Positions 1 through 50,882 of a stretch of DNA of 50,882 nt are shown in pieces (position 1 is the first letter of the stretch; each line of letters starts with the position of its first letter). The notes under the pieces were generated by a model. It did not search any database. It saw nothing but the letters and a program-made list of their open reading frames with translations, and was not told the DNA's origin. The DNA comes from Bacteroidales bacterium (GTDB lineage Bacteria; Bacteroidota; Bacteroidia; Bacteroidales; VadinHA17): contig JANYIW010000363.1 in assembly GCA_025358645.1 (NCBI GenBank), positions 1-50,882 on the forward strand, in the 5' to 3' direction. The position numbers and the translations under genes are program-made.

Positions 1-1
1 A

Positions 2-1459
2 CCGCCTCAGGCAAACGATATGGAGGAGGCTGTTCTTGGCGCAGTTATGCTCGAAAAAGAAGCCGTTATTACAATTCTCGATATTCTCAAACCAGAGAGT
101 TTCTATAGGGAAGCACATCAGAAAATTTTCAAGGCAATATCCGATCTTTCCTCCCGTGAGTTTCCAGTAGATCTCTATACTGTCACTGAAGAACTCCGGT
201 CTCATCATGAGCTGGACAGCGTGGGAGGACCTGTCTATCTTACCCAGCTTACATCAAAGGTTGTATCGGCTGCAAACGTTGATTTTCATGCAAGAATTGT
301 TGCACAAAAATATATCCAGCGTGAGCTTATAAGAGTATCTACAGAGATACAGACCAGATCGTTTGACGACACTTATGATGTAACAGAACTTCTTGATTAT
401 TCGGAAAATGCTCTGTTTCAAATTGCTGAAGGCAATATCAAGCGAGAAGTGGCGCCAATCAATGTGGTTATCAAGGAGGCAATAAAAGAGATCGAGAAAG
501 CAGGCAAAAGCGAAGATGCCTTGGTTGGTACACCTTCCGGATTCACCAAGCTGGACAGGCTTACGTCAGGCTGGCAGAAATCTGAACTGATAATAATTGC
601 AGCCCGGCCATCAATGGGTAAAACTGCCTTTGCCCTCTCAATGGCAAGGAATATGGCTATCGACCATGGTAAAAAAGTTGCAATATTCTCATGTGAAATG
701 TCCTCTATTCAGTTGGTTAACAGGCTAATAATAGCGGAAACAGATATTCCGGGCGATAAGATAAAAAATGGACGTTTATCTGAAGAGGAGTGGAAACAAC
801 TTGAAACAAGGATAAAAAAACTGGTTCAGGCGCCAATATTTATAGATGATACTCCGGCAATTTCGATATTTGAACTCCGCGCCAAATGCAGGCGCCTAAT
901 GGCTCAGCACAAACTCGATATAGTGATAGTTGACTACCTCCAGCTTATGTCGGGACCTGAAAATGCCGGAAGTCGTGAACAGGAAGTCAGTACTATTTCC
1001 CGTTCGCTTAAGAGTATCGCGAAAGAGCTTAATATTCCGATACTCGCACTTTCGCAGCTTAACCGTTCAGTTGAAATGAGAGGAGGCACCAAAAGACCAC
1101 TTTTATCTGACCTTCGTGAATCAGGAGCTATTGAGCAGGATGCCGATATGGTTGTTTTTATTCACAGGCAGGATAAATTTGGTATCCCGACATTCGAGGA
1201 TGGTTCTTCCACTAAAGGTATTGCTGAAATTATCCTGGCAAAGAACAGGAATGGTCCTGTTGACGATGTGAAGCTTAGATTCCGCGAGGAGAAAGCACAA
1301 TTTGTGGATATTGATGATTTTGATATGGATGGGAATCCGGATCTGAGCGGATCGCCGAGTATCACACTCGGATCCAAGATGAATCATGATAACCTGAGGA
1401 AACTGGGAGGGGGATTCGAAAATGAATCGGATATCCACGACGAACCGCCATTTGCTTAA
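2..1459 (+). CDS. dnaB: Replicative DNA helicase DnaB, 5' end truncated by the window edge
   Basis: The frame is open from base 2 (PPQANDMEEAVLGAVMLE, typical DnaB N-domain start). Walker A ARPSMGKTAFALSMARN, plus DYLQLMSG and LSQLNRSVEMR...LSDLRESGAIEQDAD motifs. Confidence 0.97.
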   Translation, partial: PPQANDMEEAVLGAVMLEKEAVITILDILKPESFYREAHQKIFKAISDLSSREFPVDLYTVTEELRSHHELDSVGGPVYLTQLTSKVVSAANVDFHARIVAQKYIQRELIRVSTEIQTRSFDDTYDVTELLDYSENALFQIAEGNIKREVAPINVVIKEAIKEIEKAGKSEDALVGTPSGFTKLDRLTSGWQKSELIIIAARPSMGKTAFALSMARNMAIDHGKKVAIFSCEMSSIQLVNRLIIAETDIPGDKIKNGRLSEEEWKQLETRIKKLVQAPIFIDDTPAISIFELRAKCRRLMAQHKLDIVIVDYLQLMSGPENAGSREQEVSTISRSLKSIAKELNIPILALSQLNRSVEMRGGTKRPLLSDLRESGAIEQDADMVVFIHRQDKFGIPTFEDGSSTKGIAEIILAKNRNGPVDDVKLRFREEKAQFVDIDDFDMDGNPDLSGSPSITLGSKMNHDNLRKLGGGFENESDIHDEPPFA

Positions 1460-4242
1460 TTGAACCTGATAACAGCTTTTACTCCTATTCCTCTATACCT
1501 GAAATCATCAAAACCGGCATAAACACCCAGCTCACCGATTAATAGAATCTCACTTATGCTATAACCTATTTCAGTATAACCCGGGTGAAAACGGGAGCCC
1601 AGATATGAAAGACTTATATTTTCGCGCATCAGGGTATTACTTATTATGGGAAGAAGCTTCAGTAGTAACCATGGTGTTGTATATTTAACGTGTCCTTCAA
1701 CATAAAACTCGGGTGTGCTCATAGAATAAAATGATGGTATCATGAACGCATCCTCATAGTTATTAAGAAGCAGAGGCAATGGCTGAGAGTTGAAATGGAA
1801 AAAATCATAGAAAGTTAAACTCCGGTTATCAAAAAACCCGGCCGTTCTTATTCTCCATCTGAAATTGCCGAATGCTCCGATACTACTGTTCCTTGAAACC
1901 TCAAACCTTATCATATCAAATTGTCTTATGCCTGATATGATTTCTTTGAACTCATTTATTCCATGTTGCCAGGTAACATCAAAAGTTGGCCAGTCTGAGC
2001 TTTCAGGTATCTTAACTCCATTATTAATTCTGTACCTCTGATAGGGAGTATACGAAATTCTGGTAAGCAAGTCAAAGTGCCTCTGGTTACGAAGTGCGTT
2101 GATCTCATTTGATCCGGCCGACAGGTACCTGTTAACCGGGGAATTAACAGAATATAATACTGAGGCCTTTAAAAATGAGAAGTTTGTTGTATTTTGAAGT
2201 ACTCTGCGATCTTCATAATTGCCGCTCAGTTCGAGCCTTAAGCCATTAGCTATCTCAGTAGAGTAACCGATTGTCAGGTACCTCGATTCATACAACTTGA
2301 GGTAGTTTTTCTTGAGGAACAGGGAATATTCGGCATTGGTAAGGTGATTGATTCCACCTCCGGTATTAATATCTTTGCTTGTAGTTCCAGACCTGAGAAA
2401 TAATTGCCTGTGTTTAATTTTGTTAAAACTGTAACTGGTATTTATATCCCAGATCAACTTTTCTCTGCTGAAGGCCCAGCGAATATCAGGTATAAAATTG
2501 AAAGAGTTTCCATTCTTCCATGATTTTGAAAAGAGAAAGTCTGATCCGTAAATTAAACCATCGACAGAATTAAACCTTAGTTTCTTTAAATTAATCAGTC
2601 CGTTATAGGTAAATCTGATTCCTGTCTTACCTGACCAGGAATGTCCGGACACGATCATACGTATTATTCTCGTAAATTTACTTTTTGCTTTATTTTTAAC
2701 CAGGGAAGTCATATCACGTTTTATTTCCTGAAGAGAGTTTCCCGATTTTAAACTATCATTAATTCTTAAACTCCGTATCTCAATATCCGACAGTGGAATG
2801 GGTCGTATATTAGCCCAATAGGTACTATCTCTTCTGTTTGCATCTTTTTCAATAATTTGTTTTGTATTATCCTTAATTTCCAGGTCTTTCCTGACACTAT
2901 CATTAACACTTTCCACAGATTCTTTTTCCATGAGTCTGGCAAGTTTTACCATATCCCTGTTCGATAACTCACCCTTTTCAAGTATCTTATTGATCTTTTG
3001 TTTTGATTTGGAAACAATGGTATCAGATGTTTTTCGCTGTGTTCCTGAGGTACCCGAATAATTGGTGGCTATACCTGCAGGTTTCTGAAGAGTAAGGTTT
3101 GGTTTTACCTCAATGTATTTAACTGAACTTCCATAACCGGCATCAGCTTTGAACCCGAGAATGCCGATATTTATCTCAAATTTGTGACTTACCGGCATCC
3201 ATATATCATCCTGAACGGGAATATAGAGTTGCTGGACCCTTATTTTGCCTACCAGGTTCTCGTTAGTAAGATCAACACTTTGCAGGCACCAGAGATCTTC
3301 GATAATATAAATTGTCCCTTCAAATAGTTGCTGGCTTTTGCGTTTTGGAATTACCTGAATCTTATTTATTGTAAAGTTTCCCTGAAGTGAAGCGCCAAGA
3401 TATTTATAATTGTAATGTGAAAAAGCATTTGGAGCAAGTGGTGATATTGCCATTTCTGCAAGAACAGGCTGGTAAAAACTTGCCTGGATAAAACTCATTG
3501 GTGATATCTCATTCCCCTCGGCAGGAAAAGTACTGTTGTACGATATTATTCTCTGAAAGTATTTATCGGGTGCGGAAAACTCAATTTCATTAAATGATTC
3601 CATCAGATATGAATCGCCTGCTTTTAATGACTTTCCTTCACTTTTTTGTTTTGATCCTGCAGAAACTGAAGCACCTTTTTCAGAAGACCCGATTTTCATG
3701 GTTTTCTGCAACAGCTTAGGGATCTTGTTAATAACCAGATTCCCTTTTAGATAAACCTCTGCTTTATAATGGCTTACATTATTCAGGTAATATGGAGCCA
3801 TCCCGATTACTTTTCGCATAATAATATATGCCGGATCTTCCCCTGAAGCTGAAATTCTGACTTCCGGGATCTCATAGTACTGCTGAGGAAGGATCACATC
3901 TTTAGATATTGTATCCTCAACTACTGTGATGTTAACATAGACTGGCTGATATCCCAGACTCTGATAGACGACCGAATACTTACCCGCGGGAAGTCTGATC
4001 TCATAATCTCCTTTCGTATTTGAGGTGGTTCCCAGCCTCAGTTCCTGAATATAAACAGTTGAATATTGAACCGGATCTCCCGACTGGTTTGTTATCTTTC
4101 CCTTTAGGATTTGTGCAGTTGAAATGGAGGATGTAAATAAAAGTATCAGAGTTATCAGGGGGAAGGAGCAAATCATTTCTCCCTTGTGGGAAAATGAAAA
4201 GGGATAATGGTTCCTGAAACAATGCCGTATAGAACTGATCAT
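1456..4242 (-). CDS. Carboxypeptidase-regulatory-like domain plus DUF5686-type outer membrane protein
   Basis: Signal-like N-terminus, then LKGKITNQSGDPVQYSTVYIQELRLGTTSNTKGDYEIRLPAGKYSVVYQSLGYQ (CarboxypepD_reg-like), then a long beta-rich domain with an aromatic/basic C-terminus. Confidence 0.8.
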   Translation of the reverse strand: MISSIRHCFRNHYPFSFSHKGEMICSFPLITLILLFTSSISTAQILKGKITNQSGDPVQYSTVYIQELRLGTTSNTKGDYEIRLPAGKYSVVYQSLGYQPVYVNITVVEDTISKDVILPQQYYEIPEVRISASGEDPAYIIMRKVIGMAPYYLNNVSHYKAEVYLKGNLVINKIPKLLQKTMKIGSSEKGASVSAGSKQKSEGKSLKAGDSYLMESFNEIEFSAPDKYFQRIISYNSTFPAEGNEISPMSFIQASFYQPVLAEMAISPLAPNAFSHYNYKYLGASLQGNFTINKIQVIPKRKSQQLFEGTIYIIEDLWCLQSVDLTNENLVGKIRVQQLYIPVQDDIWMPVSHKFEINIGILGFKADAGYGSSVKYIEVKPNLTLQKPAGIATNYSGTSGTQRKTSDTIVSKSKQKINKILEKGELSNRDMVKLARLMEKESVESVNDSVRKDLEIKDNTKQIIEKDANRRDSTYWANIRPIPLSDIEIRSLRINDSLKSGNSLQEIKRDMTSLVKNKAKSKFTRIIRMIVSGHSWSGKTGIRFTYNGLINLKKLRFNSVDGLIYGSDFLFSKSWKNGNSFNFIPDIRWAFSREKLIWDINTSYSFNKIKHRQLFLRSGTTSKDINTGGGINHLTNAEYSLFLKKNYLKLYESRYLTIGYSTEIANGLRLELSGNYEDRRVLQNTTNFSFLKASVLYSVNSPVNRYLSAGSNEINALRNQRHFDLLTRISYTPYQRYRINNGVKIPESSDWPTFDVTWQHGINEFKEIISGIRQFDMIRFEVSRNSSIGAFGNFRWRIRTAGFFDNRSLTFYDFFHFNSQPLPLLLNNYEDAFMIPSFYSMSTPEFYVEGHVKYTTPWLLLKLLPIISNTLMRENISLSYLGSRFHPGYTEIGYSISEILLIGELGVYAGFDDFRYRGIGVKAVIRFN

Positions 4243-4916
4243 TTTTCCTTTTTCCCTGCTACAATAATAACTATTTCTCCTTTTGGTGGTTTATTTGTAT
4301 AGTACTCTGAAAGAAATGATAAAGAACCTCTGATATTCTCCTCAAATATCTTACTTAACTCCCTAGAGACGCAGGCATTCCGATCTGGACCAAAATGAAT
4401 GGCAAGTTCATCAAGTGTTTTTATCAGACGGTACGGTGATTCGTAAAAAACCATTGTCCTTGTCTCATCAATTAATCCGGTAATTCTTTTATTTCTGCCC
4501 TTCTTTGGTGGGAGGAATCCTTCAAAACAGAACCTGTCGCTGGGCAGTCCGGAGTTTACCAGTGCAGGAATAAGAGCAGTCGGACCAGGAAGAGTTTCTA
4601 CCGGAATCTCCTTTTCCACACATGTTCTGACAAGCAGGAACCCCGGATCAGAAATACCGGGAGTCCCGGCGTCTGAAACAAGTGCAATAGTCTGACCGGC
4701 AATGATCTTTGAGCAGATCGATTCAACACTTTTATGCTCATTGAACATGTGATGCGACTGGAGGGGTGTAATTATATTATAATGATTAAGTAATTTTTTG
4801 GTTTGACGGGTATCTTCAGCAAGGATCAGATCGACACTTCCAAGAATCTCTACAGCCCTGAAGGTAATATCTTTAAGATTGCCGATAGGAGTAGGTACCA
4901 GAAAAAGTTTACTCAT
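4239..4916 (-). CDS. rsmI: 16S rRNA (cytidine(1402)-2'-O)-methyltransferase
   Basis: LFLVPTPIGNLKDITFRAVEIL, AEDTRQTKKLLNHY, SDAGTPGISDPGFLLVR, LPGPTALIPALVNSGLPSDRFCFEGFLPPKKGR: classic RsmI motifs. Confidence 0.95.
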   Translation of the reverse strand: MSKLFLVPTPIGNLKDITFRAVEILGSVDLILAEDTRQTKKLLNHYNIITPLQSHHMFNEHKSVESICSKIIAGQTIALVSDAGTPGISDPGFLLVRTCVEKEIPVETLPGPTALIPALVNSGLPSDRFCFEGFLPPKKGRNKRITGLIDETRTMVFYESPYRLIKTLDELAIHFGPDRNACVSRELSKIFEENIRGSLSFLSEYYTNKPPKGEIVIIVAGKKEK

Positions 4917-5583
4917 TTAACGGGAATTTGAGTTTTACAAGATAAAGAAGTTGGTCGACGGCTTCACTTTCAGATTTTTCACCAGTATAGCTCATGATTA
5001 TGGCTTTTGCATCCTGGAGACTTTCAGCTTTGTCAAGCCTTGAAATTGCGTGTGTATATGCATCTTTGTCGCCATCGAATATTGCACCTATAAAGAGAAA
5101 CTTGTCACTGATACCTATCGCTTCCGATAAATTGGTTATTGGTTTAGCCATCAGGTAATCTGATAAATCTTTCTCAGTTTTAATTGTTCCTGATTGCCGA
5201 TCATTCACATCGGCAGGATAGCTGAATTTATCTGCAACTATGGGGATCTCTGCTGCTTTTTTCACAGGGCTTTTTGTTTCCGCTTTTTTCTCAACAGAGG
5301 GAGAGGGAACGCGCGGTTGATTAACCTTTACAGGTTTTTCAGGCGGAACTTTTTCATCCTTAGTTTGAAATATTTGTTCTTCATGAACAGGCTTATCAAT
5401 AGCAGAGAGAGGTTCATTAATGTTTTTTAAAAGAGAAATTACTTCACCCGCACTTCTGCATTTCGCTTTCGCCAGTTCTACCTGCAATGCAGGGACCCCG
5501 GGATATTTTTTCAGATCATCAATTATTTCGGAGGCTTCCCTGAGATCCTTAATAATTAAATCGATGGTTGCATTGAAATCCAT
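4909..5583 (-). CDS. Conserved hypothetical protein with a Pro/Lys-rich central linker
   Basis: 224 aa ORF overlapping rsmI by 8 nt (operon-like). No recognisable family. Confidence 0.7.
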   Translation of the reverse strand: MDFNATIDLIIKDLREASEIIDDLKKYPGVPALQVELAKAKCRSAGEVISLLKNINEPLSAIDKPVHEEQIFQTKDEKVPPEKPVKVNQPRVPSPSVEKKAETKSPVKKAAEIPIVADKFSYPADVNDRQSGTIKTEKDLSDYLMAKPITNLSEAIGISDKFLFIGAIFDGDKDAYTHAISRLDKAESLQDAKAIIMSYTGEKSESEAVDQLLYLVKLKFPLNE

Positions 5584-5701
5584 ACATTTTGATGTTAATT
5601 TACCAAACCATTTTCTTTATTTTGTAAAAGTAACGATTATTCAGCAAGTCATCGAGGAATAAAACCAGAATTTCAGTATTGACAAAAGACATTAATCAGA
5701 G

Positions 5702-6283
5702 ATGGACTTTCTTGAGAATTCAGTAAGGGTAACAGGAAAAAGAGGATCTATTGAGGTGATAACGGGTTCTATGTTCTCAGGTAAAACTGAAGAGTTGATC
5801 AGACGGTTACGGAGAGCCCAGTTTGCAGGATTAAATGTGGAAATCTTTAAACCTGCGCTGGATAAGAGATATTCTGAGACCCGGGTTGTATCTCATGACG
5901 ACAAATCGATCATTTCAACCCCGGTCGATAATGCATCTGCAATTTTATTGCTGGCAGTTGATGTGAATGTTGTAGGAATAGACGAAGCTCAGTTTTTTGA
6001 TGATTCTGTAATTGAAGTGTGTAATACCCTGGCTGATAATGGTATTCGTGTAATTATTGCCGGGCTTGATATGGATTTTATGGGAAAACCTTTCGGCCCG
6101 ATACCGGCGCTCCTTTCTGTTGCTGAATATGTTACAAAAGTGCATGCTATATGTATGCGTTGCGGTAACCTGGCACAATTTTCTTTCAGGAAATCAGAAG
6201 ACGAACAGGTTGTGCTATTGGGTGAAAATAACCTATATGAACCTCTATGCAGGAATTGTTATAATGCAGCTCTAAATAAGTAA
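5702..6283 (+). CDS. tdk: Thymidine kinase
   Basis: [55 protein letters not shown], Zn-binding CMRCGNLA...CRNCY. Confidence 0.96.
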
Positions 6284-6286
6284 ACT

Positions 6287-8749
6287 TTGAAACTCAGCTC
6301 ATCAGATATTGCCAGGATTGTTAATGGTAATCTAACAGGTCCATCCGACCTGATAGTTACCGAGATAGTGACGGATACACGGCAATTAAGTATCACTGCC
6401 GGTCTTCTGTTTTTTGCTTTGAAGGGAAAGAATCACAATGGTCATAATTTTGTTGACAGTCTGTACCTGAAAGGCGTCAGAGTTTTTGTAGTTGAAAAGC
6501 TGCCTGAAGAACAGGAAAAATACAACGGAGCAGCTTTTATTGTAACTGCAAATACACTGGAAGCTTTACAATTATTAGCTTCTTTCAAGCGAAAATCATT
6601 TAATTCACCTGTAATTGCAGTTACCGGGAGTGCAGGTAAAACTATTGTAAAAGAATGGCTGGCCGATATTCTTGGTCTTACAACATCCGTTATCAGAAGT
6701 CCGAAAAGTTATAATTCCCAGATTGGTGTCCCTCTTTCAATACTGAAGCTGGATGACAAATATAAGATTGGAATATTTGAAGCAGGCATATCAATGCCTG
6801 GGGAGATGGAAAAACTTCAGCAAATCATCGATCCTGATATTGGTGTTATAACAAATATCGGAGATGCCCACAGCGAAAATTTTCCGGACAATTTAGTGAA
6901 AGCAGAGGAGAAACTTAAACTTTTTATAAATACCTCTTTAATAATATATTGCAGCGATCATGAACTTATTCATCAGTCAATTTTGAGCAATGAAAATTTA
7001 AAATCAAAAATACTTGTGGACTGGTCCTGCGAAAAGGACGAAGCAAAGATTTTTGTTACAAAGAGTTCATTACCACGAGGTCGTACAGGGATCCAGATGA
7101 GATTTAATGGCATTAATAACGATTTTGAAATACCATTCAGTGACAGGGCCTCAATCGAAAATGCAATTACAGTTGCTGCTGTCTGCCTTGCTTTGGAAAC
7201 TCCTGCTGAAATTATTTCCAAAGGGATTGCAGGACTTGTATCAGTAGCAATGAGGATGGAGATGAAGAGTGGGATTAATAATTGCCAGTTAATCGAGGAT
7301 TATTATAATTCAGATCCCGGGTCGCTCGGAATGGCCCTTGAGTATCTAAAATCGCAGGATGGAAGAAAGACTACCCTGATACTCTCCGATTTTGTTCAGA
7401 GTGGGAGAGATGAAAAGGATTTATATGGTGAAGTTGCCAGGCTTATAAGGAAAACAGGTATTAAGAAGTTTATAGGGATTGGAAATGCACTTGTCAGAAA
7501 TTTTGCATTATTTGATGAGAGTGCCAGGTTTTACTATACCACAGATGAGTTTGTCAATGCTTTTAAAAATTCTGATTTTAAAAATGAGATAATACTTCTT
7601 AAAGGAGCACGGATCTATGAGTTTGAAAAAATAGGTAAACAGCTTGAACAGCAGATTCATCAGACGGTTCTGGAGGTTAACCTGGATGCCATATCTCACA
7701 ATCTAAATGAATTCCGACGGCATCTGGATCAGGGTACCCGGATTATGGCAATGGTCAAAGCATTTGCTTATGGTGCGGGTCCGGCAGAAATTTCAGCATT
7801 ACTTGAATACCACCGTGTAAGTTATCTTGCAGTGGCTTATGCAGATGAAGGGGTCGAATTGAGAAACTCGGGGGTAACTCTACCGGTTATGGTTATGAAC
7901 CCTGATCCCTCCGCCTCAGAACTATTGATAAAGTATTCTCTTGAACCTGAAATATACAGTATTTCATCTCTTGAACAATTCGCTACAATAGCTTCCAAAC
8001 ACGGATTGATTGGCTATCCTGTGCATATAAAAATTGATACAGGAATGCACCGGCTTGGCTTTATGCCGGAGGATGTCGATGACCTGACGAAAGGGATTAA
8101 AAACCTGGAGTGTATCAGAGTCGTTTCGGTTTTCTCACATCTGGCAGCCAGTGATGACCCTGGTCTGGACGATTTTAGTCACCATCAGGTGGAGGTTTTT
8201 CTTATAGCGGTTAAACAGATACAAGACGCCATCGGATACACTTTTCTTCGTCATATTCTTAATTCTTCAGGTATTGTCCGTTTCCCCCAATATCAATTTG
8301 AAATGGTACGACCCGGCATAGGGATGTATGGTGTTGGACATTTTAATGGACTTGATCTTAAAATAGCCGGACGTTTTAAGACCAGAATTTCACAGATCAA
8401 GACAATAAGAGCAGGTGAGCCGGTTGGTTATGGATGTGCAGATGTTTCTGAAATTGAAAGAAATATTGCAATATTACCTGTTGGTTATGCTGATGGTTTA
8501 AACCGGAAACTTGGGAACAGGAACGGGAATATGTATATTAAAGGTTCAAGAGTACCGATAATAGGAAATGTGTGTATGGACATGTGTATGGTTGATATAA
8601 CCGGACTGAAGATTGAAACTGGCGATGAAGCGGAAATATTTGGTGATAAAATCTCTATCAATGAAATAGCGGAGGAGTGTCAGACTATTCCGTATGAGAT
8701 ACTGACGTCTATTCCCAGACGCGTTAAAAGAGTCTTCTTCAGGGAATAA
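6287..8749 (+). CDS. murF-alr: Bifunctional MurF (UDP-MurNAc-tripeptide:D-Ala-D-Ala ligase) / alanine racemase
   Basis: N-terminal Mur ligase (VTGSAGKTIVKEWL, GIFEAGISMPGEM); C-terminal alanine racemase (MAMVKAFAYGAG, HIKIDTGMHRLGF, VRPGIGMYG, VGYADGLNRK, IGNVCMDMCMVD). TTG start. Confidence 0.93.
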   Translation: MKLSSSDIARIVNGNLTGPSDLIVTEIVTDTRQLSITAGLLFFALKGKNHNGHNFVDSLYLKGVRVFVVEKLPEEQEKYNGAAFIVTANTLEALQLLASFKRKSFNSPVIAVTGSAGKTIVKEWLADILGLTTSVIRSPKSYNSQIGVPLSILKLDDKYKIGIFEAGISMPGEMEKLQQIIDPDIGVITNIGDAHSENFPDNLVKAEEKLKLFINTSLIIYCSDHELIHQSILSNENLKSKILVDWSCEKDEAKIFVTKSSLPRGRTGIQMRFNGINNDFEIPFSDRASIENAITVAAVCLALETPAEIISKGIAGLVSVAMRMEMKSGINNCQLIEDYYNSDPGSLGMALEYLKSQDGRKTTLILSDFVQSGRDEKDLYGEVARLIRKTGIKKFIGIGNALVRNFALFDESARFYYTTDEFVNAFKNSDFKNEIILLKGARIYEFEKIGKQLEQQIHQTVLEVNLDAISHNLNEFRRHLDQGTRIMAMVKAFAYGAGPAEISALLEYHRVSYLAVAYADEGVELRNSGVTLPVMVMNPDPSASELLIKYSLEPEIYSISSLEQFATIASKHGLIGYPVHIKIDTGMHRLGFMPEDVDDLTKGIKNLECIRVVSVFSHLAASDDPGLDDFSHHQVEVFLIAVKQIQDAIGYTFLRHILNSSGIVRFPQYQFEMVRPGIGMYGVGHFNGLDLKIAGRFKTRISQIKTIRAGEPVGYGCADVSEIERNIAILPVGYADGLNRKLGNRNGNMYIKGSRVPIIGNVCMDMCMVDITGLKIETGDEAEIFGDKISINEIAEECQTIPYEILTSIPRRVKRVFFRE

Positions 8750-8776
8750 TAAACTTAGAAATTAAATATAGCCGGG

Positions 8777-9478
8777 TTAACCAAGCTCACTTATAAGTTC
8801 AATCTGGTTGCTGTCAATTATGCTGATTCTTCGTCCGGTTAATTCAATAATTCCTTCTGAAGCCAAATTTGAAAGTGTGCGGATGGCATTTGACGTAGTC
8901 ATATTTGACAGGTTAGCAATATCCTCTCTCGACAAAGAGATACGGATTGTTTTCCCATCGGCTTCAAATCCATAAGTATCGCGCAGTATCAATATCGATT
9001 CAGCCAGTCTTCCTCTGACGTGTTTCTGAGTAAGCGAGACAGTTCTGTTGTTTAAAAACCATAATTCATCAGCAATAACCTTAATAAATTTCATGGAGAG
9101 GTCAGGGTTTTTCTTCAGGATCCTGATGAAAGAACTTTTCTCAAAAATACATATTGCGGAATTTTCAATTGCTATGGCAGATACAGACCACATATTCTCA
9201 GAAAACAATGTTTTGTAGCCTATAAATCCTTGTTGGCGTACCATCTTTAGTATCTGTCCTCTTCCTCCAACTCCATCTTTGAAAACTTTAACTTTACCTG
9301 ATGCCAGACAGATCAATCCATGCGTTTTGTCTCCTTCTTTAAATAAGAACTGGCCCTTTTTAAAGAGTGTCAGAGTATGATGTTGTACCAGAGTCTCTTT
9401 GTCTTTCTGATTTAATCCTTTAAAAATGGAAGAAGATCCTTCAAGACACAATTCTATATATGGATTAATATATTGCAT
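8777..9478 (-). CDS. Crp/Fnr family transcriptional regulator
   Basis: Cyclic-nucleotide-binding-like N-domain (FKKGQFLFKEGDKTHGLICLASGKVKVF) and C-terminal HTH (SLSREDIANLSNMTTSNAIRTLSNLASEGIIEL). Confidence 0.9.
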   Translation of the reverse strand: MQYINPYIELCLEGSSSIFKGLNQKDKETLVQHHTLTLFKKGQFLFKEGDKTHGLICLASGKVKVFKDGVGGRGQILKMVRQQGFIGYKTLFSENMWSVSAIAIENSAICIFEKSSFIRILKKNPDLSMKFIKVIADELWFLNNRTVSLTQKHVRGRLAESILILRDTYGFEADGKTIRISLSREDIANLSNMTTSNAIRTLSNLASEGIIELTGRRISIIDSNQIELISELG

Positions 9479-9609
9479 GAAAAGATCATGTTTAATAGCA
9501 TATCAAAGGTAATAAAAGAAATTTATGAAATTTAAATTAACATTTTTTAACATATTCAATAACAGAGAGTTGTAATAGGCACATTTACAGTTTTTTGCAA
9601 AAGTAACAG

Positions 9610-11262
9610 TTAATACCTTGCAACCAGCGGCATTCTTCTTCCCGCTCCGAATGCCTTTGAGGATATTCTTAAAACCGGAGGAGCCTGGTATCTTTTGTAC
9701 TCATTAAAGTCGATCATCCTGATAACTTTCAGAACGGTTTCCTTATCCCCACCTTCACTGATAATACGGCTGGCAGGTTTCTGTAATTCGATATACTGGT
9801 ATAAAATTGAATCAAGTATGTTGTAATCGGGAAGGGAATCAGTATCAAACTGGTCAGGTCTTAATTCTGCAGAAGGCAATTTTCTGATTATGTTTTCAGG
9901 AATGATCTGGCTGTCCCTGTTAATGAAATCCGCAAGCCTGTAAACATCAGTTTTATAGACGTCACCTATAACAGATAAACCACCGGCCATATCTCCGTAG
10001 AGAGTACCATATCCAACGGCAGCTTCGCTCTTATTAGATGTATTCAATACTATGCAACCGTATTTATTTGAGACAGCCATCAGCAGGATAGCCCTGACAC
10101 GCGCCTGGATATTTTCTTCTGTAACATCCGTACTCATCCCTTCGAAAACATTGGCAAGATCATCTTCGAAAGCATTGAATGGTTTCTCAATATTTATGAT
10201 ATCATACCGCACTCTGAGGGATTTGGCAAGGACTATAGCATCACTGACTGAATGTTCAGATGAATATCGTGAAGGCATAAGCAATGCTCTTACGTTTTCA
10301 TTCCCCAGAGCATCGACAGCAAGACAAAGGCAAATAGCAGAATCAATACCTCCCGAAAGACCGATAATACTGGTTTTTAAACCGGTTTTAGTAAAATAAT
10401 CATGTAGCCCGGTTACCAAAGCCTTGTAGATAAGAGAAATCGGGTCAGGTCTGGTATCTTTCCCGGAAATTGTACCTGACTTAATATCATCGAATGAGAA
10501 AGTCTCAACAGCTTCTTCGAAAAAAGGGAGATGATTAAATATCTCCCCATTTTCATTGACCAGGACAGAGGCTCCTTCAAATATAAGTTCTGTATTAGCG
10601 CCTGTCTGATTTACTGATATTACAGGTATCTTGTACTTTAAAGCTTTAGAGATGAAGATGTTCTTCTTAGCTTCAATTTTGGTATATGAAAATGGAGATG
10701 CCGCGATATTGATAATTATATCAGGATTTTGCCTGGCAAGCTCTTCCATTGGTGAGACTGTATAAAGTCTGGCCTTTTCGAATTCATTGTCGAAGGGCTG
10801 TTCATCCCAGAGATCTTCGCAAATTGTAATAGCGAGCCTTAACCCTTTAAATAAAAAAACTGAGAACTGTTTCTCTGGTTCAAAATACCTGTATTCATCA
10901 AAGATGTCATAAGTAGGAAGCAATGCTTTATTAACAGAAAAAATAACTTTTCCCTCCGATAAGAGCAAAGCTGAATTAAAGAGCTTTTTGCCTTCAGGTT
11001 TTTTATTAAGTGTAGGAGACCCCACGATAGCTGCGATTCCTGTGCATTCGCTGGCTATCTCCTGTACCGTCTGTTCACATTTTTCGATAAAATCAAGCCT
11101 GTCAAGAAGATCAAGTGGAGGATAACCGGGTATACAGAGTTCAGAGAAAATAATAAGATCCGATCCTGCTTCTTTTGCTTTTCTGATCGCCTTGCATATC
11201 AAGTCCTTATTACCGGAAAAATTGCCAATATGATAGTTTAGTTGTGCAACTGTGAAATTCAT
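9610..11262 (-). CDS. nadE: NAD+ synthase (glutamine-hydrolysing)
   Basis: Nitrilase-type amidase N-domain (ELCIPGYPPLDLL, CEDLWDE) plus synthetase domain (GLSGGIDSAICLCLAVDALG, NTSNKSEAAVGYGTLYGDMAGGLSVIGDVYKTDVYRLA). Start set at MNFTVAQL; the ORF track extends to 11289. Confidence 0.95.
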   Translation of the reverse strand: MNFTVAQLNYHIGNFSGNKDLICKAIRKAKEAGSDLIIFSELCIPGYPPLDLLDRLDFIEKCEQTVQEIASECTGIAAIVGSPTLNKKPEGKKLFNSALLLSEGKVIFSVNKALLPTYDIFDEYRYFEPEKQFSVFLFKGLRLAITICEDLWDEQPFDNEFEKARLYTVSPMEELARQNPDIIINIAASPFSYTKIEAKKNIFISKALKYKIPVISVNQTGANTELIFEGASVLVNENGEIFNHLPFFEEAVETFSFDDIKSGTISGKDTRPDPISLIYKALVTGLHDYFTKTGLKTSIIGLSGGIDSAICLCLAVDALGNENVRALLMPSRYSSEHSVSDAIVLAKSLRVRYDIINIEKPFNAFEDDLANVFEGMSTDVTEENIQARVRAILLMAVSNKYGCIVLNTSNKSEAAVGYGTLYGDMAGGLSVIGDVYKTDVYRLADFINRDSQIIPENIIRKLPSAELRPDQFDTDSLPDYNILDSILYQYIELQKPASRIISEGGDKETVLKVIRMIDFNEYKRYQAPPVLRISSKAFGAGRRMPLVARY

Positions 11263-11272
11263 CACTATTAAA

Positions 11273-11974
11273 TTAAAAATTAACACCAAACCTGAAGCTC
11301 AGTATCTTTTGCGACACCTTATCAGTTGGTTGATTTGCATTGTCTTTTGTAATGTCAAGGAAATTATTGTCAAAATCCAAACCAAAAACCAATGCTGTGT
11401 TACCCCCGAGTGAATATTCAATACCTGCAGTAATATGGTAGGAGAGGTTAAACATCCTTAATTGGTTTGCAGCGTTTTCCCCCGAAATGTTTAAAGAAGG
11501 AATGTCTGCTTTTCTGCCTATTACAATTTTAGGAACAAATCCCAGATCGGAAAAAAATGAGACGTAACCAATCTGGTTTGTCTGAAGCTTTAACCCGACA
11601 GGAAATGCCAGATATTGAATTTTATATACAACAGGGTTACCAGGTAAAACAGTTGATTTGAAGTTTGAAAAAACCAAAACAACTGTATCGCTGCTTACCA
11701 GTCTTCCTCCTGCATTCAGGAGACTGATACCAGTTGAAAATGAATAGTTTGATGAGAAATACTTATTGTATGTCAACCCAAAATTAAATCCAGGTCGTGC
11801 TCCCCTATTTTTGACTTCCTTAATATCGGTGGAAAACCAGCTTATAACAGGATCGGCATGTAGTCCAAAACTTATTTTTTGCTGGGCGTTAACCATTCCA
11901 GGAGGGACAATGGCTAATAGCAGAAAAAAAAGAATTTTAGCTAAATAGCTTTTATCGGATTTTAAGTTTTTCAT
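11273..11974 (-). CDS. Outer membrane beta-barrel protein (PorT/OMP_b-brl-like)
   Basis: Signal peptide ending ...VNAQQ, alternating beta-strand pattern, C-terminal FRFGVNF. Confidence 0.7.
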   Translation of the reverse strand: MKNLKSDKSYLAKILFFLLLAIVPPGMVNAQQKISFGLHADPVISWFSTDIKEVKNRGARPGFNFGLTYNKYFSSNYSFSTGISLLNAGGRLVSSDTVVLVFSNFKSTVLPGNPVVYKIQYLAFPVGLKLQTNQIGYVSFFSDLGFVPKIVIGRKADIPSLNISGENAANQLRMFNLSYHITAGIEYSLGGNTALVFGLDFDNNFLDITKDNANQPTDKVSQKILSFRFGVNF

Positions 11975-12146
11975 ATTAAATTATATGAGTATCATCAATA
12001 ATTGACAACATATCCTATCTTGCTCGAAAATCTCTTTTAATTATTCATGTAAAATTAACAAATAATAATAGAAGTTATCGTATCGTTTATTTTAGTAGTC
12101 TTGTAATGGGAAATGTATGTACTTTAGACTGCCTAAATAAAACATT

Positions 12147-13169
12147 ATGAGAAGCCTGGTTTTAACATTTATGCTTTTATTGTTGGTCGTTACTATGGCC
12201 ACATCTTGTAAAAAGAATCATTATAATGTCAACACATCATCAATCAAAGTAAATATTGAAATAAAGAGACTTGAGAAAGACCTTTTCACATTAAGCCCCA
12301 ATGAAGTTATATCTATGGTTCCTTCTCTTAAAAAGAAATATGATGGTTTTCTTCAGTTATTTAGTCTGGTGATAAATACAGGTGATATTAACGAGGCATC
12401 ATTTGGTGATTTACTTCTCCGGTTTTGCTCAGATAAGCAGAATACTGAAGTCTACGGACTGACGATGAAACAATTTCCTGACATCAAGTCAGTTGAAAAG
12501 GGGCTTACAGATGCCTTCCGCCATTATCTTTATTATTTCCCGGGGAGAAGGGTACCTGCTGTATTTACTTGTATTACAGGATTTAACAATAGTATCATCA
12601 CAGGAGACTCATTGCTTGGTATAGGTCTTGACAGATATCTCGGAGCCGGATGTGAATATTATCCGAGGCTTAATATTTACAAATATATTGCTGCCAGGAT
12701 GACTGATGAGAATATTGTCCCGGACTGTATTTATGGCTGGGGCGCTTCAGAGTGGGATTTTTCAACACTTAAATACCCGGTTGATAATGTTTTGTCAGAG
12801 ATTATCCACGACGGTAAACTTAAATACTTTGAAAAGTGTATGTTACCTGAAACCTCCGATGAAATTATCTTCGGTTTCACCCCTGATCAGATGAAATTCT
12901 GCAGGAACAATGAATCCCAGATGTGGCAGTATCTGGTTGAGAACAATCTACTTTTCAGCAGTGATCAGTTTAATATAAGAAAACTTGTAGGGGAAGCTCC
13001 TTTTACAGGTTATTTTACGAAGGATTCACCCGGTCGGGCAGCTGTCTGGCTGGGTTTCCGGATTGTCGAATCATATATGATGAATAATTCCGGAATAAAA
13101 GTTGAGGAGATGGTTACTAATACAGATGTTCAGAGCATTCTTGAAAAGGCTAAGTATAACCCCAGGTAG
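12147..13169 (+). CDS. gldB: Gliding motility lipoprotein GldB-like
   Basis: Lipobox ATSCKK; KYDGFLQLF, DSLLGIGLDRYLGAGCEYYP, MLPETSDEIIFGFTPDQMKFCRNNESQMWQYLVENNLLFSSD, SPGRAAVWLGFRIVESYM match remembered GldB motifs. Near nadE, as is common in Bacteroidota. Confidence 0.82.
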   Translation: MRSLVLTFMLLLLVVTMATSCKKNHYNVNTSSIKVNIEIKRLEKDLFTLSPNEVISMVPSLKKKYDGFLQLFSLVINTGDINEASFGDLLLRFCSDKQNTEVYGLTMKQFPDIKSVEKGLTDAFRHYLYYFPGRRVPAVFTCITGFNNSIITGDSLLGIGLDRYLGAGCEYYPRLNIYKYIAARMTDENIVPDCIYGWGASEWDFSTLKYPVDNVLSEIIHDGKLKYFEKCMLPETSDEIIFGFTPDQMKFCRNNESQMWQYLVENNLLFSSDQFNIRKLVGEAPFTGYFTKDSPGRAAVWLGFRIVESYMMNNSGIKVEEMVTNTDVQSILEKAKYNPR

Positions 13170-13179
13170 AAAATGAATA

Positions 13180-13201
13180 GGGACATGCCATGGCATGTCC
13201 C
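13180..13201. terminator. Perfect 22-bp palindrome between convergent genes, possible bidirectional terminator
   Basis: GGGACATGCCA/TGGCATGTCCC directly after the gldB-like stop and before the end of the minus-strand ferredoxin gene. Confidence 0.5.
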
Positions 13202-13226
13202 TTGTCCAATTTCCTATATTGAAATA

Positions 13227-13394
13227 CTATGCAGGATGAATAGCCTCAACAGGGCATACATCAGCACAGGCACCACAGTCAGTGCAAACATCAGGATTAA
13301 TTTTATAGATGTCGCCTTCTGATATTGCTTCAACAGGACATTCATCAATGCATGTTCCGCAAGCAGTGCAATCATCGTTAATTTTGTAAGCCAT
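13227..13394 (-). CDS. 2x[4Fe-4S] ferredoxin, 55 aa (absent from the ORF track)
   Basis: Own translation: MAYKINDDCTACGTCIDECPVEAISEGDIYKINPDVCTDCGACADVCPVEAIHPA*. Two complete CxxCxxCxxxCP motifs. Confidence 0.95.
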   Translation of the reverse strand: MAYKINDDCTACGTCIDECPVEAISEGDIYKINPDVCTDCGACADVCPVEAIHPA

Positions 13395-13484
13395 TTCGAT
13401 TATTTTTTTATTAATTAATTACCATTAATGCACAAAATTACCTTAATTTTTTTAATTGGGAAAGAAACATGCTATATATATCGT

Positions 13485-14702
13485 TTAATATTCCTTTACC
13501 GGTAAGTCTGAATTCAGTAAAAAATTATACACAAGCCAACTAAGGTTTGCAACGCCAGTCACGAGTCCATTCTCATCAATGTCAAAATCAGAGGTATGCA
13601 GCTTCAGCATTTCTGTCCCCTTCTTCTTAATCCCTATCCTGTAATAGAGTGAAGGGGCTATTCCCGAATAGAATGAAAAATCGTCTGAACTCATCCGGAT
13701 ATCAAATGTTTCAATGTTGCTTTTTCCAAGAAGCGCCTCACTGAATTCAATTGCTCTTGAAGTGAGGTTTTCATCGTTAACCAATACGGGGTATCCATCT
13801 ACAATATTCACATCAATGCTTACTCCGAACTCTTTTTCTGTTTCAGCAGATACCAGTCTGACCAGGGCAAGACCTTCGGCTCTCCACTTTTCATCAAACG
13901 TTCTGAAGGTTCCTGAAATATAGACTTTCTCCGGAATAATATTTGTAGCTCCTTCACCCGATATTCTGCCAATTCCGAGAACAGTCGGTATCCCCTTGAC
14001 AGACTGTTGTTCTGACATCCTGTTTTTAAGTCTTATAACAAGATGAGAGGCAATATATATTTGATCGGTTGTTAACCCGGGCAGGGCCGCATGACCTCCT
14101 TTACCGGTTATTGTAATGTAGATTTCATCACAGGAAGCCATATAGCGGCCGGCCTTATAGCCCACTTTCCCGGTCTCAAGTTCAGGAAGAATATGTTGGG
14201 CGATTACAAGATCCGGTTTTGGATTCCTGAGTTCTCCGGATTCAATTACAAGTTTGGCGCCTCCGGGCGATTTCTCTTCCCCGGGTTGAAAAATCAGAAG
14301 GATAGTCCCTCCAAACTGGTCTCTGATGCTATAGAGTAATTTTGATGTCCCCATTAACATGGCTATATGAGCATCGTGTCCACATGCATGCATCTTACCG
14401 GCATTGAGGCTGGAATATTCAGTTTTATTTCTCTCAGTAATTGGTAAAGCATCCATTTCGGCTCTTAGGGCAATAACTTTTCCGCCCTTCGCTTTTCCTT
14501 CGATAGTTCCTATTATTCCCGTACCGGCTATTCCTTTTCTAAAGCTGATCCCGTTTTTCTCCAACCAGTTACAAATGTACAGTGACGTTTCTGTCTCTTC
14601 ATAAGAAAGCTCAGGATGTCTGTGAAAATGCCTGCGAAGTTGAATTACTTCCTCTTTTAGATCAGCAGATTTTACAAGGATATCTTCTTTAATTCCCGGC
14701 AT
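13485..14702 (-). CDS. M20 family amidohydrolase/peptidase
   Basis: LRRHFHRHPELSYEE, HACGHDAHIAMLMG, FQPGEEKSPGGAKLVIESG, ITGKGGHAALPG. Confidence 0.93.
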   Translation of the reverse strand: MPGIKEDILVKSADLKEEVIQLRRHFHRHPELSYEETETSLYICNWLEKNGISFRKGIAGTGIIGTIEGKAKGGKVIALRAEMDALPITERNKTEYSSLNAGKMHACGHDAHIAMLMGTSKLLYSIRDQFGGTILLIFQPGEEKSPGGAKLVIESGELRNPKPDLVIAQHILPELETGKVGYKAGRYMASCDEIYITITGKGGHAALPGLTTDQIYIASHLVIRLKNRMSEQQSVKGIPTVLGIGRISGEGATNIIPEKVYISGTFRTFDEKWRAEGLALVRLVSAETEKEFGVSIDVNIVDGYPVLVNDENLTSRAIEFSEALLGKSNIETFDIRMSSDDFSFYSGIAPSLYYRIGIKKKGTEMLKLHTSDFDIDENGLVTGVANLSWLVYNFLLNSDLPVKEY

Positions 14703-14726
14703 AGCTAAATATTTTAAATGAGGTAG

Positions 14727-17700
14727 TTAAAAATCGAGACTGAATGACAAATAGAAAATTCTGGGAAGTACATATTTGTTCTCTATACCCCAGGCCCAGT
14801 CAGCCCTTACAAAATACCCAAAAATCTGAGCTCTGAGTCCGGCGCCAATACCTTCTACGATTGGATCTCTGTTGGAATCAAGTGTTACTGCTACCGGGCC
14901 ATTCGTAATTTTTTGGATGTCGTAACCATTTTTCCCCGACCAGGGCGATTTCCCCGACCAGGCTGTTCCAATGTCACCAAAACCGACGATCTGCAGACTG
15001 TTGAGAAAACTGGAGCGAAGGGGATGACCAGCTAAATATCTGACTACCGGCCATCTTATTTCACTGTTTATAAGGGCAAAACTATTACCGTTTCTTATGT
15101 TCTGTGAAAAACCCCTCATGTTGGTTGCAAGTGTCTGAAAACCATAATTTACATTAGGAGTTACCGGAATGGTATTATCGAACATTGGAATTTTATTAAA
15201 CAAATATCCCATCCAGTTATCAACACCGCCCAGATAGTATAACAGTTTGGTCGGGCCAAAGGATGTACTTGCTGCAAATCTGTTAGCCCAGATAAGCTCT
15301 CTGTGTATCCTGATATATTTTCTGAAATCGATACCAAGAACCACCATATCGGATTTTTTCCTGGTAAGCTCTTTATAATATTCGCCGAAGATCTTGAACC
15401 GTGTACCGAAGTAAATATTAATACTTCTCTTGCGCGTATTATCATATATTACTTCTCCTTTGAGGCTTGCCCATTGCTGTGTAATGCTTTTATAGTTGAG
15501 AGTGGCTATGTCTGTGGACAGATAGATATGCCTGTCGTACCGGTATGAGATAGTCCCCTTAAGAGCTAAAACAGGATTAATGGGTTTAGAAAGCGAAAAA
15601 TATATATTCTGGCTATGCGTTTTGAAAAGACTTGAATCATCCTGACTGAAATAAGTTTGCCTGTGGTAAATTAACTGCTTATCAAATTTCCCTTTAAGGT
15701 CCTCAAGACTGAGTAAGTATTCATTACTGTCAAAATTTCCGGAGAATCTGAACGCGCCTGTTATCCTAAAATCCTCGAATAAATCTACTGTTCCGATCTT
15801 GGTCAGAAGGTTAATTCCAGGATTAAAATAGGGAGCTCCTCCGCTATATACCTGGTAAGAATTATTAAGGAAACTAAAATCGATCTGGGTAGCAATGAAA
15901 TTATTATAGAAGGATGTCTCATAAATTCTTATCAGCGGAAGATTAATCTGGCCTGTATCAAGTTTGATGTCCATATATTTTTTCCGCCATAATTGATTAT
16001 AGTAGTTTTGTTTCTCTTTTTCAAATATATAATGATTTATGTCAATGGGTTCGTTCTTGATATAGTACTCATAAAGTGGTTTGGTAAGAGTGTCCCTTCT
16101 TTTCTTATCTTCAGCGACCAGCCACTGTCTCAACTGTTCTATGCTGTCCGCTTTATGAAAATACTGATTTTTCTCATTCCTTAATTTACTATTTACAATC
16201 TCCCCGGGTGGTATTGGATCTGACTTGCTCAGGAGTCCGCTTCTTAAATTGTATTTCCTCTTACTGAAAATTACTTCACCATATAAGTCTGTTCCGTTCA
16301 TAACAGACTGGTTCATAATATTCCTGTCATAATTAGTTGTAGGCTGAGAATTAATATAATATCTGTAATGAGCTGTTGTATCGATAAAACTGATTGAACT
16401 GTCGAATTTAGCTATGTACCTGTTAAATATCCCGTTCTGGTCTCCAATATATGTAAATTTATTTTTTGCTATTTCAACCGATTGAAACCTGTTGGCATAT
16501 TTACCCTCAGAAAGCCTTACCAGAAGATTGGTTTTTTTTGCGAGGTTGTAAGTAAAAAGATCAAACGTCTGAGATACTTTTTCAAAAGGGCTTGCTGTAT
16601 TTGTAAGCGTATCGGTTAATCTGTTTGATGAAAAAATTATTTCGTCCGGAGAATCTTTCATGAACGAAGGATTAAGATCATCTGCTATATCTCTGGTGAT
16701 CTGCTCATTGGTTCCAGAGGCAATAGTATGAATGTATAAGTCTGTAATTCCATTTTTTACAGCTGAAAAGATAAGCCGTGAACCTTCAGGAGAATATGAA
16801 AAATCAAGAATCTTATCAAAATAAAGAAGGATTCTTTTTTCGGTTGTTTTTTCATTGATCCTGTAAAAATACATCTCCAGGTCAGATTTTTCATCATTTA
16901 TCAAAGTCAGAATTTTTCCACTCGGGTGCCAGGCTATTACAGGGTAGGTCTTATCAAGAATTTGTTCGAATTTCGGCTCTTTCCTGAATATTATTTTTCT
17001 TTTGCCTGTTGCCTGGTTGTATAGCCAGACCCGTTTCCTGCCCCAATCGTTGGTTACATAAGCAATATAATCTCCGCCGGGACTGACTTTTACCTGCTGG
17101 TAGATCTGCTCTTTTTTTGATTTTAATTTAGTATTTGCATCTTCAGACGGGATGTTTTTATCAGTAGAAAATTCCTCAGAATAATAACTTTTCCATTCCT
17201 TCAGCAGGTTTTTGAGCTTATTCCCTGTGACATAAAGGAAACCATCATCAATGTTTTTATAAATTTTTGTAAGGTAGATAATATTTGGAATCAGCGCATC
17301 ACCGTATTTTTTACCTATGAATCTCCAGAAAGACTGACCTGCATCTATCGCGTCATCATATTCAAGATGATTGATTTTTTTGAATTTTCCCGATTTGAAT
17401 CCATCCTTCACCCTGTTTTCCGCCTCATAGTCCCATCCGCGTCCCACATAACGTACAAGCCCTTTAATGTACCAGTCCGGCATATAGATCAATGAGGAGC
17501 TTGATATCCTGTCTTTTAAATCGGCATTGTATAATAATTCATTGATTATCACTTCAGTAATTGAAGCTTCGATCTGACGTTGATATGCCTCATGGTCGCC
17601 GTCATAATAAAGCATTACTTTATTCTTAATAATCCTGTTGAAGCCACCAGTGTTATAACTGTCCTCATCAAAAGTAACGAGTCCGATATTAGATTGTTTG

Positions 17701-18017
17701 TATTCGGAATTTTTATTGAAGATGATGAATATCATTCTTTTCTCAAGCGTGTAATCGAAAAAATCCTCCACTTCAGCGAGCTTTTTCGTCGCGTAATCTG
17801 CTGTGAACTGTGCCAGATCTCTTCCATACTCATTAAAATAGCAATCAAAATCGTTGAATCTGTAGTACTGCCAGTAGAAATCGGTGTACTGAACTTTGTT
17901 TTTGCCAAAAGGCATCTGAAGGCCATTATAAAACTGACCACTTGCATTTGAATATAAAATGCAGGTAATAAGGATGATAATCAGTTTTCTGATATTTCTT
18001 TTTTCCACGGCTTTCAT
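14727..18017 (-). CDS. Large outer-membrane fusion: peptidase_MA-like N-domain, TolB/PD40 beta-propeller, BamA-like C-terminal barrel
   Basis: PD40-like repeats (SPGGDYIAYVTND, HPSGKILTLIND, SPEGSRLIFSA, DDLNPSFMKDSPDEIIFSSNR); C-terminal barrel with GFGDIGTAWSG and terminal ...FYLSFSLDF. Confidence 0.78.
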   Translation of the reverse strand: MKAVEKRNIRKLIIILITCILYSNASGQFYNGLQMPFGKNKVQYTDFYWQYYRFNDFDCYFNEYGRDLAQFTADYATKKLAEVEDFFDYTLEKRMIFIIFNKNSEYKQSNIGLVTFDEDSYNTGGFNRIIKNKVMLYYDGDHEAYQRQIEASITEVIINELLYNADLKDRISSSSLIYMPDWYIKGLVRYVGRGWDYEAENRVKDGFKSGKFKKINHLEYDDAIDAGQSFWRFIGKKYGDALIPNIIYLTKIYKNIDDGFLYVTGNKLKNLLKEWKSYYSEEFSTDKNIPSEDANTKLKSKKEQIYQQVKVSPGGDYIAYVTNDWGRKRVWLYNQATGKRKIIFRKEPKFEQILDKTYPVIAWHPSGKILTLINDEKSDLEMYFYRINEKTTEKRILLYFDKILDFSYSPEGSRLIFSAVKNGITDLYIHTIASGTNEQITRDIADDLNPSFMKDSPDEIIFSSNRLTDTLTNTASPFEKVSQTFDLFTYNLAKKTNLLVRLSEGKYANRFQSVEIAKNKFTYIGDQNGIFNRYIAKFDSSISFIDTTAHYRYYINSQPTTNYDRNIMNQSVMNGTDLYGEVIFSKRKYNLRSGLLSKSDPIPPGEIVNSKLRNEKNQYFHKADSIEQLRQWLVAEDKKRRDTLTKPLYEYYIKNEPIDINHYIFEKEKQNYYNQLWRKKYMDIKLDTGQINLPLIRIYETSFYNNFIATQIDFSFLNNSYQVYSGGAPYFNPGINLLTKIGTVDLFEDFRITGAFRFSGNFDSNEYLLSLEDLKGKFDKQLIYHRQTYFSQDDSSLFKTHSQNIYFSLSKPINPVLALKGTISYRYDRHIYLSTDIATLNYKSITQQWASLKGEVIYDNTRKRSINIYFGTRFKIFGEYYKELTRKKSDMVVLGIDFRKYIRIHRELIWANRFAASTSFGPTKLLYYLGGVDNWMGYLFNKIPMFDNTIPVTPNVNYGFQTLATNMRGFSQNIRNGNSFALINSEIRWPVVRYLAGHPLRSSFLNSLQIVGFGDIGTAWSGKSPWSGKNGYDIQKITNGPVAVTLDSNRDPIVEGIGAGLRAQIFGYFVRADWAWGIENKYVLPRIFYLSFSLDF

Positions 18018-18237
18018 TAAGTAACCAAATCTTTAATAAACAAAATATGTTCCAAAGAATCCTGGTTAAACAGCAAAACTAATGATTATCTGTTTTAAAC
18101 TATCTAAAAATCTTAAACTTTATTATTTTTACATCACTTTCTATAGGTTCAACGTTTGCGGCCCGATTTTTGAATAGTCGCATGCAACCAATTGGTTTCA
18201 GAAGTTGTTATATAAAGGAATTTGAATTTGCAATCTA

Positions 18238-18245
18238 TATATTTG
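18238..18245 (+). promoter_or_regulatory. Candidate Bacteroidota -7 element (TAnnTTTG) upstream of the DUF1573 gene
   Basis: TATATTTG 47 bp upstream of the start codon; no convincing -33 element at the right spacing. Confidence 0.35.
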
Positions 18246-18291
18246 TAAAAAAAATTACTATAATTATTCAAATATTAAAATACAGATTTAT

Positions 18292-19392
18292 ATGAAACAA
18301 TTATTCTTTATTTTTTCTATGCTGATTTTGGGAGTTACCGCAAAATCGCAGATAGCATCAACGAAGATGCAACTTTCCACTACAGAACATGATTTTGGTA
18401 CCTTTAAAGAAGAGGCAGGAAGACAGACCTTTGACTTTATTGTGACTAATACAGGAACTGAACCTTTGATAATTCAAAATGTTCAGGCGTCATGTGGATG
18501 TACAACACCAGAGTGGACAAAACAGCCAATTCCTGCAGGCGCTAAAGGTAAGGTTACTGCAATTTATGATCCAAAGGACAGGCCGGGACAATTCAACAAG
18601 ACGCTTTCGGTGTATACAAATGCAAAACCTGAAGTTGTCGTTCTTGTAATTAAAGGAGAAGTCGTCGCTCATGAGAAGACTGTGGAAGAGTTATTTACAT
18701 TCCCGGCTGGAGCAATCAGGTTCGAGAGTAATCATCTTGCATTTACCAATGTTAAAAAAACTGAAAAAAAGATGAGGGTGATGCAGTTGATTAATACATC
18801 TGCTTCGCCAGTTAAACTTGAATTTGATGGGTTACCTCCTCATCTGACTCTTAAATCTAATCCTGAAACCCTTAAACCCGGACAAAAAGGAATGGTTGAA
18901 GGAACTTATGATGCTAATAAAAATGCAGGGTGGGGTAATGTCAGTGATATGATAAAAATTAAACTGAATGGAATAGTCCAGGAGAATGTGTATTATTATG
19001 TTTCAGCAAACCTCGTTGAAGATTTTTCTTCTCTTTCAAAGGAAGAACTGGAAAACGCTCCGGTTTTCAAAGTTGAATCTACAACTGTTGACCTCGGTAA
19101 AATAAAAGGCGCTACCCAAAACGAAGTTGCATTCAAATTTACGAATAATGGCAAAAGCGACCTGTTGATCAGGTTTATCAGATCCACTTGTGGTTGTACT
19201 GCCGTCCAGCAGGGAAATCAGAATGTAGGGATCAAACCAGGCGAGTCAAGTACTATTAAAGCAGTATTTAACTCAGGTACCTATTCGGGAAAAGTTACAA
19301 AGGCAATCTATGTTTATACAAATGATCCCAAGAATTCAGAACTTGTGCTGATGCTTACAGCCGATGTTGAACAACCAGCAGCGGTAAAATAA
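18292..19392 (+). CDS. DUF1573 domain protein (two tandem domains)
   Basis: Two copies of the T/S-CGCT-containing motif (VQASCGCTTPEW and IRSTCGCTAVQQ) in Ig-like contexts; signal peptide. Confidence 0.88.
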   Translation: MKQLFFIFSMLILGVTAKSQIASTKMQLSTTEHDFGTFKEEAGRQTFDFIVTNTGTEPLIIQNVQASCGCTTPEWTKQPIPAGAKGKVTAIYDPKDRPGQFNKTLSVYTNAKPEVVVLVIKGEVVAHEKTVEELFTFPAGAIRFESNHLAFTNVKKTEKKMRVMQLINTSASPVKLEFDGLPPHLTLKSNPETLKPGQKGMVEGTYDANKNAGWGNVSDMIKIKLNGIVQENVYYYVSANLVEDFSSLSKEELENAPVFKVESTTVDLGKIKGATQNEVAFKFTNNGKSDLLIRFIRSTCGCTAVQQGNQNVGIKPGESSTIKAVFNSGTYSGKVTKAIYVYTNDPKNSELVLMLTADVEQPAAVK

Positions 19393-19395
19393 TTA

Positions 19396-20493
19396 ATGGA
19401 TAAGAAAGAAGGATTTAAAAGTTCACTAAAGGTATATAAAGGGATTCCTCAACCACCAAGTATTAACCCGGATGTTCTGACTAAATCGGGGCATAAGAGG
19501 CGAAAGAAATATTCTGCTGATGAATTCGTTTCTGGTATCCTTGCAGGAAACAGAACCATTTTAAGCCAGGCTATTACTCTGGTAGAGAGTTCGTTGCCTG
19601 AGCACTATGAAACAGCACAGTTTATAATTGAAAAATGCCTTCCTTTCAGTTCCAAATCGATCAGGATTGGAATTACGGGTGTCCCGGGAGCAGGCAAGAG
19701 TACATTTATCGAGACTTTTGGACTTTATATCGTGGGAGAAGGACGAAAACTGGCTGTCCTTACAGTTGACCCAAGCAGCCAGCTGAGTAAAGGAAGTATT
19801 CTCGGGGATAAAACAAGGATGGAGCAACTCAGCATTCATCCCGGAGCCTTTATAAGGCCATCTCCTGCCACAGGCGCTCTTGGCGGCGTCGCGAGAAAAA
19901 CCAGAGAAACTATAATACTGTGTGAAGCAGCAGGTTTCAATACAGTACTAGTCGAGACTGTGGGTGTCGGGCAATCGGAAACAGAAGTCCACTCAATGGT
20001 TGATTTTTTTCTTCTTCTCATGATTGCAGGTGGTGGTGATGAGCTTCAGGGAATTAAGCGAGGAATCATGGAAATGGCAGATATGATAGCTATTACAAAA
20101 GCTGATGGAGCCAACAAACTGTATGCTGAGAACACCCGTATTACATTCGGGAATGCACTTCACCTTTTTCCAAAAAAAACATCTGGTTGGGTGCCTCAGG
20201 TTCACACATGTTCCGCATTGGCAAATACTGGTATTAAAGAGCTCTGGGAAATAATTTTGGAGTACTCTGCCTTTACAGGAAATTCAGGATATTTTGAGAC
20301 ATTCAGGAAGGAACAGGCAGTTATTAGAATGCATAATACAATTATAGAGTATCTGAACAACTCTTTTTATAATCATAAAGAGGTAAGATCGTTGGTTCCG
20401 GAGATTGAAAAACAGTTGTATGAGGGAACAATAACCTCATACAAGGCAGCTATTAAGTTGCTTGACAAATATTTCAAAAGGCATACTGAATAA
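19396..20493 (+). CDS. meaB: Methylmalonyl-CoA mutase-associated GTPase MeaB
   Basis: IGITGVPGAGKSTFIETFG, LTVDPSSQLSKGSILGDKTRME, FIRPSPATGALGGVARKTRE, VETVGVGQSE. Confidence 0.95.
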   Translation: MDKKEGFKSSLKVYKGIPQPPSINPDVLTKSGHKRRKKYSADEFVSGILAGNRTILSQAITLVESSLPEHYETAQFIIEKCLPFSSKSIRIGITGVPGAGKSTFIETFGLYIVGEGRKLAVLTVDPSSQLSKGSILGDKTRMEQLSIHPGAFIRPSPATGALGGVARKTRETIILCEAAGFNTVLVETVGVGQSETEVHSMVDFFLLLMIAGGGDELQGIKRGIMEMADMIAITKADGANKLYAENTRITFGNALHLFPKKTSGWVPQVHTCSALANTGIKELWEIILEYSAFTGNSGYFETFRKEQAVIRMHNTIIEYLNNSFYNHKEVRSLVPEIEKQLYEGTITSYKAAIKLLDKYFKRHTE

Positions 20494-20500
20494 TAATTCA

Positions 20501-20508
20501 TATATTTG
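20501..20508 (+). promoter_or_regulatory. Candidate -7 element (TAnnTTTG) upstream of the TlpA-like gene
   Basis: TATATTTG 42 bp before the 20550 start codon. Confidence 0.3.
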
Positions 20509-20549
20509 TCTGCTCGTATAAATAAAAATCAGTTACAAATTCAAAATTA

Positions 20550-21659
20550 ATGTATATGAAAAAGGTAATTTATCTGTTAATAACTTTTGTATTGTTCTCA
20601 TGTTCTTCAAAACCTCATTATACAGTAAAAGGAAAAATTGAAGGATCTGACAGTATAACCTTTTATCTTCAGAAAAGAGAAGCTGGCAAAACTATTTCAA
20701 TCGATTCAGCAGTTTCAAGAAAGGGATCATTTATGATGAAAGGCGGAGCAGTTGACTATCCACAGTTGGTTCAGCTTGTTGCAGGAAATACACGAAAAAG
20801 GACTTCGCTTTACCTTGAGAACTCGGAAATAACTATTACAGGAAGCCTTGATTCGCTCTTCAAAGCAAAGTTTTCTGGTTCTAAAACGCAGGATGAATAC
20901 GATAAGTTTATCAAATCCAATAAGCCATTGAGTGATACATATTCAAAAACCGTTATAAAATATCAGGCTGCCAGTCAGTCTGGTGATGTGGCAAATCTTT
21001 CTATCCTTGAAAAGCAATTGGATTCAATTCAGACTGAAATGACAAATCTTCAGAAAAACTTTGTCAAGAACAATCCTGCCTCCTATGTCACTCCTTCACT
21101 ACTGGTAAATCTGAGTTATGAAATGGAAGCAGAACAGATCGAATCGATGGTAAATGGACTTGATACTTCAATTGCGGCTTTACCTCAGATTAAAAGTCTG
21201 AAAGAGAGAGTAACTGTTATGAAAGCAGTTGCTGTTGGTCAAAAAGCGCCTGATTTTACCATGAATGATGTAAATGGAAGTCCGGTCACTCTGTCATCAA
21301 AGATTGGTTCCAAATTAGTATTGATCGATTTCTGGGCAGCGTGGTGCAATCCCTGCAGACAGGAAAACCCGAATGTGGTAAAAGTTTATAACGAATTTCA
21401 TAAAAAAGGATTTGATGTTTTCGGCGTTTCATTAGACCAGAAAAAAGAAGCATGGGTAAAAGCTATAGCTGACGATAAACTTGCATGGACACATGTTTCT
21501 GACCTTCAGTACTGGAATAATGCAGCCGCGAAAATATATGCAGTAAATTCAATCCCGGCTAACTTTCTTTTAGATGAGACAGGAAAAATAATCGGAAAAA
21601 ACCTGAGAGGTCAGGATCTGTATAATAAAGTAAATGAAATTCTTGGTACTAAGAAGTAG
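20550..21659 (+). CDS. DUF4369/TlpA-like thioredoxin-fold lipoprotein
   Basis: Lipobox LFSCSS; DUF4369-like N-terminus; thioredoxin motif DFWAAWCNPCRQENP. Confidence 0.9.
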   Translation: MYMKKVIYLLITFVLFSCSSKPHYTVKGKIEGSDSITFYLQKREAGKTISIDSAVSRKGSFMMKGGAVDYPQLVQLVAGNTRKRTSLYLENSEITITGSLDSLFKAKFSGSKTQDEYDKFIKSNKPLSDTYSKTVIKYQAASQSGDVANLSILEKQLDSIQTEMTNLQKNFVKNNPASYVTPSLLVNLSYEMEAEQIESMVNGLDTSIAALPQIKSLKERVTVMKAVAVGQKAPDFTMNDVNGSPVTLSSKIGSKLVLIDFWAAWCNPCRQENPNVVKVYNEFHKKGFDVFGVSLDQKKEAWVKAIADDKLAWTHVSDLQYWNNAAAKIYAVNSIPANFLLDETGKIIGKNLRGQDLYNKVNEILGTKK

Positions 21660-21662
21660 GTA

Positions 21663-21703
21663 GGAGTGAGGTATGAGGAGCCTCATACCTTATACCTCAC
21701 TCC
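21663..21703. terminator. Bidirectional terminator-like inverted repeat between convergent genes
   Basis: GGAGTGAGGTAT...ATACCTCACTCC (12-bp arms) enclosing GAGGAGCCTC; followed by TTCTTTATC. Overlaps the stop codon of the minus-strand response regulator. Confidence 0.6.
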
Positions 21704-22374
21704 TTCTTTATCTCTTCGAGTATAAACCCTGTACCTCTTACCGTGCGGATATCAATGTATTTATCCTCAGATACATATTTTCTTAACCGGCTGATGAAGA
21801 CATCCATGCTTCTTCCAAGGAAGTAATCGTCTTCGCCCCATATTTCTGTCAGAATATCTTCTCTTGCAAGTATTTTATTCTTGTTAATAATAAAATACTT
21901 TAATAGCTGCGCTTCTTTAAGTGTAAGTTTTTCTTTTGTGCTTCCACAAATAAGCTCAAGAGTGTTATATTTCAGTACTGTCCCGGATACTTTGAACTCG
22001 TCATTTGTTGATGAGTAGGCCCGTTTTAAAATGTTATTAATACGAAGGATGAGAACTTCAGGATCGAAAGGTTTGGTTATATAATCATCTGCACCGATCT
22101 TCAGACCTCTAACGATATCCTCCTTGAGACTCTTAGCTGTCAGAAAAATAACGGGGACTTCGGGATGGGCCTCCTTTACTTTTTCAGCCAGAGTGAATCC
22201 GTCCATTTCCGGCATCATCACATCAAAGACACAGATATCAGGTTTTTCCTGGTTAAACAATTCCCATGCCTCTTTGCCATCGCGGCCAAGTCTTACGTCG
22301 AAACCGCTTATAGTGATATATTGCGTCAATATATTTCCAAAATCTCTGTCATCTTCAGCAACTAAAACTTTCAT
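21697..22374 (-). CDS. OmpR-family response regulator
   Basis: Receiver (VAEDDRDFGNIL, CVFDVMMPEMDGFTLAEKV, FLTAKS, GADDYITKPFDPEVL) and winged-helix C-domain (LTLKEAQLLKYF...SRLRKYVSEDKYIDIRTVRGTGFIL). Confidence 0.96.
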   Translation of the reverse strand: MKVLVAEDDRDFGNILTQYITISGFDVRLGRDGKEAWELFNQEKPDICVFDVMMPEMDGFTLAEKVKEAHPEVPVIFLTAKSLKEDIVRGLKIGADDYITKPFDPEVLILRINNILKRAYSSTNDEFKVSGTVLKYNTLELICGSTKEKLTLKEAQLLKYFIINKNKILAREDILTEIWGEDDYFLGRSMDVFISRLRKYVSEDKYIDIRTVRGTGFILEEIKKE

Positions 22375-22389
22375 TTCCGAATATTTTAA

Positions 22390-23781
22390 TTAGTATGGTA
22401 TTATCACAGTAAATATACTACCTTTTCCCGGTTTACTGCTGACAGTTACATCTCCCCCATGTGCTTCAGCGATTTTTTTAACATAGTAAAGACCAAGTCC
22501 CAGACCTTTGAATTTATGTATGTTACCCGTTGTGGCTCTGTAAAACTTATCGAAAACATGTTTCTGGTCGAGCTTATTGATTCCGATTCCATTATCTGAT
22601 ACCTTAATACAAATATTATTGTCCCGGGTGAAACCTTCAATTTCAATTACAGGTATTTTGTCTGAATATTTCACCGCGTTGGAAAGAAGATTGTTAAGAA
22701 GGGTTGTGAAGTAAACAATGTCAAGATCAACTTTGGCTCCGCTAAAATTATATTTCTGATTTATTGTGGCATTGTTACCCCCTCCTGATTTAAAACTATC
22801 AACAACATCATTCATTATCTCTTCAATTTCAACCTTTTTTTTATCAAGCTGAAATTGTGTTCTTTCCCACATGCTTATCTCAAGTATCATATTGATAAGC
22901 TGATTCAGATGAACACTTTGTTTACCTATAAGTTTTGCCGTCTCAAGGATCTTGGCATCATTACTTCTTATCTGGGGCATTTCCAGAGTTTTCCCTGCGA
23001 CTGTAATTGTAGATAATGGAGTTTTTAACTCATGTGTCATATTGTTTATGAAATCTGTTTTAAGATTGGAAAGTCTCTTTTCTTCCATAAGGTTCCTGAA
23101 GGTAATCATAAACATTATACCTACAAGGAGTATGCTGAGTGTACTCATACCAAGGGATGCTGAGGTCTCTTTTAAAATAAGCTGCTGCTTATCAGAAAAA
23201 TCAATAAAGTAGTCAAAAACAAGTCTGTAGTTGTTATCCTCCCACGGGAACCAGTTAACCAGAATTTTAGATCTGTAACTTTCAGGAGGTGCAGGTTTTC
23301 CTGATCGATCAGGTAAACGGCGGTTTGCAAAATCCTGACTCCGGTATACAACAATTGTGTCATTGCTGATCATTTCCAGATCGTTGATCACAATAGAATA
23401 ATTGAATTTTTTTTCAAATCCTCTTCTTCCGAAATAATCCGAAAGGAATCCCGAAAGATCCTGTTCCTTATTCACAACTGTGGTGACATAATCAAGGATA
23501 TCCTTTTTCTTTGCGGCCAGTTCTTTTTCATTTTTTGCTTCATGCAGCTCTTTAACAGCCTGTTCTGAGTATTGTCTCAGAAGAAATCGTACAGTATCAA
23601 AACCATCGGTAGACATTCTCCTGCTTATAAAACTCAGCGCATCCTTTGATAAAATATTATATCTAAGAGCAAACATTTCGTTTTTCTGTTGCCATATACC
23701 TATAATGATAAATGCCTGCACTGATATCAGAATCAGGATTGACATGACACCAAGAATTAAAACGGTATTTCTTTTTTTCAT
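22390..23781 (-). CDS. Membrane sensor histidine kinase
   Basis: Two TM segments flanking a periplasmic domain; H-box FINNMTHELKTPLSTI; N, G1, F, G2 boxes (NLLSNAVKYSD, VSDNGIGI, FDKFYRATTGNIHKFKGLGLGLYYVKKIAEAHGG). Confidence 0.96.
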   Translation of the reverse strand: MKKRNTVLILGVMSILILISVQAFIIIGIWQQKNEMFALRYNILSKDALSFISRRMSTDGFDTVRFLLRQYSEQAVKELHEAKNEKELAAKKKDILDYVTTVVNKEQDLSGFLSDYFGRRGFEKKFNYSIVINDLEMISNDTIVVYRSQDFANRRLPDRSGKPAPPESYRSKILVNWFPWEDNNYRLVFDYFIDFSDKQQLILKETSASLGMSTLSILLVGIMFMITFRNLMEEKRLSNLKTDFINNMTHELKTPLSTITVAGKTLEMPQIRSNDAKILETAKLIGKQSVHLNQLINMILEISMWERTQFQLDKKKVEIEEIMNDVVDSFKSGGGNNATINQKYNFSGAKVDLDIVYFTTLLNNLLSNAVKYSDKIPVIEIEGFTRDNNICIKVSDNGIGINKLDQKHVFDKFYRATTGNIHKFKGLGLGLYYVKKIAEAHGGDVTVSSKPGKGSIFTVIIPY

Positions 23782-23844
23782 CTTTATTAATTTACTTTCT
23801 CAAAATTATTCAATTTATTGATACTTCTGAAGGATAAGAGCAAC

Positions 23845-23877
23845 ATTAACCCGGTATTAACCCGGCATTAACAACAC
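23845..23877 (+). promoter_or_regulatory. Three direct repeats with exact 11-bp period, candidate response-regulator operator
   Basis: ATTAACCCGGT / ATTAACCCGGC / ATTAACAACAC starting at 23845, 23856, 23867. A TATCTTTA -7-like box lies at 23895-23902. Confidence 0.55.
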
Positions 23878-23929
23878 AACACTCCGGCACCCGGTATCTT
23901 TACAATGTCAAACTAAAAACCAGGCAGTC

Positions 23930-24637
23930 ATGAAAAAGCACATTTTATTTTTAACAGCTATTTTACTGATCACAATTGGTTCTTCCTTTCAGCAGGCAAC
24001 TGCCCAGGATAAAACCAAAGCAGACCAGGAAAAAGAGGCTAAGATTCAGCAGTCAATTGAGCAGCAGAAAAAAGCAATGGCAGAACAGAAGAAAGCCCAG
24101 ACAGAGGCTGAAAAGAGTCTGGAAAAGCAATTGTCAGAGATTGAGAACTCAGTGAATGAGTCAAAAGAAGACATCGATAATGCAAATAAAGAGAGAACAA
24201 AAACCTTTATGAACATGCCAAGAGGGAACAGGTCATTTAATTTCGATGAACCTTTTGTATTCCCGGGACACGATATGGAGGGATGGTACGGACATGAAAT
24301 GGGTGGGGATGCTGAGAGAACAACATGGAATTTCTCAAAGACAGTAAAAGAAAGCTCGTTCTCGAGAGATTACATTTTTGATGTAGAGAAAACTACAAAA
24401 ACTGTTGTAATGTCAGTGATGGGCGACTGTAAATCCGGTGAAATACGAATCAAAATTGTTATGCCAAATGGTAAAAACTATTCTGATATACTGATTGATG
24501 AATCGGGCAATCTCAACTGGAGAAAGTCATTCACAATCACTGAAACAGATAATCAGGATAAAACCGGGGATTGGAAATTTCAGATCTCATCTGTCAAAGC
24601 CACAGGATTTTTTAAGATCTCACTTCAGTCGTTTTAG
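23930..24637 (+). CDS. Secreted coiled-coil protein of unknown function
   Basis: Signal peptide MKKHILFLTAILLITIGSSFQQATAQ; long K/E/Q-rich helix; beta-rich C-terminal domain. Confidence 0.8.
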   Translation: MKKHILFLTAILLITIGSSFQQATAQDKTKADQEKEAKIQQSIEQQKKAMAEQKKAQTEAEKSLEKQLSEIENSVNESKEDIDNANKERTKTFMNMPRGNRSFNFDEPFVFPGHDMEGWYGHEMGGDAERTTWNFSKTVKESSFSRDYIFDVEKTTKTVVMSVMGDCKSGEIRIKIVMPNGKNYSDILIDESGNLNWRKSFTITETDNQDKTGDWKFQISSVKATGFFKISLQSF

Positions 24638-24688
24638 TTTTTATTTTTTGTAAAGAGGAGATTGGTATAGGGGACCAGTCTTCTTTTT

Positions 24689-25195
24689 TTATTTTCTGCC
24701 TGAAGATCTGGCCTTGCAGTTATTAAAGAAAGGATCCCAACGGCTGTTCTGATGAAACTCTGACGTTTTAATATTAAAATACCCAAGGACATGTTTTGGC
24801 GATAGAGTATACATCAACTCATCATTGTCTCCATATAATGGATCGGTGACCGTCAGCACTTCTTCAATACCGACATTTTTTTTATTTGAAACGGTGGTAT
24901 ATATTTCATAAATAATTTTAGGTATAGCTATGATTATGGTGAATGATCCATAATCTTTCCTTTGAAAAAGAAAATAAGTAACTTCAATAGGATCATTCGG
25001 GTTAACCCTGTCGGTAGAATGAGGTAGTTGACTTTCGAAGATAAACCCTTCATTCATAATATTTTCAACGATGCCGAACTCCTTTGTATTGTGTAGGAAG
25101 AAATAGCAACCTTTGAATTTTTTTAATATTAATACAAGTATCTCTCCTTTATTCTTCATCCGGCAAGAAATCGATTTCCCGTTATTTGTATCCAA
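24689..25195 (-). CDS. Hypothetical protein, C-terminal part resembling DUF4249 (possible truncated gene)
   Basis: 168 aa with NPNDPIEVTYFLF... and TLSPKHVLGYFNIKTSEFHQ reminiscent of DUF4249 C-termini; no signal peptide. Confidence 0.4.
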   Translation of the reverse strand: MDTNNGKSISCRMKNKGEILVLILKKFKGCYFFLHNTKEFGIVENIMNEGFIFESQLPHSTDRVNPNDPIEVTYFLFQRKDYGSFTIIIAIPKIIYEIYTTVSNKKNVGIEEVLTVTDPLYGDNDELMYTLSPKHVLGYFNIKTSEFHQNSRWDPFFNNCKARSSGRK

Positions 25196-25250
25196 AAATA
25201 ACTTATATTATTTTATTTGCAACACTTAAACCATTTGTTATGTTATATGT

Positions 25251-25258
25251 TAATTTTG
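25251..25258 (+). promoter_or_regulatory. Candidate -7 element (TAnnTTTG) upstream of the metal ABC operon
   Basis: TAATTTTG 26 bp upstream of the 25284 start codon. Confidence 0.3.
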
Positions 25259-25283
25259 TAGCCATCGATCACTTTTCTTTAAA

Positions 25284-26156
25284 ATGAGAAGAATATTCTA
25301 TTTCCTGATAATCTGTTTAGTAATTTCCTGCGGCCGGAATGGTACGAATTCGGGCAACAAAATAATTACTGTAAGCATTGCACCTTTCAAATACTTTGTT
25401 GAAGAGATTGCGGGTAAAGATTTTACAGTAAACATTATGGTGCCTGCCGGAGCAGATCCTCATACTTACGAGCCTTTTCCTGATCAAATTATCAAACTCA
25501 GGAAATCAGTTGCCTATATCAGCAATGGTTATCTTGGTTTTGAAATGAACTGGCTGGAACGGTTTTATGAGACTAACCCGACAATGAAACGGTTATCATT
25601 AAGTGACAACATTAATTCTCTGGCCCCGGGGCATCACCATGAGGGAGGGCACATCGAAGGTGCTGATCCTCATTACTGGGTTTCACCTAAATGTGCTTTG
25701 GTAATAGCAAATTCGGTAAGAGGATTACTTTTGGAACTAAATCCGTCACAAAGACAAAAATATGAGTCAAATTATCAACTTCTCATCTCAAAAATTCAGG
25801 CAGTAGATAATAAAGCCAGAGAATCCTTTTCCGATGTGCCAATTAAATGTTTCATGATATATCATCCAAATCTGGCTTATGTAGCAAGAGACTATGGACT
25901 TGAAGAGATAGCTGTAGAATTTGAAGGCAAAGAGCCTACTCCCTCAAGAATGAGAGAACTGATTGACCGCGCCAGAAAAGATAACCTGAAAACAATATTT
26001 GTACAAATGGAATATGATACCAAAAATGCAAAAGCTATCGCCGGAGAAATTGGCGCTGAGATAGTATTAATAGATCCTTTGTCGGAAAACTGGCAGAAAT
26101 CCACAACGGATATTATTGATGCCTTGTATAAAAGTTTACTCAATAGCTCGAAATAA
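25284..26156 (+). CDS. znuA: Metal (probably zinc) ABC transporter substrate-binding lipoprotein
   Basis: Lipobox VISCGR; VPAGADPHTYEPFPDQI, His-rich PGHHHEGGHIEGADPHYWVSP, EGKEPTPSRM. Confidence 0.88.
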   Translation: MRRIFYFLIICLVISCGRNGTNSGNKIITVSIAPFKYFVEEIAGKDFTVNIMVPAGADPHTYEPFPDQIIKLRKSVAYISNGYLGFEMNWLERFYETNPTMKRLSLSDNINSLAPGHHHEGGHIEGADPHYWVSPKCALVIANSVRGLLLELNPSQRQKYESNYQLLISKIQAVDNKARESFSDVPIKCFMIYHPNLAYVARDYGLEEIAVEFEGKEPTPSRMRELIDRARKDNLKTIFVQMEYDTKNAKAIAGEIGAEIVLIDPLSENWQKSTTDIIDALYKSLLNSSK

Positions 26157-26165
26157 TCAGGATTT

Positions 26166-26909
26166 ATGGCATATTTACTGGAAATGCATTCTTTATCAGC
26201 TTCTTATGGTGCAAATGTGGTATTGCAGGATGTTGATTTCAGAGTAAGTGAGAATGATTTCATTGGCGTTATTGGTCCTAATGGAGGAGGGAAAACAACA
26301 CTTTTAAAAATAATTCTTGGTTTGCTGAAACCTGTTAAAGGCAAAATGGTTTTCAATGAGGAGCTTCTTAACGGAAAGAGTATAGGTTATCTTCCACAGA
26401 TGTCAACAGCAGATATAAACTATCCTGTCACAGTTATTGATATAATTCTGTCGGGACTTATGATCAGAAAGACCATCATTTCCGGAATGTCCTCCGCTGA
26501 CAAGATAAAAGCAAGCACAGTAATTGATGAACTTGGATTGACAGGTATGTCTAAGTGCACCTTAAACGAACTCTCTGGCGGACAGATGCAAAGAGTATTC
26601 CTGGGGAGGGCGATTATAGGAAGCCCCAGATTGCTTTTACTTGATGAACCGGGAAATTTCGTTGATACGACTTTTGAAAATGATTTTTATGAAAAGCTGA
26701 AAGACCTCAATAAACGTATGGCAATACTTATGGTTTCACACGATGTGGGTACCATTTCATCGCATATTAAATCGTTTGCCTGCGTAAACAGAAGTCTTCA
26801 TTATCATCCGTCACATGAGATAACAAATGAAGATCTGCTAGCTTATGATTGCCCGATTCAGCTTGTTACTCATGGAGATGTTCCACATACAGTACTTAAA
26901 TACCATTAA
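26166..26909 (+). CDS. znuC: Metal ABC transporter ATP-binding protein
   Basis: GPNGGGKTTLLKIILG, LSGGQMQRVFLGRAI, LLLLDEPGNFVD; between SBP and permease. Confidence 0.93.
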   Translation: MAYLLEMHSLSASYGANVVLQDVDFRVSENDFIGVIGPNGGGKTTLLKIILGLLKPVKGKMVFNEELLNGKSIGYLPQMSTADINYPVTVIDIILSGLMIRKTIISGMSSADKIKASTVIDELGLTGMSKCTLNELSGGQMQRVFLGRAIIGSPRLLLLDEPGNFVDTTFENDFYEKLKDLNKRMAILMVSHDVGTISSHIKSFACVNRSLHYHPSHEITNEDLLAYDCPIQLVTHGDVPHTVLKYH

Positions 26910-26911
26910 TA

Positions 26912-27766
26912 GTGGAAACCAGTATCTTTCAATACGGATTTATTATTAAAGGACTTCTTGGAGCCATCTTTGCAAGTATAACTGCGGGAATAGCAGGAAC
27001 TTATGTTGTATCAAAGCGAATGGTTTTTTTAAGCGGAGGAATAACACATGCATCATTCGGAGGTATAGGCATTGGTTATTTTATAGGTATTAACCCTGTG
27101 GTTGGAGCTGCCATTTTTGGGATCATGTCAGCGCTTGGTGTCGAGTATCTTTCTGTTAAGCAGAAAATACGGGAAGATTCCGCAATTGGAATATTATGGG
27201 CTTTTGGAATGGCAATTGGAATTATCTTCATCTACCTTACACCCGGGTATACTCCTAACCTGATGAGTTACCTGTTCGGTAGTATCCTCACTGTTTCACA
27301 TGCCGATATAATTGCATTAGGAATTATGTCAGTAGTATTGATACTTTACTTCGGGATATTCTACAGGACAATTTTATATATATCTTTCGACGAGGTCTTT
27401 GCAAGAACATACTCTTCTTATGTCGATGTATTTAAATACATTACAACATCATTAATAGCCCTTACAATTGTTTTGAATATCAGGATGGCTGGTGTGGTAC
27501 TGGTGATTTCATTGCTGACAATACCACCAAACATTGCCATGTTATTCACCAGGGTCTATTTTAACATAGTTATCTGGTCAATTCTTGCAGGATTTGTTGG
27601 AACTGCAACAGGATATGCTATTTCATATTATGCAGGTATACCTGTTGGAGCCACAATAATTTTTACTCTTGTTATAATATGGGTATTAGTAAAAAGTACT
27701 ATCCAATTGATTGAACTGACATCTAAGTATTATAATTCCAGGCACTTAAGGCATTCCAAACTTTAG
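26912..27766 (+). CDS. znuB: Metal ABC transporter permease
   Basis: Polytopic; ISGGITHASFGGIGIGYF-type and VVLVISLLTIPPNIA motifs; GTG start 3 nt after the ATPase gene. Confidence 0.9.
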   Translation: METSIFQYGFIIKGLLGAIFASITAGIAGTYVVSKRMVFLSGGITHASFGGIGIGYFIGINPVVGAAIFGIMSALGVEYLSVKQKIREDSAIGILWAFGMAIGIIFIYLTPGYTPNLMSYLFGSILTVSHADIIALGIMSVVLILYFGIFYRTILYISFDEVFARTYSSYVDVFKYITTSLIALTIVLNIRMAGVVLVISLLTIPPNIAMLFTRVYFNIVIWSILAGFVGTATGYAISYYAGIPVGATIIFTLVIIWVLVKSTIQLIELTSKYYNSRHLRHSKL

Positions 27767-27829
27767 TAACTATTAAATATAGAAAATAAAAATATCAATA
27801 GAGATTTTATTATATAAAAAACTAATACC

Positions 27830-29221
27830 ATGGATTACGATCTTATAATAATTGGCAGCGGCCCCGGTGGTTATGTTGCAGCAATCAGAGCATCACAATT
27901 GAAAATGAAAGTAGCTGTAGTCGAAAGAGCTGAGCTCGGAGGTATATGTCTTAACTGGGGCTGTATCCCCACAAAATCGCTCCTGAAGAGTGCTCAGGTG
28001 TTTGACTATCTGACTCATGCATCAGATTACGGTATTACGATCTCCGGCGAAGTAAAGCCAGATTTTAACGCCATAATAACCAGGAGCAGAAGTGTAGCCA
28101 GCGGTATGAGTAAAGGAGTTCAGTTCCTTTTCAAAAAAAATAATATTGAACATCTTAAGGGATTTGGACGTCTTGCAGGAAATAATAATGTTGAAGTTCA
28201 GGATAAGGATGGGACCAGGAAAAATTATACAGCACAGAATATAATTATAGCGACGGGTGCAAGATCCAAAGAGCTGCCAAACCTGAAACAGGACGGAAAG
28301 AAAATAATTGGCTACCGTGAGGCTATGTCCCTGGAAAAACAACCTGAATCAATGGTTGTTGTAGGATCAGGGGCAATAGGCAGCGAGTTCGCTAATTTCT
28401 ATCAGTCGTTGGGAACAAACGTAACACTTGTGGAGTTCTTACCCAGAATTGTTCCTGTTGAAGACGAGGAGGTCTCTAAACAACTAGAGAAATCGTTTAA
28501 GAAAATTAAAATGAAGGTGATGACTGATTCATCAGTTGAGTCTGTTGATACTTCAAAAGAGAAATGTCTGGTGACAATTAAAACCCCAAAGGGACAAGAG
28601 ATTGTTGAAGCTGAAATTGTGTTATCAGCTGTTGGTATTACCACAAACATTGAAGATATTGGTCTTGAAAAAGCTGGAGTTAAAACCGATAAGGGAAAAG
28701 TTGTTGTAGATGAATATTACCGAACATCAGTCCCGGGAATTTTTGCAATCGGTGATATTGTTCACGGACCGGCTCTTGCGCATGTGGCTTCAGCTGAAGG
28801 AATATTATGTGTTGAGAAGATAGCAGGAATTGAAGTGGAACCTCTTGATTATAATAATATTCCGGGATGTACTTATACTAACCCGGAGATAGCATCATGC
28901 GGACTTACCGAAGCTGCTGCCAGAGAAGCAGGTTATGATATCAAAGTTGGAAAATTTCCATATACTGCATCGGGTAAAGCAAGCGCTTCAGGGGCAAAAG
29001 ATGGCTTTGTTAAACTTATTTTCGATGCGGCGTATGGCGAACTCCTTGGTGCACACATGATCGGAGCCAATGTAACTGAGATGATTGCAGAGATAGTTCT
29101 GGCACGAAAACTGGAAACAACAGCACATGAAATAATGAAGGCCGTACACCCTCATCCTACTATGTCAGAAGCTATCATGGAGGCTGCTGCCGCTGCTTAT
29201 GGGGAGGTGATACATCTTTAA
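27830..29221 (+). CDS. lpdA: Dihydrolipoyl dehydrogenase
   Basis: IIGSGPGGYVAAIRASQL, GGICLNWGCIPTKSLL, VVGSGAIGSEFANFY, AIGDIVHGPALAHVASAEG, HPHPTMSEA. Confidence 0.96.
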   Translation: MDYDLIIIGSGPGGYVAAIRASQLKMKVAVVERAELGGICLNWGCIPTKSLLKSAQVFDYLTHASDYGITISGEVKPDFNAIITRSRSVASGMSKGVQFLFKKNNIEHLKGFGRLAGNNNVEVQDKDGTRKNYTAQNIIIATGARSKELPNLKQDGKKIIGYREAMSLEKQPESMVVVGSGAIGSEFANFYQSLGTNVTLVEFLPRIVPVEDEEVSKQLEKSFKKIKMKVMTDSSVESVDTSKEKCLVTIKTPKGQEIVEAEIVLSAVGITTNIEDIGLEKAGVKTDKGKVVVDEYYRTSVPGIFAIGDIVHGPALAHVASAEGILCVEKIAGIEVEPLDYNNIPGCTYTNPEIASCGLTEAAAREAGYDIKVGKFPYTASGKASASGAKDGFVKLIFDAAYGELLGAHMIGANVTEMIAEIVLARKLETTAHEIMKAVHPHPTMSEAIMEAAAAAYGEVIHL

Positions 29222-29307
29222 TTTTTTTCTTAACATAAGAATTATATTTTGCTATTAAATTAATCTTTGAGTTTGATCACTGATTTAAAAACTATAAATT
29301 ATTAAAT

Positions 29308-32300
29308 ATGAAAAAAAATGTATTTATCATTCTGATGGTGTTGATGATTCCTATCAAGCTAACGGCCCAACCTTTGGCAAAAAGGCAGCCATATAATATT
29401 TCAAAAGAGAAAGTATTATATGCTATTGGCTACGCCCATCTTGATACCGAATGGAACTGGGAATATCCAACTACTATTAATAAATACATCTGGAATACAA
29501 TGGCGGATAACTTCAGGCTCTTTGAGAAATATCCCGATTATGTTTTCAATTTCACGGGCTCTCGACGATATAAAATGATGAAGGAGTATTATCCTGAATC
29601 ATTTAAAAAAGTTGCAGATTATATCAATCAGGGTCGATGGTATGTCTCAGGATCATCTGTCGATGAAGGGGAAGTAAATATTTCTTCATCTGAATCGGTT
29701 CTTCGTCAGGTACTATACGGGAACCTTTTTTTCAAAAGGGAATTTAATAAAGAAAGTGTTGATTACATGCTTCCCGATTGTTTCGGTTTTGTGGCTACAA
29801 TGCCATCTGTCTGGAGTCATGCCGGTCTTCTGGGATTTTCTACCCAGAAACTTACCTGGCGTTCATCAAACGGTGTTCCATTTAATGTTGGGGTTTGGGA
29901 AGGGCCTGACGGGAAGAGCATTATTGCTGCATTAAATGCCACTGATTACACAGGCAGAGTAGTTCCGCGACTTGACATAGACAGCACCTGGAATGCAAGG
30001 CTTCAGAATGATAAAAACAAATATGGTTTATTGTTTGATTACCGCTATTATGGTGTTGGTGATGTTGGCGGATCACCAAGAGATGAAGATGTAAAAAATG
30101 CTGTTAACAGTCTTAATAAAAGCGATAGCAAATTCAAAGTAATTCTTACATCATCGGATCAGATGTACAAAGATATAACACCTGAAATTCGTTCTAAACT
30201 TCCAACTTATGCCGGAGATCTTCTTTTGATAGAACACAGCGCAGGATCGATGACCTCGGAATCTTATATGAAAAGGGCTAATCGGAAGAATGAAGCCTTG
30301 TCTAAGTCATCCGAACAAGCTGCTTCAATTGCCGATTGGCTGGGTGGGGCATCGTATCCTTTCGGGAAACTTAACAATTCATGGGAACTTCTTCTCGGTA
30401 GTCAGTTTCATGATATACTTCCAGGAACAAGTACTCCTAAGGCATATGAATATGCATGGAATGATGAATTCATTGCTATGAATGGTTTCTCAGAAGTATT
30501 AAAGAACTCGGTAAGTTCAATATCTCACGGTTTAAATACTATGGTTGAAGGGAGAGCAATTGTTGTTTATAATCCTGTAGCGACTGAAAGAGAAGATGTC
30601 GTAACAGCAGAATTATCCTATTCAAAACTGCCTGTAAATATTAAAGTATTTGACAGGAATAATAATGAAATACCTTCTCAGATAGTATCTTCTACAGGTA
30701 ATATGCTCACAATTATTTTTCTTGCAAAACTTCCTTCTGCCGGATTATCAGTATTCGATGTACGGGGAACCACAGAAAAACCCGCTTCTTCTTCATTATC
30801 AGTTACCAATAGTACTTTGGAGAACAGCTATTTTAAAGTCAGAATTGATACAAACGGAGATATTGCCAGCATCTATGATAAGAGGTTATCAAAGGAGGTT
30901 CTTTCAAAGCCAGCCACTCTTGATTTTCAGCAGGAACGACCTTCTCAGTGGCCATCATGGAACATGGATTGGAACGATCGTAAAAATCCGCCAATTGATT
31001 ACATGAATAAGGATGTATCAATCAGGACTGTTGAGCAGGGTCCGGTAAGGATTGCTCTGTCAATAACGAAGAAAGGTCAGAATTCTGAAATAACTCAGAT
31101 TATCAGTCTTGCCTCCGGTGAAGCCGGAAAAGTGATTGAGGTCAGAAATGAAATCGATTGGCAGTCGAAAGAGGTTAGTTTGAAAGCCGCATTCCCGACA
31201 ACTGTTGTAAATGAATTTGCAACCTACGGCCTGAATACTGCTGCTATTAAAAGAACAACAAACAATGATGTTAAGTTTGAAGTCCCTGGCAGACAGTGGA
31301 TTGATATAAGCGATAGATCAAACAGCTTTGGTGTATCTATTCTTGAGGATTGCAAGTACGGTTCCGATAAACCTGATAACAGCACTCTCAGACTCACCCT
31401 GATGTATACTCCAAGAGCAAATTCATTTGTCTACCAGGGTACACAGGATTGGGGAATTCATAAAGTTAAGTATGGTATTTATCCACACTCAGGCGATTGG
31501 GTATATGCAGAAACACCATGGAAAGGGAATTTTCTTAACAATCCTCCGATAGCATTTGAGACCGGGAAACATGCAGGAGATCTTGGTAGAGAGGTATCTT
31601 TCATCAGATCGAGTACAAATCAGGTTGATGTAATGGCTTTTAAAAAAGCAGAAGAGGGTAATTATTATATAGTCAGAGTAAATGAGCTTTATGGGAAGGA
31701 TGCAAAAGGAGTATCGATAAGTTTTCCGGGTAAAATCGTTGATGCTTATGAAGTAAACGGTCAGGAGAAGAAAATCGGAATTATAGATTTCACAAATGGT
31801 GTACTCAACTTTGATATTACCAGGTTCCTGATCAGAACATTTGCGGTTAAATTTGAAAACCAGGTTAGCTCAATTTCAAAACTGGTTCAGGCAGTGGTTG
31901 CAATTCCATATAATGAAGATGGAATCAGTTTTGACTCAAAACGATCTGATGGAAATATTATCAACGGGCTGACGATTCCTGCTGAAATGATCGGAACGGA
32001 AATCGTGAGTGAAGATATCATGTTTAAAATCGGTAACAGCGCTGATGGACAAAAGAATATGCTGGCAGCCAATGGTCAGAAGCTGGAATTACCGGCAGGT
32101 GAATATAATAAGGTATATATTCTTGCGGGAGCCACTGAGGATACGCCGGGTGAAGTGAAAGCCGGAAACAAAGTAGCTGCTTTGAACTTTCAGAATTGGA
32201 CCGGATTTGTTGGACAGCATTATGGCAGGGTACTTTATTTTAATGATCTGAAAGTTGCCTCAATTACAAAAGCCTTCACTAAAAGGGACAACATAGCATG

Positions 32301-33168
32301 GTTTTCATCACACAGTCATACACCTGATGCTAATAATACCTACCAGTACTGTTATCTGTTCAAATATGAAATTTCACTTCCAAAAGGAACAAGATCGATT
32401 ACCCTTCCGAAGAATACTAAGATTAAAATTTTCGCAGTTACTGTCGCTGAAAATAAGAACGAAGACGTTGTTCCGCTTCAGTTACTCTATGATGATTTCA
32501 GGAGTGATAAACCATTACAATTGAGTACGAAGGAATATGTCACATCTGATCTGCAACCGCTGAAATATACTCAGAAACCTCTTTTTAGCCAGAAAATTGA
32601 TGCAAGTCAGATGCCAAGGATAATAGCCTATCTCAAAAGCATTAACTCAGATACTGTGATCGTATCAACACCTCCGTCGGTTACCGATTATGCTGATAAA
32701 AAATCAGGAAACGGCGTAAATGTGACATATTATGCAACTGGTAAATCAAAAAAGGGAATCGGGTACAATAATGAGAAATTTGATCTCTCAAATATTCTTG
32801 ACTCTCAGGATGGAAAACTTAAGGATACCATTCTTTTTGATAATGGTGAAGGAAGAATTATTGTTGATCTCGGGAAACCCATAAGTATTGAAATGATAAA
32901 TATGTACTTTGGACAGTTCAGAAACCGTGGTCCACAGATTTTTACAATCTGGTCATCTATGAAAGAATCTGCAATAAATGGGGACCCTAAGGTTAATGGC
33001 TGGCAGTATGTCGGACTCTACGGTCTCTCAGAAAGAGGAGTGGCTTCATCAGGCACATCTTTTGTATTTGATAATAATTTAAAATGCAGATATATTATGT
33101 TTCTTACTGACGGGAGCTGGCATGGTACTGAATATATTAAACAACTTGATATAATTGAAAAGAAGTGA
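29308..33168 (+). CDS. GH38-type alpha-mannosidase with C-terminal accessory domains
   Basis: Signal peptide; AIGYAHLDTEWNWEYPTTI, DYMLPDCFGFVATMPSVW, SQFHDILPGTSTPKAYEY; C-terminal discoidin-like region (IIVDLGKPISIEMINMYFGQF...CRYIMFLTDGSW). Confidence 0.9.
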   Translation: MKKNVFIILMVLMIPIKLTAQPLAKRQPYNISKEKVLYAIGYAHLDTEWNWEYPTTINKYIWNTMADNFRLFEKYPDYVFNFTGSRRYKMMKEYYPESFKKVADYINQGRWYVSGSSVDEGEVNISSSESVLRQVLYGNLFFKREFNKESVDYMLPDCFGFVATMPSVWSHAGLLGFSTQKLTWRSSNGVPFNVGVWEGPDGKSIIAALNATDYTGRVVPRLDIDSTWNARLQNDKNKYGLLFDYRYYGVGDVGGSPRDEDVKNAVNSLNKSDSKFKVILTSSDQMYKDITPEIRSKLPTYAGDLLLIEHSAGSMTSESYMKRANRKNEALSKSSEQAASIADWLGGASYPFGKLNNSWELLLGSQFHDILPGTSTPKAYEYAWNDEFIAMNGFSEVLKNSVSSISHGLNTMVEGRAIVVYNPVATEREDVVTAELSYSKLPVNIKVFDRNNNEIPSQIVSSTGNMLTIIFLAKLPSAGLSVFDVRGTTEKPASSSLSVTNSTLENSYFKVRIDTNGDIASIYDKRLSKEVLSKPATLDFQQERPSQWPSWNMDWNDRKNPPIDYMNKDVSIRTVEQGPVRIALSITKKGQNSEITQIISLASGEAGKVIEVRNEIDWQSKEVSLKAAFPTTVVNEFATYGLNTAAIKRTTNNDVKFEVPGRQWIDISDRSNSFGVSILEDCKYGSDKPDNSTLRLTLMYTPRANSFVYQGTQDWGIHKVKYGIYPHSGDWVYAETPWKGNFLNNPPIAFETGKHAGDLGREVSFIRSSTNQVDVMAFKKAEEGNYYIVRVNELYGKDAKGVSISFPGKIVDAYEVNGQEKKIGIIDFTNGVLNFDITRFLIRTFAVKFENQVSSISKLVQAVVAIPYNEDGISFDSKRSDGNIINGLTIPAEMIGTEIVSEDIMFKIGNSADGQKNMLAANGQKLELPAGEYNKVYILAGATEDTPGEVKAGNKVAALNFQNWTGFVGQHYGRVLYFNDLKVASITKAFTKRDNIAWFSSHSHTPDANNTYQYCYLFKYEISLPKGTRSITLPKNTKIKIFAVTVAENKNEDVVPLQLLYDDFRSDKPLQLSTKEYVTSDLQPLKYTQKPLFSQKIDASQMPRIIAYLKSINSDTVIVSTPPSVTDYADKKSGNGVNVTYYATGKSKKGIGYNNEKFDLSNILDSQDGKLKDTILFDNGEGRIIVDLGKPISIEMINMYFGQFRNRGPQIFTIWSSMKESAINGDPKVNGWQYVGLYGLSERGVASSGTSFVFDNNLKCRYIMFLTDGSWHGTEYIKQLDIIEKK

Positions 33169-33184
33169 TAAGAATCTGATCAAC

Positions 33185-33210
33185 GCAACCTTTTTTTCAT
33201 AAATTCCATC
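33185..33210 (+). promoter_or_regulatory. Candidate ECF-sigma autoregulated promoter
   Basis: GCAACCTTTTTTT (AACC at 33187-33190), 16 bp, then CATC at 33207-33210. Resembles AAC-N16-CGTC ECF promoters. Confidence 0.45.
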
Positions 33211-33280
33211 ATTCTTAAAGAATTACTGGCATTTAATATTAATATTTTATATTTTTATATTCTCAAACAGGTAAAAACCC

Positions 33281-33841
33281 TTGTCGGAGATAAAAAAAAT
33301 AATAAAAGGTTGTCTTGCCGGTAACAGGAGGGATCAGGAACTTCTGTACAGGAGGCATGCTTCTAAGCTATTTGCTGTGTGTCTGCAGTATTCAGGTAAT
33401 GATGATGAGGCAAGAGATATTTTACAGGAAGGGTTTATTAAGATATTTGAAAACCTTGAACATTTTAAACATGAAGGTTCTTTCGAGGGTTGGATGCGCC
33501 GGATAACTGTTAATACAGCGCTTGAAAAATTCCGCTGCCGGCATAAGCTTTATCGTGTCGATGATATTGATACAATAAAGGAACCCGATGCAGAACCTGA
33601 TAATCAGGATTATGCAGGTCTTGATGCTAAAGATCTACTCGAAATAATCAGGGAATTGCCCACTAAATACAGAATGGTATTTAACCTTTTTGCAATAGAG
33701 GGATATTCGCATAAAGAGATAAGTAAAATAGTGAATATTTCAGAAGGAACTTCAAAATCAAATCTATCCCGTGCACGGGTTATCCTTCAAAGAAGAGTTG
33801 GATCATATACAGGACTTAAGAAGAAAGTAGTAAATGAATGA
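33281..33841 (+). CDS. ECF RNA polymerase sigma factor
   Basis: Sigma2 region (NDDEARDILQEGFIKIFENLEHFKHEGSFEGWMRRITVN) and sigma4 region (ELPTKYRMVFNLFAIEGYSHKEISKIVNISEGTSKSNLSRARVIL). TTG start. Confidence 0.95.
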   Translation: MSEIKKIIKGCLAGNRRDQELLYRRHASKLFAVCLQYSGNDDEARDILQEGFIKIFENLEHFKHEGSFEGWMRRITVNTALEKFRCRHKLYRVDDIDTIKEPDAEPDNQDYAGLDAKDLLEIIRELPTKYRMVFNLFAIEGYSHKEISKIVNISEGTSKSNLSRARVILQRRVGSYTGLKKKVVNE

Positions 33842-35156
33842 AAAAGGGGCAAATATAGATCTTCTCTTCAGAAATGGACTCAAAGATTTTGAAGTACTTC
33901 CCCCACCAGGTGTCTGGGATGGAATTCACTCTGCTATAAAAATTAAATCACGACCGACTATACTACTAAGGATTGCTGCTGCTGTAACTATTCTATTGAC
34001 AGTGAGCTTTTTAACTTACAAATGGAGCAGAGAGATTTCAAGTACTACTTCAGTTTCTGCATTATCTTTTAATATAGGGGCCCCTTCACCTGTTTTTTCT
34101 GTCCCTTTTGATGATTCTCAGTATTTGCCGGCAATAAGAAATAATCAGGCTAGAAACTCTTCAAATGTAATAATGGAACCCCTTAACTATGGTATCATTA
34201 GTGATGCAACTTATGTAGCATTTTCTCCTGAACCAATAATGAATATTCAGGAAACTAAAAGCCTGTCAATAGGGAATAATACAACAGTCAGAGGACCGTT
34301 GCTGGCACTCCCCAATAGGTCTCAGGTAAATTCAATATACATTCAATATCCTGATCTGCAATATTTACTTGTAAATAATTCCACCATACCTGTGAACAGG
34401 TGGTCTATAGCAGCCATGGCTTCACCCACATATTATTCGGGAATAAGTTCGGGGAGTGATCAACTTTCAAACAAGATAATGTCTTCGGAACAACCTCTTT
34501 TTTCGTATTCAGGCGGCCTCTCATTCTCTTATAAAATCAGTAAAAGGTTCAGTATACAATCAGGTCTTTACTATTCATCCTTAGGACAAAAAGTAGATGG
34601 CATAAATTCCTACAGCGGATTTACTCAATATAACAAAACAAAAGGAGATCATAACTTTGAAGTACTTACTTCAAATGGTAAAGTTTTTGCAACCAATCCT
34701 GATGTTTTTCTTACTGCTAATGGTTCAGACAGAATACTTACAGCCTATACAAAAGATGTGTTTGACCCTAATAAAGCAAGCCTTCAATCTGTAAACAATT
34801 CACTAAATCAGAATTTCAGTTACCTGGAATTTCCAGTCATCCTGAGATATAAAATTGTAGATAAAACGATAGATATTAATCTTATCGGAGGATTATCATA
34901 TAATCTATTGGTTCATAATTCAGTATATACAACACTTGATGGTAAGATATACCCTGTCGGGGAAACAAAAGGATTGAATCCTCTTACCTTAAGCAGCTCC
35001 CTCGGGATGGGTATGGAATACAATATCTCTGGTAAACTATCACTCAACCTCGAACCAACTTTCAGATATTACCTCAATCCGTTCAGTGTTACAACAGGCT
35101 CATTCATTCATCCCTATTCTTTTGGAATCTTCTCCGGAGTGTCATATAAATTCTGA
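33834..35156 (+). CDS. Putative dual-membrane-spanning anti-sigma-like protein: short cytoplasmic domain, one TM, long linker, C-terminal outer-membrane beta-barrel
   Basis: aa 1-40 NIDLLFRNGLKDFEVLPPPGVWDGI; TM about aa 41-62; linker about aa 63-188; beta-barrel about aa 189-440 ending GVSYKF. Overlaps the sigma gene by 8 nt. Confidence 0.75.
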   Translation: MNEKGANIDLLFRNGLKDFEVLPPPGVWDGIHSAIKIKSRPTILLRIAAAVTILLTVSFLTYKWSREISSTTSVSALSFNIGAPSPVFSVPFDDSQYLPAIRNNQARNSSNVIMEPLNYGIISDATYVAFSPEPIMNIQETKSLSIGNNTTVRGPLLALPNRSQVNSIYIQYPDLQYLLVNNSTIPVNRWSIAAMASPTYYSGISSGSDQLSNKIMSSEQPLFSYSGGLSFSYKISKRFSIQSGLYYSSLGQKVDGINSYSGFTQYNKTKGDHNFEVLTSNGKVFATNPDVFLTANGSDRILTAYTKDVFDPNKASLQSVNNSLNQNFSYLEFPVILRYKIVDKTIDINLIGGLSYNLLVHNSVYTTLDGKIYPVGETKGLNPLTLSSSLGMGMEYNISGKLSLNLEPTFRYYLNPFSVTTGSFIHPYSFGIFSGVSYKF

Positions 35157-35209
35157 GACCTGATCCGACACAAGATTACCCCGAAATTATTTTTCAGGTG
35201 CAAAAATGT

Positions 35210-35217
35210 TACCTTTG
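35210..35217 (+). promoter_or_regulatory. Candidate -7 element (TAnnTTTG) upstream of the lytic transglycosylase gene
   Basis: TACCTTTG 29 bp before the preferred ATG at 35246. Confidence 0.4.
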
Positions 35218-35245
35218 CACATTATTTTTAATAACCCGGGTTATT

Positions 35246-36211
35246 ATGATCAATTCAAAAAGGAAAACGGTACTTACTGCTTTTGTTCTGACAGGCACAG
35301 TTATTATCATTCTTTCAATTGCCCAGAGCTTTAAAGGCTTTAAAAGTAGTCAGGAGGTGGGGGTGAATCATGTAACGGATACACTATATAATATTAAGTC
35401 AATCAAATTGCCTGATGATGTAACATTTGCAGGCGAGAAAATGCCTCTCGCCAACTTCGATACCAGGGAAAGTCTTGAACGTGAAATTCTTACGAGTGCG
35501 TACAGACACTCATCAACGATTTTAATTATAATGAGGGCTCACCGGTATCTCCCTCTTATCGAAAAAGTACTTAAAAAGAATAATGTTCCGGATGATTTCA
35601 AATATCTGGTTGCAGCGGAAAGTGAATACAGCAATATGGTTTCACCTGCCGGCGCTACAGGTTTCTGGCAGATCATGCCTGAGACAGGCAGGGAAGAAGG
35701 AATGGAAATCAATACTGTTGTCGACGAAAGGTATGATGTTGAAAAATCAACCCAATTTGCCTGTGACTACTTTCTTAGGTCGTATGAAAAATATGGTAAC
35801 TGGACCCTCGCCGCAGCATCTTATAATGGTGGGAGAGGGGGAATCGATGAACAGATCGACATTCAGCATCAGAAAAACTATTATGATCTGTTATTGAGCG
35901 ATGAAACAGCAAGATATATATTCAGAGCAGTCGCGTATAAACTTGTTATTACTGATCCTGCGAACTATGGATTTAAAATCGCAATAATGGATCTGTTTCC
36001 CGAACTAAAATTCTATGAAGTTAAAATCGACACAGTTGTAGCCGATTTTTCCGCTTTCGCTCAGAAGTTCGGCACGAATTATAAGATGTTAAAGTTTCTG
36101 AATCCCTGGCTTAGGAAACCATACCTGACACCAAAATCAAATAAGGAATACCTTATTAAGATTCCTTCTGAGGGCATGCGGAATATAGAAAAAACAGAAA
36201 CGGGAAGTTGA
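35246..36211 (+). CDS. Lytic transglycosylase (SLT domain)
   Basis: [36 protein letters not shown] ... [10 protein letters not shown]. Start set at MINSKRKT (signal anchor); the ORF track starts at 35198. Confidence 0.9.
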
Positions 36212-36234
36212 GCTTTTGATTAGGAGAAGTCAAA

Positions 36235-39054
36235 ATGAATGAGGAGATTAAAGTCCTTGGTGCAAGGGTCCATAATTTACAAAACATAGATGTAACTATC
36301 CCGCGAAACAGCCTGGTGGTAATAACCGGATTAAGCGGCAGCGGAAAATCATCTCTTGCCTTCGATACGATATATGCTGAGGGTCAAAGGCGCTATATGG
36401 AGACTCTATCGGCTTATGCCCGTCAGTTTCTCGGAGGAATGGAACGACCTGATGTTGATAAGATAACAGGCTTGAGTCCGGTAATCTCCATCGAACAGAA
36501 GACAACCAATAAAAATCCCCGATCAACAGTCGGCACAATCACCGAGATTTACGATTTTCTAAGGCTATTATATGCCAGGGCATCCGATGCATATTCTTAC
36601 GCATCCGGTGAGAAGATGGTTAAGTACTCAGATAGACAGATACTTGAGCTTATTAAAAACCGTTTCTCAGGAGAAAAAGTATTTTTTCTGGCCCCGATAG
36701 TTAAAGGCAGGAAAGGGCATTATAAGGAGTTATTTGAACAACTAAGACGAAAAGGATTCCTTAATGTTCGCATTAACAACGAAATCAGGGAACTTTCTCC
36801 GGGTATGAAGCTCGACAGGTATAAGACCCATTTTATTGAGCTTGTAGTTGATAAATTCAAAGTTGGAGATACATCCGATAAAAGACTCAATGATTCAATC
36901 CTCATGTCACTTGATCAGGGCGACGGGGTGATGATGGTTCTGGAAAGCGGGAATAATGAACCGAGGTATTTCAGCCGGCACCTGATGTGCCCGGTAACCG
37001 GAATCTCATATAATGATCCAGCTCCTCATACCTTTTCATTCAACTCCCCACAAGGAGCCTGTCCTCATTGCAACGGTCTGGGTGAGATATCAAGCATTGA
37101 TGAAGAAAAGCTAATCCCTGATGGCGAACTCAGCATCAGAAAAGGAGGGATCGAACCTCTTGGAAAATATAAGAATACATGGATCTTCTGGCAGATAGAA
37201 GCTATAGCTGAAAAGAACGGATTCACCCTTGATACTCCGATAAAAGAGATTCCTGAAGATGCTCTCCATAAAATACTCTACGGTTCCGACGAAGTACTCA
37301 AGTTATCAAATACCCCCCTGGGTATGACTTCGAACTATTTCTTAACCTTCGAAGGTGTCGTCAATTTTGTCGGGAATATTGAAACAATAAGCAACAATAA
37401 AACCGGGACAAAAATCAAAGATCAATATGTACAGTATAATGTTTGTCCCGAATGTAAGGGTACCCGGCTGAAAAAGGAGTCATTATATTTCAGAATAGCA
37501 GACAAAAATATCGGAGAGCTCTCATCAATGGATATCAAAGAGTTATCTCATTTCCTGGCCAACATCGAGGAGAAGCTTACCGGGAAGCAAAAATTAATTG
37601 CTTCAGAAATCCTTAAGGAGATAAGAACCAGACTTGGATTCCTGCTTGAGGTAGGACTGGAGTATCTCTCAATGAACAGGGGAGCCAGAACCCTTTCGGG
37701 AGGTGAAAGCCAAAGGATACGACTGGCTACTCAGATTGGTTCAAGACTTGTGAATGTACTTTATATTCTTGATGAACCGAGTATTGGCCTGCATCAGAGG
37801 GATAACAGGCGACTGATTACTGCTTTGAAACAACTCAGGGATGCCGGTAACTCTGTCATAGTGGTAGAACACGACAGGGAGATGATATTATCGGCTGATC
37901 ATGTAATAGATATGGGTCCCGGCGCCGGACGACTTGGGGGCTTTGTCGTAGCTTATGGAAATCCAAAGGAATTGATGAAGCAGGATACTCTTACTTCCTC
38001 TTATCTCAATAATAAAAGAAAGTTCCACATTCCTGAAGTTAGAAGAGAAGGGAATGGCAAATTCCTGAAACTATTCGGCGCCTCAGGACATAACCTTAAT
38101 AACGTGGATGTTACAATACCTTTAGGCACACTTATTTGTGTAACAGGAGTCTCGGGAAGTGGCAAATCATCACTCATTAACCAGACTCTTCATCCTGCCC
38201 TTGCAAAGAGATTTCATAATTCAGGTAAATCCCCATTGCCATACAGAGAGATCAAAGGTCTCGAACATCTCGATAAGGTTATTGAAGTAAGCCAGTCGCC
38301 TATTGGCAAAACACCTCGTTCAAATCCTGCAACATATACAGGTGTTTTTACTGACATCCGGAAGCTTTTTGAGCAGACAACTGAAGCTAAGATACGAGGA
38401 TTTGGCGCTGGAAGATTCTCTTTTAATGTTAAAGGAGGGCGCTGCGAGGGATGTGAAGGAGCGGGAATGAAAACTATCGAAATGAATTTTCTTCCGGATG
38501 TATATGTTCACTGTACAGAGTGTAACGGGAAACGGTATAACCGCGAAACACTTGAAGTCAGGTATAAAGGAAAGTCAATAAGTGATGTTTTGGAAATGAC
38601 TGTTGATATGGCTGTGGAATATTTTGTTAACGTGCCATCAATTTATCATAAAATAAAAACACTTCAGGATGTAGGACTCGGATACATCAAGCTTGGACAA
38701 CAATCAACAACACTTTCAGGCGGCGAGGCGCAACGTGTAAAACTGGCAACGGAACTGGCCAGGCGCGATACCGGTAAAACACTTTATATCCTTGATGAAC
38801 CAACTACAGGATTGCATTTTGAGGATGTCAGAGTTTTACTGGATGTCCTGAACAAGCTAGTCGACAGGGGCAATACTATTATTGTAATTGAGCATAACCT
38901 TGATGTTGTTAAGATGGCTGATTATGTTATTGATCTTGGCAAAGAAGGAGGGAAGGCCGGGGGTAATATTCTATTCTCAGGATCACCCGAAAAACTTGCC
39001 GGGTGCTCTGACAGTTATACAGGAAAATACCTTAAGGCAGAACTTAAGGCATAA
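36235..39054 (+). CDS. uvrA: Excinuclease ABC subunit A
   Basis: [85 protein letters not shown]. Confidence 0.97.
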
Positions 39055-39098
39055 GAATTTAATTATATTTGAGTCTGTTAACATTTATTGAAACTAAA

Positions 39099-39809
39099 AT
39101 GGAGAAACCTGCTGATCTGATTAAAGATGCCTTTGAAGAGAAAACATGGCATGAAATTCACACAACTGATTCATGGAGAGTCTTTAAAATTATCTCGGAG
39201 TTAGTCGAGGGTTTTGAAAAGCTTGCACGGATCGGTCCTTGTGTTTCTATTTTTGGTTCAGCACGGACAGCAATTAATAATAAGTATTATTTACTGGCTG
39301 AAGAGATAGCCTTCAAGTTGACTCAGAACGGATATGGAGTTATTACCGGAGGTGGTCCGGGCGTTATGGAAGCAGCTAATAAAGGCGCTGCAAGGGGAAA
39401 GGGCAAATCTGTAGGTATAAATATTGATCTTCCATTTGAACAGCATGCCAATCCATATATTGATTCTGATAAACTTATAACATTTGATCATTTTTTTATC
39501 AGGAAAGTTATGTTCATGAAATATGCACAGGGCTTTGTGGTGCTTCCAGGTGGATTTGGAACATTCGATGAACTCTTTGAAGCAATAACTCTTATCCAGA
39601 CCAGGAAGATCGGGAAATTTCCAATAATACTTGTCGGTAAAAAATACTGGAGCGGTTTAATAGACTGGATCAAAGAGGAAATGCTCGCTGAAGAACATAA
39701 TATCAAAGTTGAAGATCTCAATCTCTTTACACTGGTTGATACATCTGATGAGGCTGTGGATTATATTGTTAAGTTCTATTCGAGATATCTTCTCAGTCCA
39801 AACTTCTGA
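39099..39809 (+). CDS. LOG-family (TIGR00730-like) Rossmann-fold protein
   Basis: SIFGSARTA, VITGGGPGVMEAANKGAA, VVLPGGFGTFDELFEAITLIQTRKI. ATG at 39099 preferred over 39069. Confidence 0.88.
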   Translation: MEKPADLIKDAFEEKTWHEIHTTDSWRVFKIISELVEGFEKLARIGPCVSIFGSARTAINNKYYLLAEEIAFKLTQNGYGVITGGGPGVMEAANKGAARGKGKSVGINIDLPFEQHANPYIDSDKLITFDHFFIRKVMFMKYAQGFVVLPGGFGTFDELFEAITLIQTRKIGKFPIILVGKKYWSGLIDWIKEEMLAEEHNIKVEDLNLFTLVDTSDEAVDYIVKFYSRYLLSPNF

Positions 39810-40268
39810 TCAGACCTTTCTCATACGGTCCATTTCCCGTGTAGCATCTTTTCGCTTGAGGGTTTCACGTTTGTCGTATTCTTTCTTGCCTTTTGAGATT
39901 GCTATTTCGGCTTTTGCCAATCCTCTCTTGTTGATAAATACTTTAATGACTATTATAGTCAACCCACTCTCTTTAATTTTTCTTTCGATTTTTCTTAATT
40001 CACGGGAAGTAAGAAGCAATTTTCTCTCCCTGAGAGGATCATGATTATTAAGATTTCCCCACCAGTATTCTGAAATATGCATACCCTTGATAAAAAGCTC
40101 TCCATTGTTGAAGAAGCAGTATGAGTCGGAAATAGTTGCTTTCCCGAGGCGGATCGATTTTATTTCTGTTCCCGTGAGAATAATTCCCGACACATATTTT
40201 TCCAGGAACTCATAATCGTGATAAGCCTTTTTATTATTAATTACAATATTTTCTTTGCCTCCTTTCAT
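39810..40268 (-). CDS. smpB: SsrA-binding protein
   Basis: NKKAYHDYEFLEKYVSGIILTGTEIKSIRLGKATISDSYCF, HISEYWWGNLNNHDPLRERKLLL, KKEYDKRETLKRKDATREMDR. Confidence 0.96.
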   Translation of the reverse strand: MKGGKENIVINNKKAYHDYEFLEKYVSGIILTGTEIKSIRLGKATISDSYCFFNNGELFIKGMHISEYWWGNLNNHDPLRERKLLLTSRELRKIERKIKESGLTIIVIKVFINKRGLAKAEIAISKGKKEYDKRETLKRKDATREMDRMRKV

Positions 40269-40277
40269 TCAATACGA

Positions 40278-40859
40278 TTAAGCAAAAAATGTATAATAGA
40301 TTCTATCGATTAATTTTGTAAAAAGAAAATCAGTTGCAATAAATATCACTACAAAAGTTATCAGTGATGCAATCAGTAAAGGCATTTTCTTATAAGCGGG
40401 AGGCGTTAATATCTTCTCAGTTCCTGTCCAGTAGATATACAGGCTGAAGAGAGCTAAGACATTGACAAAAAGAAGAGATTCGAATAAACGGCTTAGCATC
40501 TGACATAGCAGCAACGGCACAACCGAATAGACAATTAACCTGAAGGAAACGGCAAAATCCTTACCAAGGTCAAATGAATATGTTATTTTATTGAGTATAT
40601 AAGCAGTAGCATAAACAGTTATATAAAACAGGAGAAAACATTTTATCCCCTCAAATACTGAATAGACCGGGGATAATGCAGAATTTGTAAAGATTAAAGA
40701 TCCTGCCACAGCTGAACCTGAAACCAGAAGGATTAAAGGGAATAAAAAACTATTTCTTATCACATTGACAGGCTTATTTTCCGAATCAATTGTTTCCCAT
40801 GCCTTTATCGGATTAAAAATAATATCTTTTACTAAGAAAAGTGAGAAATTGCCAGCCAT
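40278..40859 (-). CDS. YIP1 family membrane protein
   Basis: Polytopic, begins KDIIFNPIKAWETI, typical of YIP1-like proteins. Confidence 0.7.
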   Translation of the reverse strand: MAGNFSLFLVKDIIFNPIKAWETIDSENKPVNVIRNSFLFPLILLVSGSAVAGSLIFTNSALSPVYSVFEGIKCFLLFYITVYATAYILNKITYSFDLGKDFAVSFRLIVYSVVPLLLCQMLSRLFESLLFVNVLALFSLYIYWTGTEKILTPPAYKKMPLLIASLITFVVIFIATDFLFTKLIDRIYYTFFA

Positions 40860-40924
40860 AAAAATCAGATTTGAATGCCGGGCAAAATTAAATAAATTTA
40901 TGGTATATTGCTTTACTAACTGAA

Positions 40925-41878
40925 ATGATTAAAAATGTGAGTGTGGAGCTAAATTCTATTTATGATTTATTAGTAGTTACCGGGCCCACCGCATCTGGGA
41001 AAACTTCCCTTGCTGCAACTATTGCTTATAGGGTAGGTGGTGAGATTATCAGTGCCGATTCACGACAGGTTTACAGAGGCATGAATCTGGGTACAGGAAA
41101 GGACTACGAGGATTATCTGGTTAATGGCACACATATTCCTTGTCATTTGATTGACATTGCTGAACCGGGGTATAAATATAATGTATTCGAGTATCAACGC
41201 GATTTTAATAAAGTTTATTCAGATCTGAAAAAGCGAAAAACATTCCCGGTTGTTTGCGGCGGTTCCGGAATGTATGCAGATAGTATTGTAACCGGATACA
41301 AAATGTTTGAGGTGCCATCTGACAGTGGACTGAGAATTGAACTTGAGAAAAAATCGATAGAGGAGCTTAAAGAGATATTATCAACCTTTAAAAACCTTCA
41401 TAATAGTACAGATATTGATACCAGGAAGCGGGTAATCAGAGCAATTGAAATCGAACATTCCAGTAGAAACAAGGGAAAAACATACAGTGGGTTTCCGGAA
41501 GTAAGCGCTCTACTGATTGGTATTATGTTAGACAGAGATACACGGCGAAAGAGGATAACAGAGAGGCTTAAACAACGTCTCCAATCAGGTATGGTTGATG
41601 AAGTTAAGCACCTTATCGATCAGGGTATAAACACCGACACTTTGATTTACTATGGTCTTGAATATAAGTTTATTACCTTTTATCTGACCGGAAAAATATC
41701 TTACGAAGAAATGGTGAGGGATCTTGAGATCGCAATTCATCAGTTTGCTAAACGACAGATGACCTGGTTCAGAGGGATGGAACGGAAAGGTATTAAGATT
41801 CACTGGCTTGATGGTGAGCTATCAATGGAAGAGAAGGTGGAGAAAGTGATGGAATTATTATTAGTCGAAAGTCAATAA
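40925..41878 (+). CDS. miaA: tRNA dimethylallyltransferase
   Basis: VVTGPTASGKTSLAATIAYRVGGEIISADSRQVYRGMNLGTGKDYEDY, HLIDIAEPGYKYNVFEYQRDF, FAKRQMTWFRG. Confidence 0.95.
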   Translation: MIKNVSVELNSIYDLLVVTGPTASGKTSLAATIAYRVGGEIISADSRQVYRGMNLGTGKDYEDYLVNGTHIPCHLIDIAEPGYKYNVFEYQRDFNKVYSDLKKRKTFPVVCGGSGMYADSIVTGYKMFEVPSDSGLRIELEKKSIEELKEILSTFKNLHNSTDIDTRKRVIRAIEIEHSSRNKGKTYSGFPEVSALLIGIMLDRDTRRKRITERLKQRLQSGMVDEVKHLIDQGINTDTLIYYGLEYKFITFYLTGKISYEEMVRDLEIAIHQFAKRQMTWFRGMERKGIKIHWLDGELSMEEKVEKVMELLLVESQ

Positions 41879-41946
41879 AGTCAAAAGTCCATAAAGCTGA
41901 AGGATATTTCAGTCTTTACAGACTTCTGACATTATAGATTTTAAGA

Positions 41947-44007
41947 CTATTTCAAATATGTATCAAGCCACTCGAAAAACTCACGTTGCCAGATAATTGC
42001 ATTCTGGGGTTTTGTAACCCAATGGTATTCATCCTCGAAGAATAGCAGTCTGCTCGGAACACCATGTAACTGTGCAGCCTGGAATGCTTCCATGCTCTGA
42101 GTATACGGTATCCTGAAATCATTCTGTCCTGTAATTATAAGTATAGGTGTTGTCCACTTATCAACCATAAGATGAGGGGAGAATTTATAGCTGGGAAGAT
42201 TTTTCCAGTATGGACCTCCATAATCTTTGTCAGGAAACCAGAGCTCCTCGGTTGATCCATACTCGCTTTCGAAATTGAATACTCCGCAGTGAGAAACAAA
42301 CGCTTTGAATCTTCCATTATGTACGCCAGCAAGATAGAAGACTGAATATCCGCCATAACTTGCACCCACTGCGCCCATTCTCTTTGCATCAATGTAAGGT
42401 TCTTTTGCCATTGCATCGGTTGCGTCAAGATAGTCCTGAATATTTTTCCCTCCATAATCGCCGGAAATCTGTTCTTTCCATTCCTGACCAAACCCGGAAA
42501 CGCCACGACGGTTTGGTGCAAATACGATATAGCCCTTCGCGGCTATCATCTGCATATTCCACCTATATGACCAGAACTGATCAAGCGCCGATTGCGGACC
42601 TCCTTCACAGAAAAGCAGTGCAGGATATTTTTTTCCAGAGTCAAAATCCGGAGGATAAATTACCCACATCTGGAGGTCTTTCTTATCCTTTGTTTTAATA
42701 TACTTCTCTTCAACCTTACCCATCCTGATATTATCGTAGATAGCTTTATTTACAGAAGTGATCTGTTTAAGCGCCCCTGTCTTCATATCGATTGTTGAAA
42801 CTTCAGGAGCCATTGACATAGAGGCCAATTCTGCAACCAGAACCCCCGACTTTAAATTGATTGCGCCCAGATTATGAACTCCTACTGTTAACTTTGATAC
42901 ACCTTTTCCCTGAAGATCGGTTTTGAATATCTGAGATGTACCCAAATAAGAACATGTGAAGTACATTGTACTTTCGTCATTCCACTTAACATTTGCTACA
43001 TCAAAATTCCATCCTTTTGATACCCATGTTCTGGTTCCTTCTTTAATATTATAAACAAACAACCGGTCGAGATCAGCCTCATAACCATCTCTTTCCATGC
43101 TTTGATATGCTATTTTTGAACCATCGGGTGAAAAGACCGGATATCTATCGTATCCCTTGTTATCTTCTGTAATATTAATTTCTTTATCTGTTTCAAGATT
43201 ATACAGGTAAATATCTGAATTCGTGCTGACTGCGTCTGCTTTGCCTTTAAGTCTTTTGCTTGTAAAGGCAATAGATTTCCCATCGGGGCTCCATGCAATT
43301 TCTCCCTCATCGAAATAGGGTGCGGTAGGCGATTCAAATTTTTGGCCTGCCATTATATCTTTTCCTTCTGAAACGGTGCTTCCGTCAAATGCAGAAACAA
43401 AAATATGGCTGTATGAAAAATCACTCCAGTAGTTCCAGTGTCTGTACATAAGATCATTGATAATCCTGACATTGGCTTTAGGAAGGTTATGTTTCTCATT
43501 TGCTGTCTGATCTAATTTTACTCTTTTTGTAAAATAGATCTTATTGCCATCGGGAGAAACACTGAAAATCTCAAAGTCATTAATACCTGAAATTATCCTG
43601 ACCGCTGAACCGTCAATACTCATAGAACAGAGTTTCCCTTTATTTACAAAAGCTATTGATTTCCCGTTATTGATCCATTCCGGGGAACTTCCTCCGTCAG
43701 TTGTGAGTTGCACCGGATTACTTCCATTTACTGCAGTCTTAAAGATATTAGTTCGTCTTCCTTCACTCTGAAGATCAATGTCTGTAACAGTGTATAAGAC
43801 AGTTGAACCGTCGGGAGAAAGAACAAAAGATCCGAGCCGTCCGAATTTCCACATTATTTCAGGAGTCATCACTCCACCTGCTTTTTCTTCAGAAGTCAAT
43901 TGATTATTGAACCGTGGTGAAGCTTCTGATATTACCGGCGCATTTTGTTTGCATGAAGAAGTAATAAGCAGTGCCAAAAGAAGTACCGGCAGAAGATATC
44001 TTTTCAT
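41947..44007 (-). CDS. S9 family prolyl oligopeptidase-type lipoprotein
   Basis: Lipobox ITSSCKQ; PD40-like propeller; catalytic GASYGGYSVFYLAG, DFRIPYTQSMEAFQAAQ, DEYHWV. Confidence 0.93.
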   Translation of the reverse strand: MKRYLLPVLLLALLITSSCKQNAPVISEASPRFNNQLTSEEKAGGVMTPEIMWKFGRLGSFVLSPDGSTVLYTVTDIDLQSEGRRTNIFKTAVNGSNPVQLTTDGGSSPEWINNGKSIAFVNKGKLCSMSIDGSAVRIISGINDFEIFSVSPDGNKIYFTKRVKLDQTANEKHNLPKANVRIINDLMYRHWNYWSDFSYSHIFVSAFDGSTVSEGKDIMAGQKFESPTAPYFDEGEIAWSPDGKSIAFTSKRLKGKADAVSTNSDIYLYNLETDKEINITEDNKGYDRYPVFSPDGSKIAYQSMERDGYEADLDRLFVYNIKEGTRTWVSKGWNFDVANVKWNDESTMYFTCSYLGTSQIFKTDLQGKGVSKLTVGVHNLGAINLKSGVLVAELASMSMAPEVSTIDMKTGALKQITSVNKAIYDNIRMGKVEEKYIKTKDKKDLQMWVIYPPDFDSGKKYPALLFCEGGPQSALDQFWSYRWNMQMIAAKGYIVFAPNRRGVSGFGQEWKEQISGDYGGKNIQDYLDATDAMAKEPYIDAKRMGAVGASYGGYSVFYLAGVHNGRFKAFVSHCGVFNFESEYGSTEELWFPDKDYGGPYWKNLPSYKFSPHLMVDKWTTPILIITGQNDFRIPYTQSMEAFQAAQLHGVPSRLLFFEDEYHWVTKPQNAIIWQREFFEWLDTYLK

Positions 44008-44031
44008 GATTTTATAGTATTTTAAATAATA

Positions 44032-45039
44032 TTATTTCTTTAGAGCTAAGGATACTTTAGCTTTCAGCTCATCATATAATTCCGGGTTATCCTTAAGAAT
44101 CTGTTTGACTGCGTCGCGTCCTTGACCAAGTTTGGTTTCTCCATAACTGAACCATGAACCGCTTTTCTTGATAATTTCAAAATCGACTCCCAGATCAACA
44201 ATCTCTCCAAGCTGCGAAATGCCTTCTCCATAAAGTATATCGAAATCAGCTTTTCTAAAGGGAGGCGCCAGTTTATTCTTCACAATTTTGACCCGTGTCC
44301 TGCTGCCTATTATTTCTTCACCGTCTTTAAGTTGGCTTGTCCGGCGAATATCTAACCTTACAGAAGCATAAAACTTCAATGCATTACCTCCGGTTGTAGT
44401 TTCAGGATTACCAAATACCACTCCGATTTTATCCCTGAGCTGATTAATGAAGACACAGGATGTGTTTGTTTTATTGATATTTGCAGTAAGTTTTCTTAGC
44501 GCTTGTGACATCAGTCTTGCCTGCAGACCCATCTTGGATTCACCCATTTCACCCTCAATCTCGGCTTTTGGAGTAAGTGCGGCAACAGAGTCAATAACAA
44601 CTATATCCAGAGCACCGGACCTGATTAGGTTATCAGTAATCTCAAGAGCCTGCTCACCATTATCAGGTTGAGAAATAAGCAGATTTTCAACATCTACGCC
44701 CAGTTTCTCAGCATAATTACGGTCAAATGTATGTTCCGCATCGATTATTGCCGCGATACCTCCATTCTTTTGAGCTTCAGCAATAGCATGTATAGCCAGT
44801 GTCGTTTTTCCTGATGCTTCAGGACCGTAAATTTCTGTAACCCTTCCGCGTGGTATTCCGCCAATACCCAGCGCAGCATCAAGCCCGATTGAACCTGTTG
44901 AGATTACCTGGATGTTGTCGATTGCATGATCGCCTAACTTCATTATTGTTCCCTTGCCAAAGTCTTTTTCAATTTTTCCAAGAGTAACCTCTAGCGCCTT
45001 AAGTTTCTCTTTATTTATTTCTTTTCTTTCTATGATCAT
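44032..45039 (-). CDS. recA: Recombinase RecA
   Basis: [81 protein letters not shown]. Confidence 0.98.
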
Positions 45040-45220
45040 ATAATTGGTTTTATTAATTGTATCATGGTAATTTATTTTGTTATTATGGGTAAATTTACGA
45101 AGTTTGAATTGTAAATTGCAAAAAATCAGTCAATTGTTATTAACATAAATCTTATTGCAAAGGATCAGAGCTCCTAAGTAAAGTGGTGAAAATTAACTAT
45201 TTGCTAAACATGATGCAGGT

Positions 45221-46906
45221 ATGAAATTGAAGAAACAGATAATATTGTTTTGCCTGATTGGGGCTATTACAATACCTTTTAACAATCTTTTTTCCCAGAA
45301 TATTCAAGCGAAACCTACTCGTCAATCCTCTTTTGAAGCATTTTCACAGGGGAAATATGAAAAGGCATACAGTGAATTCAGTGTACTCCTTCTTACTTAT
45401 TCTAAAGATCCACTATATAAATATTATTCAGGAGTTTGTCTGGTAAAACTTAACAAAGATCCTGGTGAAGCAACGAACCTTTTACAACAGGCTCTTCAGG
45501 GCGCCGCTGCTGTGAAGACATTACCTGCTGATGGATTATTTTATCTCGGACGTGCTCAGCAAATGTCGGGGAAATACTCAGAAGCTACTGTAACATATAA
45601 TATGTATACGGACCGGGTTGGGAAAAAAACTTCAAGGGAAATGGGTGTCCCGGAATTCTTAACACAATGCATTCAGAAAAAGGGACAAGTTGCTGATTCT
45701 GAAATAAAACCAGCTGAAATATTAAAAGAATACAAAGCGGATTCCAGTTTGACAGGGACAAAAACAGAAAGTAAGGTAGCAAGTCAAAAAACATTTGATA
45801 AAGTAACAAATAACAAAGTAAATCTACCGGAGGGTTACGAGAAGATCCTGGGTGAAGCTCTTGAATTTCAGTCTAAAGCCGATTCTGTCTCCGCCATTAT
45901 AAGTAACCAGAAAAAGGGAATAGAAAAACTTTCAGGCAATGAAAAGTTGTCGGTAAAAGCTACGATACTTGAGAATGAAAAAATTGCAGCATCCTTTCAG
46001 AATAAAGCCGATCAGAAATACCACGAAGCAGCGATTGCAATGAATCCTCAGCAAGACTCCACCCTCCATTTAAAAAACCCTGTCCGACAACCTGAATTCA
46101 AAGTTGGTAAAGACTCTATTATTAAGGCTGACGATAATAAAATTAAAGTATCTGATAAACAATTAAATACAGCTAAGCCGGTTCTTCCTTCCGTCAAGCA
46201 ACAGGTGGAAATCTTCACTTTGTTCGAAGTGGTTTCTAAGCCTGCAACAGATCCTAAAGCAAAGTTAATAATTGATCAGGAGGTACCTACAGGACTTATT
46301 TATCGCATTCAGATTGCTGTCTTCCGCAACCCGGTTACACCAGTGTTTTTTAAAGGGCTCTCACCGGTTTATGGCTTTAAGATAGCAGGAACTGATAAAA
46401 CCATTTATTATGCCGGAATATTCCGGAAATCTTCAGATGCAGGTAAAGCTCTCGCGACTGTTAAAGCCAAAGGATTCAAAGATGCCTTTGTTGTGGCAAT
46501 GTCGGGAAATAAACGTGTTTCGCCCGACAGATCAGCAATAATGGAAAAGGAGTGGAGCAATAAACCATTAGTCACCATCGAAAAGACTTTATCTGAAACC
46601 CGGGTAGATACTATTCCTCCAACGCTGACATTCAGAGTAGAAGTAACCAGATCATCAAAACCTCTGAAAGAAGATGTAGTTGAAGAAATCAGGAAATTAG
46701 CCGGTAGCAGGGGTATGGATATTGTAACCCTTGAAGACGGGGGAATTGATTATTTAATTGGGAAATTTATTACTTTTGAATCGGCAACAGAATACACTGA
46801 CCTCTTAAAAAGGAATGGATATCGTGAGGCACAGGTGGTTGCATGGCTTGGTAAAAAAGAGATACCAATAGAAACTGCACGACAACTATTTGATCAACTG
46901 AAATGA
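45221..46906 (+). CDS. Secreted TPR-like / SPOR-domain protein
   Basis: N-terminal TPR-like helices (GKYEKAYSEFSVLL, GLFYLGRAQQMSGKYSEA); SPOR-like domain YRIQIAVFRNPV...IYYAGIFRKSSDAGKALATVKAKGFKDAFVVA, with a second similar repeat after it. Confidence 0.72.
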   Translation: MKLKKQIILFCLIGAITIPFNNLFSQNIQAKPTRQSSFEAFSQGKYEKAYSEFSVLLLTYSKDPLYKYYSGVCLVKLNKDPGEATNLLQQALQGAAAVKTLPADGLFYLGRAQQMSGKYSEATVTYNMYTDRVGKKTSREMGVPEFLTQCIQKKGQVADSEIKPAEILKEYKADSSLTGTKTESKVASQKTFDKVTNNKVNLPEGYEKILGEALEFQSKADSVSAIISNQKKGIEKLSGNEKLSVKATILENEKIAASFQNKADQKYHEAAIAMNPQQDSTLHLKNPVRQPEFKVGKDSIIKADDNKIKVSDKQLNTAKPVLPSVKQQVEIFTLFEVVSKPATDPKAKLIIDQEVPTGLIYRIQIAVFRNPVTPVFFKGLSPVYGFKIAGTDKTIYYAGIFRKSSDAGKALATVKAKGFKDAFVVAMSGNKRVSPDRSAIMEKEWSNKPLVTIEKTLSETRVDTIPPTLTFRVEVTRSSKPLKEDVVEEIRKLAGSRGMDIVTLEDGGIDYLIGKFITFESATEYTDLLKRNGYREAQVVAWLGKKEIPIETARQLFDQLK

Positions 46907-47178
46907 AGGAAAAAATATTACATAAGGATAATAAGCTGAAAAGAGGAAGTGAATCAGGTACTCTGATACTTTACAATGATGATGTAAATACATTCGAGCA
47001 TGTCATTAAATCGTTGGTTGAGATATGTGGCCACGATTCCGTCCAGGCAGAGCAATGTGCTATGATTGTCCATTTTAAAGGAAGCTGTGAAATAAAATTA
47101 GGTATTGTAGAAGTGCTTAATGCTATGAGCAGATCACTGAATGCCAAAGGACTTAATTCGAAAGTCGAAAGCCTGTAG
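46903..47178 (+). CDS. clpS: ATP-dependent Clp protease adaptor ClpS
   Basis: LILYNDDVNTFEHVIKSLVEICGHDSVQAEQCAMIVHFKGSCEIKLG: ClpS core. Overlaps the upstream stop by 4 nt. Confidence 0.9.
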   Translation: MKEKILHKDNKLKRGSESGTLILYNDDVNTFEHVIKSLVEICGHDSVQAEQCAMIVHFKGSCEIKLGIVEVLNAMSRSLNAKGLNSKVESL

Positions 47179-47450
47179 AATAGACCCTGATTCCCTGAAA
47201 GCGACTCGTAAACGGGAGTTTGTCTGATAGTCTTTTTTATTTCGTAAATTGTATTTTGCTTAAAAAATAGCAATGCAAGTATCCTCAGGGATACTGGTCA
47301 TGGAATACGAATTCCGGTGGTAAGTGCATAGCATAAGACCAGGCGTCCGGATTTAGTGCAACCGTATATTCCATTCCTGACTTTACATGTGAAGATCTGT
47401 TTATTTATAGCTAGTGTTTTAAAATTGTCATGATATAGCCAATATTTTGG

Positions 47451-47533
47451 TCAAGGTGCTCGGAGCTTACTCTTTGCAAGTTCTTTTAAAAGCTTTGAAT
47501 TGTGCTTCAGCCAGTGCGGCGTTTAAATGTTTT
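47451..47533 (-). pseudogene. Possible frameshifted C-terminal gene remnant
   Basis: Own reading: HLNAALAEAQFKAFK then ELAKSKLRAP* if one A is dropped from an AAAA run; as written the frame stops at ...KRTCKE*. No family recognised. Confidence 0.25.
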
Positions 47534-47551
47534 TGCAAATTTCGATAAAGT

Positions 47552-48325
47552 CTACTGGATACTTTCTTTTAAATACTTCTCTATTCTTTCCTTATTAACA
47601 GTCAGACTAGAAAACTGTTTCTCGCAAACATCGCTAAACCTGGCTATTGCTTTTCTATTTACTTCCTCCTGATCTTCAAAAATGGCAAGAGATTTAAATT
47701 GAAGCCCCCATTTTTCATACTGAAGAAGATTAATCGTACTTATATTGCATTTATCATCACTATTGATGGCAAAAATGAATAGAGGTTTATCCATTTTATT
47801 CACCCGACAATCTATAGGATACTTTCCTTGGGGATCTTTTAGGATATCACTGTAACTAAATGAAAATCTATCTTCAGGAACCCTTTGAGATATAAATGAT
47901 TTGAAATCTTCCCAGAATGTTGATTTAACTCTTTCTCTGCTTAAATACGAGATATCGGTAATTTTTATTAGAGCTTGAACATAATTATAAAATATGTCAC
48001 CCATATTTTCTTCAGTAAGAAGAGCATATATTACACCTTTCATTTCTTGGATGGAAAAAGCATTTAGTGTTGTACTTATAATTTTCGCTCTACTTCCCTT
48101 ATCGAATGAATCAATATCAATATCATAGCTAAGGTGCATAAAGGTATGTCCTTCATCAGTAAGAAGCCAATCGGTTCCTACCTTCTTTAAGATAATTGCA
48201 AGTGAATCGCCGTCATCAAATAAAAAAGGAGTGAAGACCCGATATCGGTCCACACCTTCTTGCAGAAGACGAATTTCTTTGCAAACTTTTTCTTTAAATT
48301 CCTTTTCTACGTGATTTAATTCCAT
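47552..48325 (-). CDS. DUF1828-domain protein (probable C-terminal DUF1829-like region)
   Basis: [49 protein letters not shown]1828-like N-terminus. Confidence 0.7.
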
Positions 48326-48328
48326 TTT

Positions 48329-48811
48329 TTATAATCCCAAATGTAATTGTGAGTTAAGTGGTAATACGACGTTGCAATCTGTAATCAAACAGTTAAGTGC
48401 TTGTTGAGGAGTTGAATATCTACTAGAAACTTCAGCAAAATATTCTTCTTTAGTCCCTTCTCGCAGATAACGTTCAGTTGCTTTATGAATATGATAATCA
48501 TAGAAAGCAGCCTCTTTTTCAAGTTTGTTTTTATGTTCGTGACTTTTCCCATTATACCTGCGTAGGAGAAACAATTTTGTGGATTTTGCTGGTGTATAGC
48601 CAAGAATGGCTGAAAAGTCAAGAGGATTTTCGATACTTATCCGGATTTTAATTATAAATGTACTACCATCTGGCTGTGGCATTTCATGCTCAGCGCTTTT
48701 ATGACCCCGTTTTTCTTTCATACTTAGAAATAAAAGATCAGGTTCAACAGTCATTTGTTTCTTCGTGTTGATTAATGCTTGTATTTCAGTATCTGTTAAA
48801 AACACATCCAT
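48329..48811 (-). CDS. Hypothetical protein (possibly DUF6978-like), operon partner of the DUF1828 gene
   Basis: 160 aa, 3-nt gap to the DUF1828 gene on the same strand; FIIKIRISIENPLDFSAILGYTPAKSTKLFLLRRYNGKSHEHKN. Confidence 0.55.
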   Translation of the reverse strand: MDVFLTDTEIQALINTKKQMTVEPDLLFLSMKEKRGHKSAEHEMPQPDGSTFIIKIRISIENPLDFSAILGYTPAKSTKLFLLRRYNGKSHEHKNKLEKEAAFYDYHIHKATERYLREGTKEEYFAEVSSRYSTPQQALNCLITDCNVVLPLNSQLHLGL

Positions 48812-49100
48812 TTAAAAATCGAATATAAAATGGTAAAAGATCACGTTGTAAAGTATCTAATTGTATATTAATTAATTGCTTTTAAGGCATTTAATAATGA
48901 TCCTTAAAGGTAGTAAACAATTTTGTTTATCGAATCTCATTTTGTGAACATCTTAACTTTTTTAAGCCGAAAATGTTCAGATTCTAGTGCCAAATGAGCG
49001 GTAGCGTTAACAAATTAGTGGTCACGGAGAACAGTAACAAGTTATGTTGCAGTACATTATCTATAACAGCATTCTGTCGAATCTCTATTGGGTTTAGTTC

Positions 49101-49158
49101 CCCTCAGCTTGCTGCGAGATTTGTCTTGTGCGGCTGGTATTTTGATACCCCGCTTTTC
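49101..49158. repeat. REP-like / mobile-element scar (low confidence)
   Basis: CCCCTCAGCTTGCTGCGAG...GGTATTTTGATACCCCGC: a hairpin-like CAGCTTGCTG motif plus GGTATTTTGATACC (GGTAT/ATACC arms). Confidence 0.3.
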
Positions 49159-49223
49159 TGCTGATTCTCATATTTTTTTTCAAAGTGGACGTGTTGTTGA
49201 TAGAAATTAAACAACTCGGCAAA

Positions 49224-49538
49224 TTATTGTCCCAAATTGATTTTGAAGTGTGGCAATTCAACATGTAACTTTACTTTTGCTTGTAATGCATTAAAAACTC
49301 GCATTAAAGTGTCAATGGTTACATTACTGGCATTACTTTCAATCCGTGAAATTTGTGATTTTTGAACGCCAATAAGTTTCCCCAGTTCTTCCTGAGTTAA
49401 GTTACGCTCTTGCCGTGTCTGTTTAATAGCTTCTCCTATTAAGTCCATTTGTAATTCATATTCAAACTTATCCCGGGCAGGAGTACCCAATTTCCCAATA
49501 AGGCTATCTTGAACTTCGTCTAAAGAATATGTTTTCAT
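49224..49538 (-). CDS. XRE/HigA-like antitoxin-type HTH regulator
   Basis: IGEAIKQTRQERNLTQEELGKLIGVQKSQISRIESNASNVTIDTLMRVFNALQAKVKLHVEL. Start set at MKTYSLDEV; the ORF track extends to 49583. Confidence 0.8.
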   Translation of the reverse strand: MKTYSLDEVQDSLIGKLGTPARDKFEYELQMDLIGEAIKQTRQERNLTQEELGKLIGVQKSQISRIESNASNVTIDTLMRVFNALQAKVKLHVELPHFKINLGQ

Positions 49539-49695
49539 TTCTTCTACAACAGTGGTCTGCAACATAACCTTTAAAGTATTCAACTATTCTTATTCGTAGT
49601 ACTTGAAATTGAATGGTTTGCCAATAAGCAATTCCTGTATCACCTTTGTGTTTAGTCTTATGATTTAACGATTTAAACAATAGAAATAAATACGT

Positions 49696-49703
49696 TAACT
49701 TTG
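49696..49703 (+). promoter_or_regulatory. Candidate -7 element (TAnnTTTG) for the 49720 small ORF
   Basis: TAACTTTG 16 bp before the ATG. Confidence 0.35.
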
Positions 49704-49719
49704 TAAAAAAGATTAATAG

Positions 49720-49938
49720 ATGAATACAAAGAAAACCAAGGAGGTAAAATCTGATAGAGAGCCGAAAGAACGGAACTGGGCTATACCTGATCAGGTGGTT
49801 TCTTTAGAAGAGATTCAGACTGGAATCAGGAGTGCTGAAAAAGGGCCGTTCATGACGGTTCAGGAAGCAATGAACGACTTTGAGCAATGGCTGAAATCCT
49901 GGCAAAAGAGGGTACGAAGTTCTGCTTACATATTATGA
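49720..49938 (+). CDS. Small antitoxin-like protein (possible orphan)
   Basis: 72 aa; VVSLEEIQTGIRSAEKGPFMTVQEAMNDFEQWLKS resembles small type II antitoxins; upstream -7 box. Confidence 0.45.
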   Translation: MNTKKTKEVKSDREPKERNWAIPDQVVSLEEIQTGIRSAEKGPFMTVQEAMNDFEQWLKSWQKRVRSSAYIL

Positions 49939-49960
49939 AAAAATTGCTCCACATATTAAT

Positions 49961-50004
49961 GAACCGCTGTGTAAGAGACCCGTACCTACAGTAGTGTGAG
50001 AGGC
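49961..50004 (+). ncRNA. Degenerate group II intron domain V-like remnant
   Basis: GAACCGCTGTGTAAGAGACCCGTACCTACAGTAGTGTGAGAGGC resembles Bacteroidota group II intron D5 (GAACCGCCGTATACGAGACCCGTACGTACGGTGGTGTGAGAGG-type); ACCGCTGT pairs with ACAGTAGT with one C-A mismatch. Confidence 0.5.
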
Positions 50005-50048
50005 TTGGCTTTAGTGGTTTTTAAATGTGGTTACAAATGCGTATGAAA

Positions 50049-50816
50049 TTATTCTCTAATGATGAATAAGCAAGTCGCATAGCTTTGATAGTTTGCTCCT
50101 TCCCAATTAAAGTTGAGTCGAAATTGATTGAAGTCAATATTCCTGTTTGCGTTAAGAAACTCATTGATTTGGGTACTTAAAATTTCTCTATTCCTTTTCA
50201 ATTTCCAACTTTCTTCAAGATTATTTCTGTCAATGAGAACAATAAAAAACCTATTTGCGGAATCAAAACGCCTTGTTCCTTGGTTTTCGTAGAACCAAAC
50301 AATTAAATTTATCGGATTTGCGATAGTTTCATTAATTATATCTCGTCTAACTTGATGGAATGCTTTAATGAAGGTTTGTGCAACTTGATTGGGGTTTTCT
50401 GTTATTCTTAATAATAGCTCTTGAAAGATTTCGTCATCACTGGCCTTACGGTCAAAGTCGATGTTGTTCTGTTTTGCAAATGCTTTTAATTCTGTTAGTT
50501 CAGGTCTTAATCCTCTTTGATGTCTTTTACCTTTCATAAAACCATCTGGAAAGTAAGTAACCTTTAAATCAAAAGGAAAATTGTTCCAGAAAAAATCAAC
50601 TTTTTTTACAAGGCCGACAGCAGGTAAAATATCTTCATGGTCTTTGAACATGTTCTCAATAAGAATAGATGTCCAGTGATTATACCATGAACATAAAACA
50701 TAACTTTTTAATCGTGGTGCTAAATCATTATTAATACTATTATATTGGTGAAAATGGATTGTTTCAAACTCGTTCTTTTTATATGCTGTATTTAATTCCA
50801 GGAATATTTCTCTCAT
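50049..50816 (-). CDS. Putative PD-(D/E)XK restriction-endonuclease-like protein
   Basis: HWTSILIENMFKDHEDILPAVGLVKKVDFFWNNFPFDLKVTYFPDGFM: D-x(8)-DLK arrangement with an upstream Glu; accessory context. Confidence 0.5.
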   Translation of the reverse strand: MREIFLELNTAYKKNEFETIHFHQYNSINNDLAPRLKSYVLCSWYNHWTSILIENMFKDHEDILPAVGLVKKVDFFWNNFPFDLKVTYFPDGFMKGKRHQRGLRPELTELKAFAKQNNIDFDRKASDDEIFQELLLRITENPNQVAQTFIKAFHQVRRDIINETIANPINLIVWFYENQGTRRFDSANRFFIVLIDRNNLEESWKLKRNREILSTQINEFLNANRNIDFNQFRLNFNWEGANYQSYATCLFIIRE

Positions 50817-50882
50817 AATTATTACTATATACTTTGCATGACAAAGTGTTATTGCTGGATTGTTGATACAAAATGTTTTTTC

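Follow-up and report, generated by a model that had tools for sequence, protein, structure and literature searches.

How the state of the outer membrane is relayed to the cytoplasm in Bacteroidota is largely an open question, and the locus described here poses it in a compact form: can a single polypeptide, whose gene overlaps that of an ECF sigma factor, span both membranes and report on the outer one directly to that sigma factor, and what would the sigma factor then switch on? The locus lies in a stretch of 50,882 nucleotides (hereafter the window) from an uncultured Bacteroidales bacterium, the assembly of which is a draft genome of 4.06 Mb in 414 contigs; the named relatives recovered by protein search are all metagenome-assembled Bacteroidales or Bacteroidetes. 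For this pair of genes we computed, from draft genomes, the gene structure, domain architecture and homology, together with a conserved promoter element and a conserved RNA gene. The two genes are likely to form a Dma/Reo-class switch that responds to envelope stress, in which the N-terminus of the partner holds the sigma factor, its barrel senses, and the sigma factor drives its own operon and a small RNA. The two genes and the parts of the partner are as follows.

33281-33841, plus strand: ECF sigma factor, 186 aa, TTG start (Pfam, identity to Das1/Das2, conserved TTG)
33834-33841, plus strand: 8-nt overlap ATGAATGA, holding the sigma stop and the anti-sigma start (kept in nearly all same-genus orthologues)
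33834-35156, plus strand: predicted Dma/Reo-class dual-membrane anti-sigma factor, 440 aa, ATG start (Pfam, profiles, AlphaFold, conservation)
33834-33950, plus strand: predicted cytoplasmic sigma-binding module, aa 1-39, with NIDLLFRNGLKDFEVLPPP nearly invariant (HHalign; six tandem copies in L035)
33951-34025, plus strand: inner-membrane helix, aa 40-64 (Kyte-Doolittle, KD, 2.19; AlphaFold helix 40-70)
34026-34394, plus strand: disordered periplasmic linker, aa 65-187 (pLDDT in the 30s; length 118-158 in 53 homologues)
34395-35153, plus strand: C-terminal 8-stranded outer-membrane beta-barrel, aa 188-440, with Phe at its end (PF13568, AlphaFold, Foldseek, HHalign)

The sigma factor open reading frame matches Sigma70_r2 (54.6 bits) and Sigma70_r4_2 (61.1 bits), both over the Pfam cut-off. 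The 8-nt overlap to which the first-pass annotation had drawn attention, along with the TTG start, is nearly invariant across about 55 same-genus orthologues, and hence the overlap is not a matter of chance. A TTG start is also found in das2, and perhaps serves to keep sigma synthesis low. Elsewhere in the host (L075:1569-3495, G000:C178), another ECF sigma factor gene is followed by one for a 444-aa protein, in which PKD domains are joined by a likely transmembrane (TM) helix and a CHU_C type IX secretion signal that is weak and below cut-off, and then by a PorP-like gene.

The architecture of the partner emerges from several kinds of evidence. The residues aa 41-61 form its sole strongly hydrophobic 19-aa window (KD 2.19 vs 0.92 for the next best elsewhere), and an AlphaFold model built from 53 homologues places short helices at 8-15 and 27-35, a TM helix at 40-70, disorder at 70-183 (pLDDT in the 30s) and eight long strands between 190 and 439 (pLDDT around 90); a single TM segment is thus clear from both hydrophobicity and the model. 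The overall pTM of 0.55 is as expected, because the middle of the protein is disordered. The barrel is recognised by Pfam (PF13568 OMP_b-brl_2, 37.2 bits over aa 203-414 against a cut-off of 27), and its Foldseek matches are the small barrels OmpA, OmpW, NspA, OmpX and Ail, as well as OmpT-like ones; no solved structure matches the partner by sequence. Hence, the earlier description of some 40 cytoplasmic residues, one hydrophobic helix at aa 41-62 and a barrel-like C-terminus ending in Phe is borne out at the level of prediction, as is the absence of a lipobox, none being seen on inspection by eye. Its Ser/Asn-rich linker of about 125 aa also stands, as a disordered stretch of about 120 aa with 40% S/N/T/P over aa 67-187, yet "low-complexity" was too strong a term, because many I, L and V residues are present there too.

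The three blocks differ in how they have been conserved. Across the 53 homologues, identity to the window protein is 66% in the cytoplasmic segment and 61% in the barrel, and merely 16% in the linker, the length of which is nonetheless held to 118-158 aa in the window lineage and to 108-162 aa in the Bacteroidaceae Dma proteins. Length kept while sequence runs free is the pattern required of a tether, which we take the linker to be from these alignments. The periplasm is some 20-30 nm wide and a chain of about 120 residues extends to about 43 nm, so the linker can cross it with slack left. All the predicted parts of a two-membrane topology are present and conserved, and this topology probably holds in vivo.

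The relationship to the described Dma proteins can be examined at the level of both genes. The Dma orthologues for this comparison were located by synteny in one genome of another family, rather than by Bacteroides thetaiotaomicron locus tag: Dma2 through the order das2-dma2-DUF4943-DUF4858-NMO, which corresponds to BT_1559 to BT_1555 (PMC13088901), and Dma1 through a das1-dma1 pair divergent from nigD. The DUF4943 genes of the host itself have no adjoining ECF gene in the stretches seen. The window sigma factor is 36% identical to the synteny-placed Das1 (E 1e-39) and 35% to Das2 (E 9e-37). One-to-one BLAST of the partner with Dma1 and Dma2 is weak (E 3e-4 and 5e-5), and its homology therefore rests on profiles. 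When a profile of window-type proteins was aligned by HHalign to one of 20 Bacteroidaceae Dma proteins, the barrel matched with a probability of 99.3 (E 4e-20), the N-terminus alone with 97 (E 1e-10) and the cytoplasmic part alone with 93 (E 3e-7), such that the N-terminus and the barrel each match separately. Ten other partners served as controls for the N-terminus: the FecR-type ones from the same genome mostly scored below 10% probability, with one at 54%, while a short barrel-less anti-sigma factor of a relative scored 96. The latter, a 182-aa partner of an ECF sigma factor (L048:1684-2767, G020:C217), combines this N-terminal module with a TM helix, and is apparently the same anti-sigma module without a barrel.

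In the maximum-likelihood sigma factor tree, the window sigma factor and eight rows from other families form a clade (support 95/94), from which a Das1/Das2 clade (93/88) and the Das3 fusions (100/99) are separate. The window lineage, Das1, Das2 and Das3 together fall within one superclade (99/97), with the FecR-coupled sigma factors outside it. Fusions of the Dma3 type, in which a single reading frame of 557-587 aa encodes both the sigma factor and Dma, occur in L174, L180, L183 and L185. Given the profile matches and the position in the tree, the pair can be placed as a member of the Dma/Reo class; where the first-pass annotation had left homology or analogy open, these comparisons argue for homology rather than mere analogy. 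On the same grounds it is a separate, new lineage inside the class, an orthologue of none of Dma1, Dma2 and Dma3. Deletion of Dma1 or Dma2 reportedly raises outer-membrane vesicle (OMV) output; because the pair is not orthologous to Dma1, Dma2 or Dma3, control of OMVs cannot be carried over to it.

The genomic setting of the pair is likewise conserved. Among 35 same-genus genomes, 33 were found to carry the partner in an overlapping syntenic pair with the sigma factor, the host having one copy. About half of the additional families sampled from the order have the protein too, and its N-terminus and its barrel stand out as two distinct blocks of conservation. The order lpd-sigma-dma-slt-uvrA runs through the genus and recurs in L030, and sigma-dma-slt-uvrA is also found in L029 and L033, these loci representing three other families. 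An alpha-mannosidase-like gene (29308-33168) sits between lpd and the sigma factor gene in the window and some relatives; it is missing there in most. Downstream of the pair, the following features were defined.

35210-35217, plus strand: TACCTTTG, the Bacteroidota housekeeping -7 box before slt (TAnnTTTG in dma-slt spacers)
35246-36211, plus strand: SLT-domain lytic transglycosylase, MltD-like (PF01464, 72 bits; synteny), the ATG at 35246 being a more likely start than the GTG at 35198

It had been proposed that this transglycosylase could be functionally linked to the pair. Its position is indeed kept, but TAnnTTTG occurs in 53 of 54 orthologous dma-slt spacers, and a terminator separates dma from slt in two genomes; a regulatory link is therefore doubtful, and slt is probably transcribed on its own. 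No terminator was seen in the dma-slt spacer of the window, so read-through from dma into slt may occur there.

Could the partner be something other than an anti-sigma factor that senses the envelope? PF13568 is a large family, and an ordinary outer-membrane barrel might simply happen to be expressed along with an ECF sigma factor unrelated to it. We regard this as highly improbable, since the protein has no obvious cleavable signal and instead bears an internal TM helix after about 39 conserved residues, and since this cytoplasmic segment is near-invariant, matches known anti-sigma proteins and is found in six tandem copies before one TM helix and a barrel in L035:2193-4202 (G045:C45). That repetition fits a sigma-binding module, and the six-module protein possibly holds several sigma factor molecules. 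A subtler alternative retains the entire architecture and makes the barrel a receptor for a ligand (a glycan, an ion or a peptide), the binding of which, rather than faulty assembly or damage, frees the sigma factor. The authors of the Dma2 work proposed glycan sensing (PMC13088901), and the long segment with short strands that AlphaFold places between strands 3 and 4 (aa 262-317), parts of which are well conserved, could be a surface ligand site. However, the barrel is strongly conserved within the genus and the locus is conserved between families, which is easier to reconcile with a general envelope state than with any one nutrient; no glycan-utilisation genes are fixed neighbours of the pair, and Reo reacts to two outer-membrane toxins that are unrelated to each other (PMC9308784, PMC13114119). 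We thus see ligand reception as unlikely, if less so than an ordinary barrel, and sensing of the envelope as the preferred reading.

If the sigma factor is indeed held by its partner, what it drives upon release becomes the next question, and the following element offers a candidate answer.

33183-33210, plus strand: candidate ECF promoter of the sigma-dma operon, with -35 ACGCAACC at 33183-33190, a 16-nt spacer and -10 CATC at 33207-33210

GCAACC-N16-CATC precedes the sigma factor gene in 57 of 60 orthologues, while the surrounding sequence varies. In other families it is found at the sigma factor gene in L029, L030, L031 and L033 and, with small changes, in L035, L037 and L038; it is absent upstream of the Bacteroidaceae das1 and das2. 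The window has one match against 0.07 expected and the host genome nine exact matches (control one). With a stricter pattern, 43 of the 58 genus genomes yield a match, against a single one in total for the control, and the 30 sites in fetched loci comprise 27 sigma promoters, one at the RNA described below and two inside genes. From its position and conservation, we take the element to be the promoter recognised by the window sigma factor. A divergent copy precedes a serpin lipoprotein gene (PF00079) in L029, L031 and L033, from three other families, and in a fourth (L037) a divergent element lies at the contig end; none of the genus serpins checked has the element, and the host is without a serpin. 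Two further serpin genes (L344 and L350, G042:C59) have GCAACC-N16-CATC about 150 nt upstream, and additional intergenic sites occur in L239 and L240, in one genome each.

A second gene carrying this element lies outside the window in the same genome.

L186:1164-1262 (G000:C46): small RNA of about 100 nt with an ECF-type promoter and an intrinsic terminator, genus-wide and not in Rfam

Its core, TAGAATTAACCTAAATTCTA, is followed by the intrinsic terminator; of 56 genus genomes, 47 contain this core, at about one copy each, against three matches in total for the control. At 47 of the 48 loci fetched, the element is found 34-52 nt before the core, the exception, L298, looking like a different sequence. 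Most of the transcripts lack an ATG and the longest ATG frame is 13 aa. The host copy folds better than its shuffles (z -2.7). A first stem, TAGAATT/AATTCTA, was rejected as a helix, given that its 3' half is nearly invariant and its 5' half varies without compensation; it is read as conserved in sequence, with the helix not proven. A covariance model searched over 246 genomes of the order gave strong matches only in the genus; weak ones in 22 other genomes (about 30-35 bits) were discarded as noise, those checked having no adjoining promoter element. A search of the loci against Rfam returned no match and a search of the open-licence literature full texts turned up no account of a small RNA connected with Dma; by these searches the RNA is previously undescribed. 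It has, as do sigma-E-type small RNAs, an ECF-type promoter and an intrinsic terminator of its own.

Two objections bear on this RNA. It may be the 5' leader or attenuator of the PD40 lipoprotein gene that adjoins it (L186:1284-2294 in the host) and lies downstream of it in most genomes, as a rule at a distance of 50-110 nt from the core. We think this improbable: L276 and L280 have the RNA, promoter and terminator intact with the lipoprotein gene missing, on which basis we argue that the RNA is free-standing; further, the terminator helix has compensatory changes at four pairs, and many copies show, as read by eye, a separate TAnnTTTG box after the RNA. Alternatively, another ECF sigma factor that recognises the same kind of promoter may drive the RNA, since about 20 further ECF-like genes are present in the host and ECF specificities can overlap. 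ECF genes usually activate themselves, however, and the element precedes the window sigma factor gene in several families; moreover, of the nine places where the host genome matches the element exactly, just the sigma promoter site and the site of the RNA on contig C46 are intergenic. We give this possibility as little credence as the leader, and hold to a free small RNA under the control of the window sigma factor.

In the mechanism that we propose, the first 39 or so residues of the partner would bind the ECF sigma factor and silence it in the cytoplasm, the single helix would anchor the protein in the inner membrane, the disordered linker of about 120 aa would cross the periplasm and the C-terminal barrel would be inserted in the outer membrane, the sigma factor most likely being held for as long as the barrel is properly placed. 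Failed or disturbed insertion of the barrel, or damage to the outer membrane, would then release the sigma factor, probably, by analogy, via stepwise proteolysis. Once freed, it would recognise GCAACC-N16-CATC, boost its own operon and, in the window genus, also turn on the small RNA, which may retune envelope mRNAs in the manner of MicA and RybB under E. coli sigma-E. The segment TTAACCTAAATTCTACC is a candidate for pairing with mRNAs of outer-membrane proteins around their starts; when targets were predicted among 103 start regions from a part of the host genome, the best z was -2.5, not above chance. Sigma binding, the signal, proteolysis, promoter ownership and the action of the RNA are steps that we infer. 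Published relatives offer precedents: deletion of dma2 derepresses das2 (PMC13088901), disruption of Reo switches on the regulon of its sigma factor, and the toxin BcpT and bacteroidetocin A, an inhibitor of BamA, both induce ecfO-reo, outer-membrane stress being the signal that those authors propose (PMC9308784, PMC13114119). The earlier suggestion that the partner reports outer-membrane state is plausible by analogy with Reo (PMC9308784, PMC13114119). Thus, the locus may be seen as a one-protein outer-membrane alarm that may be wired to RNA-based control.

The experimental work found on the class concerns gut Bacteroides and Phocaeicola; the lineage described here is a further one, deep and widespread, and comes with a defined promoter element. 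Its putative output is small and testable, comprising the operon itself, the new small RNA and, for other families, a serpin lipoprotein. Any Bacteroidales genome can be searched with the promoter pattern for a read-out of the regulon, and the variant with six modules points to a means of mapping the segment that would bind the sigma factor.

The closest known systems are Dma1-Das1 of Bacteroides thetaiotaomicron and Reo-EcfO of Bacteroides and Phocaeicola. These share with the window pair the gene order, the ECF partner, the N-terminal module, the single TM segment, a linker of about 125 aa and the C-terminal barrel, and are homologous by profiles. The window pair differs from them in its separate sigma lineage, in the conserved lpd-sigma-dma-slt-uvrA locus with no nigD beside the pair, in a promoter, GCAACC-N16-CATC, that is not upstream of das1, and in a small RNA that shares this promoter. 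Dma2-Das2 (BT_1558-BT_1559) has the same architecture, overlapping genes and a TTG-started sigma factor, but belongs to a different clade, and the DUF4943, DUF4858 and NMO genes of its operon are not found at the window locus. Dma3 unites the same modules in one gene, where the window has two. In FecR/TonB-dependent signalling, an outer-membrane barrel likewise talks to an ECF sigma factor, but barrel and anti-sigma factor are separate proteins, and the FecR-type partners of the host do not match the window N-terminus. A parallel might also be struck with E. coli sigma-E/RseA and its MicA and RybB, i.e., an envelope-controlled ECF sigma factor whose promoter drives small RNAs, though this is analogy rather than homology: RseA crosses just the inner membrane and relies on RseB and DegS. 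On balance, we lean towards seeing the window pair as a fourth lineage, spread across the order, of anti-sigma factors that span both membranes, with a sigma factor whose core output in the genus is its own operon and one new trans-acting small RNA; it would then represent an independently evolved counterpart of sigma-E/MicA-RybB, in which a single polypeptide replaces a multi-protein signal chain across two membranes.
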